A stretch of DNA of 64,000 nucleotides, taken from NCBI RefSeq assembly GCF_030866785.1, contig NZ_CP133018.1:930001-994000 (forward strand), written 5' to 3'. This DNA comes from Agromyces protaetiae. Lineage in GTDB: Bacteria > Actinomycetota > Actinomycetes > Actinomycetales > Microbacteriaceae. Under the pieces are notes generated by a model, which worked only from the letters and a program-made list of their open reading frames with translations, was not told where the DNA came from and ran no database searches. Every line of letters starts with the position of its first letter. The stretch's first letter is position 1. A program made the translations under genes and the position numbers. Shown here one piece after another: positions 1 to 64,000 of this stretch.

Positions 1-194
1 GCGCCGACTCGCGTAACTACCCCAATCAGATCACGTAGGCCAACCGGAAGGCGAACGAAGCTTCCCACCTGACCAACGCTGTAAGGTTCACCGGCAACGA
101 AGGCGAGGCCGGTCGAGATTTGGGGAGCAATTTCTGCTGCGATTGACGAGCCATCGACATCTCGAACAGTGCCAAGAAAGGTGGCATCACGCAC
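1..194 (-). CDS. herA: HerA-family ATPase, N-terminal fragment (cut by window edge)
   Basis: Only the first 64 codons are in the window. I read them from the minus strand starting at a GTG (194-192) that follows an AGGGGG ribosome site (201-206) and overlaps the SIR2 stop by 8 bases. The peptide has the pattern of a HAS-barrel: FLGTV at residues 6-10, then GEPYSVGQVGSFVRLP (36-50) and LIGVVTRV. This is the domain that precedes the HerA/FtsK-type motor in HerA hexamers. The overlap with the SIR2 gene implies translational coupling and a shared complex. The Walker motifs would lie outside the window, so the family call rests on the HAS-barrel and the partner gene. A TGATG start at 187-185 in another frame gives no sensible protein. 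Confidence 0.72.
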   Translation of the reverse strand, partial: MRDATFLGTVRDVDGSSIAAEIAPQISTGLAFVAGEPYSVGQVGSFVRLPVGLRDLIGVVTRVG

Positions 195-1383
195 TTTCTG
201 CCCCCTCTTCAAACTGAAGCAGATTCGAGAGGCGTGCAAAATTGCCGATCTCCGAGGGTGCGACTCGTTGGAGATCTTCGGATTGTTGCCAGGGTGCGCG
301 AGTGCCGCCAATGACAGCACCGTCAGGCCCCATCAGCCGTACGTTGGGCGTTCGAGTCGCGATTCGTACCGCTTCTTCGTGCTCGCCGAGGGGCTTGAAC
401 AATAGGGCGAACGCCACAGCGCTTGGGTTTCCTGCAAGCCCTTCGATCAGGATCTCGTTGATGTGTTCGTCGGCAAATGAATACCCCTCGATCAGGAGCA
501 GCGCTCCGTCCTGCCGCAGGTACGAACGCAGCCGGTCCTGCATGGCGAGATAGGGCATGCGGCGGCTTTGGTCGTATTTGAGGTGCGAGGGATGAACGAG
601 ACTCTTGCTTCGGTTTCCCGCGCCTGCGCTTGCGCGAAAGATCCGCGCTCCGTCGGCGCTCCAATTGACGGAACCGTGCATTTTCCATAGCCGAGTCCAG
701 CGCGTGGGCAAACTGTCGTCCTCCATCGTGCGGAGGTCAAGGAACGGTTCATACGCTCCGAGAAATCCATCGAAGTAGGCGACGCGGTGCCGCTCGAGGG
801 ACTGCTCCATGAGGAGGTCGTAGTTGAGCGTGAAAATCTCCAATGGAAACCTGCGGTCGAATGCCCCCGCCCATCGCGAAACTGCATCGAAACCGCCGCC
901 GTCAGCCGGAAGCGCGACTGTCACGATGTCGACGATTTGCTCAACTATGGCGGCTTCAAGCCTTTCGATTTGAATCGCCGTCATGCCCCGAATGGAGTCC
1001 CCGCCTGCAATCAACGCCATCGTGCGCAGTCGGGTCAGCCAATGCTCGACAGTCGGTGTGCTCGTGCCGTCGGCGACAAGAGTGTCTTCGAGCACCGACA
1101 GCGCCTCATGCGGCGTCGCTAGCTGAGTTCGAATTCTTGCCGTAAGTCCCGCGAGGTCTGGAATCAGCTGATTACCCCGCGGATCACTTAGCGAGCAGGA
1201 ACTGCCTGCCCCGAGAAGGAAGGCGAACGGCCTGGCATCGTCGAACAGAGCACGCTCGAGGATTGCGAGCGCGGCGCGAAAGAGGTGACCGGCGGAATCG
1301 GCATCATTGTGGTTGGTGATGCGCGAGCTCGTTGCCGCACTCGGGGCAATCCCTTGACTCTGAAATGGTGCTCCTTCGCGCAT
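187..1383 (-). CDS. SIR2-domain protein of a SIR2-HerA defence pair
   Basis: 398-residue protein with SIR2-fold motifs: the NAD-binding GAGSS at 58-62, TLNYD at 185-189, and the catalytic-type MHGSVNW at 235-241. The C-terminal stretch GYSFADEHIN (303-312) is typical of the SIR2 proteins found in bacterial defence operons rather than protein deacetylases; it lacks the four-cysteine zinc site of classical sirtuins. In SIR2-HerA systems the SIR2 subunit assembles with HerA and depletes NAD on phage infection (family knowledge). The downstream gene on the same strand is HerA-like and overlaps by 8 bases. Base composition and codon use (TTG, CAT, AAT, GAT) are less GC-rich than neighbours, suggesting transfer. 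The ATG at 1383 is the only in-frame ATG upstream of the domain and has no strong ribosome site, so the N-terminal 30 residues are uncertain. Confidence 0.85.
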   Translation of the reverse strand: MREGAPFQSQGIAPSAATSSRITNHNDADSAGHLFRAALAILERALFDDARPFAFLLGAGSSCSLSDPRGNQLIPDLAGLTARIRTQLATPHEALSVLEDTLVADGTSTPTVEHWLTRLRTMALIAGGDSIRGMTAIQIERLEAAIVEQIVDIVTVALPADGGGFDAVSRWAGAFDRRFPLEIFTLNYDLLMEQSLERHRVAYFDGFLGAYEPFLDLRTMEDDSLPTRWTRLWKMHGSVNWSADGARIFRASAGAGNRSKSLVHPSHLKYDQSRRMPYLAMQDRLRSYLRQDGALLLIEGYSFADEHINEILIEGLAGNPSAVAFALLFKPLGEHEEAVRIATRTPNVRLMGPDGAVIGGTRAPWQQSEDLQRVAPSEIGNFARLSNLLQFEEGAESA

Positions 1384-1561
1384 TTCAGGAGTATTTCATT
1401 CATCGCAGAATCGGCGCTGGCAACACGCTGTCTCTTGAGGCGCACTCGTCTTGCCAAAGCAGATCTCCAGAACTCGTTTCGGCTCGTAGCCACGGGGCGA
1501 GTCGGGGTACCCAGATGTGGTGAAGCTACACCGGGAATACCCAACCGCCCCCAGCGTTGAA

Positions 1562-1582
1562 CTTGAGCGAACACCACTCAAC
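1562..1582 (+). promoter_or_regulatory. HAIR element (HspR operator) for the clpC-like gene
   Basis: CTTGAGC, seven bases, then ACTCAAC: this matches the HspR-associated inverted repeat consensus CTTGAGT-N7-ACTCAAG at 12 of 14 positions with the exact seven-base spacer. It ends 17 bases before the GTG start of the chaperone gene and just ahead of its AGGAGG ribosome site, a position suited to repression by HspR. In actinobacteria this element controls dnaK and clpB-type genes. Confidence 0.85.
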
Positions 1583-1599
1583 TTCAACCAGGAGGCCAG

Positions 1600-4221
<2,622 letters not shown>

Positions 4222-4280
4222 GCCCGAGGCATCCGCCCGGTGCGCACCCAACCCCCGCCGAGACCCGACGTCACGGCACG

Positions 4281-4316
4281 AAGCACCCCGCCCTCCAGCC
4301 GGAGGGTGGGGTGCTT
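4281..4316 (+). terminator. Stem-loop terminator after clpC
   Basis: Arms AAGCACCCCGCCCTCC and GGAGGGTGGGGTGCTT pair over 16 positions (one G-T wobble) around an AGCC tetraloop, 60 bases after the clpC stop. No T-run follows, as is usual in high-GC actinobacteria. Confidence 0.85.
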
Positions 4317-4347
4317 CGCGTATGCCGCCGAAGGTGTGTGAGACGGG

Positions 4348-4414
4348 CGAACGTGGGATGGAGCTCCGCCCTGCGCGTGTTCCAACCCACGTTCGGGCTA
4401 CCAACCCACGTTCG
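4348..4414. repeat. Palindromic repeat cluster with core CCCACGTTCG
   Basis: CGAACGTGGG (4348-4357) is followed by two direct copies of ACCCACGTTCGGG-type sequence (cores 4386-4395 and 4405-4414, 19 bases apart), so the first copy can pair with either later copy. The same core is found as an 18-bp inverted repeat inside the histidine kinase gene (12948-13008). This and the clpC terminator are what the 318-base gap 4222-4539 contains; I see no gene in it. Confidence 0.6.
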
Positions 4415-4539
4415 GGGTTCCGTACCTACGCGTCCGCCGGGGCGCGACGACCAGAACGTGCGCGCACGGTACGTTGGAAACGCCAGCGCTTGCATCGACA
4501 GCCCCGCCGGCCGGCCGGCGGACGAGGAGCCCACGCACC

Positions 4540-5328
4540 GTGACCCCCGCCAAGGCCGTGCCCGCTGCCGCAGTCGAGGCCACCTTCGCCGGCGCCCAAC
4601 TGCTCGACTACGGCCTGCTCGTGCTGCCCGGACTCGCCCTCCTCGGCGCCTGCTTCTGGCTCGCGCGGGGCGACCGGGATCCGCTGCTGCGCATCGTGGT
4701 GCTGATCCTCGGGTTCATCCTCATCCGCGACGCGATGACCCCTGCTCGACTCTGGGAGTTCGGACTCGTCGGCGGCGTCGTCCCGTGGTTGCGCATGACC
4801 TCGGATCCGGTCGTGCTCATCGCATTCGGGCTCGGCAGTCTGGCACTCGTGTTCCTGACCCTGCGTGACCGCGCCCTGAGCGGGCTCGTGCGCTGGGGCA
4901 GGCCGAACGTGAGCACGATCGCGATGGGCGTCGGCGGCGGCCTGCTCGCGGCGGCGCCCGTGCTCGCGCTCTCGGCGTGGCATCCGATCGACGGGCGCGG
5001 CGGCGCCGTGGCGCTCGCGCTCCTGCCCGCGCTCGCGTTCATGGCCTTCGCCGGAAACCTCGGCGAGGAGGTGTTCTTCCGCGGATACCTGCAGGGCCGG
5101 CTCGAGCGGGCGATGCCCGCCGTGCGAGCCGCCGTGCTCTCGGGCGTGCTGTTCGCCGCGTGTCACGCGTTCCTCGCGACGACGGTGACCGACGTCGGCT
5201 GGCCGCTGCTCGCGTTCACACTCTGGGAGGGGCTCATCTGCGCGTTCCTGCGGATGTGGCGCGGCGTGATCCCGGCGGCGATCGCGCACGGCCTCGCGAT
5301 CTTCCTGCTCAGCAGCGGGCTGATCTGA
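4540..5328 (+). CDS. CPBP-family intramembrane metalloprotease (CAAX/Abi type)
   Basis: 262 residues, largely hydrophobic with about seven or eight membrane segments. It carries the family motifs: paired glutamates EEVFFRG at 176-182, a histidine in AACHAF (about H209), and a third conserved histidine in AIAHGL (about H250), all expected to line the membrane active site. I chose the GTG at 4540 because GAGGAG sits about 11 bases upstream; an in-frame TTG at 4474 would add 22 unlikely residues. In bacteria these proteases process peptides, give bacteriocin immunity or act in regulated proteolysis; the substrate here is unknown. The gene stands alone between the clpC terminator and a large inverted repeat. 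Confidence 0.85.
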   Translation: MTPAKAVPAAAVEATFAGAQLLDYGLLVLPGLALLGACFWLARGDRDPLLRIVVLILGFILIRDAMTPARLWEFGLVGGVVPWLRMTSDPVVLIAFGLGSLALVFLTLRDRALSGLVRWGRPNVSTIAMGVGGGLLAAAPVLALSAWHPIDGRGGAVALALLPALAFMAFAGNLGEEVFFRGYLQGRLERAMPAVRAAVLSGVLFAACHAFLATTVTDVGWPLLAFTLWEGLICAFLRMWRGVIPAAIAHGLAIFLLSSGLI

Positions 5329-5348
5329 GTCGCGTCGGGTCGCCTCGT

Positions 5349-5438
5349 CGTGACCAGTCGTCGGGACTGCCTGACGACACGCCGCCCACAGGGGCGAATC
5401 GTCGGCGTGTCGGGCGCTGGTCCCGACGACTGGTCACG
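5349..5438. repeat. Large nested inverted repeat between convergent genes
   Basis: Outer arms GTGACCAGTCGTCGGGA (5350-5366) and its exact complement (5421-5437), extended to about 19 bp, enclose a second pair, CGACACGCCG (5375-5384) and CGGCGTGTCG (5403-5412), and a small inner GC hairpin. The whole can fold as one 90-base hairpin or cruciform. It lies between the CPBP protease and a convergent membrane gene, so it may act as a bidirectional terminator, but the nested structure is larger than usual and could be a mobile palindrome. Confidence 0.8.
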
Positions 5439-5491
5439 CACTCGGCGGCGCGCGCGAGACACGGGCCGACGCCCCGGGTGAGCCCGCGGCG

Positions 5492-6148
5492 CTACTCGTC
5501 CTCGCCGAACAGGCCGCCGTCGAGCAGCCAGTTGTAGCGCAGGCGCAGCGCACGCTCGGTGCTCGCGACGAGCGTGGCGACCAAGATCGTGATGTTCAGC
5601 CACGCCGGAAGGTGGATGGGGCTGACGAACGTGCCGAAGTTCTCCGCGATGGGCGGGATGCTGGTGACCGTCTCGAGGATCTGCGGCACGCCGAGCACGA
5701 CGCCGATGACGAGCACGATCACCGAGATGGCACCGAGGCCGCGGCTCAACGTCGGGAAGCGTCGATGCAGGCGTGCACGGAAACCCTCGGCCGACGCGGG
5801 CTCGGGTGTGAGTTGCCGCTCGGATCCGTCGTCGGCGACGTAGTGGCACCGCCGCAGGCCGTAGCCGCTCGTGACGACCTCGATGGTGCCGCCCGGCACG
5901 GCGAATGCCGCGGGTGACTTGGACCGGGCCTGGTTCACGCCGTCGCGATAGAGCTGCACGTATACCTCGCCGTTGTCGTCGCCCCCGTGGCGGATGTCGA
6001 CCGACCAGGTCTCCGGCGTACCGTCCGGTCCGAGGAGTCGCAGGTGGAACAGCGACCGCGAGAACGGCTGCCACCAGCGGTAGCGCTGCAGGGCGTGCCC
6101 GTCGCCGGGCTTGACCCGTTTCGCCCGTTTCTTCCCGCCGAACGCCAT
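5492..6148 (-). CDS. Membrane protein of unknown function with two C-terminal TM helices
   Basis: 218 residues, no family recognised. The first 130 residues are soluble with a basic start (GGKKRAKRVK) and a beta-rich stretch that mentions paired strands (ETWSVDIR, EVYVQLYRDG, TIEVVTSGYGLRRCHYV). Two hydrophobic helices follow at about 138-157 and 181-196, and the C-terminus is acidic. The ATG at 6148 was chosen because the upstream open frame has no coding character and the gene at 6260 is divergent. Ends next to the nested inverted repeat. Confidence 0.7.
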   Translation of the reverse strand: MAFGGKKRAKRVKPGDGHALQRYRWWQPFSRSLFHLRLLGPDGTPETWSVDIRHGGDDNGEVYVQLYRDGVNQARSKSPAAFAVPGGTIEVVTSGYGLRRCHYVADDGSERQLTPEPASAEGFRARLHRRFPTLSRGLGAISVIVLVIGVVLGVPQILETVTSIPPIAENFGTFVSPIHLPAWLNITILVATLVASTERALRLRYNWLLDGGLFGEDE

Positions 6149-6259
6149 CGTCCATGACCTTATCGACCGGGCGCGGGCACAGCTGCGAACTCCCACCCAA
6201 TATGGAGGCTGCGCCCCGCCTGGGTTGACTTCCGGCACCCATCGGCGTTGGCTGCTGGG

Positions 6260-6691
6260 ATGTCGGATCACGCGGAAGTCTCCGGCGCGACGGCGGTCGC
6301 GGATTCGCGCACGCGTGCCGGCACGCCGTGGTGGTACTACTTCGTCGTCGGCGCCATCGCCGCCGCGGCGGTCATCGTCATGCTGCTCGCCCCGGGGATT
6401 CCCGGGGGGCTCGCGGTACTCGTGCTGGTGATCGCGAACCCGCTGCTCGAGGCACTGCGTCGCCGACTCTCGGGCGAACCACCGCCGGCGTTCCGCAGCC
6501 CGGCGTTCCCCTACACCGTGGCCGGGATCGTGCTCGTGCTCGGGTCGATGGCCCTCGGCTGGTACCTGGTCCTCTCGCTCGGCATCACCTGGGCCGCGTG
6601 GCCGATCGGCGGCGCGGTCTTCGCCGTCATCCTCGTCGGCGGGTGGCTCGGCGACCGAGCGGCGCTCCGATCTTCCACGGCGAACCGCTGA
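6260..6691 (+). CDS. Small four-helix membrane protein, unknown function
   Basis: 143 residues with a short hydrophilic start and hydrophobic stretches around WWYYFVVGAIAAAAVIVMLL, GGLAVLVLVIANPLLEAL, FPYTVAGIVLVLGSMALGWYLVL and AAWPIGGAVFAVILVGGWLG. No motif points to a function. The ATG at 6260 is preferred to an in-frame TTG at 6248. It is divergent from the 6148 gene with a 111-base spacer in which I see no clear operator. Confidence 0.7.
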   Translation: MSDHAEVSGATAVADSRTRAGTPWWYYFVVGAIAAAAVIVMLLAPGIPGGLAVLVLVIANPLLEALRRRLSGEPPPAFRSPAFPYTVAGIVLVLGSMALGWYLVLSLGITWAAWPIGGAVFAVILVGGWLGDRAALRSSTANR

Positions 6692-6782
6692 GTCTCCCAC
6701 GGCGAACCGCAGAGCCGGGCGAGCGAACAACCGAGCAGGAATCGAGAAGCCGCAGCACCGCGGCGGGCGTAGCTTCGGCTGC

Positions 6783-7424
6783 ATGAGCTCCACCGACTCC
6801 AACCTCACGACCATCACCTCCATCGACTCGATCACGCTCGAGGCCGACGACCCCGAGGCTGCGCAGCGCTTCTACGCCGACGCGTTCGGCCTCGACGGCG
6901 CGCGCGTGCGCACGGTCGGGTCGGATGCCACGACCAGCGGATTCCGCGGATTCACCGTGTCGCTCGTCGTCTCGCAGCCCGCGAACGTGCGGGCCCTGTT
7001 CGACGCCGCGGTCGCGGCTGGCGCGAGCGTGCTGAAGCCCGTCGAGAAATCGCTCTGGGGCATCGGCGGCGTGGTGCAGGCGCCCGACGGCGCGATCTGG
7101 AACCTCGCGACCTCGTCCAAGAAAGACACCGCCCCGGCGAGCCGCGAGTTCGAGAGCATCGTCGTGCTGCTCGCGTCCGACGACGTCTCCGCGAGCAAGG
7201 CGTTCTACACGGCTCGCGGACTCAAGGTCGCGAAGAGCTTCGGCAGCTATGTCGACTTCGCGACGCCGGCGAGCCCGATCGGCCTCGGCCTGTACAAGCG
7301 GCGTGCGCTCGCGAAGACCTCCGGTGTCGACGAGGCGGGCAGCGGCTCGCACCGGCTGCGCCTGCACAGCGACGGCGGATCGTTCACCGACCCCGACGGT
7401 TTCGTCTGGGAGCCCGCGGCCTGA
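6783..7424 (+). CDS. VOC-family (glyoxalase/bleomycin-resistance fold) protein
   Basis: 213 residues made of two vicinal-oxygen-chelate halves: the first starts at ITLEADDPEAAQRFYADAFGL (about 17) and the second at IVVLLASDDVSASKAFYTARGL (about 124). Phrases such as GIGGVVQAPDGAIWNLA and FTDPDGFVWEPA are the usual end of each half. Members are small metalloenzymes or binding proteins; which applies here cannot be told. The metal ligands of true glyoxalase are not evident. It stands alone and is followed by an inverted repeat. Confidence 0.85.
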   Translation: MSSTDSNLTTITSIDSITLEADDPEAAQRFYADAFGLDGARVRTVGSDATTSGFRGFTVSLVVSQPANVRALFDAAVAAGASVLKPVEKSLWGIGGVVQAPDGAIWNLATSSKKDTAPASREFESIVVLLASDDVSASKAFYTARGLKVAKSFGSYVDFATPASPIGLGLYKRRALAKTSGVDEAGSGSHRLRLHSDGGSFTDPDGFVWEPAA

Positions 7425-7485
7425 TCACCGCGTGCCGGCGTCGCCGCCGCCGCCGTCGGCGTCGCCGCCGACGCGCGAGGTGTCA

Positions 7486-7565
7486 CTCGCGTTGGAGGAC
7501 GGATTCCGCGACTGAGGACGAACGAGACCGCACTCCGATGCGAAATCCGACCTCCAACGTGCGAG
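7486..7565. repeat. Inverted repeat between convergent genes
   Basis: Left arm 7486-7509 (CTCGCGTTGGAGGACGGATT then CCGC) pairs with right arm 7540-7565 apart from a two-base bulge and two mismatches; the 30-base loop is unstructured. It lies between the VOC gene (plus) and the 61-residue membrane gene (minus) and may terminate both. Confidence 0.65.
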
Positions 7566-7576
7566 AGCGCGAAGGG

Positions 7577-7762
7577 TTACGCCGGGTCGTCGGCGGCCGG
7601 GGGCGCGGAGCGCCCCGGTGCGGGCGGGATCAGTCCGTGCTTGCGCAACGCGTGCGCGAACGCGAGCCGGGCGGCCACGTACACGATGCCGAAGACCACG
7701 GCTCCGATGACGGCCCAGTACAGCAGGATGATGAGCAAGTGCCCTCCGGGGAACGCGAACAT
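7577..7762 (-). CDS. 61-residue single-helix membrane protein
   Basis: Short open frame with one strong hydrophobic helix (LLIILLYWAVIGAVVFGIVYVAA, from about residue 9) and a proline- and alanine-rich tail. It has an ATG start and sits 24 bases after the lipoprotein gene on the same strand, so the two may be co-transcribed. No family recognised. Frame choice is supported by the clean amphipathic boundary and lack of a competing frame. Confidence 0.6.
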   Translation of the reverse strand: MFAFPGGHLLIILLYWAVIGAVVFGIVYVAARLAFAHALRKHGLIPPAPGRSAPPAADDPA

Positions 7763-7786
7763 GTGCGCCTTTCGTGGTGTCAGGAG

Positions 7787-8197
7787 CTAGTCGGTCGAGG
7801 CGCCCGCCGGGAGGTGCGGGGTCGACGTGTCCGAGAGGCATGCGAGCCAGACCGCTTCGAACTCCGGGTTCCCGGTGAGGCTCGGGTCACCCGGCGAGAG
7901 CGAGCCGTCGGGGTTGAGCGTGACCGTCCAGCCGTACTCGGCGACGCACGCGCTCATCGCGGCGTGGACGAGCGCGGCATCGGCGCGGGTCCCCTCGCGC
8001 GGGATCTCGGCGGGCTGCACCGAGGCCGACGCATCGGCGTCGGTCCGGATCTCGAGCGTCGCCGTCGAGGACGGCGACGCGTCCGGCTCGCTCGGCGAAC
8101 TGCACGCGGCCAGCGCGAGCCCCAACCCGCCGCTGATCAGCGCGAGGGCCACGGCGCGGCGGATGTCTCGCCCTAGGCACGTTCGACGAGTGTGCAT
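7787..8197 (-). CDS. Small putative lipoprotein
   Basis: 136 residues from the ATG at 8197, which has GTGGGG just upstream; longer in-frame starts exist to 8254. A basic start (HTRRTCLGRDIRR) precedes a hydrophobic helix ending in a lipobox LAAC with the modifiable cysteine at about 32, then a Ser/Pro/Asp-rich linker. The mature domain has two cysteines (SACVAEYGW and VWLACLSD) that could form a disulfide and a central TVTLNPDGSLS turn. It is probably tethered on the outer face of the membrane. Function unknown. Confidence 0.72.
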   Translation of the reverse strand: MHTRRTCLGRDIRRAVALALISGGLGLALAACSSPSEPDASPSSTATLEIRTDADASASVQPAEIPREGTRADAALVHAAMSACVAEYGWTVTLNPDGSLSPGDPSLTGNPEFEAVWLACLSDTSTPHLPAGASTD

Positions 8198-8306
8198 GCC
8201 CCACATCCTGCCCGAGGCATCCGTCATATGAAAGCTCTTGTCCGCTTGCTGCAACGTCGGGGCACCCGCGTTTGACGGACCGCCGGGTTCGTGTTCGGAT
8301 GGCTAG

Positions 8307-8621
8307 ATGGGAAGCGGACTGGCCTGGCTCGTCGTCGGTGCCGGCTTCGTCGCGTCCATGTGGTCGATGCGGATGCTCCTCGACGCCAATCCCGATCGCT
8401 TCATCCCGTACTTCGGCAACCCCGAGCGCCTTCCGCGCTGGTCGCTCGCGCTCCGCGCCATCGGAGCCGGACTGGTGGTGTACGGTGTCGGGACGCTCGC
8501 GGCCGACATCGGCATGTGGAGCGTCGCGATCGTGCTGCTCGCCACGCTCCCGCCAGTGGTCTGGATGCATCGGCACAACCGTCGGCTCGAGCAGGACCAG
8601 CGTCACGAGACATCCGGCTGA
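8307..8621 (+). CDS. 104-residue membrane protein, unknown function
   Basis: Three hydrophobic segments are visible: LAWLVVGAGFVASMWSM, LALRAIGAGLVVYGVGTLAA and WSVAIVLLATLPPVVWM, followed by a charged C-terminus (HRHNRRLEQDQRHETSG). ATG start at 8307. It lies 51 bases ahead of the glycosylase gene on the same strand and could share its transcript. No family recognised. Confidence 0.65.
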   Translation: MGSGLAWLVVGAGFVASMWSMRMLLDANPDRFIPYFGNPERLPRWSLALRAIGAGLVVYGVGTLAADIGMWSVAIVLLATLPPVVWMHRHNRRLEQDQRHETSG

Positions 8622-8672
8622 GCGTGCCTGCTCGCCCTCGACCGTGTCGGTCGCGCGTGCCAGGCTGGGCGC

Positions 8673-9539
8673 ATGCCTGAGTCGCCCGAGGTGCAAGCGC
8701 TCGCTGACGAGCTCGACGAGCGGCTCGCGGGCCGCGCGGTCCGCGAGGTCGACGTGCTGGAGTTCCGCGTGAACAAGACGCGGGCGCGGCCGATCGGCTC
8801 GATCGTCGGCGAACGCGTGCTGGGGGTGAGCCGCCACGGCAAGCTGCTCGACCTGGCGCTCGACGGCTCAGATCACCTCGTCGTCTCGCTCGGGCGCCAC
8901 GGTTGGGCGCGCTGGGCGGCCGAGACCACCGACGAGGTCGCGTCGGCCGACGACGAGCCGGATGCCTCGGCGCCCGTCACGCTCGCGACCATCGCGTTCG
9001 ACGAAGGACCCGCCCTCGAGTTCACCGACGCAGGGGACTGGGTCTCGCTCGGCGGCTGGGTCGTCGACGAGCCCACCGACGTCGCGGCCGTCGCGAAGCT
9101 CGGGCCCGACCCGGTGTCGCCGCGGTTCTCACGCGCCGAGTTCGACCACGCGTTCGTCGGCCGGCGCAAGCAGGTGAAGGCCGTGCTGCAGGAGCAGGAG
9201 TCGCTCGCCGGCATCGGCAACGCCTACTCCGACGAGATCCTGTTCACCGCGCAGATCTCCCCGGTCGCGCACGCGTCGACGCTGTCGGCCGAGGAGCTCG
9301 ACCGGCTCTTCGACGCCGTCGTCGCCGTGATGCGCGGGGCGACCGAGGCCCGTCACGGCATCCCGATCTCCGACCTCAAGGCGGCGAAGGTCGCCGCGAT
9401 GCAGGTGCACGGTCGCGCGGGGGAGCCGTGCCCGGTCTGCGGCGGCACCATCCACTCGTTCTCGTTCGCCAGCACCACCGCCGAGTACTGCCCCTCGTGC
9501 CAGACCGGCGGCGAGCTGCTGCCGCTCAAGACCGGCTAA
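8673..9539 (+). CDS. Fpg/Nei-family DNA glycosylase
   Basis: 288 residues beginning MPESPEVQ, the family N-terminus in which the proline after Met (or the adjacent Glu) is the catalytic nucleophile. The helix-two-turn-helix region includes QESLAGIGNAYSDEIL (about 179-194), and the C-terminus has a zinc finger with CPVC and CPSC pairs (about 252 and 275). The role is base-excision repair of oxidised bases with AP-lyase activity. The start PESPEV differs from canonical PELPEV of MutM, so this is probably a second, Nei-like paralogue rather than the main Fpg. The gene overlaps the small minus-strand gene that follows by 4 bases at the stop. Confidence 0.88.
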   Translation: MPESPEVQALADELDERLAGRAVREVDVLEFRVNKTRARPIGSIVGERVLGVSRHGKLLDLALDGSDHLVVSLGRHGWARWAAETTDEVASADDEPDASAPVTLATIAFDEGPALEFTDAGDWVSLGGWVVDEPTDVAAVAKLGPDPVSPRFSRAEFDHAFVGRRKQVKAVLQEQESLAGIGNAYSDEILFTAQISPVAHASTLSAEELDRLFDAVVAVMRGATEARHGIPISDLKAAKVAAMQVHGRAGEPCPVCGGTIHSFSFASTTAEYCPSCQTGGELLPLKTG

Positions 9540-9784
9540 CGGCTGGCGTCGTCGTCGGCTTCGGTCGCCCGCGCCCGGCCCTCAGAGGCCACGCCCACGG
9601 GTGCGCCCACCCCGCCGGCGTGATCGGCCGCGGCCTGCGAGTCGCCGTCGGAGCCGTACTGCTCGTCCGTCTCCTCGATCGAAGGCTGATCGATGTCAGC
9701 GGGCAGGCTGGTCGCCGCGTTGTCGTCGGGGCCGGCCTCGCCGGTACCGCCCTGGGCGTTCCCGGTCGGGTTCTGATGGCTCAT
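9536..9784 (-). CDS. Small acidic, disordered protein (82 residues)
   Basis: Starts MSHQNPTGNAQGG and is rich in Gly, Ala, Asp, Glu and Ser throughout, with no hydrophobic core, so it is probably intrinsically disordered. Short Gly/Asp-rich proteins of this kind are common in Microbacteriaceae, but I know no function. It is convergent with the glycosylase gene and shares its last 4 bases. Confidence 0.55.
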   Translation of the reverse strand: MSHQNPTGNAQGGTGEAGPDDNAATSLPADIDQPSIEETDEQYGSDGDSQAAADHAGGVGAPVGVASEGRARATEADDDASR

Positions 9785-9828
9785 CTCCCGAGGCTAAGAA
9801 CCGTGGCGCTGCCGATGGAGGGGGTTGC

Positions 9829-10335
9829 CTACGGCGAAGGCGGACGGTAGATGGTTCCGCCGCCGGGCTGGAAGGCGAACCACGCCCGTGATCCGCCGGG
9901 TTCCGACGCGACGCGGCGCGCGAGCGCCGCGCGCTCCGCGCGTGCGGCTTCGGCCAATGCCCCGAATGCCGCCGAGGCATCCGGATTCGTCGGCGGCTCA
10001 GTCGACCGATAACGAAGCTTCCGCGACTGGTCCATCGGGTCGTCCGACCCGCTCGCGTACTCGACCTCGAAGGCCGAGCCGAGCTCGTCGCCCACCCGGG
10101 CGGCGAGGCCGGGAAGCTCGGCCGTGAGTCGAGCGGGCAGCTCGGGCGACGGCCATCTCTCGCCAGCGGCGAGTCCCTCGCCGTGCCGTCGGCCCCAGGC
10201 GCGGAGCGCATCGGTGAGCGCCGGGCTCAGACGCGCCTCCTCGTACCGCACCGGATAGGGGAACCACAGCACACTGTCGACGTAGTCGTAGAACAGTCGA
10301 ACGATCTCCTGCTCGTACCGCCAGTAGTCCTCCAC
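9829..10335 (-). CDS. Conserved protein of unknown function, tandem paralogue A
   Basis: 168 residues, soluble, starting MEDYWRYEQEIVRL. It aligns along its length with the next gene (10404-10889): shared blocks are YxRYExExVRL at the start, LWFPxPV, LAARVGDELGSAFEVEYA near the middle, RYRS, and TNPDASAAF. No enzyme motif is evident. It is the downstream member of a same-strand pair, so the two are probably a duplication. Confidence 0.7.
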   Translation of the reverse strand: MEDYWRYEQEIVRLFYDYVDSVLWFPYPVRYEEARLSPALTDALRAWGRRHGEGLAAGERWPSPELPARLTAELPGLAARVGDELGSAFEVEYASGSDDPMDQSRKLRYRSTEPPTNPDASAAFGALAEAARAERAALARRVASEPGGSRAWFAFQPGGGTIYRPPSP

Positions 10336-10403
10336 GCGGCCGAGCCTACGCCGGTGCCCGCGTTCCCCGCACGCCGCTCCTCACGCCCCGGTCGGGCGTC
10401 GGG

Positions 10404-10889
10404 TCACTGCCGCGGGCGGCGTGGGCGCGGCCGAAACAGTTCGCCCGTGCGGTTGCCTAAGGTGAACGGGCCGCCGACGCCGCCCTGGCCGAGCATCTCG
10501 GCCGCGTTGGGCGTCGCCGCCCAGGCGGCCTCGTCGGCGAGCTCCGCATGGCGAGCACGCGCGGCGGTGGCTCGAGCTTCGAATGCCGCCGAGGCATCCG
10601 GATTCGTCGCCGGCTGCGACGAACGGTACCGAGCCGGGCGTGACCGCCTCCACGGCAACCGACTTCGACGCGGCGTTGCGTACTCGACCTCGAAGGTCGA
10701 GCCGAGTTCGTCGCCGATCCGGGCCGCGAGGGCGGCGAGATCGCCGCTCGGGGCGCGGAGCGCCGCGGCCAGGCCGGGGGAGAACGCGGCCTCTCCGGGC
10801 TCGACCGGGTCGGGGAACCAGACCTCGAGTGCGCCGCCGTCATGGACGAGCCGCACGGTCTCGAGTTCGTACCGGGCGTAATCAGCCAT
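10404..10889 (-). CDS. Conserved protein of unknown function, tandem paralogue B
   Basis: 161 residues, starting MADYARYELETVRL. Same architecture as the gene at 9829-10335: VWFPDPV, LAARIGDELGSTFEVEYA, RYRS and TNPDASAAFEA are conserved, while the C-terminal third diverges (AEMLGQGGVGGPFTLGN here, a Phe/Gly-rich tail in the paralogue). The two genes are 68 bases apart and same-strand. The shared DASAAF segment contains the GAGGCATCC oligomer in both copies. Confidence 0.7.
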   Translation of the reverse strand: MADYARYELETVRLVHDGGALEVWFPDPVEPGEAAFSPGLAAALRAPSGDLAALAARIGDELGSTFEVEYATPRRSRLPWRRSRPARYRSSQPATNPDASAAFEARATAARARHAELADEAAWAATPNAAEMLGQGGVGGPFTLGNRTGELFRPRPRRPRQ

Positions 10890-11018
10890 GCCGGCAGGCT
10901 ACGGCCCGCACACCGAACGAAGGCGGGGGTCGCGGCGGGGGCGGATGGTGTGTATATGGGCGGCTCGTCTCCGCTCCGGAACGTCACGGTACGCCTGCGT
11001 ACCAGTCCGGGGCGCACC

Positions 11019-11051
11019 GAAGACCCGGCCCCCAGAGGAGACCGGGTCTTC
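11019..11051 (-). terminator. Stem-loop after the 11085 membrane gene
   Basis: GAAGACCCGG (11019-11028) pairs perfectly with CCGGGTCTTC (11042-11051) around a 13-base loop, about 35 bases past the stop of the minus-strand gene that ends at 11085. Confidence 0.75.
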
Positions 11052-11084
11052 GACCGAATGGGCGTGGCGGGAGCTCCGCCGGGG

Positions 11085-11861
11085 TCAGCGCTTCGCGACC
11101 AGGCGCACACCGGCGACGATCAGCGGCGCGTAGCAGAGCGTCGCCGCGATGACGCCGATCGGACCGCCGAGGACGGCGGGGAGGATCCAAGGCAGGAACG
11201 CCAGCGGTGCGACCCACCACGAGATCGCCTTCGCCCGGGCCAGACCGAGCGAGAGGCCCGCGATGCCGAGGATGCCGGCCGCCATGCCCGAGTACTGCCA
11301 GATCGCGACGGATCCCTCCTTCGCGGCCGCGTCGATCGCGGCAGCACTCTCGAGGGGCAGGAAGTTGCCCATGCTCACAAGGAACCAGTCCGAGAGCAGC
11401 AGCCCCGACATCTGGATCGCCCCGAACGCGAGCACGACGGAGGCGATCGACATCCACACCCGGCCGCGTCGGCCGCGTACGAGGCCGAGCGCGGCGATCG
11501 CGCCGAACGCGAGCGCGACCCAGCCGTAGTGCAGGAAGTTGGCGGACGCGAGGCTCAGTGCAGGGTCGGCCGCGAGTGAGGCGATGTACCCCTCGTTGCC
11601 GGGAGCCGTCTGCTGCGGCGACGTGAGCATGCCGCCCGCGAACAGCAGGGGCGCAGCGATGAGGCCGAGGCCGCCGAGGCGCTGCAGCCGATTGGGCCGT
11701 ACGGGGCCGAGTTCGACGCCGCGCTTCGCGCGGGGTGCGTTCGTCGAAGCATCCGTCGTGCTGGCGATCCGCGCCGCGGGAACGGGGGCGCTCTCGCGGG
11801 GGCGCGGGGCGGCGACGGGCTCGGCCGCCGAGGTCACCATGCTGGGGTCGAAGAGGTTCAT
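11085..11861 (-). CDS. Multi-pass membrane protein, unknown function
   Basis: 258 residues from the ATG at 11861, which is preceded by AGGAAGG. The first 60 residues are Pro/Ala/Ser-rich and soluble; about six hydrophobic helices follow (for example LGGLGLIAAPLLFAGGML, YGWVALAFGAIAALGLV, WMSIASVVLAFGAIQMSGLLL, WVAPLAFLPWILPAVLGG). The arrangement resembles small conserved actinobacterial membrane proteins with an extracellular loop rich in PGNEGYIASLA. No function can be assigned. It is alone on its strand, bounded by hairpins on both sides. Confidence 0.72.
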   Translation of the reverse strand: MNLFDPSMVTSAAEPVAAPRPRESAPVPAARIASTTDASTNAPRAKRGVELGPVRPNRLQRLGGLGLIAAPLLFAGGMLTSPQQTAPGNEGYIASLAADPALSLASANFLHYGWVALAFGAIAALGLVRGRRGRVWMSIASVVLAFGAIQMSGLLLSDWFLVSMGNFLPLESAAAIDAAAKEGSVAIWQYSGMAAGILGIAGLSLGLARAKAISWWVAPLAFLPWILPAVLGGPIGVIAATLCYAPLIVAGVRLVAKR

Positions 11862-11952
11862 GATCAGGCCTTCCTGTGTGTGGTCGGCCGCTCTTCGGCC
11901 GTGATCCCAGATTCCCGGGCCGCCGCCCCGGGCCCACAGTGAGCGGCGTCCC

Positions 11953-11985
11953 GCGGATGTCCCGACTCCCGCCCGGGACATCCGC
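11953..11985 (-). terminator. Stem-loop after the two-component operon
   Basis: GCGGATGTCCCG (11953-11964) pairs perfectly over 12 bases with CGGGACATCCGC (11974-11985), with a 9-base loop. It lies downstream of the response-regulator gene (stop at 12089) and upstream of the 11861 start, so it most likely terminates the kinase-regulator transcript. The rest of the gap 11862-12088 holds the tandem repeat below. Confidence 0.75.
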
Positions 11986-12035
11986 CCGCTCGCCCGCCAA
12001 CCCCGCCCGCGCGGGCGGCAGCCGATGCGCGGGCG

Positions 12036-12110
12036 GCGTCAGCCGCGCCCGAGCCCCGCGGCGTCAGCCGCGCCCGAGCCCCGCGGCGTCAGCCGCGCCC
12101 GAGCCCCGCG
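12036..12110. repeat. 25-bp tandem repeat, three copies, across a stop codon
   Basis: Three identical 25-base units begin at 12036, 12061 and 12086 (each starts GCGTCAGCCGCGCCCGAGCC). The unit nearest the gene contains the stop of the response regulator (12089-12091) and its last codons; the other two repeat the same coding end plus stop downstream. Confidence 0.9.
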
Positions 12111-12748
12111 TCGCGGGCGCGCACGATCGCCTCGGCGCGGTCGGCGACCTGCAGCTTCGCAAAGATGTTCGACACGTTGTTGCGCACGGTCTTCGGCGAC
12201 AGGAACAGCGCCTGCGCGATCTGCGGGTTCGACCGCCCGGCCGCGAGCAGGTCGAGCACCTCGCGCTCGCGCGCGGTCAGCTGCGGGAACACCTCGGCCG
12301 GCGAGTTCGCCGGGCCCGCGGCGAAGAACGCCGCCACGCGTTGCGCGATCGCGGCGCCGAACACGAGCTCCCCGCCCGCCACGGCCCGGATCGCGCGCAG
12401 GATCTCGTGCTGACTCGCCCCCTTCACGAGGTAGCCGCGCGCGCCGGCGCGCATCGCCGCGAACACGGTCTCATCGTCCTCCGACATCGTGAGCACGACG
12501 ACGGCGAGATGCGGATGCCTCGTCACGAGCTCGCGCGTCGCGGCGATGCCGTCGAGGTTCGGCATCTGCACGTCCATCACGACGACGTCGAGCTCGTGCT
12601 CGTCGATCGCGCGCAGCGCCTCCTCGCCGTCGGCGGCGGTGCCGGCGACCGCCACCTCCCCGGTCGAGTCGAGCAGCATCGACAGCCCGTCGCGGTACAC
12701 GGGGTGATCGTCGACGAGCAGTACGCGGATCGGCTCAGTGTCGGACAT
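12089..12748 (-). CDS. NarL/LuxR-type response regulator
   Basis: 219 residues: receiver domain (about 1-120) with the acidic pocket VDD at 12-14, phosphoacceptor D59 in VVMDVQMPN, and the conserved K in YLVKGA; then a LuxR-type helix-turn-helix beginning LTAREREVLDLLAAG with SPKTVRNNVSNIFAKL as recognition region. It shares 14 bases with the end of the upstream histidine kinase gene, so the pair is translated together and forms one two-component system. The stimulus is unknown. Its 3' end has been tandemly triplicated (12036-12110). Confidence 0.93.
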   Translation of the reverse strand: MSDTEPIRVLLVDDHPVYRDGLSMLLDSTGEVAVAGTAADGEEALRAIDEHELDVVVMDVQMPNLDGIAATRELVTRHPHLAVVVLTMSEDDETVFAAMRAGARGYLVKGASQHEILRAIRAVAGGELVFGAAIAQRVAAFFAAGPANSPAEVFPQLTAREREVLDLLAAGRSNPQIAQALFLSPKTVRNNVSNIFAKLQVADRAEAIVRARDAGLGRG

Positions 12749-15137
12749 CGGCGGGAGCCTCCTCGGCGTCTGGTTCGGCAGCGTCGGTCGTCGTCAGTGC
12801 GGATGCCTCGGAGCGGGCGGATGCCTCGGAGCGGGCGGATGCCTCGGCGCTGGCGTCTGCCTCGGGCTCCACGTCGCCCGCCGGGCCGGGAATCGGCAGG
12901 AGTGCGACGAGGCGAGTGCCCGCCGCATGCTCCCCGTGCGTCGCGTGGGAAGTCGAAACGTGGGTTGACGGCGTGGAGGGGTGGCTTCCGACCCACGTTC
13001 CGACTTCCAACACACCGTCGGCGGTCTGGGGCACGGCCGAGTCGACCGCCGTGAGGGTCAGCGACCCGCCGAGCTCTTCGGCGCGTTCGCGCATCGAGCG
13101 CAGCCCGACGCCGCGCGTCGCGTCAGCGGGGATGCCCGCCCCGTCGTCGACGACCTCGACGCGGAGCATCCGTCCGTCCGCCTCCGGCGCAGTATCCGTG
13201 CGCGCGTCACCTGCGGCCAGGGCTCGAGGCAGCCGTCCCGCATCGGCGCGCGGCGACTCGACCGACAACGTCACCGACACCCGCGCCGCGCCCGAGTGCG
13301 TGCGCGCGTTCGCGAGCGCCTCCGCCGCGATGCGGAACGCGGCGACCTCGGCCGCCGGAGGCAGGTCGCGCGGCAGCGCGGCCGAGACCGACACGGACAT
13401 CCCGCCGCCGGACAGCCGTTCGCCGAGCTGCTCGACGGCGCGGCCGAGCCCCAGGTCGTCGAGCGCCGGCGGCCGCAGGTCGTGGGCGATACGGCGGATC
13501 TCCGCGATGACCTCGGTCTGCTCGTCGATCGCGGCGTCGAGCAGATCGAGCGACCGCGCGGGTTCGCGCGACGCGAGATTGCGCGAGGTCTCGAGCCGGA
13601 GCTTCACGCCAGCGAGCAGCGGGCCGAGCCCGTCGTGCAGGTCGCGGCGGAGCCGCGAGCGCTCCGCTTCGCGCGCGAGCACGAGGCGTTCCCGGATCTC
13701 CTGCAGCTCGCGGCCGAGCTCGGCGTTGCGGATGGCGGCGGCCGCGAACTGCACGAGGTCGCCGAGCAGGCGCTGATCGCGCGCGGAGACGACCGGGCGG
13801 CGGCTCGCGTCCAGCTCGATCCGTCCGATGACCTCGCCCGAGTACTCGATCGGGATGGTCGTGACGTCGGCGACCCGCTCGCCCGCCTCCGCCGCGAGGG
13901 TCGCGCCGCCGCCGCCTCCGCCTCCGGCTCCGTCGGCCCCGAGCGCGTCGAGCTCGACGCGCACGAACCGTGCCGCGAACGCCTCCGCGATCGTCTCGGC
14001 GAGGGCGCGGATCCGGGACGCCGCGTCGGGCGTTCGTTCGAGCCGTTCCCCGAGCGAGGACACCACGCCGTAGGGGTCCGCGCGGCGCCCGCTCACGAGC
14101 CGGCTCGCGAGTGCGAACAGGCGGCCGCGGAGCGGCGCGTAGGCCACGGTGACGGCGATCACCGAGAGCAGCATGGCCACGCGATCGTCGATGGCGCTGC
14201 CGATCGCGAGCAGCACGAGCACGTCGACCGCGACGATCGCCGCCACGAGCACCGCGTACACGAGCGTCCACGACAGCAGCCGGTCGATGGCGTACAGCCG
14301 GTATCGGGTCACCGCGACGACCACGGATGCGGCGATGAGCCCCTGCGTCACGGCGAGCAGCACGTCGACGATCTGCGTCGGCACGAACGGGAAGATCGCG
14401 AGCGCCGCGACGAACACGAGCCCGGACCAGAGCAGCCAGCGCAACTGCGCCCGTGCTTCCGCGGTCGCGCCGAAGCGCCGGCTGACGCAGACGACGAGCG
14501 CGAGCACCAGGCTCGCCATCAGGCACGGGCCTGACGCGCCGAGCAGCGCCGCCCACCAGGCATCCGGAATCAGCGGAAGTGACAGCGACCACCCGCCGAA
14601 CACCTCGAGCAGCTCGGCCCGCGCTGCGTCGTCCTCGACGAGCGCGCCGACCGGCGCGAACACGAACGCGAACGGCATCACGAGGCCGAGCGCGATCGCC
14701 ACGATCGACACCACACGCCACGCCCCGCCGCGCAGCCGCCCGTCGGGGAACAGCACGAGCAGCAGCGTCACCGGCAGGATCAGCACCGACCCCGCGCGCG
14801 TGAAGAACCAGAAGGCGGGCGCCGCCCACCAGGCGTCGCGGTCGGTGTACCAGGCGAGGTTCACGGCCGCCGACGCGAGCCCGTCGATCACCCAGAGCGC
14901 ACCGAAGCCGGCCAGGACCACCGCGATCGGATGCCACGGCAACCGCCAGAGCAGCAGACACCCGGGGATCAGCAGCGCGACACCCGGCAGCACGCCCGAC
15001 CAGCCCGCCGACATCGGCGGGTCGGGGTACGCCGGAAGCACCGCGAGGTCGATCGCAATCGCCGCGATCGCGGCCACGGCCGACACGAACGCGATCGCGA
15101 GGGTCGCGATGCGGCTCGTGCGGCGCGCGGGTGACAT
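12735..15137 (-). CDS. NarL-type sensor histidine kinase (HisKA_3/HATPase_c)
   Basis: 800 residues from the ATG at 15137. About 400 N-terminal residues form many membrane helices, then a GAF-like segment, the HisKA_3 dimerisation motif with phosphoacceptor His in RRDLHDGLGPLLAG, and a HATPase_c domain (EALANARTHS; DDGAGIPADATRGVGLRSMRERA). Between the G2-type loop and the last strand (SLTL ... GTRLVALLPI) there is an unusual Ser/Thr/His-rich insertion of about 40 residues that coincides with an 18-bp inverted repeat in the DNA. The C-terminal tail contains an 18-base repeat read as SEASAR. It is the first gene of the pair with the response regulator. Divergent from the esterase gene. Confidence 0.9.
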   Translation of the reverse strand: MSPARRTSRIATLAIAFVSAVAAIAAIAIDLAVLPAYPDPPMSAGWSGVLPGVALLIPGCLLLWRLPWHPIAVVLAGFGALWVIDGLASAAVNLAWYTDRDAWWAAPAFWFFTRAGSVLILPVTLLLVLFPDGRLRGGAWRVVSIVAIALGLVMPFAFVFAPVGALVEDDAARAELLEVFGGWSLSLPLIPDAWWAALLGASGPCLMASLVLALVVCVSRRFGATAEARAQLRWLLWSGLVFVAALAIFPFVPTQIVDVLLAVTQGLIAASVVVAVTRYRLYAIDRLLSWTLVYAVLVAAIVAVDVLVLLAIGSAIDDRVAMLLSVIAVTVAYAPLRGRLFALASRLVSGRRADPYGVVSSLGERLERTPDAASRIRALAETIAEAFAARFVRVELDALGADGAGGGGGGGATLAAEAGERVADVTTIPIEYSGEVIGRIELDASRRPVVSARDQRLLGDLVQFAAAAIRNAELGRELQEIRERLVLAREAERSRLRRDLHDGLGPLLAGVKLRLETSRNLASREPARSLDLLDAAIDEQTEVIAEIRRIAHDLRPPALDDLGLGRAVEQLGERLSGGGMSVSVSAALPRDLPPAAEVAAFRIAAEALANARTHSGAARVSVTLSVESPRADAGRLPRALAAGDARTDTAPEADGRMLRVEVVDDGAGIPADATRGVGLRSMRERAEELGGSLTLTAVDSAVPQTADGVLEVGTWVGSHPSTPSTHVSTSHATHGEHAAGTRLVALLPIPGPAGDVEPEADASAEASARSEASARSEASALTTTDAAEPDAEEAPADVRH
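12801..12854. repeat. 18-bp tandem repeat in the kinase tail
   Basis: Three units, each starting GGATGCCTCGG, begin at 12801, 12819 and 12837. They encode the Ala/Ser/Glu-rich tail of the kinase about 20 codons before its stop. Each unit contains the window-wide GGATGCCTC oligomer. Confidence 0.85.
12948..13008. repeat. 18-bp inverted repeat inside the kinase gene
   Basis: GGAAGTCGAAACGTGGGT (12948-12965) and ACCCACGTTCCGACTTCC (12991-13008) pair at 17 of 18 positions around 25 bases. The element adds in-frame codons within the ATPase domain and shares its ACCCACGTTC core with the intergenic repeats at 4386 and 4405. Confidence 0.8.
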
Positions 15138-15276
15138 GCGCTCATGTTGGCAGCACGGGTGTCCCGTTGTCACGGGACCACGGTCCCGTCCAGCGGCGAT
15201 CTCGGGGGTGTCCTCGCGCAGAGGGCCACACTCGGCACGGCTGGACGCGGCGCCGCGTCTCCGCTTCCATGGGCTT

Positions 15277-16362
15277 ATGGCCCCCATCGACCCGACCCTC
15301 CTCGAGATCCCTGCCGGCGCCGAAGACGTGACGGTCGTGCGCGCGATCGACGGGCTGAGCTACATCGACCCGGACGACCCGGCGATGCCGTCGTACCGGG
15401 TCATCGCGAACAACCGGCAGCCGGTCGCGCTGCGCGACATGATGATCAGGCCCGTACGCACGGGCTACATCGGCGCCGACCAGCCCAAGCCGGACCCGGC
15501 GCTCGTTCCGCCCACGGGCGCCGAAGCCGTGCCCGACGTCGACGTGACGGTCGTCTACCTGCCGGTGCGCGACGGGGTCGCACGTGCACAGATCTCCCGG
15601 CCGAAGGACGAAGCAGCAGGTGCAGCCCGGCCGCAGTCCGCGGCGCACGAGGCATCCCTCCCCGTGATCCTCTACGTGCACGGCGGCGGCTTCACGGTCG
15701 GGTCGAGCGACGACACCGACTATCTGACGCGCCGGCTCGCGCGCGACAACGGCGCGCTCGTGGTGTCGGCCGACTACCGGCTCGCGCCGGAGCATCCGTT
15801 TCCGACGCCGCTCGACGACGTCGTCGACGTCTACCGGTTCCTGACGACGGATGCCTCCCGCCTCGGCGGCGATGCGTCCCGCATCGCGGTCGCGGGTGAC
15901 TCGGCGGGGTCGAACTACGCCGCCGTGATCCCGCTGGTCGCGCGCGAGCGCGGGCTGCCCGCGCCGAGCGCCGTGGTCATGCTGGGCGCGTTCGTGGACT
16001 TCGTGCAGGAGCGGTGGGACTCGTTCCAGCGGCTCGCGCCCCGCGGCATCGTGTATGACAGCCCCTTCTTCGGGTTCATCCGCAGCGCGTACCTGCCGAC
16101 GACGCCGTGGACCGAGCCGCTCGCGAGCCCGATCTACGCCGATCTCTCGGCGTACCCGCCCGCGTATCTCACCGCGGGCACGCACGACCCGATCGTCGAC
16201 TCGGCGAAGGCGTTCGTCGCGCTGCTCGACGGCCACGAGGTGCCGGCCGTCGGCTACTGGCCCGAGGGCATGCCGCACGGCTACTACTTCTTCCCGGGCG
16301 TGCACGCCGAGGGCGACGTCGCGTACGAGCAGGTGCGCGACTTCCTGTCGCAGCACCTCTGA
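15277..16362 (+). CDS. Alpha/beta hydrolase, HSL-type carboxylesterase
   Basis: 361 residues. Hormone-sensitive-lipase motifs are present: oxyanion HGGGF (about 145-149) and nucleophile elbow GDSAG (about 208-212), with DPIV providing the acid and PHGYYF the histidine near the C-terminus. The first 110 residues are a family cap region. These enzymes hydrolyse short-chain esters in the cytoplasm; the natural substrate is unknown. ATG at 15277 chosen by the domain start. Divergent from the kinase gene; the 139-base spacer shows no clear operator. Confidence 0.88.
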   Translation: MAPIDPTLLEIPAGAEDVTVVRAIDGLSYIDPDDPAMPSYRVIANNRQPVALRDMMIRPVRTGYIGADQPKPDPALVPPTGAEAVPDVDVTVVYLPVRDGVARAQISRPKDEAAGAARPQSAAHEASLPVILYVHGGGFTVGSSDDTDYLTRRLARDNGALVVSADYRLAPEHPFPTPLDDVVDVYRFLTTDASRLGGDASRIAVAGDSAGSNYAAVIPLVARERGLPAPSAVVMLGAFVDFVQERWDSFQRLAPRGIVYDSPFFGFIRSAYLPTTPWTEPLASPIYADLSAYPPAYLTAGTHDPIVDSAKAFVALLDGHEVPAVGYWPEGMPHGYYFFPGVHAEGDVAYEQVRDFLSQHL

Positions 16363-16392
16363 TCTCGTGCGGTGCGGCGACCGGCCAACGGA

Positions 16393-17400
16393 TCAGGCGG
16401 CGGTCGGCGCGGTGTTCGACAGCGCCGCGCGCACCTCCGCTTCGACGAGCTCGCCGTTGATCGCGGCGCCGGCCATGGAGCCGGCCGACATGGCGTAGGG
16501 CACGGAGGAGCGGCCGTCGGTCAGGTTGCCCGCGGCCGACAGGCCGGGCACGCTCGTGCGCCCCATGGCATCGACCTGGACCCAGTCGACCCCGTCGGGT
16601 CCGGTGGCGAACTCGGCGCCGAGCGTGCGCAGCAGCGCGTCGTTCGGCACGGGCGTCGCGCTGACGAAGATCACGTCGGCGGCGGTCACGGTGCCGTCGG
16701 TGAGGCGGATGCCTCGCAGCGCACCCTGCTCGTCGGCGACCACGGCCTCGACCGCCCGCTCCTCGACCGCGATGCCTCGTGCGTCCAGCCCGGCGCGCGC
16801 CTCCGGCGCGAGCTCGATCCCGCCGGATGCGGTCCCGGCGGCGAACACCGTCACGTCGGGTGAGAGCTGCCGCAGGATCTGCGTGGCGTGCACGTACATC
16901 GGGTTCGTGATGAGCACCGCGATGCGCCGGTCGCGGTGCTCCCAGCCGTCGCAGTAGGGGCAGAGGAACGCCCCGCGGCCCCACTGCTCGGTGAGCCCCG
17001 GCACGTCGGGAAGCTCGTCGCGCAGGCCGGTGGCGAGGAGCATCCGTCTCGCTTCGTGCCGCTCGCCGTCGGCGAGCGTGACCGCGAAGCCGCCCCCGAG
17101 ACCCTCGCCGCCCCCGGGACCGTCGCCGTCGCCGTCGATGACGGATGCCTCGGCGATCTCGCCCGACCGGATCACGACGCCGTCGTACCGGCCGAGCTCG
17201 GCGCGGCCTGCGGCGAGCAGGTCGAGAGGTGAGGTGTGGTCGCGGCCGAGCACGCCGTGCATGTGCCCCGCGAAGCGGTTGCGCGGTGCGCCGCCGTCGA
17301 CGACCAGCACGCGCCGGCGCATGCGGCCGAGCATGAGTGCGGCGCTGAGTCCGGCGCTGCCGCCGCCGGCGATGATGACGTCCCAGGTGGTCTGCTGCAT
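16393..17400 (-). CDS. FAD-dependent thioredoxin-reductase-like oxidoreductase
   Basis: 335 residues from the ATG at 17400. An N-terminal Rossmann motif VIIAGGGSAGLSAA binds FAD, C147-P-Y-C150 in LCPYCDGWE is a redox-active pair, and the C-terminal FAD motif is seen in GLSAAGNLTDG. The NADPH-binding half has PMYVHATQIL in place of a clean GxGxxA, so the electron donor is unclear. It belongs to the branch of TrxR-like proteins that includes small-molecule disulfide oxidases, not the main TrxB. Divergent from an XRE-cupin regulator with a palindrome in the shared promoter, suggesting control by it. Confidence 0.85.
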   Translation of the reverse strand: MQQTTWDVIIAGGGSAGLSAALMLGRMRRRVLVVDGGAPRNRFAGHMHGVLGRDHTSPLDLLAAGRAELGRYDGVVIRSGEIAEASVIDGDGDGPGGGEGLGGGFAVTLADGERHEARRMLLATGLRDELPDVPGLTEQWGRGAFLCPYCDGWEHRDRRIAVLITNPMYVHATQILRQLSPDVTVFAAGTASGGIELAPEARAGLDARGIAVEERAVEAVVADEQGALRGIRLTDGTVTAADVIFVSATPVPNDALLRTLGAEFATGPDGVDWVQVDAMGRTSVPGLSAAGNLTDGRSSVPYAMSAGSMAGAAINGELVEAEVRAALSNTAPTAA

Positions 17401-17430
17401 GGTTCGATGGTGCGCGAGCGTAGGGTGGAA

Positions 17431-17448
17431 CGGCAAGCCGGTTTGCCG
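17431..17448. promoter_or_regulatory. Palindromic operator between oxidoreductase and XRE-cupin genes
   Basis: CGGCAA-GCCGGT-TTGCCG, perfect 6-bp arms with a 6-base spacer, in the 71-base divergent region. A TAGGGT hexamer at 17421 could be a -10 for the plus-strand gene. Binding by the 17472 regulator is inference. Confidence 0.55.
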
Positions 17449-17471
17449 GAACAGCAACGAACGGATGCCTC

Positions 17472-18074
17472 ATGACCGACGCCGACACGCCCGCGCCCGA
17501 CCTCGACCGCATGCTCGACGGCGTCGCGCCGCGCCTGCGCGCCCTGCGCACGCGCCGCGGGCTGACGCTCGCCGACCTGGCCGAGCAGACGGGCATCTCG
17601 GTCAGCACGCTCTCGCGGCTCGAGTCCGGTGGGCGGCGGCCGACGCTCGACCTGCTCATCCGCCTCGCGGCCGTGTATCGCGCGAGCCTCGACGACCTGG
17701 TCGGCGCCCCGCAGATCGCCGATCCGCGCGTCCATCCGAAGACGATCTACCGCCACGGCCGCGCGATGATCCCGTTGACCCGGAGCAACCCCGACGTGCA
17801 GGCGTTCAAGATGGTGCTGCCCGGGCATTCGCCGGAGGAGTCGGTCGAACAGCGCGCCCACGAGGGCTACGACTGGATCTACGTGCTGAGCGGCCGGGTC
17901 AGGCTCGCCCTGGGCGACGAGGAGTTCGTGCTCGAGCCGGGTGAGGCGGCCGAGTTCGACACCCGTACGCCGCACGGCACGGCAAGCGCCTCGCTCGAGC
18001 CCGCCGAGATCCTGAACCTGCTCACGCCGCAGGGTGAGCGGGTGCACGTGCGGGGGCGGCCGGGCGTCGTGTAG
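17472..18074 (+). CDS. XRE-family regulator with C-terminal cupin domain
   Basis: 200 residues. Helix-turn-helix of Cro/CI type at about 20-75 (LRALRTRRGLTLADLAEQ; GISVSTLSRLESG), followed by a cupin at about 110-190 (EGYDWIYVLSGRVRL; LEPGEAAEFD; PHGTAS). The cupin probably senses a small molecule. The GGATGCCTC oligomer sits directly before the ATG, leaving no recognisable ribosome site, so translation may be leaderless. It is divergent from the TrxR-like gene, its probable target. Confidence 0.9.
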   Translation: MTDADTPAPDLDRMLDGVAPRLRALRTRRGLTLADLAEQTGISVSTLSRLESGGRRPTLDLLIRLAAVYRASLDDLVGAPQIADPRVHPKTIYRHGRAMIPLTRSNPDVQAFKMVLPGHSPEESVEQRAHEGYDWIYVLSGRVRLALGDEEFVLEPGEAAEFDTRTPHGTASASLEPAEILNLLTPQGERVHVRGRPGVV

Positions 18075-18078
18075 GGTC

Positions 18079-18110
18079 GTAGTGACCAGAATGCTTGATC
18101 TGGTCACTAC
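18079..18110. promoter_or_regulatory. TetR operator, perfect 12-bp inverted repeat
   Basis: GTAGTGACCAGA (18079-18090) and TCTGGTCACTAC (18099-18110) are exact complements with an 8-base spacer. The palindrome ends just before the GGAAGGAG ribosome site of the TetR gene, so it is very likely the autoregulatory operator for the TetR-hydrolase pair. Confidence 0.85.
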
Positions 18111-18125
18111 GGAAGGAGCCGGCGG

Positions 18126-18821
18126 ATGCCGCGACCGCTCGTGCCCGATCGCCGGCGCCGAATCCTCGACGCGGCGCGCGAGCTGATCCTCGAGCAGGGC
18201 TGGCCCGAGACGACCGTGGCGCAGCTCGCGACCCGGGCCGGCATCGGCAAGGGTGCGGTCTATCTCGAGTTCGCCGACAAGCCCGCGATCCTCGACGCGG
18301 TGCTGCAGCGCAGTCTGCGGGGGCTCACGGCCCAGGTGCACGCACGCGTCGTCGACGCCCCAGGGCTCGTGGATCTGCCCGCACTGTACCGGTTCGGCGT
18401 CGAGGCGTTGCTCGACGAGCCGCTCATGCTGGCGCTCTACGTCGGCGACGAGCGCGTGCTCGGCTCGCATGTGCAGGGCGTGGACGACGAGCGATACCTC
18501 ACGCGCATGGTGTGGCTCGGCGACTACGTGCTGCGGCTGCAGCGCGCGGGCGTCATCGACGCCACGATCGACGCCGACTCGATCGTGCGCGTGCTCAGCG
18601 TGTTCACGGTCGGGCTCATCCACGCGCCGGGCCTGCTCGGCGCCGTGAGTCCCGCGCGACTCCGCGAGAGCGTCGAGCTCTTCGCGGATCTCGTCGGCCG
18701 TGGGCTCGCCACCGGTCTGCCGGCCGACCCCGACGCGGCCCGCGCCGCGCAACTCACGCTCATCGAGCGCCTCGGTGCACAGCTCGATGCGGCCCCACTC
18801 GACGCACCGGAGGACCCGTGA
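18126..18821 (+). CDS. TetR-family transcriptional regulator
   Basis: 231 residues. N-terminal HTH (RRRILDAARELILEQGW; TVAQLATRAGIGKGAVYLEF) is canonical, with a variable helical ligand domain behind it. A strong ribosome site and a perfect palindrome precede the ATG. The stop overlaps the ATG of the alpha/beta hydrolase by one base (TGATG), so both are one operon and the hydrolase is probably the regulated function. The ligand is unknown. Confidence 0.92.
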   Translation: MPRPLVPDRRRRILDAARELILEQGWPETTVAQLATRAGIGKGAVYLEFADKPAILDAVLQRSLRGLTAQVHARVVDAPGLVDLPALYRFGVEALLDEPLMLALYVGDERVLGSHVQGVDDERYLTRMVWLGDYVLRLQRAGVIDATIDADSIVRVLSVFTVGLIHAPGLLGAVSPARLRESVELFADLVGRGLATGLPADPDAARAAQLTLIERLGAQLDAAPLDAPEDP

Positions 18822-19717
18822 TGACCGAACTCTTCGACACGTACACCGACCTGACCGTCGCCGGCGGCCCGGTCCGCCTGTATCGCGGCGGCGACACCGG
18901 CCCGCCGCTGCTGCTGCTGCACGGCGCCATGCTCGACACGGCGCAGGGTGTGTGGCGGCGAGCCGCGCAGGATCTCGCCACGGATCACCGCGTGCACGTC
19001 ATCGACCTGCCCCGGCACGGTGGCAGCCGGCCGTGGCGCGGCGTGCTCGACGATGCCTTCTACGGCCGGTTCCTCGACGCACTGCTCGACGCCCTCGAAC
19101 TCCCGCGCGTGGCGTTGATCGGTCTCTCGCTCGGTGGCGGGGTGGCCACGAGCTATGCGCTGCGTCGCCCGGAGCGCGTGAGCGCGCTGCTCGCCGTCGG
19201 GCCGGGCGGCATCGGCGCGAAACGCCAGGCGCAGTTCCTCACCTGGCTCTTCATGCGCACCCCGGGTGCGTTGCGGTTGACGACGCGGTACCTGGCGCGG
19301 CATCCCGAGGCGATCAGGAAGTCGATGACGACGAACCTCGTCGAGGGCGAGCGCACGACCGACTTCGACGACATCCTGAGGCTCGCCACCGAGGAGGCCG
19401 TCGCGAAGGAGCGGCACGGCGAGCTCGCGCTCGACGACTGGCAGATCCACTCGTACGGACCCTTCTCGATGCGCCTCGACCTCTTGCCCGACCTGCCGCG
19501 CCTGTCGGTGCCGACCCTCTGGGTGCGGGGCGACCGCGACAGGCTCGTCGGACATGCCGAGCTCGCTGCGGCGGCCGCGGCGGCGCCGGGCTCGCGCCTG
19601 GTCACCATGGCCGATGCGGGACACATCGTCACCTACGACCAGCCCGACGCGTTCACGCGCCTCGCGCGCGAGTTCTTGACGAGTGCCCTCGATCGCGGCC
19701 CGCGGAGCGCTTCGTAG
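18821..19717 (+). CDS. Alpha/beta hydrolase
   Basis: 298 residues with the fold motifs LLLLHGAML near residue 28, the nucleophile elbow GLSLGGG (serine about 96), acid in WVRGDRDRLVG and the histidine in DAGHIVTYDQP. A helical cap occupies the middle. Likely a cytosolic esterase or C-C bond hydrolase on a compound sensed by the overlapping TetR regulator; the substrate is not evident. Start fixed by the TGATG overlap with the regulator gene. Confidence 0.88.
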   Translation: MTELFDTYTDLTVAGGPVRLYRGGDTGPPLLLLHGAMLDTAQGVWRRAAQDLATDHRVHVIDLPRHGGSRPWRGVLDDAFYGRFLDALLDALELPRVALIGLSLGGGVATSYALRRPERVSALLAVGPGGIGAKRQAQFLTWLFMRTPGALRLTTRYLARHPEAIRKSMTTNLVEGERTTDFDDILRLATEEAVAKERHGELALDDWQIHSYGPFSMRLDLLPDLPRLSVPTLWVRGDRDRLVGHAELAAAAAAAPGSRLVTMADAGHIVTYDQPDAFTRLAREFLTSALDRGPRSAS

Positions 19718-19765
19718 TCCACCTCTCGGGATGCGTCGACGAGTCGGGACCTTGCGGCGACGCAG

Positions 19766-19783
19766 TACTCTAGCGCTAGAGTA
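19766..19783. promoter_or_regulatory. PadR operator, 18-bp perfect palindrome
   Basis: TACTCTAGCGCTAGAGTA is fully self-complementary and ends 5 bases before the ATG of the PadR-type gene. It is the likely autoregulatory site; the closeness to the ATG suggests a leaderless or very short leader. Confidence 0.75.
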
Positions 19784-19788
19784 AACGT

Positions 19789-21066
19789 ATGCTGACCGAC
19801 GCCGAGCTCGCGCTCATGGGCCTGCTCGCCGAGCAACCCAGCCACGGGTACGACCTCGAGCGCATCATCCAAGAGCGCGGTGTGCGCAATTGGACCTCGA
19901 TCGGTCACTCGTCGATCTACTACCTGCTGCGCAAGCTCGCCGCGCGCGGCCTGCTCGAGGTGCGCGGCCCGAAGCCCGCACCTCGTAGCAGGGCCGTCTA
20001 TCACCTCACCGAGCAGGGCGAGCGCACCATGCGTCAAGCCGCGCTCGAGGCGATCGCCATGCCGACGCCGCGCCACGATCGCGTGCTCCCCGGCATCGCG
20101 GCCACGCCGATGCTCGACCCCGACGTGGCCGTGCGCTCGCTCGGCGTGCGCCGCGCCGCGCTCGAAGCCGACCTCGCCGGCATCGACGCGGCGCGCCGCG
20201 CGCTCGGTGAGCCGCCCGCCCCCGCCGAGATGTTGTTCGACTACGGCGACAGCATGATCCGCGCCGAGCTCGCGTGGATCGAGCGGACCATCGAGGCGGT
20301 ACGCGGCGAGGCGGTACGCGGCGAGGCGGTGCGCGGCGAGGCGGTGCGCGGCGAGGCAGGCGACGCCGAGGCATCCGCATCTCTTGGAACGACCCGACCC
20401 GAAGGAGCCCCGATGTCCGTCATGAAACCGGCGACCGGCGAGAAATACGACGTCAAGCGCGTGCACAAGGCGCTCTACGCCCCGTCCGCGAAGGACTTCG
20501 TCCTCGTCGACGTGCCGCCCATGCGCTACCTCGCCGTCGACGGGCACGGCGACCCGAACACCGAGCCCGCCTACGCGCGCGCCGTCGAGGCGTTGTACGG
20601 CACGGCGTACACGCTGAAGTTCCGCAGCAAGAAGGAGCTGGGCCGCGACCTCGCGGTCGCGCCGCTCGAGGGGCTGTGGCGGGCGGATGACCCGGCCGCG
20701 TTCGCCGCCCGCGACAAGCGCGCCTGGAGCTGGACGATGCTCATCGCGCAGCCCGACTGGATCGACGAGTCGCTCGTGGCGGAGGCCGTCACGGCGGTGC
20801 GCGCCAAGGCGAAGGGCGAGGCCGCGAACCCCGCGCTCGACCTGGTGCGGCTCGTCGAGCTGCACGAGGGGCGGTCGGCGCAGATCCTGCACGTCGGCTC
20901 GTACGACGACGAGACGCCGACGCTCGCGCGCCTGCACGACGAGTGGATGCCGCAGCACGGCCTCACGTTCAACGGCGACCACCACGAGATCTACCTCAGC
21001 GACCCCCGCCGCACCGCACCCGAGAAGCTCAAGACGATCCTGCGCCAGCCCGTCCGCGACGCCTGA
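19789..21066 (+). CDS. PadR-type regulator fused in frame to a GyrI-like ligand-binding protein
   Basis: 425 codons without a stop. Residues 1-170 are a PadR winged helix (LMGLLAEQPSHGYDLERII; SSIYYLLRKLAARGLLEVRG) with its C-terminal helices. Residues 209-425 are a separate GyrI-like small-molecule-binding domain (starts MSVMKPATGEKYDVKR; later PPMRYLAVDGHGDPN). The two are joined by a 15-bp tandem repeat encoding (GEAVR)n and a short linker. GAAGGAG plus ATG at 20413 still precede the second domain, so it was, or still is, an independent gene; loss of the PadR stop near the repeat probably made the fusion. Both a fusion and an internally started product may exist. Confidence 0.8.
   Translation: MLTDAELALMGLLAEQPSHGYDLERIIQERGVRNWTSIGHSSIYYLLRKLAARGLLEVRGPKPAPRSRAVYHLTEQGERTMRQAALEAIAMPTPRHDRVLPGIAATPMLDPDVAVRSLGVRRAALEADLAGIDAARRALGEPPAPAEMLFDYGDSMIRAELAWIERTIEAVRGEAVRGEAVRGEAVRGEAGDAEASASLGTTRPEGAPMSVMKPATGEKYDVKRVHKALYAPSAKDFVLVDVPPMRYLAVDGHGDPNTEPAYARAVEALYGTAYTLKFRSKKELGRDLAVAPLEGLWRADDPAAFAARDKRAWSWTMLIAQPDWIDESLVAEAVTAVRAKAKGEAANPALDLVRLVELHEGRSAQILHVGSYDDETPTLARLHDEWMPQHGLTFNGDHHEIYLSDPRRTAPEKLKTILRQPVRDA
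20293..20352. repeat. 15-bp tandem repeat, four copies, at the PadR-GyrI junction
   Basis: Units GAGGCGGTACGCGGC (two copies) and GAGGCGGTGCGCGGC (two copies) begin at 20293, 20308, 20323 and 20338, followed by a partial unit. In frame, they add five residues per copy where the PadR gene would be expected to end. Confidence 0.9.
20401..20415 (+). promoter_or_regulatory. Internal ribosome site and ATG for the GyrI-like domain
   Basis: GAAGGAG (20401-20407) lies five bases before an in-frame ATG (20413). Such a well-placed site is not expected inside a coding region and points to an independent start for residues 209-425. Confidence 0.65.
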
Positions 21067-21116
21067 CTTCGACACCCGACGGGCGCATCCCCGGGCGAAC
21101 CGGGGTACGGTCGAGT

Positions 21117-22034
21117 ATGGGTGGGAAGGCACGTTCCGGAACCGCCGGCCGCTGGCGACTGCGCAGTCGGTCGAAGCGGTCGCACGACGACCTGCCAGCT
21201 TGGACGGTCGCGCTCGCCGAAGGCGAGGACGAGGGCTTCTTCGGCCCCGGCAGCGCGGTCTGGGCGGTGAACGGGTCGCTGCCGACGCTCGTCGCGGGGA
21301 TCCGCGCGCTCCTCTTGCAGACCCTGCATCCGGGCGCGATGGCGGGCGTGCACGACTGGTCGCGCTACCACGAGGACCCGCTCGGCCGGCTCGACGGCAC
21401 CATCCGATGGGTCGCGACGACGACGTTCGGCGACCGGAAGGCCGCGACCGCGGCATCCGCGCATGTCGCGCGGCTGCACGAGCGGGTGGCCGGCACCTAC
21501 ACGGATGCCTCGGGCGCGGAGCGCCCCTACTCCGCGAGCGATCAAGAGCTCCTGCGCTGGGTGCATGACGCCTTCACGGAGGCGTTCCTCGGCGCGCACG
21601 AGGTGTGGGGCGGGCCCATCCCCGGCGGCCCTGACGCCTACGTGCGCGAATGGGCGCAGGCCGGACGACTCATGGGTGTGGACGATCCGCCGACGAGCGT
21701 CGCCGATCTGCACGCCGAGCTCGCCGGGTTCCTCGCCGAGGCGAAGGTCGACGACCGCGTGCTGCAGGCCGTGCGGTGGCTGCGTCGCCCGGGACTCCCC
21801 GGGCTGACGGGGTTCGCGTATCCGATCCTGTTCGGTGGCGCGGTCGCGTCGCTGCCCCGGAGCATCCGCACCTTGCTCGGTCTGCGCCGCCCCTGGTGGC
21901 CGGCGATCACGCTCACCCGGCTCGCCCTCGCGATCGCGGCGCGCGTGCTCGGATCCGACTCGCCCAGCGAGCGCAACGCCCGAGCCCGCATCGCCCGCCT
22001 CGAGGCGCAGCAGGGCTTCGGCCGCGCCGCGTGA
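21117..22034 (+). CDS. MpaB-type oxygenase (DUF2236 family)
   Basis: 305 residues from the ATG at 21117. Family features are GSAVWAVNGSLPTLVAGIRALLLQTLHPGAMAGV near the start (ends in the conserved LHP), then DPLGRLDGTIRWVATTTFGD and a helical C-terminus. Actinobacterial relatives are annotated as oxygenase MpaB family; in latex clearing protein, a relative, this fold binds haem b, but whether this one does is not shown by the sequence. A conserved HDWSRYHEDP stretch may supply ligands. Monocistronic. Confidence 0.78.
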   Translation: MGGKARSGTAGRWRLRSRSKRSHDDLPAWTVALAEGEDEGFFGPGSAVWAVNGSLPTLVAGIRALLLQTLHPGAMAGVHDWSRYHEDPLGRLDGTIRWVATTTFGDRKAATAASAHVARLHERVAGTYTDASGAERPYSASDQELLRWVHDAFTEAFLGAHEVWGGPIPGGPDAYVREWAQAGRLMGVDDPPTSVADLHAELAGFLAEAKVDDRVLQAVRWLRRPGLPGLTGFAYPILFGGAVASLPRSIRTLLGLRRPWWPAITLTRLALAIAARVLGSDSPSERNARARIARLEAQQGFGRAA

Positions 22035-22073
22035 CCCCGAGGCCGCCTGCCCGCCCTACGACTCCCGCGCGCG

Positions 22074-22847
22074 TCAGCGTCGCGACAGCAGCGAGGTCAC
22101 CCGCAGGCGGCCCGAGTGGATCCAGACGTCCGAGTACTCGACCGGGCGGTCGTCGGCGAGGTATGTGACCTGCTCGAGGTACTGCACGGGCGAGCCCGGG
22201 TCGAGGTGGAGCAGGCCGGCCACGTCGCCGTCAGCCGCCTCGGCACTGAACGTGCGGCGCGCGGTCGCGATCTTGAGCCCGTACGCGCCCTCGAGGGTGC
22301 CGAACAGGCTCGCCTCGGCGAAATCGACGCCCTCGATGCCCGGCGCGAAATCGGTGCGCACGTAGTTGTAGAGCAAAACGACGGGCCCCTGCTCGGTCGA
22401 ACGAAGCCGCACGAGCTCGAGCACCTTGCCGCCGGGCGGCACCTCGAGCAGGGCCGAGACCGGCTTCGGCGGGTCGATGAGCCGGCATTCGAGCACCGTG
22501 GTGCTGGTGACGACGCCCTGGTTGGCGAAGTCCTCCGAGAGGGTGCTGAGTTTCTGCGCGATCGCGGGTTCGATGGTCGTCGACGTGACGAACGTGCCCT
22601 TGCCGCGGATCTGCCTGAGCAGCCCCTCCTCGATGAGGGTCGTGAGCGCGCGACGCAGCGTGCCGCGGCTGACGCCGAGTTCGGCGGCGAGCTCGGGCTC
22701 GCTCTTCAGCCGGTAGTGCGCCGGCCACTCTCCGGACGCGATCCGCCCCCGGATGCTTCCCGAGATCTGCGCGTGGATCGCGACGGGCAGGCCGCGCTGG
22801 ATTCCGGCGGTGCCGGCCTGCGTCGATTCGTCCACGTGTGCTCCCAT
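22074..22847 (-). CDS. GntR-family (HutC-type) regulator, last gene of the sugar operon
   Basis: 257 residues: N-terminal GntR winged helix (GEWPAHYRLKSEPELAAELGVSRGTLRRAL) and a C-terminal UTRA ligand domain typical of HutC-type sugar or amine sensors (EVPPGGKVLELVRLRS; LEQVTYLADDRPVEYSDVW). It follows the aldolase gene by 94 bases on the same strand and probably controls the operon in response to a phosphorylated sugar. GTATCTGGATAC (22853-22864), a 5-bp-arm palindrome, abuts the start codon and could be its own operator. Confidence 0.9.
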   Translation of the reverse strand: MGAHVDESTQAGTAGIQRGLPVAIHAQISGSIRGRIASGEWPAHYRLKSEPELAAELGVSRGTLRRALTTLIEEGLLRQIRGKGTFVTSTTIEPAIAQKLSTLSEDFANQGVVTSTTVLECRLIDPPKPVSALLEVPPGGKVLELVRLRSTEQGPVVLLYNYVRTDFAPGIEGVDFAEASLFGTLEGAYGLKIATARRTFSAEAADGDVAGLLHLDPGSPVQYLEQVTYLADDRPVEYSDVWIHSGRLRVTSLLSRR

Positions 22848-22941
22848 TGCTCGTATCTGGATACCATCGCCCCGGTTCCGGCTCAACTCTCCCGCATCAA
22901 CGGGGAATCGGGCCGGAACCGGAGCGAACGGCGTCCGGCGG

Positions 22942-23652
22942 TCAGTAGCTGACGGTGTTCTCGTCGCCGGTGTCGGTGATGATCGAGATGCCGGCGCTCG
23001 TGCCGAGCAGCACCGCCCCCGCACCGAGCAGCTCGAGCGCCTGCCGGTAGGACTTGATCGAACCCGAGGCCTTGACCTGCACGCCCTCGCGGGCACGTTC
23101 GACCAGGTAGCGGACGCTCGCCGGGTTCGCCGTCTCGATCTGGCCGCTGCTGGCGTTCTTGAGGAACGCCGCGCCCGCCTCCTGTGCGAGCTCGACCGCG
23201 GTCTCCTTCTCGGCGTCGGTGAGCAACGGCAGCTCGAGCATCACCTTGACCGGGATGCCCGAGGCGCGGACGACGCCTGCGATGTCCTCGCGGAACTCGT
23301 CGTACATGCCGCTCTTCAGCCAACCGAGCTGCACGCCGATGTCGAGCTGCGTCGCGCCGAGCCGGGCGATCTCGGCGGCCTCGGCCGCCTTGCCCGCGCT
23401 GGTCATCACGCCGACGGTGGGGAAGTCGAGCGCCGACGCGATGCCGATGCCGGTGCCGGCGAGCTCGGCGGCCACGAGCGGCACCCAGGACGCGGGGACC
23501 ATCGCGGCGTTGAAGCCGTGCTCGACGGTCTCCTTCACATGGGCGAGCATCTCGTCACGGGTCGTGCCGACCTCGATCTTGGTGTGCTGGATGTAGGGCG
23601 CGAGCTCGGCCGGCGACAGGGTGCGCGCCGGGTCGAGAGTGGTGTCGGTCAC
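22942..23652 (-). CDS. deoC: DeoC-like deoxyribose-phosphate aldolase
   Basis: 236 residues, TIM-barrel class I aldolase. IQHTKIEVGT resembles the DERA start IDHT; the catalytic lysines are visible in AFLKNASSG (Schiff-base position, STG in canonical DERA) and KASGSIKS (KASGGIR in canonical), and LDIGVQLGWLKSG carries the conserved Asp. LLGTSAGISI is the phosphate-binding end. The departures from canonical motifs make the exact substrate uncertain. In the operon with a pentose kinase, pyranase and ABC importer it would cleave the phosphorylated sugar, for example 2-deoxyribose 5-phosphate to glyceraldehyde 3-phosphate and acetaldehyde. Confidence 0.85.
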   Translation of the reverse strand: MTDTTLDPARTLSPAELAPYIQHTKIEVGTTRDEMLAHVKETVEHGFNAAMVPASWVPLVAAELAGTGIGIASALDFPTVGVMTSAGKAAEAAEIARLGATQLDIGVQLGWLKSGMYDEFREDIAGVVRASGIPVKVMLELPLLTDAEKETAVELAQEAGAAFLKNASSGQIETANPASVRYLVERAREGVQVKASGSIKSYRQALELLGAGAVLLGTSAGISIITDTGDENTVSY

Positions 23653-23700
23653 GGATGGTGCCTTTCTTCGGTGGTGGTCGTGAAATTCAGAGCTTGGATT

Positions 23701-23760
23701 GGCCGGTCAGAGCTTCGACCGGCCGGTCAGAGCTTCGACTGGCCGGTCAGAGCTTCGACT
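23701..23760. repeat. 20-bp tandem repeat, three copies, across the rbsD stop
   Basis: Units of GGCCGGTCAGAGCTTCGACY begin at 23701, 23721 and 23741, with a degenerate half-unit at 23688-23700. The gene-proximal unit contains the rbsD stop (23747-23749) and its last codons; two more copies of that end, each with a stop, lie downstream. Confidence 0.9.
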
Positions 23761-24202
23761 GGTAGTAGTCGGGCGCGATCACGCCGTCGCCGCCGAACCA
23801 CTTGGGCACGTCGACGCCGCAGAACAGGCCGATGTTGCCCCAGGGCTCGAATGCGCCGGTGCGGACGATGACCTTCGCCTGGTGGGCGAGCTCACCGAGC
23901 ATGTCGGCGTGGGTGCGGGTCGTGAACTCGGCGTCGCCGAACCGCTCCCGCAGCCACTCGTCGAGGCGCGGGTTGTTCGAGACCACGTCGTCGGCGCGCA
24001 CGACGCCCTCGACGACGAGCTCGTCGTCGATCAGGCCGAGCACGGTGCGGAGATCAGGCAGGTTCTCGGCGATCGCGAGGTCGACGCGGTGTGCGTCGCG
24101 GGGGATCGGGAAGCCTGCGTCGACGACCATGATGAGGTCGGTGTGGCCGAGCGTCGCGAGGGCGCCGCTCAGTTCGGCGTTCAGGATGCCGGTGCGCTTC
24201 AT
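23747..24202 (-). CDS. rbsD: D-ribose pyranase
   Basis: 151 residues, close to the usual RbsD length. The N-terminus MKRTGILNAELSGALATLGHTDLIMVVDAGFPIP is the family signature, with the catalytic-type His in GHTD. RbsD interconverts pyranose and furanose forms so the kinase can act. It lies between the ABC ATPase gene and the aldolase gene on the same strand. A hairpin (GCAGGCG 24241-24247 with CGCCTGC 24264-24270) sits in the 70-base gap upstream. Its 3' end is triplicated. Confidence 0.93.
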   Translation of the reverse strand: MKRTGILNAELSGALATLGHTDLIMVVDAGFPIPRDAHRVDLAIAENLPDLRTVLGLIDDELVVEGVVRADDVVSNNPRLDEWLRERFGDAEFTTRTHADMLGELAHQAKVIVRTGAFEPWGNIGLFCGVDVPKWFGGDGVIAPDYYQSKL

Positions 24203-24272
24203 GGGAAGGTCCTTTCGTTCCGGATGTCTGGTGAGACCTGGCAGGCGGATGCCTCGGGCAGGGCGCCTGCGG

Positions 24273-25814
24273 TCAGACGATGGCCGGCTCGGCGCCGGTC
24301 GCGAGCGTCATGATCGATTCCTCGGTCGCCTCGGCGGTGTCGACGATCCCGGCGAGCCGGCCCTGGCTGAGCACCGCGATGCGGTCGGTTACGGTGAGCA
24401 GCTCGGGCAGGTCGGACGACGAGCACACGATCGCGACGCCGCGACCGGCGAGCTCGAACAGCCGCTCGTAGATCTCGGCCTTCGCACCCACGTCGACGCC
24501 GCGCGTCGGCTCGTCGAGGATGAGCACCCCGGGGTCGATCGAGAGCCAGCGGGCGAGCAGTGCCTTCTGCTGGTTGCCGCCGGACAGGTTCGTGATGGGC
24601 TGGTCGATGCTCGCGGTCTTGACCCGCAGCCGAGCGGCGAGCTCGCCGGTCTCCCGGTCGAACGCGCGTCGCCGCACGAGCCCGAGGCGCGTGAAGCCCC
24701 TGGCGACGAGCACGCCGATGTTCTCACCGACGCTCATGGTCGTGAGCAGCCCTTGCGCGCGGCGTTCGCCGGGCAGGAAGGCGAGCTTGCGCTCGACGCT
24801 CGCGATCGGCGAGCGACGCTCGTACGCCTGGCCGAGCACCTCGACCCGGCCGCCGGTGCCGCGTGCGGAACCGAACACATTGTCGAGCAGCTCGACGCGC
24901 CCCGAGTCGGGGAGCCCGGCGATGCCGAGGATCTCACCCGGGCGCACCTCGAACGAGATGTCCTCGTGGCGACGGCCGGAGAGGCCGTCGAGCACGAGTG
25001 CGGGCGAGTCATCCGCTCGCGACGCGTCCGACAGCTCGGCACGTGCCGTGAACCGGTCGAGCTCGCGGCCGACCATCGCGGCGACCGCCCGCTCGGGCGT
25101 GACCTCGTCGCGCCGCCATGAGCCGACGTGGCGGCCATCGCGGAGCACCTCGATCTGGTCGCACAGGGCGAACACCTCGGGCATGCGGTGCGACACGTAG
25201 ATCATGGTCGTGCCGCCCTGCTTGAGCTTCGCCATGAGCGTGAAGAGGCGGTCGGCCTCGGCGGGGGTGAGCATGGCCGTCGGCTCGTCGAGGATGAGCA
25301 CGCGGCAGCCGCGGGCGATCGAGCGGGCCACGACGATGAGCTGCTGCGTCGCGAGGTCGAGCGAGCGCACGATGGTGTCGGGCGCGATCGCCAGGTCGAG
25401 CTCGGCGAGGAGCTCGGAGGCCCGACGGAGCATCCGTCGCTTGGATGGGAACAGCCGGTTGCCGGGCTCGATGCCGGCCAGGATGTTCTCGGCCACCGTG
25501 CGATCCGGCAGGAGCGACAGCTCCTGCGGCACGATCGCGACGCTGTGCTTGGAGAGGACGGTGTTCGGGTCGTAGGAGGTGATCTCCTCGCCGAAGACCG
25601 CGATGCTCCCGCCGCTCGGCGGCTGCAGCCCGGCGAGGATCTTCAGGAGCGTCGACTTGCCCGCCCCGTTCTCGCCGAGCAGGGCCGTGACCTCGCCGGC
25701 CGGGACGTCGAACGAGACGTCCTGGAGCGCGGTGACCGGGCCGAAGTTGCGGCCCAGGCCGCGGATCGCGACCGCGATCTCACGAGTGCCGTCGAGCGGC
25801 GGGAGCGTGGTCAT
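24273..25814 (-). CDS. rbsA: Sugar ABC transporter ATP-binding protein, double-domain (RbsA type)
   Basis: 513 residues with two ABC domains. The first has Walker A GENGAGKST (about 39-47) and a Walker B ending LDEPTAML; its signature is the relaxed DLATQQL. The second has a degenerate P-loop (IAGLPDSGRVELL), typical of RbsA/XylG proteins, and an intact signature LSGGNQQKALL. The start ATG at 25814 overlaps the stop of the binding-protein gene by one base, so the longer open frame upstream was rejected. It powers uptake with the 26906 permease and 25814 lipoprotein. Confidence 0.93.
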   Translation of the reverse strand: MTTLPPLDGTREIAVAIRGLGRNFGPVTALQDVSFDVPAGEVTALLGENGAGKSTLLKILAGLQPPSGGSIAVFGEEITSYDPNTVLSKHSVAIVPQELSLLPDRTVAENILAGIEPGNRLFPSKRRMLRRASELLAELDLAIAPDTIVRSLDLATQQLIVVARSIARGCRVLILDEPTAMLTPAEADRLFTLMAKLKQGGTTMIYVSHRMPEVFALCDQIEVLRDGRHVGSWRRDEVTPERAVAAMVGRELDRFTARAELSDASRADDSPALVLDGLSGRRHEDISFEVRPGEILGIAGLPDSGRVELLDNVFGSARGTGGRVEVLGQAYERRSPIASVERKLAFLPGERRAQGLLTTMSVGENIGVLVARGFTRLGLVRRRAFDRETGELAARLRVKTASIDQPITNLSGGNQQKALLARWLSIDPGVLILDEPTRGVDVGAKAEIYERLFELAGRGVAIVCSSSDLPELLTVTDRIAVLSQGRLAGIVDTAEATEESIMTLATGAEPAIV

Positions 25815-26842
25815 CAGCCCTCCACCGTGGCTTCCGCGAGGTTGTCCTTGGTGATGAACTGCGCGCCCGTGTCGACGCCCTCGATCTCGACGCCGTCGGC
25901 GAGGAAGTCGACCAGCACCTTGACCGCCTGGTAGCCCTGCTCGGCCGGGTTCTGGCTGATCGTGAAGGTCACGACGTCGTTCGCGACGAACTCGGCGGTC
26001 TGCGGCAGCAGGTCGAAGCCGACCATGGTGATCTGGCCCGTGTTGCCCGACTGCTGCACCCACTGCGCGGCCGCGGTCGTCGAGCAGCAGTCGAGGCCGG
26101 CGATGGCGACGACGCCGGACTGCCCGGCCATGGTCGACTCGACCGTGTTGTAGGCGGCGTTCGGCTCATTGCCGACGTTCACCGGCCCGACGATCTCGAG
26201 GTCGGTGCCCGAGAGCCCCTCCTCGAAGCCGCCGAAGCGGTCGTGCGACCAGCCGGCGCCCGTGTCGAGCGAGAAGACGACGACCTTGCCGGTCGCGCCG
26301 TCGCCGAGCGTCGCGGCGAGCTCCTCGGCCTGCGCCTGGCCCGAGGCCTTCAGATCCTGGCCGACGAAGCCCATCTGCTCCGAGTCGGGGTTGTCGGTGT
26401 TGAACGAGATGATCGGGATGCCGGCCTCATACGCCTGGGCGATGATCGGCTTGAGCGCGTCGCTCGACGCCGACGAGACGGCGAGACCGTCGACCGCCTG
26501 CTGCTGGATGAGCGTCTGCAGCTCGGCGACCTGCTTGGCGGCGTCGCCGCCCGTCGGGCCGATCAGCTGCACGTCAGCGCCGAACTCCTCGCCCGCGCGC
26601 TCCATGCCCTCGCTGATCGGCGTGGCGAACGCGAGCGACGGGTCGTGGTAACTGAGCTTGATGCGCAGCGGCTCGCCGCTGTCGACGCGCTCCTGGATGT
26701 AGTCGGCGAGCTGGAACTCGCCGCCGGCCGCCGTGGCGTCGCTGCCCGACGTGATGGCGCCGCACCCCGAGAGGGCGAGCGCGCCCGCTGCGGCGAGGGC
26801 GACGGCCGCCATGAGGCGACGGGTGGTGGTGAGGAATGACAT
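25814..26842 (-). CDS. rbsB: Sugar-binding lipoprotein of the ABC importer (RbsB type)
   Basis: 342 residues. A signal peptide (MSFLTTTRRLMAAVALAAAGALALSGC, split here as n-region then hydrophobic core) ends in lipobox LSGC with Cys27. The periplasmic-binding-protein type I fold follows (LQTLIQQQAVDGLAVSSAS; IPIISFNTDNP; VAIAGLDCCSTTAAAQW; AEQGYQAVKVLVDFL). The unusual CC pair at about 250 lies where ribose-binding proteins contact ligand, which may indicate a different sugar. 63 bases separate it from the permease gene. Confidence 0.92.
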   Translation of the reverse strand: MSFLTTTRRLMAAVALAAAGALALSGCGAITSGSDATAAGGEFQLADYIQERVDSGEPLRIKLSYHDPSLAFATPISEGMERAGEEFGADVQLIGPTGGDAAKQVAELQTLIQQQAVDGLAVSSASSDALKPIIAQAYEAGIPIISFNTDNPDSEQMGFVGQDLKASGQAQAEELAATLGDGATGKVVVFSLDTGAGWSHDRFGGFEEGLSGTDLEIVGPVNVGNEPNAAYNTVESTMAGQSGVVAIAGLDCCSTTAAAQWVQQSGNTGQITMVGFDLLPQTAEFVANDVVTFTISQNPAEQGYQAVKVLVDFLADGVEIEGVDTGAQFITKDNLAEATVEG

Positions 26843-26905
26843 CGGTACTCCTTTGTTGTCCGATTGCAGGGGTGGTGCGGGGTTGAACGTCGGCGCCGGT
26901 GAGGC

Positions 26906-27916
26906 TCAGGCCTTCGTCTTGCGTTTGCGCTGCCAGGTGTCGGCCGCGACCGCGGCGACGATCACGAGGCCCGTGACGACGGTCTGCCAGAACGACGAGA
27001 TGCCGTTGATGTTGAGGATGTTCTGCAGCAGGCCGATGAACGCGACGCCGATGATGGTGCCCCACATCGTGCCGGAGCCGCCGAAGAGCGCCGCGCCGCC
27101 GATGATGACGGCCGAGATCACCGTGAGCTCGAGGCCGGTGCCGGTCACCCCCTGGACGTAGGAGAGGAACGACAGGCCGAGGACGCCGGCGACCGCGGCC
27201 GTGAGGCCTGAGAGCACGAAGGCCGTGAGCTTCACCTTCTTGACGTCGATGCCCACCAGGCGCGCGGCCTCCTGGTTGCCGCCGACGGCGTAGGTGTTGA
27301 ACCCGAGCCGCGAACGGGAGAGCAGGATGACGCCGATCGCGGCGATGACCGCGAAGATGATCAGCTGCATGGGGACGACCCCGAAGAGGCGGCCCTGACC
27401 GAGCAGCGTGAACTCGGCCACGCCGGGCTGGCTCGCGCTCAGCGAGATCGGCGCGCCGTCGGAGATCAGCAGGGTGACACCGCGGAACACGCTGAGACTG
27501 CCCAGGGTGACGATGAAGCTCGGCACTCCGAGCAGGACGACCGCGAGGCCGTTGAGCAGGCCGGCGACGACGCCCACGCCGAGCCCGATGACGACCGCGA
27601 GCGGCCACGCGAGCCCGGCGGCGATCGCCATGCCGGTCGAGATCGCGGCCAGCGCGTAGATCGACCCGACGGAGAGGTCGATCTCGCCGTTCACGATGAC
27701 GAACGTCGCACCGATCGCCATGATGCCGATCTGCGAGATCTGCTGGCCGACCGACAGCAGGTTGCCGGTCTGCAGGAAGCTCGGCGAGAGCACCGAACCG
27801 AGGATGAACAGCAGCACGAGCGCGGCGAACACGCCGGCCTCGCGGGCGTGCAGCAGCTTCCGGAGGTCGAAGCCGGCGCGGCGGACGGGCACGGCAGAGG
27901 TGGCGGTCGTGGTCAT
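26906..27916 (-). CDS. rbsC: Sugar ABC transporter permease (RbsC type)
   Basis: 336 residues, hydrophobic throughout with about eight to ten helices; the family block IVNGEIDLSVGSIYALAA (about 77-94) and GGAALFGGSGTMWGTIIGV are seen. It forms the membrane channel with RbsA. The ATG overlaps the kinase stop by 4 bases. A basic tail WQRKRKTKA ends the protein on the cytoplasmic side. Confidence 0.93.
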   Translation of the reverse strand: MTTTATSAVPVRRAGFDLRKLLHAREAGVFAALVLLFILGSVLSPSFLQTGNLLSVGQQISQIGIMAIGATFVIVNGEIDLSVGSIYALAAISTGMAIAAGLAWPLAVVIGLGVGVVAGLLNGLAVVLLGVPSFIVTLGSLSVFRGVTLLISDGAPISLSASQPGVAEFTLLGQGRLFGVVPMQLIIFAVIAAIGVILLSRSRLGFNTYAVGGNQEAARLVGIDVKKVKLTAFVLSGLTAAVAGVLGLSFLSYVQGVTGTGLELTVISAVIIGGAALFGGSGTMWGTIIGVAFIGLLQNILNINGISSFWQTVVTGLVIVAAVAADTWQRKRKTKA

Positions 27917-28845
27917 CGGGTGGCTCCGGTCTGGGTGGCGCTCACGGTCGTGAGCTGATCGGGGGTGGGGAGGGCGGGGATCACGCCGGCGATGGTGACG
28001 GCGTGCGCTCCTGCGCGGGCGGCGTAGGCGGCGGCCTCGGCGAGCGTGCGCCCCTCGGCGAGGGAGACCGCGAGCGCCGCGGTGAACGAGTCGCCGGCGC
28101 CCGTCGTGTCGACGACGTGCTCGACGACGACGGGTGCGACCTCGGTGAGGCCCGTCTCGTCGGCGATGAGCGCGCCGGCGCTGCCGCGGGTGAGGACGAT
28201 GCTCGCGTCGGTGCGGCCCTTCAGCTGCGCGATGAGCGCGGCGTCGTCGAGGCCGTGGCCGGCGTCGAGCCCGAGCAGGATGGGCGCCTCCGTCTGGTTC
28301 GGGGTGAGCACGTCGATGAGCGGCCAGGCGTCGTCGGGCAGCGGGTACGCCGGTGCGGGGTTGAGCAGCGTGCGGGTGCCGCTCTCGCGGGCGACCCGGA
28401 GTGCCGCGACGACCGCCGTCATCGGGATCTCCATGGAGACCACGAGCAGGTCGGCCGCGGCGATCTCGTCGCGGAACGCCTCGACGGCGCGCTCGTCGAG
28501 CAGGTCGAGTGCGCCGGGCGCGATCGCGATGCGGTTCTCGCCCGACGGCTCGACGAGGATGAAGCCGACCATGGTCGCGGCTTCGGCGGTGACCAGCGTC
28601 TTGGCCGCGTCGACGCCCTCGTCCTGCCAGAGCCGCGCCGCTGCGCGGCCGTAGTCGTCGTCGCCAACGGCCGTGAGGAAGCTCACATCGGCGCCGAGGC
28701 GTGCGGCGGCGATGGCCTGGTTCGATCCCTTGCCGCCGGGGCCCTCGGCGAACTGCCCGTTCGAGACCGTCTCTCCGGGCTCGGGGGAGTGTGGGACGCG
28801 CATCGTCAGCCCGACGCCGTAGCTTCCAACCACCGCGATCTTCAT
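27913..28845 (-). CDS. rbsK: PfkB-family pentose kinase (ribokinase type)
   Basis: 310 residues from the ATG at 28845; the longer open frame to 28899 lies in the operator region. Family signatures: GGKGSNQAIAAARLGADV (about 36-53, ribokinase signature 1) and DTTGAGDSFTAALA (about 249-262) with the catalytic Asp. The first gene of the seven-gene operon. Ribokinase and deoxyribokinase are close relatives; with DeoC in the operon the substrate may be deoxyribose. Divergent from the large cell-wall protein. Confidence 0.92.
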   Translation of the reverse strand: MKIAVVGSYGVGLTMRVPHSPEPGETVSNGQFAEGPGGKGSNQAIAAARLGADVSFLTAVGDDDYGRAAARLWQDEGVDAAKTLVTAEAATMVGFILVEPSGENRIAIAPGALDLLDERAVEAFRDEIAAADLLVVSMEIPMTAVVAALRVARESGTRTLLNPAPAYPLPDDAWPLIDVLTPNQTEAPILLGLDAGHGLDDAALIAQLKGRTDASIVLTRGSAGALIADETGLTEVAPVVVEHVVDTTGAGDSFTAALAVSLAEGRTLAEAAAYAARAGAHAVTIAGVIPALPTPDQLTTVSATQTGATR

Positions 28846-28862
28846 CGATTCACCGTTACTTC

Positions 28863-28899
28863 GTTGTACGTGGAGTTGTATGTGGACAACTATGTACAA
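28863..28899. promoter_or_regulatory. Operator region of the sugar operon
   Basis: Two near-identical 12-mers, GTTGTACGTGGA and GTTGTATGTGGA (28863-28886), overlap nested inverted repeats: TTGTAC (28864-28869) with GTACAA (28894-28899), and GTTGT (28875-28879) with ACAAC (28886-28890). It is an AT-rich island 18 bases upstream of rbsK and is the likely binding site of the GntR-type regulator of the operon. Confidence 0.65.
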
Positions 28900-29065
28900 G
28901 TGAGTATGAACACGGACTGCTCTGCTGTCAAATCACATCCTCCGGGTCTGGGTGTGTCGTTCACCGGCGAGACATGTGCGGGTCATCGGCGGGTCGTCTC
29001 CGGGTCGGGCACCGCGCATAGCGTGCTGACGCCCCCGACCGACCACGCACGAAGGTTCTCCACGC

Positions 29066-32000
29066 ATGCGCCTGCCCCAACACACCCGCGAACGGCGCGT
29101 GACGCGCGTCGCCGCGCTCGCCGTCGCCGCCGCGATCGCGACCGGCGGACTCGCCGCCGCCCCCACGGCCGTCGCGCCGGCCCTCGCCGCGCCCGACACG
29201 CGCGGCCTCGACCTCACGGGCGGCGACTCGAGCCTGCTCACGGCCGACACCGAGACGCTCGCGCCCGGGCTCGAGCTCACGGACTTCCGCCGGCTGCAGC
29301 CCGCAGGCTGGGTGACCGGCCACGTCATGCGCGCCGACCTGACGACCCCGACCCTCTCGCTCGACGTGCTCGACGGCGGCACGGTGACGGGCGGAGCGAC
29401 GTTGACCGAGCAGATCGCGGACACGGGCGCGGTCGCGGCGGTCAACGGCGACTACTTCGACATGAACGCCTCGGTCGCCCCGGTCGGCACGAACGTGTCG
29501 CCGAGCGAGGGACTGCGCACCGCGAGCGGCGGGCCGCGCCAGGCGTTCACGATCACCGACGGCATCGCCGCGGTGCAACAGCTGCTGGTCCAGGGCACGG
29601 TCACGATCGCGGGCAGCCCGACCCCGCTCGGCGGTGTGAACACGCCAGGCCTCGCGGCGAACGCGATCGGCTGGTACACGCCAGCGTGGGGCACGCACCC
29701 GCTCAGCCGCCCGCTCGGCGGCCCGGGCGCGCTCGCGAGCCAGGTCGCGATGGCGGTCGTGCAAGACGGCGTCGTGCAGTCCGTCACGACCGACCCCGCG
29801 GCGATCTCCGCGGATGCCGCGATCGCCGGCGGCACGGGCGTGCTGATCGGCCGCGAGGCGGGCGCCACGACGCTCGCCGCGCTGACCCCGGGCGACGCCG
29901 TCGACGTGGTCGTCGGCACGAGCGCCGACGTCGATCTCGCGGTCAGCGGCTCGCAGCGCATGATCGTCGACGGTGTGCAGACCGACGAGGACCAGGTCGA
30001 GGCCGCGCGCACCGCGATCGGCGTGAACCGCGACGGCACCGAGATCACGGTCGTCTCGATCGACGGCCGCGCGACCGACAGCCGCGGCATGACGATCCGC
30101 GAGCTCGGTGACCTCATGCTCGACCTCGGCGTGCACAACGCCGTGAACCTCGACGGCGGCGGCTCGACCATGCTCGCCGCGCGTCGCGCGGGCACGACCG
30201 AGGCGCAGATCGCGAACCGTCCGTCGGACGGATCCGAGCGCGTGGTCGCCAACAGCCTCGCCTTCTTCTCGAGCGCGCCGGCGGGCGCGGTGACGGATGT
30301 CTCGGTCGCGCCCGCGTCGGGCGCTGCGAACGCCGACGCGGTCTTCCCGCGTCTGGGCCGCACGATCGCGGGCACCGGCCTCGACGCGAACCTCACGGGT
30401 GTGGCCGTCGACGGCCAATTCGTCGCCGATGCGGCGCTCGAGCTCGCGCTCGACCTCGACCCGGCGGATGCTGCGCCGAGCAGCGGTGCGACGGTGCGCG
30501 CGGTGGGCGTGACATCCGGTCGCGGTGGCGTGACCTTCACCGCCGAAGGCAAGTCGGCCACGACCGGGTTGCGCGTGCTCGGCGAGCTCGCCCGGATCCG
30601 GCCGAGCAGCACGGTCGTCGCGCTGCCCGAGCCGGGGCAGACCGCGCGGGTGACCCTCTCGGGCCTCGATGCCGACGGCTTCGACGCGCCGCTCGAGACG
30701 CAGGACGTGCAGGTCGTGAGCGGCGCCGACGTGACCGTGACCGCCGACGGCCGCGACCGGTTCCTGATCACGCCGAACACCGAGAGCGGCTCGGCCACCG
30801 TGACCTTCACGGCCGACGGCCGCAGCGTCGACGTGGCCGTGACGATCGGCTACCGCAGCCTGTCTGTCGCCGACTTCGCCGACGGCACGTCGTGGGCCAC
30901 CGCGGCCGACCGCGCCACGGGCACGATGACCCCGTCGACCGGCCCGAACGGCGAGCCCGCGCTGCGCATGTCCTACGACTTCGCGTCGAGCACGGGCACG
31001 CGCGGGTACTACGCGGTCGCGCCCGAGATGGCGACCGCGGGCAGCCTCGGCCGGCAGCTCGAGGGGCAGCCGCAGGCGCTCACGCTGTGGATCAACGGTG
31101 ACGGCAGCGGCGTGTGGCCGCGCATCCAGATGAAGAACGGCGCGGGCACGACGATCAACCTCGACGGGCCGAACGTGACCTGGACCGGCTGGCAGCAGGC
31201 GAGGTTCACGGTGCCGGCCGGCACGCCGTACCCCCTGCACCTGCAGCGCATCCGCATGCTCGAGACGCGCTCGGCCGTGAGCTACCAGGGCCAGGTCGAG
31301 ATCGCGGGCCTCGAGTCGATCGTGGCGCCCGACGTCGACCAGCCGGTCGCGCCGGTCGTGCACGACCCGGTGATCGTGACCAACGGCACGGTCGACTCCC
31401 GTGCACAGCGCATCGCGGTGATGAGCGACTCGCAGTTCGTCGCGCGCAGCCCCGAGAGCGACGCCGTGCAGGGCGCGCGGCAGACGCTGCGTGAGATCCT
31501 CGCGGCCGAGCCCGACCTGCTCGTCATCAACGGCGACTTCGTCGACGAGGCGACGCCGGCCGACTACGAGCTCGCGCAGCGCATCCTCGACGAGGAGATC
31601 GGCGACCGGCTGCCGTACGTGTACGTCCCCGGCAACCACGAGATCATGGGCGGGCCGATCGCGAACTTCGAGGCCGCCTTCGGCGACACCACGACCGCGT
31701 CGACGCTCGGCCGGACGAAGCTCGTCACCCTGAACACGGCGGCCGGGTCGTTCCGCGCGTCGGAGGCGTCCCAGCTCGCGTTCCTCGAGGACGAGCTGGC
31801 GGATGCCTCGGCGGACTCGTCGATCACTGGCGTGCTGGTCTTCGCACACCACCCCATCGACGACCCGCAGCCCGCGAAGGCGAGCCAGCTCTCCGACCGT
31901 ACGGAGGCCGCCGCCTTCGGCGACGCGCTCGCCGGGTTCCGGGCCGACACGGGCAAGTCGATCGCGCTCGTGAACGCCCACGTCGGGGTGTTCCACGCGA

Positions 32001-32785
32001 CCGCGTTCGACGGGGTCTCGCAGCTCACCAATGGCAACTCGGGCAAGAGCCCGTCGGGCACGCCCGCGACCGGCGGGTTCACCGGCTGGACCATGCTCGG
32101 CGTGAACCCGGGCACCGGCGTGGTCGGTACCGACCCGGTCACCGTGCTCGACCGTACCCGCTGGATGCAGGCCGAGGTGCACGCCCGCGTCGACGACCTC
32201 ACGCTCGACGCGCCCACGATCCTCGAGGTCGGCGAGACCGTGCCGGTGTCGGCGACGATCACGCAGGACGGCGGCCGCGAGGTGCCGGTCGCGTGGCCGA
32301 TGAGCGCGAGCTGGGGCGGCGACGGCGTGGCGGTCGACGACGGCGCGCTGGCGCGTCTCGAGCGCGCGGTCGCCGCGACCGACACGCTCCGCCTCAACCC
32401 CGAGACCGGCGAGCTCACGGCCCTGGCCGCGGGCGAGGCATCCCTCGCCGTGACCGTGAACGGCGTGACCGAGACCGTCGACGTGACGGTCGCGGCCGCA
32501 CCAGTCGACCCGACGGACCCGGGCACCGGCCCGACCGACCCGGGCACCGACCCGACGGACCCGGGCACCGGCCCGACCGGCCCGGGCACGCAGCCCGGCC
32601 CGGGCCAGGGCGCCGACCCCGCGGGCACCGGCGGAGACGCCGCGTCGGGCGACCTCGCCGACACCGGGTTCGACAACGGATGGCTCGTGTGGGTCGCCGT
32701 GGGCCTCGTCGTCGTCGGCGGCGTGGTCGCCGCGATCGTCGTGATCCGGCGTCACCGTCAGGAGAAGACCACCGCCGCGGAGTGA
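29066..32785 (+). CDS. Cell-wall anchored phosphodiester glycosidase plus metallophosphatase
   Basis: 1239 residues. A secretion signal (to about 41, AALAAPD) precedes a NAGPA-type phosphodiester glycosidase domain (about 75-410: VAAVNGDYFDMN, NLDGGGSTMLAARR, VANSLAFF). Beta-rich regions (about 415-770) follow, including a carbohydrate-binding-like segment. A calcineurin-type metallophosphatase occupies about 783-1010: MSDSQF, NGDFVDE, VPGNHEIMGG, AHHPIDD, NAHVGVFH. Then a Big2-like domain, a PTDPGTG repeat linker (about 1150-1175), and LADTG (about 1198), a membrane helix and basic tail, which is an LAxTG sortase signal. It probably trims wall or phospho-sugar polymers outside the cell. DxQ in place of DxH at the first metal ligand is noted. 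Confidence 0.88.
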   Translation: MRLPQHTRERRVTRVAALAVAAAIATGGLAAAPTAVAPALAAPDTRGLDLTGGDSSLLTADTETLAPGLELTDFRRLQPAGWVTGHVMRADLTTPTLSLDVLDGGTVTGGATLTEQIADTGAVAAVNGDYFDMNASVAPVGTNVSPSEGLRTASGGPRQAFTITDGIAAVQQLLVQGTVTIAGSPTPLGGVNTPGLAANAIGWYTPAWGTHPLSRPLGGPGALASQVAMAVVQDGVVQSVTTDPAAISADAAIAGGTGVLIGREAGATTLAALTPGDAVDVVVGTSADVDLAVSGSQRMIVDGVQTDEDQVEAARTAIGVNRDGTEITVVSIDGRATDSRGMTIRELGDLMLDLGVHNAVNLDGGGSTMLAARRAGTTEAQIANRPSDGSERVVANSLAFFSSAPAGAVTDVSVAPASGAANADAVFPRLGRTIAGTGLDANLTGVAVDGQFVADAALELALDLDPADAAPSSGATVRAVGVTSGRGGVTFTAEGKSATTGLRVLGELARIRPSSTVVALPEPGQTARVTLSGLDADGFDAPLETQDVQVVSGADVTVTADGRDRFLITPNTESGSATVTFTADGRSVDVAVTIGYRSLSVADFADGTSWATAADRATGTMTPSTGPNGEPALRMSYDFASSTGTRGYYAVAPEMATAGSLGRQLEGQPQALTLWINGDGSGVWPRIQMKNGAGTTINLDGPNVTWTGWQQARFTVPAGTPYPLHLQRIRMLETRSAVSYQGQVEIAGLESIVAPDVDQPVAPVVHDPVIVTNGTVDSRAQRIAVMSDSQFVARSPESDAVQGARQTLREILAAEPDLLVINGDFVDEATPADYELAQRILDEEIGDRLPYVYVPGNHEIMGGPIANFEAAFGDTTTASTLGRTKLVTLNTAAGSFRASEASQLAFLEDELADASADSSITGVLVFAHHPIDDPQPAKASQLSDRTEAAAFGDALAGFRADTGKSIALVNAHVGVFHATAFDGVSQLTNGNSGKSPSGTPATGGFTGWTMLGVNPGTGVVGTDPVTVLDRTRWMQAEVHARVDDLTLDAPTILEVGETVPVSATITQDGGREVPVAWPMSASWGGDGVAVDDGALARLERAVAATDTLRLNPETGELTALAAGEASLAVTVNGVTETVDVTVAAAPVDPTDPGTGPTDPGTDPTDPGTGPTGPGTQPGPGQGADPAGTGGDAASGDLADTGFDNGWLVWVAVGLVVVGGVVAAIVVIRRHRQEKTTAAE

Positions 32786-32801
32786 CGAGCCCCGCGACGC
32801 A

Positions 32802-32845
32802 AGCGACCCCGTCGCCCCACCTCACGGCCGGCCGGCGGGGTCGCT
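32802..32845 (+). terminator. Stem-loop between convergent genes
   Basis: AGCGACCCCG (32802-32811) pairs perfectly with CGGGGTCGCT (32836-32845); a GGCCGGCC palindrome lies within the 24-base loop. Placed between the large secreted protein and the convergent hydrolase gene. Confidence 0.75.
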
Positions 32846-32887
32846 CCGTCCCACGTCCACCCCTTCTCGGCGGGCGGCGCCGACGGC

Positions 32888-33829
<942 letters not shown>

Positions 33830-35878
33830 TCAGCGCGCAGAGGTGACCGCCCGCGCGCGGAGCGCGCGCGGGGAGACGCGGCGGCGTGCGGCGATCCCCG
33901 CGACCACGAGCAGCGCGCCGGCGAGCAGGGCCAGTACGAGCCCGAGCGTGGCCGCGGCGGGGTTCTGACCGAGCCCCGAGGCCGCCCCGAGCAGCAGGTC
34001 GCGCGCCGCAGCGGTCGGCAGGGCGCTCGCGGCTCCCGTGACCGCGGCGGGCACGGTCGACGACAGGCCGGCAGCGAGCGCCAGGACGCCCGCGAGGACC
34101 GCGAGCACCCGGCCGATGCCGCCGAACGCCGCCGCGAGCCCTTCGTTCACGACGGCGAACACGGCACCGATGAGCAGGCACGCCCCGACCGTCGCGATGC
34201 CCTGCGCCGGCGTCACGGTGAGCGCGACGAGCACCGCGATCGACACGATCGCGCCCTGCACCGCACCGACCGCGGCCATCGGCCAGAGCGCCCGCCAGGC
34301 GATCGCGATCGACGACGCCGAGGTCATGAGCTCCCGCCGGGGAACGGCACGCCGTGCAAGTGCGGCCGCGAGTGCGCCGATCCACAGTGCGAGCACCGCG
34401 AACAGCGGCACCGACGACAGGCCGGGCGGGATCTCGGTCTGGTCGGCGCGAACGGGGTCGGCGACCACGTTCGACAGCGTCGCGACGTCGTCGTCGGAGT
34501 AGACGGGGATCTGCTCGACCGCGGTCGCGAGCCCGTCCGCGAGCTGGGCGGCGCCGGTGTCGAGCTGCGCCGCCCCGGCCGCGAGGCTCTGCGCGCCCGC
34601 GTCGAGCGAGGCCGCGCCGCTGGCCGAGGCATCCGCCCCGCTCGCGATCGCGGCCGCACCGCCCGCCGAGCCGTCGATGCCGCCGACCAGCGCGGGCATC
34701 GCCTGCGCGAGCGCGTCGGCACCCGATGCGACCTGCCCGGCACCGCCCGCGAGCGCGCCGACCCCGGCATCCGCGTTCTGCAGACGGCCGAGCGCCGCGG
34801 TCGCCTCGCCGCACACGGTGCCCGGCCCGGGCAGCGCGCAGATGCGCGCGACGACGGCGGCGAATTCGGCCGTCGCCCCGGTGAGCGCGGTCGACGCGCT
34901 CGAGAGGGCGGATGCCACGCCGGTCGCGCCCTGCGCGAGGGCGGCGGTCTCACCCGGGAGCGGCTGCGCGGCGGCATCGAGTTGCGCGAGCCCTGTCGCG
35001 AGCTCGGCCGCGCCCGCGTCGAGCGACGCGAGCCCGGCGCTCAGCTGGTCGGCACCGCCGACGAGCTGCGCGGCGCCGGTCGACAGCTGGTCGGCTCCCG
35101 ACGCGAGCGAGGATGCCCCGGCGCTCGCCTGCCCGATCTGCTCGTTGATCGTCGTGAACCCGTCGTAGACCTGCACGAGGTACTGCGCGATGAGCTGCCG
35201 GTTCAGCGCCGCCGTCGCAGCGGTCGTGACGGCCTGGGTGAGCGCCGGATCGAGGAACGCCGACGACGGCGTCGTCGCCACCTCGATCGTCGCGGGGCGC
35301 GCGTCGGCGGCGGGCCCGGCGATCGAGGTCGCGGCCGCGGAGAACGACGCCGGGATCGTCACGACCGCGGCGTACCGGCCCGAGGAGAGGCCGGCGTCGG
35401 CCTCGTCGGCGTTCGTGAGGATCCACGTGAAATCGGCGCTGTCGGTGGTGTCAGCGCTGTCGGCGCTGCCGTCGCTGCCGTCCGGCGACGGCACGGGGGT
35501 CGCGGTGGCGGGCGCGCTCGTCGCCGGCGCATCGCCCGCCGGCTGGCCGCCGACGCCCGCGGCTGCGGTGTCGCTGCCTGTACCGGCGCTCGCGCCCGAC
35601 CCGGACGCCGGTGTCGCCGCGGATGTCTCGCCGCTCGCCCCTGCGATCAACGCGGCCGCGAACTGGCGCCCCAGCGGGATCGTCTGATCGTTCACGGTCA
35701 CCGGCTCATCCTCGTTCACGATCGCCGCGGTGACCCGGTCCAGCTGCTGGGTCGGCGCCCCGAGCGACGCGATGAGCAGACCACCGATGAGCAGCGGCAG
35801 CGCCGCGAGCCCGACGACCGACGCCGGCCCGAACCGTTCCGCGCCGGCGCTCGCCGAGAACCCGCCCGCCCGCGTCAT
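33830..35878 (-). CDS. YhgE/Pip-type membrane protein
   Basis: 682 residues. One N-terminal helix (VVGLAALPLLIGGLLIASLG), a long external region, then about five C-terminal helices from residue about 505, as in YhgE/Pip proteins of the ABC-2 fold. The external part contains many short repeats of the form SGADQLSTGAAQL/SAGLASLDAGAAEL (about 255-500), a predicted long coiled helix. The ATG overlaps the MMPL stop by 4 bases, so both are co-translated and probably form one envelope export or assembly machine. A Ser/Asp/Ala-rich insert (about 80-145) is unusual. Confidence 0.87.
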   Translation of the reverse strand: MTRAGGFSASAGAERFGPASVVGLAALPLLIGGLLIASLGAPTQQLDRVTAAIVNEDEPVTVNDQTIPLGRQFAAALIAGASGETSAATPASGSGASAGTGSDTAAAGVGGQPAGDAPATSAPATATPVPSPDGSDGSADSADTTDSADFTWILTNADEADAGLSSGRYAAVVTIPASFSAAATSIAGPAADARPATIEVATTPSSAFLDPALTQAVTTAATAALNRQLIAQYLVQVYDGFTTINEQIGQASAGASSLASGADQLSTGAAQLVGGADQLSAGLASLDAGAAELATGLAQLDAAAQPLPGETAALAQGATGVASALSSASTALTGATAEFAAVVARICALPGPGTVCGEATAALGRLQNADAGVGALAGGAGQVASGADALAQAMPALVGGIDGSAGGAAAIASGADASASGAASLDAGAQSLAAGAAQLDTGAAQLADGLATAVEQIPVYSDDDVATLSNVVADPVRADQTEIPPGLSSVPLFAVLALWIGALAAALARRAVPRRELMTSASSIAIAWRALWPMAAVGAVQGAIVSIAVLVALTVTPAQGIATVGACLLIGAVFAVVNEGLAAAFGGIGRVLAVLAGVLALAAGLSSTVPAAVTGAASALPTAAARDLLLGAASGLGQNPAAATLGLVLALLAGALLVVAGIAARRRVSPRALRARAVTSAR

Positions 35879-38823
35879 GTGCCCATCCCCGACGCCGATC
35901 CACCCGGCCGCTGCGCAGCACCCGACCGACGATCCGAGCCATCGGGTCGTGCGCGCTCCTCATCGGGCTCCCGCGTGCCGTGCAGGCCTGACGGCGTTCC
36001 GAGGTCGCCATCCGGCTCGGCCTCGGCCGCGAACACGCCATCCGACCGCGCCGCGAGGCCGGGCGTGCGCGCATCCTCCGCGTCAGCCGCTCCGAGCGCG
36101 ACCCGGTGCACCCGCATGCCCTCCGGAGTGAGTCCCGCGGCCCCGCCGCCGCTCGCCACGACGACGGTGAGCGGCGCGCGTCCATCGTGGCGGCTCCGGC
36201 GCGAGGCATCCGTCAGCACCGCTCGCAGGTCGTCACGCGACGCGGCGTCGGCGAGGCGGTCGACGCCGTCGAGCATGACGAGCTCGGGCCGATGCGCGAG
36301 TGCGTCGCGCAGCCGGTCGACGGCCTCGCCGTCGCCGTCGGTGCCGAGGTCGACGTAGGCGGACCGCCGCCGCAGGGTCCCGCCGCGCGGCGGCACGGCG
36401 AGCCCGGCGAGCTTCGCGCGGCCCTCGCTCACCGGCGCGCGGCCGCCGAGGGCGAGCAGCACCGCGCTGCGTTCGGCGGCTGAACCGCCGGACACGACAA
36501 GGGCCTCGCCGGCGGCCACCATCGCGTCGATCGGGGCGATGCCAGGCGTCGCAGCCACGCGCACGCGCTCCACGGCGATCGCGCTCCCTGCCGCGCCCGC
36601 CGGCCACCCCTCGAGCGCGAGCTCGGCCGCGAGTCCCTCGCCCTCGACATCGAACCGCGGCAGCACCCGGTCGAGCGCGCGCGGCATCCACCACGCACGC
36701 TCGCCGAACATGACGAGCACCGCGGGGATCAGCGACATCCGAACCAGGAACGCGTCGATCGCGACGCCCACCGCGAGCCCGAACGCGATGGGCTGAATCG
36801 AGGCGTCGCCCTCGGGCACGAATGCGACGAACACGGCGAACATGATGATCGCGGCCGCGGTGACGACGCGCGCCGAGGCGACGAAGCCGTGCCGCACGGC
36901 GCCTGCGGCGCCCACCTCGTCGCCGTGGTGCACGAACTCCTCGCGCATGCGCGTGACGAGGAACACCTCGTAGTCCATCGCGAGCCCGAAGAGCACGCCC
37001 ATGAGGATGATCGGCATGAAGCTGATCACGGTGCCGACGTCGGCGACGTTCAGCGCGTCCGCGAAGACGCCGTCGACGAACACGAGGCTCGTCAGCCCGA
37101 ACGCCGCGGCGATCGACAGTGCGTAGCCGAGCGCGGCGGTCACGGGCACGACGATCGACCGGAACACCATGGCGAGCAGCACCAGCGAGAGCCCGACGAC
37201 GAGGACGCCGAACGGCAGCAGCGCGCCGGCGAGCCGGTCGGAGATGTCGATGCCCGCGGCCGTGTACCCGGTCACCGAGAGATCCACAGCGTACTCGGCC
37301 TCGAGCGCGTCGTGCATCGACCGGATCTCGCCGACGAGATCCTTGGTCGCCTCCGAGTCGGGCCCGCCCTCGGGGATGACCTGGACGACGCCGGTGTCGC
37401 CGGTCTCGTTGGGCGTCGCGAGGGGCACGGATGCCACGCCGGGCACCGCAGCGAGCTCGGTGGCGAGGTCGTCCATGAGTCCGACGGGATCCGTGCTCTG
37501 GATGATCTGCCCGGTGACGAGCAGCGGCCCGTTGAACCCGGGCCCGAAGTGCTCGGAGACGAGGTCATAGGTCACGCGACCCGGCGCGTCCTCCTCGAGC
37601 GAGCCCGCATCTGGCAGCGCGAGCCGCAGACCCGCGGCCGGCACGGCCGCGAGCGCGAGCAGGCCGACGATGCCGATGACGGTCACGATCGGCCAGCGCG
37701 TCACGCCGCGCACCCACCCGGTGAAGAACCGGGACGGGGGAGGTGCGGCCGGTTCCGGCGCCTCGTCAGAGACATCCGCGCGCGCCGCCGGCCGGAACCG
37801 CTTCGCCACGACCCGCCACCTCGCGAACCCCAGCAGCGCGGGCGTGAGCGTGATCGACACCGCGACCGCGACGGCCACCGCGAACGCGGCCGCGACGCCC
37901 ATGGTCGTGAGGAACGGGATGCCCGCGACGGTGAGCCCGACGAGCGCGATGATCACGGTCGTCGCGGCGAACACCACGGCCGACCCCGACGTGGCGACGG
38001 CGCGCGCGGCGGATTCCTCGGGCGGCACGCCGGCCTTCAGCTGATCCTGATGCCTCGAGATGATGAACAGGGCGTAGTCGATGCCGACCGCGAGGCCGAG
38101 CATGAGCGCGAGCAGCGGGGTCGTCGAGGTCACGGTCACGAAGCGCGTGGCGATCAGCACGACGCCGAGCGAGACACCCACGCCGAGGAGCGCCGTGATG
38201 AGCGGCATGCCCGCGGCGACCAGCGACCGGAAGGTGAGGAGGAGCACCACGAGCGCGACGGCGATGCCGATGAGCTCGGTCACGCTGATGCCGGTCGCGG
38301 TCTGCGAGAAGAGCTGCCCGCCGACCGCGACCTGCGAGCCCGCGGGCAGCGTGTCCGCGAGGTCGGCTCCGGCCTGCTGCAGGGCGTCGGCCGTCTCGGG
38401 TGTGACCGACGATGTGCCGACGGTGAGCTGGATGGGCACGAGCGCGGCGAGTCCGTCGGGGCTGAGGTTGGCGCTCCCGGGCTCGGCGTACGGCGACGAG
38501 ACCTGCGCAACCTGGGGGAGGGTCGAGATGTCGTCGATCGCCTGTTCGATCGCGGCCTCGAAGGCCGGATCGGTCGCATCGCCGCCCGTCGGTGCGACCG
38601 CGACGAGCTGGGCGGATGCCCCGCTGAGCTGCGGGAACGTGCGCGCGAGTGCGTCGAGCGCGTCCTGCGATTCGGTGCCCGGGATGCGATACGTGTTGTC
38701 GGTGCCCGTACCGATCGCGGCGGCGCCGGCGACGAGCACGGCGAGCACAGCGACCCAGAGCCCCATCACGAGCCAGCGGGCCCGGAAGGCCCAACGGCCC
38801 AGCGAGTAGAGCACCGAGGACAT
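35875..38823 (-). CDS. MMPL-family transporter with C-terminal ABC-ATPase-like domain
   Basis: 982 residues; GAAGGGGG precedes the ATG. Residues 1-720 are an RND-type MMPL transporter: 12 helices in two halves, each after a large external loop, with GIDYALFIISRHQDQL (about 247) and AMDYEVFLVTRMREEF (about 617) carrying the conserved D-Y pairs. Residues about 735-920 look like a decayed ABC ATPase: SGGSAAERSAVLLALGG in place of Walker A (about 777), LRRRSAYVDLG like the Q-loop strand, RPELVMLDGVDRL in place of Walker B (about 848) and TVVVAS for the switch strand. Key Lys and Glu are missing. The last 60 residues are disordered. Overlaps the YhgE gene. Confidence 0.88.
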   Translation of the reverse strand: MSSVLYSLGRWAFRARWLVMGLWVAVLAVLVAGAAAIGTGTDNTYRIPGTESQDALDALARTFPQLSGASAQLVAVAPTGGDATDPAFEAAIEQAIDDISTLPQVAQVSSPYAEPGSANLSPDGLAALVPIQLTVGTSSVTPETADALQQAGADLADTLPAGSQVAVGGQLFSQTATGISVTELIGIAVALVVLLLTFRSLVAAGMPLITALLGVGVSLGVVLIATRFVTVTSTTPLLALMLGLAVGIDYALFIISRHQDQLKAGVPPEESAARAVATSGSAVVFAATTVIIALVGLTVAGIPFLTTMGVAAAFAVAVAVAVSITLTPALLGFARWRVVAKRFRPAARADVSDEAPEPAAPPPSRFFTGWVRGVTRWPIVTVIGIVGLLALAAVPAAGLRLALPDAGSLEEDAPGRVTYDLVSEHFGPGFNGPLLVTGQIIQSTDPVGLMDDLATELAAVPGVASVPLATPNETGDTGVVQVIPEGGPDSEATKDLVGEIRSMHDALEAEYAVDLSVTGYTAAGIDISDRLAGALLPFGVLVVGLSLVLLAMVFRSIVVPVTAALGYALSIAAAFGLTSLVFVDGVFADALNVADVGTVISFMPIILMGVLFGLAMDYEVFLVTRMREEFVHHGDEVGAAGAVRHGFVASARVVTAAAIIMFAVFVAFVPEGDASIQPIAFGLAVGVAIDAFLVRMSLIPAVLVMFGERAWWMPRALDRVLPRFDVEGEGLAAELALEGWPAGAAGSAIAVERVRVAATPGIAPIDAMVAAGEALVVSGGSAAERSAVLLALGGRAPVSEGRAKLAGLAVPPRGGTLRRRSAYVDLGTDGDGEAVDRLRDALAHRPELVMLDGVDRLADAASRDDLRAVLTDASRRSRHDGRAPLTVVVASGGGAAGLTPEGMRVHRVALGAADAEDARTPGLAARSDGVFAAEAEPDGDLGTPSGLHGTREPDEERARPDGSDRRSGAAQRPGGSASGMGT

Positions 38824-38975
38824 GCTCGACCCCCTTCGGGTCGCCGTCGTCCCTCAGCCTCCGCACTCGAGCCCGGGACTGCCCCTCAGGCTAGGACCGC
38901 GGCGGAGCGGTACGCAAGTAATCCTCGGATTCATGGATCCTTCCCGCGCCGGTGGGATACTGATACTCTACCCGC

Positions 38976-39404
38976 ATGCGAAAGATCATCATGGCAACTG
39001 CACTGTCATTCGCGCTCCTGACCGTGGGGGTGCCGACCGCCGCGAGTGCGAGCGATGCAGCGCCGTCACCGTCGGCCGGCTCGTACGACGCCTATTCCGA
39101 GGTGGTGTTCGACGACACCATCGAGTGGGCCGACGGTCAGGCGTGGTCGGGCACGTGCAAAGACGGGTACTGGCTCGACAAGCGGGCGGGGACTCCCGGC
39201 AAGTCGATGGGTCAGGGGTTCACGGCCACCGGCCAGCTCTATGCCCTGACGCTCGTCGAGTATCCATGGCGGCGAGTCAAAGATGGGTCGAGCGTCAAGG
39301 GGTCCGGGGGAGATGTGACGAACATCAGTCCCCTTTTCGACGAGCACTACCTCAAGATCACGATGTCGTGCACGAACGACCCCGCGTACGCCTGGGTGCC
39401 GTGA
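38976..39404 (+). CDS. Small secreted protein, unknown function
   Basis: 142 residues with a clear signal peptide (MRKIIMATALSFALLTVGVPTAASA, cleavage near residue 25). The mature part has two cysteines (SGTCKDGYW and TMSCTNDP) likely to form a disulfide, and aromatic patches (YWLDKR, EYPWRRVKD, AYAWVP). No family recognised. The 5' flank contains GATACTGATACTCT, which could hold a -10 hexamer. GC content in this gene is lower than in neighbours, hinting at transfer. Confidence 0.68.
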   Translation: MRKIIMATALSFALLTVGVPTAASASDAAPSPSAGSYDAYSEVVFDDTIEWADGQAWSGTCKDGYWLDKRAGTPGKSMGQGFTATGQLYALTLVEYPWRRVKDGSSVKGSGGDVTNISPLFDEHYLKITMSCTNDPAYAWVP

Positions 39405-39439
39405 TCCGGCGCGCCATTGCCGTGGCGCGGGTGGGTGGA

Positions 39440-39458
39440 TAAGGTAAGGCTCACCTAA
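39440..39458 (+). promoter_or_regulatory. DtxR/IdeR iron box
   Basis: TAAGGTAAGGCTCACCTAA matches the 19-bp iron box consensus TTAGGTTAGSCTAACCTAA at about 15 of 19 positions. It ends 24 bases before the GTG start of the siderophore-interacting protein gene, so iron-replete repression is expected. Confidence 0.85.
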
Positions 39459-39482
39459 TATCCTCTGCCCCAGGAGCTTGCC

Positions 39483-40274
39483 GTGGCCTCGAGCAACATC
39501 ACCGTCACGCACGCCGAGACCGGCGTGATCACCGCCGAGGTGGTCGAGGCGCGGCGCATCTCACCGCATTTCGTCCGGCTCACGATCGAGGGCGCCGACC
39601 TCGCGAATTGGCGCGACCTCGGCTTCGACCAGTGGTTCCGCCTCGCGGTGCCGACGTCGGACGCCACGCGGTTCGACAACCTCGCCGACACGTTCGACAC
39701 CGCCGGGTACCTCAGGTACCTGACCTTGCCGCGGTCGACGCGGCCGGTGATCCGCAACTACACCGTGCGCGCGTTCCGCGCCGAGTCGCGCGAACTCGAC
39801 ATCGACTTCGTCGTGCACGGCGACGAGGGCGTCGCGGGGCCGTGGGCGGGCGGGCTTCCGCTCGGGGCATCCGTCGGGCTCATCGACCAGGGGTGCGGCT
39901 ACACGCACACCGACGCCGACCACACGCTGCTCGTGGGCGACGAGAGCGCGTTGCCCGCGGTCGTCGGCATCCTTCGCGACCTGCCACGCGATACGCGCGG
40001 CGACGCGATCGTCGAGATCGCGGACCTCGACGACCGCCAGACGGTCGAAGCTCCCGCCGGCGTCGAGGTGCACTGGGTCGTGCGCGAGCCGGGCCGGCGC
40101 GTCGGCGAGGCCGCGCTCCAGCACCTCACCGACCTGCCGCCCATCGACGGCACGGTCTCGGCGTTCGCCGCAGGGGAGTCGAAGCTCGCGACCGGCGCAC
40201 GCCGTCACCTCGTGAACGAGCGCGGCGTGCCGAAGCCGAACATCACCTTCTGCGGGTACTGGCGCGCCCGCTGA
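39483..40274 (+). CDS. Siderophore-interacting protein (FAD-dependent ferric-siderophore reductase)
   Basis: 263 residues of the SIP/ViuB family: the FAD-binding barrel has VIRNYTVRAFR (about 96-106; the RxYT motif) and DIDFVVHGDEGVAGPWA (about 112-128), followed by a NAD(P)-type half with LLVGDESALPAVVGILRDLP and the C-terminal TFCGYWR. It reduces ferric siderophores in the cytosol to release iron. GTG start, with AGGAG 8 bases upstream. The iron box in front fits the role. Confidence 0.92.
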   Translation: MASSNITVTHAETGVITAEVVEARRISPHFVRLTIEGADLANWRDLGFDQWFRLAVPTSDATRFDNLADTFDTAGYLRYLTLPRSTRPVIRNYTVRAFRAESRELDIDFVVHGDEGVAGPWAGGLPLGASVGLIDQGCGYTHTDADHTLLVGDESALPAVVGILRDLPRDTRGDAIVEIADLDDRQTVEAPAGVEVHWVVREPGRRVGEAALQHLTDLPPIDGTVSAFAAGESKLATGARRHLVNERGVPKPNITFCGYWRAR

Positions 40275-40288
40275 CAATCACGGCGATC

Positions 40289-40382
40289 TGCGCGACACGG
40301 TCTGGTGGTGTGGCGCGAATGGCCCGTTGGGCTGTGCCGTGGCAGCGTTTTGCGCGACAGGGTCTGGTGGTGTGGCGCGAAT
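40289..40382. repeat. Pair of 32-bp direct repeats, period 62
   Basis: Positions 40289-40320 and 40351-40382 are identical at 31 of 32 bases; each contains GGTGTGGCGCGAAT. Each copy also folds (GCGCGACAC with GTGTGGCGC, one mismatch). The 120-base gap between the convergent SIP and sigma genes is filled by this element. A related pair with the same period is at 62010-62116. Confidence 0.85.
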
Positions 40383-40394
40383 CGTCCGGTCGGC

Positions 40395-41354
40395 TCACGC
40401 GAACGCGCGGAGTTTGTCCGGGTTGAGCACGATCCAGATGCGGCCGATGCGGGCTGTGTCGGGTGCCGCGGCGCCGGTCGCGCCGGTCGCCCCGGTCGTC
40501 ACCGCCCCGCTCACGCCGAACTGCATGACCGCTTCGACGCCGCCGTCGCGGTTCACCACCACGAACCCGAGGCGTCCGTTGACCGCACGCTCCTCGATCG
40601 AGACATCCGGTCGCTTGGCGAGGATGCCGAGCAGGAACCGAGCGACGCCCTCGGCGCCCTCGACCGGTCGCCGCGCGGCGCGCACCTTGCCGCCGCCGTC
40701 GCTCGTCGACACGACGGCCGGGTCGAGCACCGCGATGAGCGCGGCGAGATCGCCCGCCTCGCAGGCGAGCCGGAACGCGGTGACGAGCCGATCGTGATCG
40801 ACGGCGGACGCCGGCCGGCTGCGCGCGTCGCGCAGATGCCGCCGCGCCGAGGTCGCCAGCTGCCGGGTCGCCGCGGGCGAACGTTCCACGATCTCCGCGA
40901 TCTCGGGGAACGGCAGCGCGAACACCTCGTGCAGCACGAACACGACCCGCTCCGCGGGCGTGAGCGCCTCGAGCACGACGAGCAGCGCCATGCTCACCGA
41001 GTCGTCGAGCGCGACGCGGTCGAGCGGATCGACCGCGATCGTCGCGCCCGGCCCGACGTCCGTGGGCACGGGCTCGGGCAGCCACGGACCGACGTACCGC
41101 TCTTTGCGCACGCGCGCCGAGTCGAGCACATTGAGGCACAGCCGCGACGCGGTGGTCGTGAACCAGGCCGCGGGCCGTTCGACGGCGGCCCGCTGGTCGC
41201 CGCTGAGCTGATACCAGCGCACGAACGTCTGCTGCACGATGTCCTCGGCGTCGTTCCAGGAGCCCAGCATGCGGAACGCGAGGTTCATGAGACGCCGGCG
41301 CTCGCCGAGGAGCTCGGGCAGCGCCGCGTCGGGCGGCGCGGTGTCGGTCGGCAT
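40395..41354 (-). CDS. sigJ: SigJ-type ECF sigma factor (ECF41) with SnoaL-like C-terminus
   Basis: 319 residues from the ATG at 41354. Sigma region 2 (LMNLAFRMLGSWNDAEDIVQQTFVRWY) and region 4 (LTPAERVVFVLHEVFALPFPEIAEIVERS) are followed by a SnoaL/NTF2-like domain (about 190-310) including the characteristic LNPDKLRAFA end. In ECF41 factors this domain replaces an anti-sigma factor and modulates activity. An extra GATGATGAA linker is inserted at about 285. The divergent genes (41442 and 41894) include an NAD-dependent reductase, a usual genomic partner of ECF41. Confidence 0.9.
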   Translation of the reverse strand: MPTDTAPPDAALPELLGERRRLMNLAFRMLGSWNDAEDIVQQTFVRWYQLSGDQRAAVERPAAWFTTTASRLCLNVLDSARVRKERYVGPWLPEPVPTDVGPGATIAVDPLDRVALDDSVSMALLVVLEALTPAERVVFVLHEVFALPFPEIAEIVERSPAATRQLATSARRHLRDARSRPASAVDHDRLVTAFRLACEAGDLAALIAVLDPAVVSTSDGGGKVRAARRPVEGAEGVARFLLGILAKRPDVSIEERAVNGRLGFVVVNRDGGVEAVMQFGVSGAVTTGATGATGAAAPDTARIGRIWIVLNPDKLRAFA

Positions 41355-41405
41355 GGGGCCATCCTCACATCGCCGGCCGCGCGCCGCATCGATCTCGCGC
41401 CGCCG

Positions 41406-41435
41406 CATCACATTTCGGAGCGTTGCGCGGTCGTA
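41406..41435 (+). promoter_or_regulatory. Possible ECF41 promoter in front of the divergent operon
   Basis: CATCACA (41406-41412) followed after 19 bases by CGTA (41432-41435) resembles the ECF41 promoter pattern TGTCACA-N16-CGTC with imperfect spacing. It lies directly before the GTG at 41442. Weak; offered as a candidate only. Confidence 0.3.
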
Positions 41436-41441
41436 GCTGGT

Positions 41442-41897
41442 GTGAACACACTGTGGAGACGACTGTTCCTCTGGCTGCTCGCCGCGCTGGGCGTGTTCGT
41501 GGGCGGCTGGGCGCTCGTCGCACCCCGCGAGTTCTACGACTCGTTCCCGTTCCCGCCGGTCTTCGGCCCGTGGGTGTCGGGCGACGGCCCGTTCAACGAG
41601 CACCTGATCCGCGACGTCGGATCGCTCTACCTCGCGCTGGCGGCCGCGAGCGCGGTCGCGGCGCTCATGCGCCGGGCGGATGCCTCGGTCGCGGTCGGCG
41701 TCGCCTGGCTGGTGTTCTCCGTGCCCCACCTGGTCTACCACCTCGGGCACCTCGATCATCTCGCGCCGATCGACGCGATCGGGCAGCCGATCTCGCTCGC
41801 GGCGTCGCTCGTGCTCGCGATCCCGCTGTGCATCCCGCCGCGGCGCGAGCGCGCGAACCCCGCCACGACCACCGAACGAGAGGAAGCCGCACGATGA
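41442..41897 (+). CDS. Four-helix membrane protein in the SigJ divergon
   Basis: 151 residues from the GTG at 41442, no strong ribosome site. Hydrophobic segments LFLWLLAALGVFVGGWALV, LYLALAAASAVAALM, VAVGVAWLVFSVPHLVYHLG and SLAASLVLAIPLCIPP are separated by short loops; a conserved-looking extracellular loop (FPPVFGPWVSGDGPFNEHLIRDVG) follows the first helix. The stop overlaps the NmrA-like gene (ATGA). The function is not recognised; the context suggests a SigJ target. Confidence 0.75.
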   Translation: MNTLWRRLFLWLLAALGVFVGGWALVAPREFYDSFPFPPVFGPWVSGDGPFNEHLIRDVGSLYLALAAASAVAALMRRADASVAVGVAWLVFSVPHLVYHLGHLDHLAPIDAIGQPISLAASLVLAIPLCIPPRRERANPATTTEREEAAR

Positions 41898-42652
41898 AGA
41901 TCGCCGTCGCAGGAGGGACGGGCGCCGTCGGGCGCCAGGTCGTCGCCAGGGTCGAGGAGCTCGGCCACGAATCCGCCGTGCTGACCCGCTCGTCGGGTGT
42001 CGACCTGGTCGCCGGCACCGGGATCGCCGGCGCGCTCGCGGGGGTCGACGTGGTCATCGACGTCGCCTCGGTGCAGACGCAGTCGGCCGAGAAGTCGCGC
42101 GAGTTCTTCGGTGCGGTCACCCGCAACCTGCTCGCCGCCGAGGCGACGGCGGGCGTGGGACACCACGTCGCACTCTCGATCGTGGGCACCGATCGTGCGC
42201 CCGAGGGCTACTACGCGGGCAAGCAGCTGCAGGAGCAGCTCGTCGGAGCGGGTGCGGTGCCGTGGACGCTGCTCCGCGCGACGCAGTTCTTCGAGTTCGC
42301 CCCGCAGATCCTCGGCCAGACGACGTTCGGGCCGCTCGCGCTCGTGCCCAAGATGCGCTCGCAGCCGGTTGCGGCCCGCGAGGTCGCGGTGCGGCTGGTC
42401 GAGCTCGCGACGGGGGCACCGGCCGGACGTGTGCGCGACCTGGCGGGTCCGCGCGAGGAGCGCATGGCCGACCTCGCACGCCGCTGGCTCAGGGCGAACG
42501 GGCGGAAGACGCGCGTGCTCGAGTTCCCGCTGCCAGGGGCGTTCGGGCGCGCGATGCGAGCGGGGATCCTGCTGCCTGCGCCCGGGAGCGCCGATCTCGG
42601 CACGCAGTCGTTCGACGAGTGGCTCGCAGCGGAGGTCACGCCGCAGACGTAG
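41894..42652 (+). CDS. NmrA-like NAD(P)-dependent reductase/epimerase
   Basis: 252 residues. Rossmann start MKIAVAGGTGAVGRQVVARV, VVIDVASVQ, and the middle strand HVALSIVGTDRAPEGYYAGKQLQEQL with a YxxxK-like pair. The catalytic motif of classical SDRs is partial, as in NmrA and atypical SDR proteins. Translationally coupled (ATGA) to the upstream membrane gene. In ECF41 divergons an epimerase or reductase of this type is the usual target. Its 3' end is part of a 30-base-period repeat. Confidence 0.85.
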   Translation: MKIAVAGGTGAVGRQVVARVEELGHESAVLTRSSGVDLVAGTGIAGALAGVDVVIDVASVQTQSAEKSREFFGAVTRNLLAAEATAGVGHHVALSIVGTDRAPEGYYAGKQLQEQLVGAGAVPWTLLRATQFFEFAPQILGQTTFGPLALVPKMRSQPVAAREVAVRLVELATGAPAGRVRDLAGPREERMADLARRWLRANGRKTRVLEFPLPGAFGRAMRAGILLPAPGSADLGTQSFDEWLAAEVTPQT

Positions 42653-43571
42653 CCTGCGCACCTTCGGACGCCGCAGACGTAACCTGCGCACCGGTGGGCG
42701 TCCGCGCGCCGAACGCCGCCGCGAGCACCTGCCGTCGCAGCTCGTTCGCCCGCTCGGCGAACCCGCGCTGCCGCCTGACGTACTCGGCCTTGCCGTCGGC
42801 GGTCTCGATGCGCACCGGCTCGCCGCCCCACGGCTCCATGTCGTAGGGCGAGGCCTGCATGTCGAGGTACCGGATGTCGCGCGCGAGCTCGAACGCGTCG
42901 AGCAGGAGCTCGCCGGGCACGAGCGGGCCGAGCTTCACCGCCCATTTGTAGACGTCCATGTTCGCGTGCAGGCAGCCGGGTTGCTCGAGCTCGGGCTGTG
43001 ACTCGCGCGTGGGCGCGAAGCGGTTGCGGGGTGTCGCCTCGGGCGTGAAGAACCGGAACGCGTCGATGTGAGTGCAGCGGAGGTCGTGCGCGTCGACGAC
43101 CTCGTCGGTCGCGCCCTGGCCGAGCCGCAGCGGCACGGGGTGCCGGTGCGCACGCTGCCGGTACACCATCGCCCACTCGTGCAGTCCGAAGCATCCGAAC
43201 GATCCGGGCCGCGACACCGTGGACCGCAGGATGCGCTCGACCGCCGTGAGCAGCGGCGCCTTCTCGCGCCGCATCGCGGCCGCGTCGACGGTGAGCGAGC
43301 CGGCGGTCGCCCCGGGCGCGTACCAGCGCCAGCCGGCGCGGGGTTCGGTGCCGCCTGGTCCGCCCGTGGCATCCGCCAGCTCGACGCCCGTGCCCGGGTG
43401 CCAGCGACGCAGCAGGCTCGGTGAGTACGCGTAGTAGGTGAACAGGAAGTCCTCGATCGGATGCGTCTCGCGGCGCGCGGTGCGCGCGCGATGCCCGGCG
43501 GTGAGCGCGTCGGCGCGTGCCGCGTGCGCACGTTCGCGTTCGCGCCATTCGGCGGCGGGCAGGATCGTCAC
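42636..43571 (-). CDS. Conserved actinobacterial protein, often labelled 3-methyladenine DNA glycosylase
   Basis: 311 residues from the GTG at 43571; the longer frame to an ATG at 43643 would overlap the GNAT gene by 25 bases. Distinctive blocks are HPIEDFLFTYYAYSPSLLRRWHPG, GCFGLHEWAMVYR and RDIRYLDMQASPYD. Databases carry this family under a 3-methyladenine DNA glycosylase name, but I see no AlkA-type helix-hairpin-helix or Mag motif to support it. The C-terminal 18 residues (GAQVTSAAS repeated) come from the tandem repeat that straddles the convergent reductase stop. Confidence 0.7.
   Translation of the reverse strand: MTILPAAEWRERERAHAARADALTAGHRARTARRETHPIEDFLFTYYAYSPSLLRRWHPGTGVELADATGGPGGTEPRAGWRWYAPGATAGSLTVDAAAMRREKAPLLTAVERILRSTVSRPGSFGCFGLHEWAMVYRQRAHRHPVPLRLGQGATDEVVDAHDLRCTHIDAFRFFTPEATPRNRFAPTRESQPELEQPGCLHANMDVYKWAVKLGPLVPGELLLDAFELARDIRYLDMQASPYDMEPWGGEPVRIETADGKAEYVRRQRGFAERANELRRQVLAAAFGARTPTGAQVTSAASEGAQATSAA
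42638..42692. repeat. Two 25-bp repeats, period 30, across two convergent gene ends
   Basis: ACGCCGCAGACGTAGCCTGC... at 42638-42662 is repeated with one change at 42668-42692. The first copy carries the TAG stop (42650-42652) of the reductase, the second has TAA at the same place. On the other strand both encode the duplicated GAQ(V/A)TSAA tail of the opposite gene. Confidence 0.9.
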
Positions 43572-43618
43572 GCGCTCGATCGTAGGCGACGTTCTGATGG
43601 CGCGCGCATGGATGGCGC

Positions 43619-44038
43619 TCAGGAGGCGCCGAGCATCATCCACCGCTCAGGGGCGTCGATGGCCGCGAACCCGAACCGCTCGTAGAGTCCATGCGCGTCG
43701 CCCGTCGCGAGCACGATGCGACCCACGCCGAGCGCCCGGATCTCGGTCACCACGTGCCCGACCAGCGCGACGCCCACGCCCTCGCCGCGCACCGACCGGT
43801 CGACGTACACGTCGCACAGCCACGCGAACGTGACGCCGTCGGTCACGACGCGCGCGTAGGCGACCTGGTCACCGGATGCCTCGTCGTACGCGCCGTAGTT
43901 CCGCGAGCCGTCGATCGCCGCGTCCTGGACCTCGCGGGGCCGGCCGATCGCCCAGTACGCGTCGGTGCTCAGCCAGCGGTGGACGCGTTCGCGATCCAGG
44001 TCGGCGGGGTCGGATGAGATGCGGAAGGCGAGGACCAT
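43619..44038 (-). CDS. GNAT-family N-acetyltransferase
   Basis: 139 residues from the ATG at 44038. The acetyl-CoA binding motif appears as LCDVYVDRSVRGEGVGVALVGHV (about 70-92; R/Q-x-x-G-x-G/A), with the family end GLYERFGFAAID. Substrate unknown. It is 47 bases upstream of the conserved protein gene on the same strand. Confidence 0.88.
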   Translation of the reverse strand: MVLAFRISSDPADLDRERVHRWLSTDAYWAIGRPREVQDAAIDGSRNYGAYDEASGDQVAYARVVTDGVTFAWLCDVYVDRSVRGEGVGVALVGHVVTEIRALGVGRIVLATGDAHGLYERFGFAAIDAPERWMMLGAS

Positions 44039-44078
44039 GCGACTATCCTGCCAATCCGTGCGGGGTGTGGGCGCCGGG

Positions 44079-44369
44079 TCAGGCGGCCGGGTTGGTGGCC
44101 TGCCCGTCGAGCCAGAGCCGGTCGGACGCGTCGCTGTGGGTGCCGCCGGTGCCGACGTGCTTCGCCGAGATCCGGTCACCCTTGGTGATGACGTGGACCA
44201 GCGCCATCGCATGGCCGTGGCCGAGACCGTAGTCCTCCTTGAGCCAGGCGACGATCGGCGTGGCCTTGGTCGACGAATCGAATCCGCGCTCGCGAGCGAG
44301 CTCGATGAACTGGCGCGGGGTGAGGCCGGTCTTGGTCTCGATGTTGTCGAGGTAGGACTGGAAGGACAT
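44079..44369 (-). CDS. DUF4287-domain protein
   Basis: 96 residues: MSFQSYLDNIETKTGLTPRQFIELARERG then TKATPIVAWLKEDYGLGHGHAMALVHVITKGD, the full DUF4287 pattern, a small helical domain of unknown function often found beside DNA-binding or transport proteins. ATG at 44369 has AGGAG 8-10 bases upstream. It follows the cupin gene on the same strand by 50 bases. Confidence 0.88.
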   Translation of the reverse strand: MSFQSYLDNIETKTGLTPRQFIELARERGFDSSTKATPIVAWLKEDYGLGHGHAMALVHVITKGDRISAKHVGTGGTHSDASDRLWLDGQATNPAA

Positions 44370-44419
44370 GACTGCGTGCTCCTGTCGGGGTCTGGGTCGG
44401 GGTCGGTGGGTGTCGTGGC

Positions 44420-44803
44420 TCAGAGCTCGTCGGCGAACTCTTGGATGATCATGTCGGATGCGTGGATGCACAGGATGCGAAGTCGCTGCGTGCCGCCGGC
44501 CGTGAAGGCGTGCCAGACGCCTGCGCCGACGGTCGCGGTGTCGCCGGCGACGGCCGTGACCTGCTCATCGCCGATCGTGATGACGGCTTCGCCGTCGAGC
44601 ACGACCCAGGTCTCGGCGTACGGGTGCCGGTGCAGATCGGGCCCGTCGTCCGGTGCTGCGTCGACGTAGAAGTAGGAGATGCCGGCGCCGTGCTCACGGC
44701 CGACGAAGCGGCGGCTGCGGCCGGTTCCGATGCGGATGGATTCCGGCGAGACGATCGCGGTGGTGGCGCTGGTGGTGGTGGCGCTGGAGGTGGCGGTGGA
44801 CAT
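44420..44803 (-). CDS. Cupin-domain protein
   Basis: 127 residues from the ATG at 44803 (a longer frame overlaps the ArsR gene). Cupin motif 1 is DLHRHPYAETWVVLDGEAVITIG (His-x-His-x-Glu-like ligands) and motif 2 is GAGVWHAFTAGG. The single barrel probably binds a metal. The N-terminal 15 residues are a Ser/Thr/Ala run from a 9-base repeat. Divergent from the ArsR-type regulator with 45 bases between, so it is a likely target. Confidence 0.85.
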   Translation of the reverse strand: MSTATSSATTTSATTAIVSPESIRIGTGRSRRFVGREHGAGISYFYVDAAPDDGPDLHRHPYAETWVVLDGEAVITIGDEQVTAVAGDTATVGAGVWHAFTAGGTQRLRILCIHASDMIIQEFADEL

Positions 44804-44841
44804 GCGTTCAGCCTCGGCCACGAGGCATCCGCTCGATAGCA

Positions 44842-44859
44842 TTTCGATGTGGATCGAAA
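44842..44859. promoter_or_regulatory. Palindrome over the ArsR-type start codon
   Basis: TTTCGAT (44842-44848), GTGG, ATCGAAA (44853-44859): perfect 7-bp arms; the spacer begins with the GTG start codon itself. A bound protein would block both the regulator and the divergent cupin gene. Confidence 0.65.
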
Positions 44860-45835
44860 CGTCGTCGACTTCCGGCTGGCGCCGGACGACATCTCGGCGA
44901 TTCGATTCGGCGTCTCGCCGGGCCATGAGCTGTGCCATGCGGTGCGCGTGGTGCTGCGTCCGCCGGAGCATCCGTTGCAGTGGGGCTGGCTGCGTGCGGT
45001 ACGCGACCGCGTGCCGCGTGACTCGTTCGACCTGCTCGCGCTCGTGATCGGGGCTGAGGGCTACTTCCCGGACTTCTTCACGACCACGCCGACCTGGGAC
45101 GTGACGCCCGACGATGAGGCCGAGCGGCTGCGCCGCGTGCCACCCGAGCTCATGCGGGCGGACCTCGGCAAGATGATCGATCGCTCGACCGGCGCTCGCC
45201 GGGCCGCGATCGTGCGCATGCGCGAGCAGCCAGAGCTGACGCGCGAGCTCATCGCCGACGCCTGGCTCGAGGTGTGGGCGGCGCTGCTCGCGCCGGTCTG
45301 GGAGCAGCTGGAACGGATCCTCCGCGCCGACATCGCGGTGCGTTCACGACGGATCGCCGCGCACGGCGTCGCGCAGATGGTGGGCGCGCTGAACCAGGCG
45401 GTCGAGTGGCACGGCGACGCGGTGCGGGTCGCGATGCGCACGCACCGGGAGGTGCTCGACTGCCGGGGGAGCGGGCTCGTCCTCGTACCGTCGGTCATGG
45501 CCGCTCGCTGCGCGGTGCTGACCGAGCCGCCCGCGCAGCCCACGCTGTTCTACCCCGCCCAAGGCGTGACGGAGACGTGGGCACGCGACTCGGCCGAGGC
45601 GGCGCGCGCACTCGCCGCGCTGGTCGGTCCGGCACGGGCCGCGATCCTGCTCGCGGGGCACGAGCCACGCACGACCTCGGAGGTCGCGGCCGACGGCGGC
45701 CTCGCGGTGTCGACCGCATCGCACCACCTCACCGTGCTGCGCAACGCCGGGCTGATGCAGAGCACGCGAGACGGGGCCCGCGTGCGGCACGTGCGCACGC
45801 CGCTCGGCGAGGCGATGGTGGGCGGCGGGGTGTAG
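44849..45835 (+). CDS. ArsR/SmtB-type winged-helix regulator (DUF5937-like)
   Basis: 328 residues from the GTG at 44849, with no ribosome site visible. The N-terminal 240 residues are a helical sensor-like region (DRNVVDFRLAPDDISAIRFGVS; GYFPDFFTTTPTWD), and the winged helix is at the C-terminus (about 255-315: VGPARAAILLAGHEPRTTSEVAADGG; VSTASHHLTVLRNAGL). This C-terminal HTH order is usual in DUF5937 regulators. The last codons and TAG stop lie in a 14-bp triple repeat. Confidence 0.85.
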   Translation: MDRNVVDFRLAPDDISAIRFGVSPGHELCHAVRVVLRPPEHPLQWGWLRAVRDRVPRDSFDLLALVIGAEGYFPDFFTTTPTWDVTPDDEAERLRRVPPELMRADLGKMIDRSTGARRAAIVRMREQPELTRELIADAWLEVWAALLAPVWEQLERILRADIAVRSRRIAAHGVAQMVGALNQAVEWHGDAVRVAMRTHREVLDCRGSGLVLVPSVMAARCAVLTEPPAQPTLFYPAQGVTETWARDSAEAARALAALVGPARAAILLAGHEPRTTSEVAADGGLAVSTASHHLTVLRNAGLMQSTRDGARVRHVRTPLGEAMVGGGV

Positions 45836-45862
45836 GCGGCGGGGTGTAGGCGGTGGGGTGTA
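45821..45862. repeat. 14-bp tandem repeat, three copies, across the ArsR stop
   Basis: GGCGGCGGGGTGTA at 45821, 45835 and (one change) 45849. The first unit with the next base contains the TAG stop (45833-45835); two further copies of the coding end plus stop lie downstream. Confidence 0.9.
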
Positions 45863-45907
45863 GCTGTAGTGCACAGGGGGAGTGACGGAACGCATGGCGA
45901 TCGGCGG

Positions 45908-47524
45908 TCAGAATGGGGGCGGCTCGTGCTCTGACGCTGATGCCGGTGGGGGCGGCGCGGTGCGGATGCCCTCGGGAAGGGTGCGGTACCGCGCACCGGT
46001 CAGGGAGGTCCACTCGAGCACGCCGTGCTCGAGGTGCCGAACCGACCAGGCGGTGTCGTGTTTCAGGTGGTGATGGGCCGCACAGAGGTGCGCGAGGTTG
46101 TCGTGCGCTGTGCGCCCCTGCTGGCCGGCCCAGTCCTCGGAGTGGTCGAGGTCGCAGCCGATCGCGGGGCGGCCGCACCCCGGGAACCGGCACGTCTGGT
46201 CGCGGACCTGGAGCCATTTCCGGAGATCGGCGGGGACGCGGTAGCTGGTGCGGTCTACGTCGAGCACTGCGGATGTGACGGGGTGGGTCAGCAAGCGAGT
46301 GAATGATGGGGCCTGGCTCGCGAGCTTCCGAGATGTGTCGGCGTCGATGGGACCGTACCCGTCGAGTGTGCCGGGGTCGTCGGTGCGGCCGATGAGCGTC
46401 ATCACGGGTACCGTCACGTGCACCGTCGGCCGGATGCCCGTCAGCACTTCGCGAGCGCGCGAGTAGTTGGCTGGGGTGGTGCCGGGTTGTGCGGTGCCGG
46501 GTTGTGCGGTGCCGGCTGGCGCAGCGTTGGGTGGCGCAGCGTTGCGTGGCGCAGCGTTGGGTGGCGCGGAGGTGGGTATCGGGTCGTCGGGGTGCGCGGG
46601 GTCGGGGTGCGCGGGTTGAGGGAGCGCAGGGTCGGGCGGAAGCCCGTACAACAGGAGATCGCGCGCGAGGTCGGCTCGGAGCTGGTCGAGCCCTCTTTCG
46701 GACCCGGGGTCGCGCGGCGACCGATCGGCGCGGTCATGCAGGTGGTCGGAACGGCGCCGCCGGTCGGGAGCAGGCCGCCGGTCGGAATCGGGCCGGCCGT
46801 TGGGACCGGTTCGTTGGTCGGAATCGGGCAGGCGGTTGGCGGCCTGACACAGTCGATTCTTGATCAGCAGCGCATCGGCCGCCGGCAGCAAGAGGTGCAA
46901 CCACGCCATGCCATCCCGTGCAGGGTGTACCTCGACCCGGCGCTCGGCGCGTGCCTTCGCGTGCCTCGCGGCGATCGAGTCGGCCTGCACACGTTCGACG
47001 AGCTGCCGAGTGGCCCGCCGCAGTTGGGCCGGGTTCACGGTACGCGCGAGTTCTGCGAGCTGCCCATCGAGTGCCGCGACGAGCTCGGGTTGGCCGGTGA
47101 GCGGCTCGATCGCGTCGATGGCCGCTTTCGCCTGCTCGTAGTCCACGTCGCCGCGGCGCATTGCGTCGAGGACAGCCGGCAACTGCCGGCAGAGCACCGC
47201 GGCATCCGACGCGAGGCGATCGACCCGTCGCTCGGTCATCTTCAACGCGACGGCGAGCTCGGCGATCGCCGCTCGTCGCGCGAGGTCCCGCGCCGGCGCG
47301 CCGTCGAATCGGGCGGACACGAAGGACTCCGTGTGCGCGGCGGCAAACTCGAGTACCCGGAACACATGGGACAGCCGCTGCGCGTCGTGCCTCGCGGCCG
47401 TGCGTCGCTGGGCGACCGCCGCCTCGACCAGCAGAGCCAATCCATCATGCGGGGCCGGCGACACCGTCGGGCGCCCGTCGTCGGCGCCAGAGGCGGGTGC
47501 GGCTGACGGCGGAGGTTCGGACAT
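45908..47524 (-). CDS. DUF222/HNH endonuclease-domain protein (13E12 type)
   Basis: 538 residues from the ATG at 47524. The N-terminal two thirds are the DUF222 helical region (TERRVDRLASDAAVLCRQLPAVLDAMRRGDVDYEQAK); a low-complexity insert of Pro/Asn/Ala repeats sits at about 325-365; the C-terminus has an HNH fold with CRFPGCGRPAIGCDLDH, DNLAHLCAAHHHLKH (Cys pair and His ligands). Members are numerous in actinobacterial genomes and behave like dispersed repeats. The promoter has an SOS box, as several mycobacterial 13E12 genes do, so it is expected to be DNA-damage induced. Its own target is unknown. Confidence 0.9.
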   Translation of the reverse strand: MSEPPPSAAPASGADDGRPTVSPAPHDGLALLVEAAVAQRRTAARHDAQRLSHVFRVLEFAAAHTESFVSARFDGAPARDLARRAAIAELAVALKMTERRVDRLASDAAVLCRQLPAVLDAMRRGDVDYEQAKAAIDAIEPLTGQPELVAALDGQLAELARTVNPAQLRRATRQLVERVQADSIAARHAKARAERRVEVHPARDGMAWLHLLLPAADALLIKNRLCQAANRLPDSDQRTGPNGRPDSDRRPAPDRRRRSDHLHDRADRSPRDPGSERGLDQLRADLARDLLLYGLPPDPALPQPAHPDPAHPDDPIPTSAPPNAAPRNAAPPNAAPAGTAQPGTAQPGTTPANYSRAREVLTGIRPTVHVTVPVMTLIGRTDDPGTLDGYGPIDADTSRKLASQAPSFTRLLTHPVTSAVLDVDRTSYRVPADLRKWLQVRDQTCRFPGCGRPAIGCDLDHSEDWAGQQGRTAHDNLAHLCAAHHHLKHDTAWSVRHLEHGVLEWTSLTGARYRTLPEGIRTAPPPPASASEHEPPPF

Positions 47525-47545
47525 ACGAAGAGCATAGCAATATGC

Positions 47546-47561
47546 TCGAACACATGTTCGA
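47546..47561. promoter_or_regulatory. LexA (SOS) box upstream of the DUF222/HNH gene
   Basis: TCGAACACATGTTCGA contains CGAACACATGTTCG, a full match to the Gram-positive/actinobacterial SOS box pattern CGAAC-N4-GTTCG. It lies 22 bases upstream of the ATG. A second palindrome, GAGCATA (47531-47537) with TATGCTC (47541-47547), sits between it and the gene. Confidence 0.88.
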
Positions 47562-47703
47562 ACTCGGCCAACCTGTGGAGAACTGCTGACGCGTCTTCGC
47601 GGTATCTCGCCCCTCAGGCAAGGCACCAGTCCGGTCACGCCGCAGCGCCGATCTCCGTCGAGCGCCGGATGTGCGAGGTGTCCCGACCGCTGGGCTCCAG
47701 CGG

Positions 47704-48726
47704 TCAGTGATACCGGCCGCTGTACGCGTTGATCGCGGGCTGCCCGCCGAGGTGGGCGTAGAGCACGTTCGAGTCCTTCCCGATCTCGCCGCTCGACACG
47801 AGATCGATGAGTCCCGCCATCGACTTGCCCTCGTACACCGGGTCGAGGATCACGCCCTCGAGACGCCCGGTCAGGCGCATCGCCTCGTCCGTCGACTCCA
47901 CCGGGATGCCGTACTCGTCGCCGGCCCAGCCCTCGAGCACCGTCACCTCGTCGTCGCGGAGGGAGCGCCCGACGCCGATCAGCTCGGCCGTGTTGCGCGC
48001 GATGCGCCCGACCTGCTCGCGGGTCTCGTCGAGCTTGGCGGACGCGTCGATGCCGATCACGCGACGCGGGCGTCCGCCGAAGTTCGCCTCCAGGTCGGCG
48101 AACCCGGCGATCATGCCGCCGAGCGTCGAGCCGGTGACGGCGCACACCACGATCGTGTCGAAGAACACGCCGAGCTCGCGCTCCTGCGCGGCGACCTCGT
48201 GCGCCCAGTTCGCGAAGCCGAGCCCGCCGAGCCGGTGATCCGAGGCGCCCGCCGGGATCGCGTACGGCGTGCCGCCGGCCGCCTCGACGTCGGTGATCGC
48301 CTGCCGCCACGATTCCTTGAACCCGATGCCGAACCCGGCGGGCGAGAGGCGCACGTCGGCACCCATGAGCCGTGACAGCAGGATGTTGCCGACCCGGTCG
48401 TTGACCGCGTCGGGCCAGTTCACCCAGTGCTCCTGCACGAGCACGGCCTTCATGCCGAGGTGCGCGGCGACCGCGGCCACCTGCCGGGTGTGGTTGGACT
48501 GCACGCCGCCGATCGAGACGAGCGTGTCCGCGCCCTGCGCGAGGGCGTCCGGCACGAGGTATTCGAGCTTCCGGACCTTGTTGCCGCCGTAGGCGAGCCC
48601 GCTCGCGACATCCTCTCGCTTCATCCAGATGCGCGCCCCACCGAGGTGCGCGCTCAGACGGTCGACCGGATGCACCGGGCTCGGCCCGAACGTCAGTGGG
48701 TGGCGTGGGAAATCAGAGATGGGCAT
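47704..48726 (-). CDS. acdS: 1-aminocyclopropane-1-carboxylate (ACC) deaminase
   Basis: 340 residues, the usual AcdS length. PLP-fold type II: the PLP lysine is in [11 protein letters not shown] (about 48-58), with [21 protein letters not shown] behind it. YEGKSM (about 292) carries the Glu and YAHLGG (about 322) the Leu that separate ACC deaminases from D-cysteine desulfhydrases, so the specific call is well supported. It converts ACC to ammonia and 2-oxobutyrate, lowering plant ethylene, and points to a plant- or soil-associated host. The upstream same-strand GntR gene is the probable regulator. Confidence 0.92.
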
Positions 48727-48810
48727 GGGCTGGCTCCTGATGCTGGTCGGCAGATTCGGCGGTACGGATGGCTGGGAGGGCGGATGGCTGGGGTCGCGGT
48801 GGTCAGGATG

Positions 48811-48861
48811 GCGGATGTCTCGACGCGGATGCCTCGGACTGCGGATGTCTCGACGCGGATG
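48811..48861. repeat. 21-bp direct repeat, period 30, beside the GntR stop
   Basis: GCGGATGTCTCGACGCGGAT-G occurs at 48811-48831 and 48841-48861, ending one base before the GntR stop (48863). The gap 48727-48862 otherwise contains further GCGGATGGCTGG-like units; both units hold GGATGYCTC. Confidence 0.8.
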
Positions 48862-48862
48862 G

Positions 48863-49534
48863 TCACGGCGTGGCCGGCGTCTCCTCGAGCTCGAGCAGTC
48901 GGCCGAGCGTCGACCAGTTCTCACGCGCGGCGAGCGCGGCCTCGTCGGCGAGGCCGGCCGCGCACAGTTCGACGATGCGCTCATGGTCGGTGACCGACCC
49001 GCGGCCCGCGAGCGAGCCGAAGCGGGCGCGTTCGAGGCGGCGCAGTTGCGGGGTGACCTGTTCGAGGAGGGCTGGCAGCAACGGGTTGGCGCTGGCGCGG
49101 ACGGCCACACCGTGGAAGTCGTCGTCCGCGGCGATCGCGGCGTCCACGTCGCCGGCGTGGAGCGCGGACGAGAACGCGTCGTTGGCCGTGCGCATGGCGT
49201 CGAGATCGGCCTGGGTGAGCTGCGGCACGGCCTCACGAACCGCGAGCTCGTGCAGGGAGGCGGCGATCCGCTGGGCCGCGAGCGCGGCTCGCGTGTCGAG
49301 CGGGGAGACGATGGTCTGCTTCGCGCGCTGGGTGCGGACGAGCCCGGCGAGCTCGAGGCGCGCGATCGCGTCCCGGATCGGCGTGCGGCTCACGCCGAGC
49401 CACTGCTCGAGCTCGGGGTCGCGGAGGCGTTCGCCCGGGGCGAGCTCGCCGCTGACGATCGCGTCCCGGAGCTCGGTGTACGCGTAGTCGCGCAGCGAGG
49501 CCGGACGCGCGACTCGGGGGCTGGTCAGCGGCAT
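48863..49534 (-). CDS. GntR-family (FCD-type) regulator of acdS
   Basis: 223 residues. GntR winged helix at the start ([48 protein letters not shown]) and a C-terminal FCD ligand domain ([35 protein letters not shown]) with the Asp/His metal-ligand pattern. It lies 136 bases upstream of acdS on the same strand. A palindrome abuts its start codon, which suggests autoregulation of a leaderless transcript. Confidence 0.92.
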
Positions 49535-49548
49535 GTGAAATATTGCAC
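49535..49548. promoter_or_regulatory. GntR-acdS operator
   Basis: GTGAAATATTGCAC is a near-perfect 14-bp palindrome (one non-matching pair) placed directly against the ATG at 49534. AT-rich centre in an otherwise GC-rich flank. Confidence 0.7.
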
Positions 49549-49675
49549 GTTACTGGCGGGCAAAAGTCAAACCCGACGTCGGTGATCCTCGGCCGTGGAG
49601 CGGGCCGCATCGCCCGTGCGCACGCCTCGTTCGCAAGCCCTCGGCGGTGTCGGTGGCGGGTGCCAGACTGACCCC

Positions 49676-51199
49676 GTGCTACTCGATGAGCTCGTAGGGG
49701 TCGCAGAGGCCGTCGCGTCGACGAGATCGCGTCTCGCGAAGGTCGATGCGCTCGCCGGCGTGCTCCGGGCGCTCGCGCCCGACGAGCTGGCTCCGGCCAT
49801 CGGCTTCCTCCTCGGCAAGCCGCGACAGGGTCGGGTGGGCGTCGGCTGGCGAGGGCTGTCGAAGGCATCGGCCGATCCTGCGGGCGAGCCGAGCCTCACG
49901 ATCGCCGACGTCGACGAGTTCCTCGCGCGTCTCACGACGCTGTCCGGCGCGGGCTCGGCCGAGCGCCGCACGACGGCCGTCCGCGACCTGACCGCGCGAG
50001 CGACGCAGCGCGAGCAGGACTTCCTCGGCCGCATGCTGCTCGGCGAGATGCGCACCGGTGCGCTCGAGGGCGTCGTGATCGACGCGATCGCACGCGCGGC
50101 CGACCGGCCCGGCGAGGCCGTGCGGCGCGCGGCCATGCTCTCGGGCGACCTCGGCGAGACCGCGCGCGTCGCACTGACCGGCGAGCCCGGCGACCTCGAG
50201 GCGGTCGGTCTCGTCGTGGGCCGGCCGGTGCTGCCGATGCTCGCGGCGACGGCGGCCACCGCCGCCGAGGCGGTCGCGACCACCGGCGAGGCATCCGTGG
50301 AGTACAAGCTCGACGGAGCGCGCATCCAGGTGCACCGCGACGGTGACGACGTCCGGGTGTACACGCGCAACCTCGCCGACATCACCCGTCGCCTGCCCGA
50401 GGTGGTCGAGGTGGTCAGCGCGATGCCGGTACGCGAGGTCATCCTCGACGGTGAGACGCTCGCCCTCGACGAGAACGACGCCCCGAGACCGTTCCAAGAC
50501 ACCATGTCCCGGTTCGGGGCCGAGGCCGCGCGCGAAGCGGTGCTGCATCCGTGGTTCTTCGACGTGCTGCACGTCGACGGCCGCGACCTCATCGACGAGC
50601 CGCTCGCGGTGCGGCGCGCGGAACTCGAACGCATCGCGCCGGCGCACCGCATCCCCGGGGTCATCACCGCAGACCCCGGCGAGGCCGAGCGCGTCTCACG
50701 CGAGGCGCTCGACGCCGGGCACGAGGGCGTCGTGGTGAAGGCCGTCGATTCGAGCTACGCCGCGGGCCGGCGCGGGTCGAGCTGGGTGAAGGTGAAGCCC
50801 GTGCACACCTACGACCTCGTCGTGCTCGCCGCCGAGTGGGGGTACGGGCGGCGCACGGGCTGGCTGTCGAACCTGCATCTCGGAGCGTACGACCCCACGG
50901 GCGAGTTCGGCGACGCCGGCGGGTTCGTCATGGTCGGCAAGACGTTCAAGGGCCTCACCGACGCGCTGCTGACCTGGCAGACGACGTACTTCCAAGAGAT
51001 CGAGACCGCGCGCACCGCCTCGACGGTGCAGGTTGCTCCGACCACGGTCGTCGAGATCGCGATCGACGGTGTGCAGCGCTCCAGTCGGTATCCCGGTGGC
51101 ATCGCGCTGCGATTCGCTCGCGTCAAGCGCTATCGAGACGACAAGGAGCCGGCCGAGGCCGACACGATCCAATCGCTCAGATCACTGCTGCGCGGCTGA
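49676..51199 (+). CDS. ligB: ATP-dependent DNA ligase (LigB type)
   Basis: 507 residues from the GTG at 49676. An N-terminal helical domain (LLDELVGVAEAVASTRSRLAKV) precedes the nucleotidyltransferase core with the adenylation lysine in EYKLDGARIQVH (about 211), DGETLALDEN, EGVVVKAVDSSYAAGRRGSSWVKVKP, and a C-terminal OB fold (GFVMVGKTFKGL; RFARVKRYRDDK). Length matches actinobacterial LigB. It is a repair-type ligase, not the essential NAD-dependent one. It stands alone and ends at a strong stem-loop. Confidence 0.93.
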   Translation: MLLDELVGVAEAVASTRSRLAKVDALAGVLRALAPDELAPAIGFLLGKPRQGRVGVGWRGLSKASADPAGEPSLTIADVDEFLARLTTLSGAGSAERRTTAVRDLTARATQREQDFLGRMLLGEMRTGALEGVVIDAIARAADRPGEAVRRAAMLSGDLGETARVALTGEPGDLEAVGLVVGRPVLPMLAATAATAAEAVATTGEASVEYKLDGARIQVHRDGDDVRVYTRNLADITRRLPEVVEVVSAMPVREVILDGETLALDENDAPRPFQDTMSRFGAEAAREAVLHPWFFDVLHVDGRDLIDEPLAVRRAELERIAPAHRIPGVITADPGEAERVSREALDAGHEGVVVKAVDSSYAAGRRGSSWVKVKPVHTYDLVVLAAEWGYGRRTGWLSNLHLGAYDPTGEFGDAGGFVMVGKTFKGLTDALLTWQTTYFQEIETARTASTVQVAPTTVVEIAIDGVQRSSRYPGGIALRFARVKRYRDDKEPAEADTIQSLRSLLRG

Positions 51200-51211
51200 G
51201 CCCGGGCACGC

Positions 51212-51245
51212 AGATGGGGCCGACTCCGAGGAGCCGGCCCCATCT
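51212..51245. terminator. Bidirectional stem-loop between ligB and DUF805 genes
   Basis: AGATGGGGCCGACTCC (51212-51227) pairs at 15 of 16 positions with GGAGCCGGCCCCATCT (51230-51245) around GA. Placed between convergent gene ends. Confidence 0.9.
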
Positions 51246-51254
51246 GACGATGCG

Positions 51255-51290
51255 CGATGTGCGATGTGCGATGTGCGATGTGCGATGTGC
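51255..51290. repeat. 7-bp tandem repeat next to a stop codon
   Basis: GCGATGT repeated about five times, ending beside the stop of the DUF805 gene (51292). It lies between the stem-loop and the stop. Confidence 0.8.
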
Positions 51291-51291
51291 G

Positions 51292-51723
51292 TCAGCGGTC
51301 GAACCGCGCGCCCTCCGGGTTCGACTCGAGTGCGAGCAGGATGAGCACGATGATGCCGCCCACGATCGGGATGAACACCAGGAAGTAGAACGGCCCGCCC
51401 TTGTTCGTGTCGTGCAAGCGGCGCCACACGATCGCGAGCCACGGCACGATCGTGGCGAGGAACCACGCGATGCTGAGCACGAGGCCGATCGCGTAGGTCG
51501 GTCCGTAGACGCCGTTCTCGTCGGGGATGATCCCGGTCGACATGATGCCCGAGATGACCGCGTTCACGAGGAACACGACGAGCGCGGTCCACCAGAACTC
51601 GCTGCGGCTCGCGCGGCCGGAGAACGTGGCGTACTTCTTGAAGAACCGCGAGATGGCCTGGCCGAAGCTCGCGCCGTAGAGCGGCTGCGACAGCGGGGCG
51701 GACTGCGTGTAGGTGTCGGTCAT
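51292..51723 (-). CDS. DUF805 membrane protein, copy 1
   Basis: 143 residues from the ATG at 51723, with GAAGGAG upstream. The soluble start (PLSQPLYGASFGQAISRFFKKYATFSGRASRSEFWW) and the motif WLAIVWRRLHDTNKGG are DUF805 hallmarks; three or four helices follow. Function unknown. It and the 51899 gene are close paralogues in tandem. Confidence 0.9.
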   Translation of the reverse strand: MTDTYTQSAPLSQPLYGASFGQAISRFFKKYATFSGRASRSEFWWTALVVFLVNAVISGIMSTGIIPDENGVYGPTYAIGLVLSIAWFLATIVPWLAIVWRRLHDTNKGGPFYFLVFIPIVGGIIVLILLALESNPEGARFDR

Positions 51724-51828
51724 TGAGGCTCCTTCGTAGGGTGGTGATTCGAGCCAGGCGGGCATGAGGGAGACCGCGCAGCGCGAGAGATCACGCCCAC
51801 GACGTCCCCCCGGACGTCGACCAGCGAT

Positions 51829-51860
51829 GCACAGCGTATCGGTAGCCGAGTATCCGCTTT
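51829..51860 (-). promoter_or_regulatory. Conserved upstream block of DUF805 copy 1
   Basis: Read on the minus strand, AAAGCGGATACTCGG then TACCGATACGCTGTGC is shared with the block upstream of the second copy. TACGCT-like hexamers could be the -10. Placement about 105 bases upstream of the ATG suggests a conserved promoter and leader. Confidence 0.5.
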
Positions 51861-51898
51861 GAGTTCCGCGATTGCCGGCGTGTCGGCTCGACGCCGGG

Positions 51899-52354
51899 TC
51901 AGCGGTCGAAGCGCGCGCCGGCGGGGTCCGAGGGCAGGAGGAAGAACACGAGCAGGATGATCGGACCGACGATGGGGATGAGTCCGAGGAACCAGAACGG
52001 CCCGGGCTTGTTGGAGTCGTGCAGCCGTCGCCAGGCGAGCGCGAGCCACGGCACGACGGTCGCGAGGAACCACAGACCGCTCAGGCTGGTGCTGATCCAG
52101 TTGTCCGAGTTGAACGCGAAGCTGCCGGTCGCGGGATTGATCGAGACGGCGCCGCCGCCGAACGCGGAGATGATCGAGATCGCGACGCTCACGATCACGT
52201 TCATCAGGAACCACCACCAGAACTCGCTGCGGCTCGCTCGGCCGGAGAACGTCGCGTACTTCTTGAAGAATCGGCCGATCGCCTGCCCGAACGTCGCGCC
52301 GTACAGGGGCTGCGACAGGTCGTCGGACTGGGCGTAGGTGTTCTGCGCGGTCAT
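51899..52354 (-). CDS. DUF805 membrane protein, copy 2
   Basis: 151 residues with GAAGGAG before the ATG. Nearly the same N-terminus as copy 1 (LSQPLYGATFGQAIGRFFKKYATFSGRASRSEFWWW) and the same LAWRRLHDSNKPGP block and RFDR end; the loop between helices 2 and 3 differs (SINPATGSFAFNSDNWIS). Tandem duplication with copy 1; the leader sequences are also duplicated. Confidence 0.9.
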   Translation of the reverse strand: MTAQNTYAQSDDLSQPLYGATFGQAIGRFFKKYATFSGRASRSEFWWWFLMNVIVSVAISIISAFGGGAVSINPATGSFAFNSDNWISTSLSGLWFLATVVPWLALAWRRLHDSNKPGPFWFLGLIPIVGPIILLVFFLLPSDPAGARFDR

Positions 52355-52427
52355 GGGACTCCTTCAGTGGGATGTGTACTCGCAGCGCCGGCCCCCCGGA
52401 CCCCGCTGCACTGCGGTGCAGGGCGCT

Positions 52428-52458
52428 GCACAGCGTAGCGGTCAGGGGTGTCCGCTTT
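52428..52458 (-). promoter_or_regulatory. Conserved upstream block of DUF805 copy 2
   Basis: Minus strand GAAAGCGGACACCCC then TGACCGCTACGCTGTGC matches the block at 51829-51860. Next to it GCTGCACTGCGGTGCAG-type complementary stretches (52406-52430) could fold in the leader. Confidence 0.5.
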
Positions 52459-52491
52459 CACCCTTTGTGACGGAAACCACTCTCGATGACG

Positions 52492-54795
52492 TCACCGCCC
52501 TGCCCCGTCGCGAATCGCGAGATCGACCGGGGCGCCGGCCGCCGTCGCGGCCGTCGATGCGGTTTCCGGTCCGGCGAGCAGCTCGAGCCGTCCGAGGGCG
52601 GTCCGTACCCGCATCCGGTCGCCTGCGGTCCAGTAGGCCCCGACGAGGCGCTCGAGCGCGGCGATCTGGTAGTGTTCGTCGCCCGTCGTGTCGGCCAGAT
52701 GCAGGGCCTCTTCCAGGGGAGGGAGCGCATCAGCAGGTGCCGCGCGGTCCGCGGCCATGAGGAGGCAGCGTGTGAGGCACCGGGCGTCGCCGAGGCGACG
52801 GAACGTCTCCGTCAGCTCGCCGAGCTTCGCCGCGGCATCCGGAACCCGCAGCATCTGCTGCACGAGGGTCGCGTGCGCGAGCTCGTGCGTATTGCCGACG
52901 CGGCTCGCGTAGTCGACGCATTCGGCGGCCCAGCCGGCGGCCTCACCGACATGCAGGCCGTGCTCGGCGGCCGTGATGGCCATCATGTACCGCGCATTGT
53001 TGACGTGCATCGCGTCGCCCGCGAGCGCGTAGCCGTGCATCGCTGAGGCGAACTCCGCGATCGCGGCGGCCGGTTCGCCGATCGATCCGTCGCGCAGCGC
53101 GATCCCGCGCATCTGCCGCACCGCCGCGAGCTCCCACTGGTCGTCGAGCGCGATCGCGAGCCGCTCGGCCTCGTCGAGGTGGGCGATGGCGGCGGCTCCG
53201 CGGTCCCGGTATGCGTCGGACATGCCGGCGAGGTGATGCGCCGAGAGCCGTGAGCGATCGTCGGCGTCGCGCGCGGCATCCAGCGCGCGCCCGGCGAGTT
53301 CGTCGACGAGGGGGAGATCCAGGTAGCAGAGCCCGATGCCGAACGCGAGCAGGTCCTCGGTCGTCGCGTCGCGCAGCACGCGCGCATCGCGCGCGGCGAT
53401 CGCGATCGAGTGCACGCTGTCGGCGTCGGACCCGTACTGCTCGATGCCCACCGCGAGCGAGGCGGCGAGCGACAGGGCCGTCGGATGCTCCGCCGCAAGC
53501 GCCCAGCGCAGTGCCGCGTTCACCTCGGGACAGAGCAGGGCCGAACGCCCCATCGCGGCGGGGCTGTCGTCGATGCGGGCGAGTGTGACGAAATGCCGTG
53601 CGATCTCGGCGTAGTACTCGGCGTGCCGCGCGAGCACGTCTCGGATGACCACAGGGTCGGTGCGTGCCTGCACGAACTCGCGCATGACGGCGAGCATGCG
53701 GAACCGCGAGCCGGTCGCCGGCACGAGCATGGAGTGGTCGAGGAGCCGGAGTACGACGCCCTCGGCGCCGGGGTGGGTCACGGCGGTCGCGAGGTCCACG
53801 TCGAAGGTGCGGGGGAGCGCGGCGAGGCGGCACAGCACGTCGCGCTCGTCGCCGGTGAGCAGATCCCACGTCCATGCGAACGCCGTCTCCAGCGTGCGAT
53901 GGCGCCCGGCGGGCGCCGCGCGATCGAGCGTCGCGAAGTCGCGATCGAGGCGCGCGGCGAGCTCCGCGAGGGAGAGGTGTCTGGCGACGCCCGCGGCCAG
54001 TTCGATGGCGAGCGGGAGGCCGTCGACGCGGCGGCAGACCTCTTCGGCGAGCTCGCGGTCGCCCGGCGCGGGCGGCCGCCCCGACCGGTCGAGCCGGTCG
54101 AGGAACATCCGGACGCCCGGCGCGGCCGGGCCGTCGGTGGCGAGCGGGTCGACGTGCAGCACCGACTCCGAGCCGAGCGGGGTGCGCGAGGTCGTGATGA
54201 CGCGCAGTCCGGGCGCGCTCGCCGACAGCGCATCGACGACACGGTGCACCTCGACGCCCACACGGTCGACGTTGTCGAGCACGAGGAGGTAGGGGTGCGC
54301 CGCGAGCGCGAGGCCGACCGCGGCGAGCAGGTCGGTGTTGCGCGCGGACTCCAGCTCGACGGCCCGCGCGATCCGGGCGACGACGTCGTCAGGTCCCGCG
54401 TGCTCGAGTTCGACGACGAGCGGCACCAGGTCGCCGTCGTGGGCCCGCGCGTACTCCAGCGCGAGCCGGGTCTTGCCGACGCCGCCGGGGCCGGCGATGG
54501 TCGCCCATCGGTGCCGCGTCAGTCGGTCGTGCAGGTCGGCGAGCTCTGTGTCGCGGCCGAGGAACGCCGTCGCGGGAACTCGCACCGGTGCGCCGCGTCG
54601 CATGCCGGCTGCGGCGACCAGGTCGGCGCGGGTGTCGACGCCGAGCTTCCGTCGCAGCGCCGCGATGTGGCTCTCGACCGTGCGCACCGAGATGAACAGC
54701 TCCGCGGCGATCTCGGAGTTGTTCAGGCGCCGCCCGACGGCGGCGAGCACCGCCCGTTCACGCGGGGTCAGCGACTGCCCCGACACGCCGCCCAT
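52492..54795 (-). CDS. LuxR-HTH/AAA regulator with N-terminal HTH
   Basis: 767 residues from the ATG at 54795. The LuxR HTH is at the N-terminus (about 7-65: LTPRERAVLAAVGRRLNNSEIAAELFISVRTVESHIAALRRKLGV); a STAND/NB-ARC-type ATPase follows with Walker A GPGGVGKTRLALE (about 99) and Walker B LLVLDNVD; the C-terminal half is TPR-like helices (for example AAIAHLDEAERLAIALDDQWELAAVRQ). The usual LAL-type order has the HTH at the C-terminus, so the order is reversed. It probably integrates a ligand through the ATPase and TPR parts. Targets unknown. Confidence 0.85.
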   Translation of the reverse strand: MGGVSGQSLTPRERAVLAAVGRRLNNSEIAAELFISVRTVESHIAALRRKLGVDTRADLVAAAGMRRGAPVRVPATAFLGRDTELADLHDRLTRHRWATIAGPGGVGKTRLALEYARAHDGDLVPLVVELEHAGPDDVVARIARAVELESARNTDLLAAVGLALAAHPYLLVLDNVDRVGVEVHRVVDALSASAPGLRVITTSRTPLGSESVLHVDPLATDGPAAPGVRMFLDRLDRSGRPPAPGDRELAEEVCRRVDGLPLAIELAAGVARHLSLAELAARLDRDFATLDRAAPAGRHRTLETAFAWTWDLLTGDERDVLCRLAALPRTFDVDLATAVTHPGAEGVVLRLLDHSMLVPATGSRFRMLAVMREFVQARTDPVVIRDVLARHAEYYAEIARHFVTLARIDDSPAAMGRSALLCPEVNAALRWALAAEHPTALSLAASLAVGIEQYGSDADSVHSIAIAARDARVLRDATTEDLLAFGIGLCYLDLPLVDELAGRALDAARDADDRSRLSAHHLAGMSDAYRDRGAAAIAHLDEAERLAIALDDQWELAAVRQMRGIALRDGSIGEPAAAIAEFASAMHGYALAGDAMHVNNARYMMAITAAEHGLHVGEAAGWAAECVDYASRVGNTHELAHATLVQQMLRVPDAAAKLGELTETFRRLGDARCLTRCLLMAADRAAPADALPPLEEALHLADTTGDEHYQIAALERLVGAYWTAGDRMRVRTALGRLELLAGPETASTAATAAGAPVDLAIRDGAGR

Positions 54796-54848
54796 TGTAG
54801 GACGGGCGGGCCGGGGCGTCACGGGGTGGGTGCTGGATGGTGCGCCGG

Positions 54849-55058
54849 TCACATCGCGGGTCGCGCGTGGTGGTGCAGCAGGCGGGTCGGCAGGAGCTGG
54901 CGGATGCCTCGTCGGCCTGCCGTTTCCGTCCAGCCTGCGGCGGCCTCGCGGTCCTCGGCGAGTCGCTCGGCGATCACCCTGCGCTGCTCGAGCTGCTGCT
55001 CCATGCGCGCGTCCCCCGCGCGCTGCAGCCACGGGAAGTGGGATTCGGAGACGTACAT
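54849..55058 (-). CDS. 69-residue basic/helical small protein
   Basis: Start MYVSESHFPWLQRAGDARMEQQLEQRR; an AGAGGAA ribosome site lies 10 bases before the ATG. The central part is a charged helix (EQQLEQRRVIAERLAEDREAAAG) and the end is basic with HHH. No family recognised. It lies between the methyltransferase gene and the LuxR gene on the same strand. Confidence 0.5.
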   Translation of the reverse strand: MYVSESHFPWLQRAGDARMEQQLEQRRVIAERLAEDREAAAGWTETAGRRGIRQLLPTRLLHHHARPAM

Positions 55059-55087
55059 GGTGGGGTGTTCCTCTCAAATGCTGAACT

Positions 55088-55136
55088 GTGCTCACGATGT
55101 CGCCATCTCACAATGAGACGCCGACACTGTGAGCAC
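55088..55136 (-). terminator. Stem-loop after the methyltransferase gene
   Basis: GTGCTCAC (55088-55095) pairs with GTGAGCAC (55129-55136), and inner TGTCG and CGACA pair too, around TCTCACAATGAGA. Located 5 bases past the methyltransferase stop. Confidence 0.6.
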
Positions 55137-55140
55137 TGGT

Positions 55141-55989
55141 TCATCGGCGTCGGGCGGTGACGAGCAGGTACTCCCACCGCATGGTGCCGCCATGGCCGTC
55201 GAGGCCCGCCTCGCGCGCGTGCTCGACGAGCGCCCGGTCGAGTGCCTCGACCTGGTCGGGCTCGCCGGCGATGCGCGCGTAGACGGCGATCGTCGGGCCG
55301 TAGTTGGTCTTGAAGTAGTCCCGGAACTCTTCCGGGTCGGTGAACCGGTCGACCTCGACGGTCTCCCGGCGCACGACGACGTCGTCGACGGCGTCGTCGA
55401 GCAGTTCGCGGACGTGGGACTCGTCGCCCCAGCGCGGGGCGGGCGTGGCGCCGGGCGGGAGCGGGGCCGCATACGGCTTCATGACGCCGAACATGCGGCC
55501 GATGAAGCCCTCGGGCGTCCAGCTCAGGAGTCCGATCCGTCCGCCTGGCCGCACCACGCGCAGCAGCTCGGCGGCCGCCCGCTCGTGGTGCGGGGCGAAC
55601 ATGATGCCGACGCTCGACACCGCCACGTCGAACGCGCCGTCGTCGAACGGCAGCGCCTCGGCGTCGGCCGCCCGCCACTCGAGCTCGGCGCCGGCCTCGG
55701 TCGCGAGCCGTCGGCCCTCGTCGAACAGCTCGGGTGCGAGATCGGTCGCGACGACCGTCGCCCCGCGCAGTGCGGCGCGGATCGCGACATTGCCGGATCC
55801 AGCGGCGATGTCGAGCACTCGGTCTCCTGGTCGCACGTCGACCGCGTCGACGACGCGGGATCCGAGCTCCCAGATCAGGTCGGAGGCGAGCCTCGGGTAG
55901 TCGCCCGACGCCCACATGGCGCGATGCTTGGCTTTGAGGGCGGCGTCTTCGGCGTCGGGGGTGGTGGTGGTCGTGGTTTCGGACATCAT
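55141..55989 (-). CDS. Class I SAM-dependent methyltransferase
   Basis: 282 residues (a second Met is the next codon). Motif I is VLDIAAGSGNVAIRAAL (about 60-76), motif II ATDLAPELFDEG, motif III in ALPFDDGAFDVAVSSVGIMFAP, typical of UbiE/COQ5-type small-molecule methyltransferases. A Thr run follows the start. The substrate is unknown; a late region (DRFTDPEEFRDYFKTNYGPT) is common in actinobacterial relatives. It may form an operon with the small gene at 54849. Confidence 0.9.
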   Translation of the reverse strand: MMSETTTTTTPDAEDAALKAKHRAMWASGDYPRLASDLIWELGSRVVDAVDVRPGDRVLDIAAGSGNVAIRAALRGATVVATDLAPELFDEGRRLATEAGAELEWRAADAEALPFDDGAFDVAVSSVGIMFAPHHERAAAELLRVVRPGGRIGLLSWTPEGFIGRMFGVMKPYAAPLPPGATPAPRWGDESHVRELLDDAVDDVVVRRETVEVDRFTDPEEFRDYFKTNYGPTIAVYARIAGEPDQVEALDRALVEHAREAGLDGHGGTMRWEYLLVTARRR

Positions 55990-56174
55990 GCGGCTCCTTC
56001 ACAGCTGCCGGGGAACGGGATGCTGTCAGCGTGCTCGCGTCGCACGCGCGCGTCATCCGTGCTGAGCACGGAGATTTCCTCAGTATGCGTCCGGAGATCC
56101 GCCCGAGCGCGCGGATGGTCTCGGTCGCGCGTCGGTCCACCGGGTCCCGTCCCCGGCGGGCGTACACTTCGGAA

Positions 56175-56735
56175 ATGGAGGCCTCGACGAGCACCACCCT
56201 CGTCGTCGTCGGCGACGAGGCACCCGCCGCGATCCGATCGCTCACGCGGCTCGCCAACGTGCGGGCCACGACCTTCCACGACCTGCCGGATGCCTCGGAC
56301 GCCGACGTCGCGCGCTGGTCCGCCCACTCGACCGAGCCCTACATCGTGCACGATCACGACCCCCTCGGCCATGTCGCGAGCGCCTGGGTGGAGTTCTTCG
56401 AGGAGCAGGTCACGCTCGGCGTGCTCGAGCTCGAGATCGACCGTGCCGTCGAGGCGGCCGGACGCCACCTCATCGCCGTGCCCGACTACTACGTGGTCAT
56501 CCACCCCGAGTCGTTGCCCGCGACCTGGCGGCACTGGTGGCTCGGCGTCATCGCGGCCGCGTCGCCCAGCCGGGTGATCCCGTGGCCCGCGCCCGACCCC
56601 GATCGTGCCGACGACTCACTCGTGCCCCTGCTGCGGAAGCTGCCGACCGGGCGTGCCTGGCCCGAGGTGGAATCGTGGCTCCCGAGCGTCGTGCGCCAGG
56701 TGCCGGATCGCGTCGGGCTCGACGGCGTGGCATAG
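56175..56735 (+). CDS. Hypothetical cytosolic protein
   Basis: 186 residues from the ATG at 56175; no family recognised. The sequence is acidic with conserved-looking aromatic patches (HWWLGVIAAASPSRVIPWPAPDPD; PEVESWLPSVV). The N-terminal strand TTLVVVGDEAPAAI could be part of a small alpha/beta fold. Codon use is like its neighbours. It is 42 bases ahead of the phosphatase gene on the same strand. Confidence 0.6.
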   Translation: MEASTSTTLVVVGDEAPAAIRSLTRLANVRATTFHDLPDASDADVARWSAHSTEPYIVHDHDPLGHVASAWVEFFEEQVTLGVLELEIDRAVEAAGRHLIAVPDYYVVIHPESLPATWRHWWLGVIAAASPSRVIPWPAPDPDRADDSLVPLLRKLPTGRAWPEVESWLPSVVRQVPDRVGLDGVA

Positions 56736-56777
56736 CGGTCACCCGAGCCGTCCAGGTCCGACCGGTACGCTGGCCCG

Positions 56778-57398
56778 ATGGTCATCGCCCTCATCCGTCA
56801 CGGTCAGACCGACTGGAACCACGCCGCGCTCATGCAGGGGCGCACCGACATTCCGCTCAACGAGACCGGCCGCGCGCAGGCGCGAGCGGTCGTCGAGCAG
56901 CTCGCCGAGTCGGATTGGGACCTGATCGTGAGCTCGCCGCTCGGGCGTGCGCGAGAGACGGCCGCGATCATCGCCGATGGCCTCGGCCTCGAGCTCGGCC
57001 CTCCGGTCGAGGGGCTCACCGAACAGGACTTCGGCGACGCCGAGGGTGTGCGTGTCGTCGACGTGCACGAGCGCTGGCCCGACCGGAACATTCCGGGCGC
57101 CGAGCCTGATGCCGCCGTGGGCGAGCGCGGGCTCGCGGCGCTCGTGCAGCTCGCCGCCGACCATCCCGGCCGCAACGTCCTCGCCGTCGCGCACGGCACG
57201 CTCATCCGCCGGACGCTCGCGGTCATCTCGGGCCATGATGCGCACGACTACCCGCGGCTCGACAACCTCGCGACCTCGCACGTGCAGCTCGACGGCGACA
57301 CCTGGGCGGTGCTGACGGTCGGCGGCGCGCCGTTCGACGAGGTCCGCATCGACCTCGACGCGCGCGCCGCGCAGCTCACCGCCGAGCTCGCGAGCTGA
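56778..57398 (+). CDS. Histidine phosphatase family protein
   Basis: 206 residues with the phosphohistidine motif LIRHGQTDWN (about 5-14; RHG), the second pair SSPLGRARETAAII (about 52-65), the acid-base region EQDFGDAEG, and the last His in LAVAHGTLIRRTL (about 139). Broad-specificity 2,3-bisphosphoglycerate-mutase fold enzymes act on sugar or nucleotide phosphates; the substrate is not evident. Its end overlaps the convergent EI24 gene by 23 bases. Confidence 0.92.
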   Translation: MVIALIRHGQTDWNHAALMQGRTDIPLNETGRAQARAVVEQLAESDWDLIVSSPLGRARETAAIIADGLGLELGPPVEGLTEQDFGDAEGVRVVDVHERWPDRNIPGAEPDAAVGERGLAALVQLAADHPGRNVLAVAHGTLIRRTLAVISGHDAHDYPRLDNLATSHVQLDGDTWAVLTVGGAPFDEVRIDLDARAAQLTAELAS

Positions 57399-58134
57399 CC
57401 TGCGCGCCATCGTCGAGCAGCTGACGCGCGAGGATCGTCGCACCCGCGACCGCGGCCGGCATGGTGGCGATCGCGCCCAGCGGCACGAGGAAGCACAGCT
57501 GCGTCGCGACCCCGAACCCGAGCGTGCGCCAACGGTGCTCGCGGCGCAGCGCGCGGCGCTGCACGAGGGTGAGCCCCCGCGCCTCGAACGCGCGACCCGT
57601 GAGCTCGCGCACGAGCAGCCGCCCCGTCAGCACGACGCCGAGCACCGCGCCCAGCACGGTGCCGACGACGGGGATCAGCCCGGCGAGACCCGCCACGACG
57701 GCGACGACGAGCCCGAGCCCGACGAGCTGCAGTGCGTCGACCACCGCTCGCCAGAATCCACCGCCCGCATCGGGGACCGGCCCGCCGAGCTCCTGCTCCA
57801 CCGCGCGCCAGATGCGCTCATAGAACGGATCGCCGATCACTAGCGTGAGCGCGGTGAACGTCACCACCGCGAGCACCGCGGCCCCCGCGAACACGATGAG
57901 GGCGAGCGTGAGTCGAAGCGCCCCCTGCCAGAACCCGTGCCACGTGTCGGCGAACGGCGTCGCCCAGTCCACGAGCGCCGGAAGCTGCACGCCGAGCGTG
58001 ATCAGCGCCGCCGCGAGCAGCACGAACGCGATCGCGGCCGGCACCAGCCCGAGCAGCATGAGCCGCGGCCGGCGGCGCCAGAACCCGAAGCCACGGCCGA
58101 GCAGCGCGAATCCCGCGGCGAACTCTCTGAACAC
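57376..58134 (-). CDS. EI24/CysZ-type membrane protein
   Basis: 252 residues with four to six hydrophobic helices and the family block FTALTLVIGDPFYERIWRAVEQELGG (about 95-118). The start MFREFAAGFALLGRGFGFWRRRPRLMLLGLVPAAI is typical of EI24 domain proteins. CysZ relatives transport sulfate, but EI24 members of actinobacteria have no proven role. Convergent with the phosphatase gene. Confidence 0.85.
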   Translation of the reverse strand: MFREFAAGFALLGRGFGFWRRRPRLMLLGLVPAAIAFVLLAAALITLGVQLPALVDWATPFADTWHGFWQGALRLTLALIVFAGAAVLAVVTFTALTLVIGDPFYERIWRAVEQELGGPVPDAGGGFWRAVVDALQLVGLGLVVAVVAGLAGLIPVVGTVLGAVLGVVLTGRLLVRELTGRAFEARGLTLVQRRALRREHRWRTLGFGVATQLCFLVPLGAIATMPAAVAGATILARQLLDDGAQVSSRARR

Positions 58135-58212
58135 CGCCTCAGCCTATGGGGGCCGTGAGCTGAATCGGGACCCGGCCTCGACCCGGGCGGCGCCAGCGAC
58201 TTGAATGGGGGC

Positions 58213-58806
58213 ATGGCCGCCCCCGCCACGCCGCTCATCGACGACGACGCGCTCGACGACCTCGAACGCGAGCTGCTCGGCCGCGTGCGGGGCCGGGTCC
58301 TCGAGATCGGCGCGGGCGAGGGCGAGAACTTCGGCGCGTGGCATCCGGATGTCTCATGGACCGGCCTCGAACCCGACGCGACCCGGCGCGCCGAACTCGC
58401 CACGCGGGCGCGCGAGTGGCGGCACGAGACGGCACCGCTCGCCGCGGTCGCCGAGGACATCCCGCTGCCCGAGGCATCCGTCGACGCCGTGGTGGGCACC
58501 TACGTGCTGTGCTCGGTCACCGATCTCACCGAGGCGCTCGCCGAGGTGCGGCGCGTGCTCGTGCCCGGCGGGCGCGTCGTGTTCGTCGACCACGTCATCG
58601 CTCCGCCTCGCACCCTCAAGCGCGCGGTGCAGCGCCTCGCCTCGCCGATCTCCAGACGCGTGTGCCACGGCTGCCACTGGGACCGCGACCCGGAGACAGC
58701 CCTCGCGGAGGCCGGGTTCGTGGCCGACGACGTGCGGCGGCTGCGCGTGCGGTCGGCGCCGTTCGGCCCGGTGCCCATGCTGCTGTTCGACGGGCACGCG
58801 CCGTAG
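58213..58806 (+). CDS. Class I SAM-dependent methyltransferase, small
   Basis: 197 residues from the ATG at 58213 (an in-frame TTG at 58201 was rejected). Motif I is VLEIGAGEGENFGAW (about 30-44) and motif III is in VVGTYVLCSVTDLTEALAEVRRVLVPGGRVVFVDH; a cysteine-rich stretch SRRVCHGCHWDRD (about 150) is unusual and could bind a metal. Related to the UbiE/menaquinone-type branch. Convergent with the trans-sulfuration gene after 7 bases. Confidence 0.88.
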   Translation: MAAPATPLIDDDALDDLERELLGRVRGRVLEIGAGEGENFGAWHPDVSWTGLEPDATRRAELATRAREWRHETAPLAAVAEDIPLPEASVDAVVGTYVLCSVTDLTEALAEVRRVLVPGGRVVFVDHVIAPPRTLKRAVQRLASPISRRVCHGCHWDRDPETALAEAGFVADDVRRLRVRSAPFGPVPMLLFDGHAP

Positions 58807-58813
58807 GCGGGGG

Positions 58814-59875
58814 TTACGCGACCGCGTCGAGGGCCCGGACGAGGTCGGCGGCGAGATCGTCGGGGTGCTCGAGCCCCACCGACAGGCGCACGAGTCCGTC
58901 GGGGATGGTGTCGGCCTCGGCCGGCCACCGGCGACGGCGCTCGAACGTCGACTCGACACCGCCGAGGCTGGTTGCGTGGATCCAGAGGTGCGTGCGGCCC
59001 ACGAGCGCATCGGCGGGCGCCGCACCGCCCGCGAGCACGATCGAGACGATCGATCCGTAGCCGGGGTACCGCACCTCGCTGAGCGCGGCGTGCCCCGTCA
59101 GACGCGCCACGAGCGCGCGTGCGGACGCCTCGGCGCGGTCGAGGCGCACGGGCAGCGTGCGCAGACCCCGAAGTGCGAGGAACGCCTCGAACGCCGACGG
59201 GATCGCGCCGCCGAGCGAGCGGCGCGCGACGAGCGCGTCGGCCCGAGCGTCGTCCGCCGTGACGACCGCGCCCATGATGAGGTCGCTGTGCCCCGAGATG
59301 CCCTTGGTCGCCGAGTGCACGACCAGGTCGACCCCGTGTTCGAGCGGACGCTGCCTGAGCGGCGTCGCGAACGTGTTGTCCACCGCGACCAGGGCGCCGT
59401 GCGCGTGCGCCCCGGCCGTGACCGCCGCGATGTCGGCGACCTCCAGCGCCGGGTTCGTGGGGGACTCGAACCAGAGCATCGCGGCGCCCTCGCAGGCGGC
59501 GACGACCGCGTCGGTGTCGGTGACGTCGACCCAGCGCACGGCGATGCGACCGGATGCCTCGCGGTCGGCGAGCTGGCCGACGGTGCCCGTGTACGAATGG
59601 CGGGGTGCGACCACGACGGCGCCGTGCTCGAGCAGGTCGAGCACCGCGGCGATCGCGGCGATGCCCGAGGCGAACGACACGCACCGGCCGCCTTCGAGGG
59701 CGCCGAGGGTCTCCTCGAACGCCGTCCACGACGGGTTGCCGTAGCGGCCGTACTCGAGGTCGCCGCCCGCGACGTACGTCGAGGCGAGGTGCACCGGGAT
59801 GTTCAAGGGCTGGTCGGAGTCGTGCGCGGGACGCCCTGAGGTGACGGCGAGGGTCTCGGGGTGGAGCTGAGGCAT
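58814..59875 (-). CDS. PLP-dependent trans-sulfuration family enzyme
   Basis: 353 residues, shorter than the usual 380-390 of cystathionine synthases and lyases. [22 protein letters not shown] and [18 protein letters not shown] are family signatures; the PLP lysine is in [14 protein letters not shown] (about 189). It belongs with cystathionine gamma-synthase, gamma-lyase and O-acetylhomoserine sulfhydrylase; the exact reaction cannot be told. Acts in methionine/cysteine metabolism in the cytosol. Confidence 0.88.
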
Positions 59876-60015
59876 CCCGTCAGCGTAACCCGAGCGGGCG
59901 CCTGCCCCCGACCCGGACGATCCGGTCGTGCGGTGCGAGGCGGGCGCGAGCGAGGCCGGCGGCGAGGCCGGCGCAGGCGGCGCGGCCGGCGCGGCCGGCG
60001 AGGGAGAATGTCCGC

Positions 60016-60705
60016 ATGCGGATCGTGGTGCTCACCGGGGCCGGCATCTCCGCCGAGAGCGGTGTGCCGACCTTCCGCGACGCCGGCGGCCTCTGGGAGG
60101 GGCACCGTGTCGAAGACGTCGCGACACCCGAGGCGTTCGCGCGGGACCCGCGCACCGTCCAGCGCTTCTACGATGCGCGCCGTCACGCCGCTTCTCTCGC
60201 CGAGCCCAACCCCGCCCACGACGCGCTCGCCCGCCTCGAGGACGCGCTCGGCGACGACCTGCTCATCGTCACCCAGAACGTCGACGAGCTGCACGAGCGC
60301 GCGGGATCCTCGCGGGTCGTGCACATGCACGGGCGGCTCGCCTCGGCGCTGTGCCAAGCCTGCGGCGCACGGGTGCCGGTGCCCGCCGACCTCGCCGGCG
60401 ACCCCGCGTGCCCGGTCTGCGGGGAGCGCGCACTGCGGCCCGACATCGTGTGGTTCGGCGAGATGCCGTACGAGCTCGACCGCATCGACCTCGCGCTCGC
60501 CTCGTGCGACCTGTTCGTCGCGATCGGCACGTCGGGCGCGGTGTACCCCGCCGCCGGGTTCGTGCGCACCGCGACCGAGTTCGGCGCCTCGACGCTCGAG
60601 CTGAATCTCGCGGGCAGCGAGGTGTCGCCGCTGTTCGACGAGGTGCGGGTGGGTCCGGCGAGCGTCGTCGTGCCCGCGTGGGTCGACGAGGTGCTCGGGC
60701 GGTAG
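60016..60705 (+). CDS. cobB: NAD-dependent protein deacylase (class III sirtuin)
   Basis: 229 residues: GAGISAESGVPTFRD (about 9-22) binds NAD, TQNVDELHERAG (about 86-97), catalytic His in HMHGRL, and a zinc-ribbon with CQAC and CPVC pairs. Y52-x-x-R55 in FYDARR is the acyl-recognition pair of class III sirtuins (Sirt5/CobB-like), so desuccinylation or demalonylation is expected besides deacetylation. This is a housekeeping enzyme and unlike the defence SIR2 at 187-1383. A low-complexity GGCGCGGCC run lies upstream. Confidence 0.93.
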   Translation: MRIVVLTGAGISAESGVPTFRDAGGLWEGHRVEDVATPEAFARDPRTVQRFYDARRHAASLAEPNPAHDALARLEDALGDDLLIVTQNVDELHERAGSSRVVHMHGRLASALCQACGARVPVPADLAGDPACPVCGERALRPDIVWFGEMPYELDRIDLALASCDLFVAIGTSGAVYPAAGFVRTATEFGASTLELNLAGSEVSPLFDEVRVGPASVVVPAWVDEVLGR

Positions 60706-60740
60706 CCGCGCGCGGCTGGCCGCCCGCGTAGGCTCGAGTC

Positions 60741-60941
60741 ATGAGCCGCACCGTCTGGACCGTCCTCGGCGTGATCGCCGCCGTCGTCATCGCCTGGATC
60801 CTGGTGGACGTGCTGTTCAGCCTGCTCTGGTTCATCGGCAAGTTGGCGATCGTGGCCGTGGTCGCCGTGATCGTGTTCTTCGTCCTGCGGGGAGTGTTCG
60901 GCGGCTCGCGCCGCGAACGCGGGAGCGAGCTGGACCGGTAA
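60741..60941 (+). CDS. 66-residue two-helix membrane protein
   Basis: Hydrophobic segments VWTVLGVIAAVVIAWILVDVLF and WFIGKLAIVAVVAVIVFFVLRGVF with a charged tail (GGSRRERGSELDR). Common small protein in related genomes, function unknown. ATG start, downstream of the sirtuin gene by 35 bases on the same strand. Confidence 0.65.
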   Translation: MSRTVWTVLGVIAAVVIAWILVDVLFSLLWFIGKLAIVAVVAVIVFFVLRGVFGGSRRERGSELDR

Positions 60942-60989
60942 CCGGCGGGCCCGGCCCGTCCGGCCTCGCCCCGGCCCAGCCGGCCGCGC

Positions 60990-61985
60990 TCAGTCCAGTT
61001 CCGTGCGGAGCTCGTCGGCCGCGGCGCGGGCCTCCTCGGCGGCGCGGGCGGCGCGGTCGTGCTCGCGTTCGAGTGGGCGCACGGCGCGTTCGGCCTCCGC
61101 GAGGTCGCGCTCGGCGGCGGTCAGCCGCGATTCGAGCTCGCGCAGCTGCGCCTCGAGATCGTCGCGGGTCGCGGCGGCGCGGTCGGCGGCCTCATGCGCC
61201 GCGTCGAGCCGGTCGGATGCCTCGGCGGCGGCCTGCTCGGCGGTGACCGCGCGGGCCTCGGCCTCGTCGGCACGGCGTTCGGCGCGCGCTCGCTCGGCGC
61301 GCTCGCGTTCGGCCGCCTCACGTTCACTCCGTTCGCGCGCCTCGCGTTCGCGCTCGGACTCGTGCTCCTCCTGGCGCTTCCTGGCTCGGCGCTCGCCCAC
61401 CTCGTCGGGCGGTGCGGGCTCCGTGCGCCGCGATGTCGCACGGCTCGCGCCACCGCGCGGTGCGATGCCGCCGGCCACGGCGCCGTCGAGGTCGACCTCG
61501 GTGCCGATCGCTTCGAGTCCCCGGACCAGACGTCCGCTGCGGACGGCGGTCGCGGCCGAGGCATCCGTCATGCCGGCCTGCAGCGTCTCGGCGACCTCGT
61601 CGAGCACCGGGCCGCGCACCGCGTTGCCGAGCTCGTCGGCGAGGCGCCCCGCGTCGCGCGCGAGCGCGCCGACCACCTTGCGCCGCTCGCGCGCGAGCGC
61701 GGTGAGCGAGGCGGCGTCGAGGTCGGCCTGCGCGGCCTGGAGCTGCTCGCCGAGCCGCAGCAGTTCGTCGAGCTGATCGGCGCGGTGGCGCACGAGCTGG
61801 TTCACGAGCCAGGCCGCGGGCGAGGGCCGGCGCAGCTCGGCGACGGCGTTCGCCAGCGCGCGATCATCGAGCCGCACCTGCTTCGCGCGCGCATTGCGGG
61901 CCGCCGTGAACTCGTCGGGCAGCAGCCCGTAGAGCTCGTCCGCGAGGTCGGTGAGCGCGCCGGAACTCCTGGTGGCGTCCGCCAT
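60990..61985 (-). CDS. Coiled-coil protein, unknown function
   Basis: 331 residues from the ATG at 61985 (another in-frame ATG 9 bases upstream lies too close to its own AGG). Residues 1-150 are helical and Leu/Arg/Ala-rich ([46 protein letters not shown]); from about 185 a continuous charged coiled coil ([27 protein letters not shown]) runs to the end. Similar proteins occur in Microbacteriaceae without known role. Divergent from the 62229 gene over a repeat-filled spacer. Confidence 0.7.
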
Positions 61986-62009
61986 GCCAGCCATCCTGCC
62001 CGATCGGCG

Positions 62010-62116
62010 CCGGTCGTGGTGTCGCGCGAATACAGGTCTGGGACCCGCCGCGACCTCGATTCGGGCCATGTCCGGTCGTGGTGTCGCGCGAATGCAGGTC
62101 TGGCACCCGCCGCGAC
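62010..62116. repeat. Pair of 45-bp direct repeats, period 62
   Basis: 62010-62054 and 62072-62116 differ at 2 of 45 positions; each starts CCGGTCGTGGTGTCGCGCGA and ends with a GTCGCG/CGCGAC complementary pair. The core GGTGT(C/G)GCGCGAAT and the 62-base period equal those of the pair at 40289-40382. This fills the 243-base gap 61986-62228. Confidence 0.88.
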
Positions 62117-62228
62117 GTCGTGTCGTGTGCGACCTCAGCGCACGGGGTCCGGTGCGGGGGAATAGCGTATGGCCGGCGCGGTCCGCCAGGCCTTGTGCGG
62201 CGGGGGCGCGGGCGACAGGCTGAGCCCT

Positions 62229-62585
62229 GTGCGAACGACGCCCATCTTCGCCGCTGCAGCGGCGGCCTACGCCGCGAACTGCGCGCTCGGAGCATCCGTC
62301 GCTCTGCGGCTCGTCGACACACGCGACGTCCGCTGGGTGCATCACGCGATGTACATCGCGACCGCGACGCTGACCGCGGTGGCCGTGAGCTCCGCGCTCT
62401 GGGGCAGGCCCCGGCACGCGAGCCGTCGCGCGGCGGCGGCGCTCCTGCCCGCCGCCCTACCGCTCGCGGCGATCCCGTACGCGGGCACGCACACCAGACG
62501 ACATCCGGCGGTCGCGCTGAGCGCTGCCCCCTTCTTCGTCGCGGGCGTCGTCGCCTCGCGCGCCCGACGCCATCAGGAGGCCTGA
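62229..62585 (+). CDS. 118-residue membrane protein
   Basis: GTG at 62229 chosen by the domain start ([19 protein letters not shown]); an upstream TTG frame is unlikely. Three hydrophobic stretches ([59 protein letters not shown]) and a basic tail. It lies 2 bases ahead of the nitroreductase start, so the pair is probably translated together. Unknown function. Confidence 0.6.
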
Positions 62586-62587
62586 CC

Positions 62588-63403
62588 GTGGAGCTGCTCG
62601 ACGCCATCCGCCGCCGTAAGACGACCAACGGACCGTTCCTGCCCGACCCCGTCTCCGAGGAACACCAGCGCCTGCTGATCGAGGCCGCGGGGCGCGCACC
62701 CAGTCAGCTGAACAGCCAGCCGTGGCGGTTCGTCGTGATCGAGTCGCGCGACACGATCGAGCGGATCGCGAAGATCAGCGGCGAGAGCATGACCGAGGCC
62801 ATGGGCAACGGCACCTTCTTCGAGCGGTACAAGCCGTACTTCCGGTTCAGCCAGGCCGAGATGGAGGAGAAGCGCTCGGGCATGCTCTTCGACAAGATGC
62901 CCGCCGCGCTCCGCCCGTTCACCAGTCAGGTGTTCACGCCGCGCGGGCAGAAGCTCATGAACACGTTCGGTGTGCCCAAGACGCTCGGCGAGGAGAACCG
63001 CAAGCTCGTCTCGGGGTCGCCGCTGCTGCTCGGGGTCATGCTCGACCGGTCCGAGTACCGGCCGGGGCAGCTGAGCTCGTTCTACTCGGTGTTCAGCATG
63101 GGCGCCGCCATGGAGAACATCTGGTTGACGACCGTCGAACTCGGGATGGGCATCCAGTTCATCTCGTTCCCCATGGAGGTTCCGGGGCGCTGGCAGGAGA
63201 TCGTGCAGCTGCTCCAGGTGCCCGACGAGCTCGAGCTCATGGCGGTGTACCGGCTCGGGTATGTGCCGGAGGAGCAGCGGCGGCCCGCCATCGACTGGAC
63301 GAGTCACCAGCGCAAGCTGCCGTCGCAGGTGGTCTTCCGCGAGACCTGCGCGACGCCCGAGACCCGGTGGGATGCTCCGCCGGAGCCCGGCCCGGAGCGC
63401 TGA
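62588..63403 (+). CDS. Nitroreductase-family FMN oxidoreductase
   Basis: 271 residues from the GTG at 62588. Start [49 protein letters not shown] matches the FMN-binding R-x-R-R-x and SxxNxQPW patterns; [20 protein letters not shown] (about 175-193) is the second conserved block. The insert between about 75 and 140 is longer than in NfsB. Likely reduces nitro or quinone compounds with NAD(P)H; substrate unknown. Confidence 0.85.
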
Positions 63404-63453
63404 CGCCGTACGCGATCAGGAGGGGGTCATGGGGTCTGCGCCATTTCGGTGCG

Positions 63454-63480
63454 CTCCGCGCCACGTCAGGTGGCGCGGAG
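63454..63480 (-). terminator. Stem-loop after the NUDIX gene
   Basis: CTCCGCGCCAC (63454-63464) pairs perfectly with GTGGCGCGGAG (63470-63480) with loop GTCAG, 68 bases past the NUDIX stop, between convergent genes. Further GGCGCGGAG units follow to 63535. Confidence 0.75.
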
Positions 63481-63547
63481 GTGCACGCAGTGGCGCGGAG
63501 CGGCGACCCGAGCGGTGGCGGAGGTCAGGGGAAGGCGCGGAGCGCGC

Positions 63548-64000
63548 TCAGGTGACGGCGCGAAGCGCCGCGTCGAGCACGGGGCGCTGGCCGGCGACGA
63601 GCAGCGGTCGGGCCTCCTCGAGGCCGGCCCAACGGGCGTCGTCGATCTCGGGGAACGACTGACGTCGGCCCGAGCGCGGCGGCCACTCGAGCTCGAAGGT
63701 GTTGCTGACGACCTCGGCCAGCTCGAACGTGGGCGTCTCGAGCACGAACACGCGCAGCCGCTTGCCCGAGCTGTAGCGGAACTCGCCGAGATCGATCGGC
63801 TCGCCCTCGGGGGCGGGCACGCCGAGCTCTTCGGCGAACTCCCGGCGAGCCGCGGCGAGCGGATCCTCGGTCGCGGGGTCGAACTCGCCCTTGGGGATCG
63901 ACCAGGCGCCCTCGCGCTTGCGCGCCCAGAACGGCCCGCCCATGTGCGCGATGAACACCTCGAGCGCGGTCGCGGTCGTGCGCGAGGCATCCGTCCGCGC
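63548..64000 (-). CDS. NUDIX hydrolase, 5' end beyond the window
   Basis: The NUDIX box is intact: GEFDPATEDPLAAARREFAEELGV with the RE-x-x-EE catalytic core. The protein continues upstream through the right edge: I read ARTDASRTTATALEVFIAHMGGPFW without a stop or a good start, so the ATG at 63958 is probably an internal Met. The KGEF motif and FIAHMGGPFWARKREGAWSIPKG are typical of a common actinobacterial NUDIX protein. The DAS insert contains the GAGGCATCC oligomer. Hydrolyses a nucleoside diphosphate derivative; substrate unknown. Confidence 0.9.
   Translation of the reverse strand, partial: ARTDASRTTATALEVFIAHMGGPFWARKREGAWSIPKGEFDPATEDPLAAARREFAEELGVPAPEGEPIDLGEFRYSSGKRLRVFVLETPTFELAEVVSNTFELEWPPRSGRRQSFPEIDDARWAGLEEARPLLVAGQRPVLDAALRAVT

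Follow-up and report, generated by a model that had tools for sequence, protein, structure and literature searches.

A probable four-gene SIR2-HerA type operon with a separate KTSC gene, a candidate anti-phage system in Agromyces protaetiae

SIR2-HerA is already known as a system, and complexes of its two proteins have been solved: one (8w9l, 8wiv, 8wld, 8wof) from an organism that we take to be Paenibacillus, and another (8j4u, 8su9, 8uaf) that is presumably the E. coli system. According to the available part of PMC12198126, a Sir2 dodecamer associates with a hexamer of HerA, whose binding opens the NAD pocket of Sir2 in one species; the same part lists SIR2-HerA among two-component systems and calls its activation unclear. 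HerA has also been mentioned with a KTSC gene and an endoDNase in the place of the sirtuin, as an unpublished observation (PMC9503650, available part), while SLATT proteins, among them effectors of TIR- and nucleotide-linked conflict systems, are predicted to form nucleotide-responsive pores (PMC7159879, available part; see also PMC9503650).

The window, i.e., the whole stretch of 64,000 nucleotides analysed here, covers G000:C1:930001-994000 of the one-contig genome (4.18 Mb) of A. protaetiae. A further stretch was fetched to its left (L008), in which the window position equals the L008 position minus 12000. At the left edge of the window, a SIR2-domain protein, the predicted NADase effector, is encoded at 187..1383 on the minus strand (398 aa, ATG) as the first gene of the operon. 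It is followed by the N-terminal part of a HerA ATPase (1..194, minus), which starts with a GTG at 194-192 and exits the window at position 1; the complete HerA gene (609 aa) lies at L008 10365-12194 (G000:C1:928365-930194, minus). A sequence-only reading of the window had proposed a SIR2-HerA type defence pair at this place, with an 8-base overlap of the two genes and a Shine-Dalgarno sequence for the second. The overlap was recovered (SIR2 stop at 189-187), as was the Shine-Dalgarno-like AGGGGG, read directly from the sequence at 201..206 on the minus strand (206-201), within the SIR2 gene and six bases ahead of the HerA GTG. Beyond the window, a KTSC gene (L008 10118-10327, minus; 69 aa, GTG) begins 37 bases past the HerA stop, and the ATG of a SLATT-like gene (L008 9552-10121, minus; 189 aa) overlaps the KTSC stop by 4 bases. 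The four frames are intact and closely spaced, and because of their common strand and spacing we infer that they are co-transcribed as one operon. A terminator-like hairpin within the KTSC gene would speak against this, though such sites were observed 4 times against 3.4 expected. We regard it as probable (about 0.8) that the locus is a four-gene anti-phage operon, the core of which is a three-part NAD-depleting machine.

The 64 HerA codons visible in the window gave a match to PADLOC HerA (1.6e-5) and, at E up to 1, to none of the Pfam families. The same reading had taken these residues for the HAS-barrel of HerA and expected the frame to continue past position 1 as a HerA-type ATPase. The continuation was found: the full protein carries a Walker A motif (GSTGSGKST) at residue 159 and a Walker B region (LLFVFEEAH) at 448, and matches DUF87 (2e-31), HerA_C (2.8e-9) and PADLOC HerA (1.2e-149). 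On the other hand, none of the HAS-barrel models scored, either with the 64 or with the 609 residues; the HerA N-terminal domain is supported by alignment to solved HerA from residue 4 onward. The best solved match of the full HerA is 8wiv (9.3e-177, residues 4-603), and that of the SIR2 protein is the SIR2 chain 8w9l (1.7e-78). The entries 8wld, 8woc, 8wod and 8wof are shared by the closest solved SIR2 and HerA, and by these matches both proteins have their best solved relatives among the chains of a single cryo-EM SIR2/HerA complex. Together with the PADLOC matches, this supports the SIR2-HerA type pair predicted from sequence. The second solved complex (8j4u, 8su9, 8uaf) resembles the locus in having SIR2 and HerA with conserved SIR2 pocket motifs, but is distant (4.4e-6 for SIR2, 1.6e-28 for HerA). 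Besides, the scores against the NCBIfam equivalogs for anti-phage SIR2 and HerA (NF042942, NF042944) stay far below the cut-offs, with 43.9 of 500 and 241.2 of 850 bits, and the pair therefore represents another subtype than the one these models define.

The SIR2 protein is matched by PADLOC SIR2 models down to 5.6e-108 and by Pfam SIR2_2 at 5.8e-17. Its four motifs were located at residues 58 (GAGSS), 185 (TLNYD), 235 (MHGSVNW) and 300 (GYSFADEHIN). With its single cysteine, the protein lacks a zinc-cysteine set, as had been read from the window. Residues of the NAD pocket were taken from the list in the available part of PMC11263360, and their positions were matched onto the SIR2 protein by us; N187, Y188, D189 and H236 each reach a conservation of at least 95% in the branch described below (n=95 rows). 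From these conserved pocket residues, an NADase action appears likely. ADP-ribosylation of DNA or protein, rather than the draining of NAD+, would be another main activity of this SIR2, and it has been proposed for HerA-linked sirtuins in the available part of PMC9503650; we consider it unlikely, NADase activity having been described for Sir2-HerA (PMC12198126, PMC11263360, available parts). Depletion of NAD+ on infection thus stays the best reading.

The 69-residue protein encoded behind HerA is a KTSC domain (PF13619, 1.5e-21, above the gathering score) with the KTSC fold. The same fold is the ordered C-terminal domain of HerA in the solved complex that matches our pair best; there KTSC is fused to HerA in a chain of 696 residues, whereas in A. 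protaetiae a HerA of 609 aa is accompanied by a KTSC gene of its own. A PADLOC-DB search with the KTSC protein returned no model at E up to 1, and a protein search with the same query returned 8 proteins. The BFVD fold matches of the KTSC model include many phage proteins, one of which is named a PBSX-type portal and one structural. KTSC has been called DNA-binding, as a prediction, in the available part of PMC9503650, and RNA-binding, likewise as a prediction, in a jumbo-phage paper (PMC7824862, available part) and in PMC8541194.

The association of KTSC with SIR2-HerA was followed through several sets of loci. Genome contigs were scanned with three aligned SIR2 proteins, and of the 139 relatives confirmed the best 80 were kept, so that the sample leans to close relatives. 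With the own locus and two family relatives added, KTSC matched at 1e-5 in 79 of these 83 loci. As for the four misses, two loci end inside the operon (L024, L070), the KTSC-like frame of L029 lies on the opposite strand (1.4e-4), and in L075 the HerA match ends at profile position 560 of 599. In another of the examined loci (L068:7179-10525), HerA is split into two pieces with about 1.15 kb between them, perhaps due to an insertion. HerA was present in 12 of 15 viral loci, and KTSC in all 12 of these, near-copies included; the remaining three are two distant SIR2 genes (L111, L112) and a locus that ends early (L099). Within the phylum, 6 of 396 genomes have a HerA of this kind. In the five loci other than our own (L114-L117, L119) KTSC adjoins the C-terminal end of HerA, and SIR2 is in view in three of them, while at the family level this SIR2 was found in 3 of 199 genomes, the own genome included. 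From plasmids, 12 records were fetched among the 60 SIR2 matches listed, of 115 matching records. Five near plasmid loci among them, from two Citrobacter, the archaeon Natrinema zhouii, plasmid A of E. coli C5 (L134; NZ_CP010123.1 171133-174429) and Paraburkholderia, have an annotated KTSC protein directly after HerA. On the N. zhouii plasmid (L133), the next genes after SIR2-HerA-KTSC (7587-8564) carry the annotation of an ADP-ribosylglycohydrolase family protein in two pieces, which might be connected with the SIR2 product. The other seven of the 12, far plasmid loci, comprise one without HerA (L136) and six with SIR2-HerA and no KTSC.

A tree was built from 102 HerA proteins of SIR2-HerA loci, after the removal of 10 loci judged to be duplicates or near-copies and of those in which one of the two genes is missing or the operon is cut off by the end of the locus. 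In this tree KTSC directly follows HerA in 94 of the 96 members of one branch (genome loci being the best 80 of 139) and occurs in none of the 6 outgroup loci. KTSC is a separate gene in 82 of the 96 branch loci and fused to HerA in 12, one further locus having it on the opposite strand and one (L075) being without it. The six outgroup rows had been picked for the absence of KTSC, but the branch that divides them from the rest is independent of that pick; it has an SH-aLRT of 96 in what is a quick tree (LG+G4) with long-branch warnings. The fusion is found in at least two places of the tree, namely in a beta/gammaproteobacterial group and separately in L109, and the KTSC-bearing branch spans many phyla plus an archaeon. 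The gap between the HerA stop and the KTSC domain has a median of 12 nt and a range of -16 to 50 (91 loci, duplicates included). Distances between proteins were correlated for HerA and KTSC (r 0.79) as well as for HerA and SIR2 (r 0.96), with 0 of 999 permutations as high (94 loci); the lower value for KTSC is expected for a short domain, and also for looser coupling.

Considering the 94 of 96 branch members and the outgroup without KTSC, this SIR2-HerA branch looks like a three-part system. The contrasting view would be that SIR2-HerA is the whole functional system, and that KTSC and SLATT are mere neighbours, in which case KTSC would be a small independent protein that binds RNA and travels along. 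SIR2-HerA without KTSC was indeed found in 7 of the 7 distant loci examined (the viral L125 and L137-L142), and KTSC is thus dispensable for the principle. With these distant loci as the contrast, we nevertheless consider this view very unlikely, and KTSC as a passenger unlikely, given its near-constant place after HerA across many phyla and an archaeon, its repeated fusion, and its being the C-terminal domain of a solved HerA. The systems in PMC9503650 (available part) share the coupling of HerA to a KTSC gene, but there an endoDNase replaces the sirtuin, whereas here KTSC accompanies the sirtuin and a nuclease-like gene is additional in 16 relatives. An arrangement of HerA-KTSC with a nuclease replacing SIR2 was also looked for and not seen in our loci; 4 of 11 viral HerA loci had no SIR2 match (L126, L128, L129, L130), and these had no KTSC match either. 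This does not contradict PMC9503650, because the HerA branch meant there may be a different one.

The slot behind KTSC is taken by different genes. In A. protaetiae the 189-aa protein matches SLATT_1 (NF033634) at 6e-10 with 39.2 bits, just below the curated cut-off of 41, and PF14015 with 18.8, below the cut-off of 24.7, and it is therefore termed SLATT-like only. Its predicted structure consists of helices throughout (mean pLDDT 79), those at 43-92 and 98-118 being of middling confidence, and no window of 19 residues reaches a mean Kyte-Doolittle hydropathy of 1.6. It has 15 relatives at 1e-3, itself counted, and no solved structure matches it at E up to 1. The SLATT_1 match and the all-helical model are what it shares with the SLATT effectors of TIR- and nucleotide-linked systems (PMC9503650, PMC7159879, available parts), from which it differs by its score and by its position behind SIR2-HerA-KTSC. 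Besides our locus, that of Agromyces fucosus (L015, 64% identity) was the only one in which the gene accompanies the operon, giving 2 of 83 loci (best 80 of 139 plus 3), and it was seen in none of the further SIR2-HerA loci (viral, phylum, plasmid); a general link between SLATT and SIR2-HerA was accordingly rejected. One other genome of the order (n=396) has a SLATT, in a different context. In L097:3661-11713 (genome G359), a SLATT relative stands among frames that we read as nucleotidyltransferase-like, HIT-like, DNA methyltransferase-like and SIR2-like, which suggests that this SLATT moves between contexts. Since the gene is found in 2 of 83 loci, with a score below the cut-off and low hydropathy, it may be a passenger.

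In 16 other loci among those examined, which range from alphaproteobacteria to a Bacillus and a Bacteroidetes record, KTSC is directly followed by a protein of about 340-347 aa (e.g., L036:9293-10330, about 345 aa), which accompanies the sirtuin and does not replace it. It has a GD...ExK pattern with invariant D134, E150 and K152 in six aligned members, by which we read it as PD-(D/E)XK-like. Two members scanned had no Pfam or PADLOC match, and no relative was found among solved structures (one match at E 0.4). A KAP-type ATPase lies downstream of the fused HerA-KTSC in six loci (L072, L074, L076, L086, L077, L078). It was tried as a fourth gene and set aside, because two scanned members match QatA of the Qat defence system and the ATPase more likely belongs to a neighbouring system; Qat and SIR2-HerA-KTSC may often stand side by side.

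The sequence-only reading had also guessed at further defence genes past position 1. KTSC and the SLATT-like gene do follow on the same strand, and then comes, outside the window, a Fic-family gene (L008:6814-7962, plus strand; PADLOC SoFic match 4.7e-43), separated by 1.6 kb from the operon's SLATT end, which is a second candidate defence gene in the low-G+C stretch. On its other side, the operon adjoins a gene that we read as a Clp-type AAA+ chaperone (window 1600-4221, plus strand). The first part of this Clp gene was found in 31 of 31 same-genus genomes, and it therefore marks the border of an inserted block. The operon block has a G+C of 0.57-0.61; the clp side reaches about 0.70, and some 3.5 kb on the opposite flank have 0.61-0.67. 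Among the 20 same-genus clp loci fetched from the 31 genomes, the operon was seen within the 1.5 kb in view only in the own locus, being absent beside clp in the 19 others. The low G+C and this patchy occurrence would fit an operon that decayed or fell silent and was kept by chance after horizontal transfer, an explanation that we hold to be very improbable, as four intact frames with tight spacing are retained, SIR2 keeps the family residue at 43 of the 45 positions with at least 95% conservation in the branch, and A. fucosus retains the same four genes at 58-77% protein identity. The clp side is common to the own locus and that of A. fucosus at 83% DNA identity, and no similarity between the two was found on the other side, past the SLATT gene.

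Based on the homology to the solved complex, we propose a scheme for the function of an intact operon, in which phage defence in this host, NADase activity and the docking of KTSC as a separate chain are inferred. SIR2 and a HerA hexamer would form one large complex, and the KTSC protein, as a detached HerA C-terminal domain, would dock at the site that the fused domain occupies in the solved structure. HerA would engage DNA or another infection signal, and the state of HerA would reshape SIR2, which would then cleave NAD+ and thereby halt the infected cell before phages are released. At the HerA end, KTSC would most likely face nucleic acid or act as a gate, and the SLATT-like protein, a lineage-specific fourth gene, may add membrane damage; we hypothesize these roles of sensor or gate and of second effector. 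A more specific version, which we consider unlikely, would have KTSC as the infection-sensing subunit of this branch. Since KTSC folds are also carried by phages, two of them in proteins named portal and structural, the KTSC of the operon would in this version read the ligand or partner of a phage KTSC and switch HerA-SIR2 on, with SLATT turning the SIR2 product into a second hit at the membrane level.

KTSC and HerA are both mentioned in PMC9503650 and in the jumbo-phage paper. Our literature search found nothing with HerA and KTSC as a product name, nor anything naming 8WLD together with SIR2; the papers on the solved structures lie outside this search and may name the KTSC domain. As far as could be checked, what is new is that a whole SIR2-HerA branch has KTSC, both split and fused, as a nearly constant third part, and that the slot behind KTSC takes different genes. 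Overall, SIR2 and HerA expressed alone from such a locus would omit a part of the machine, and a conserved third part of a single domain, split in some members and fused in others, makes the question of the trigger directly testable by deletion and domain swaps.
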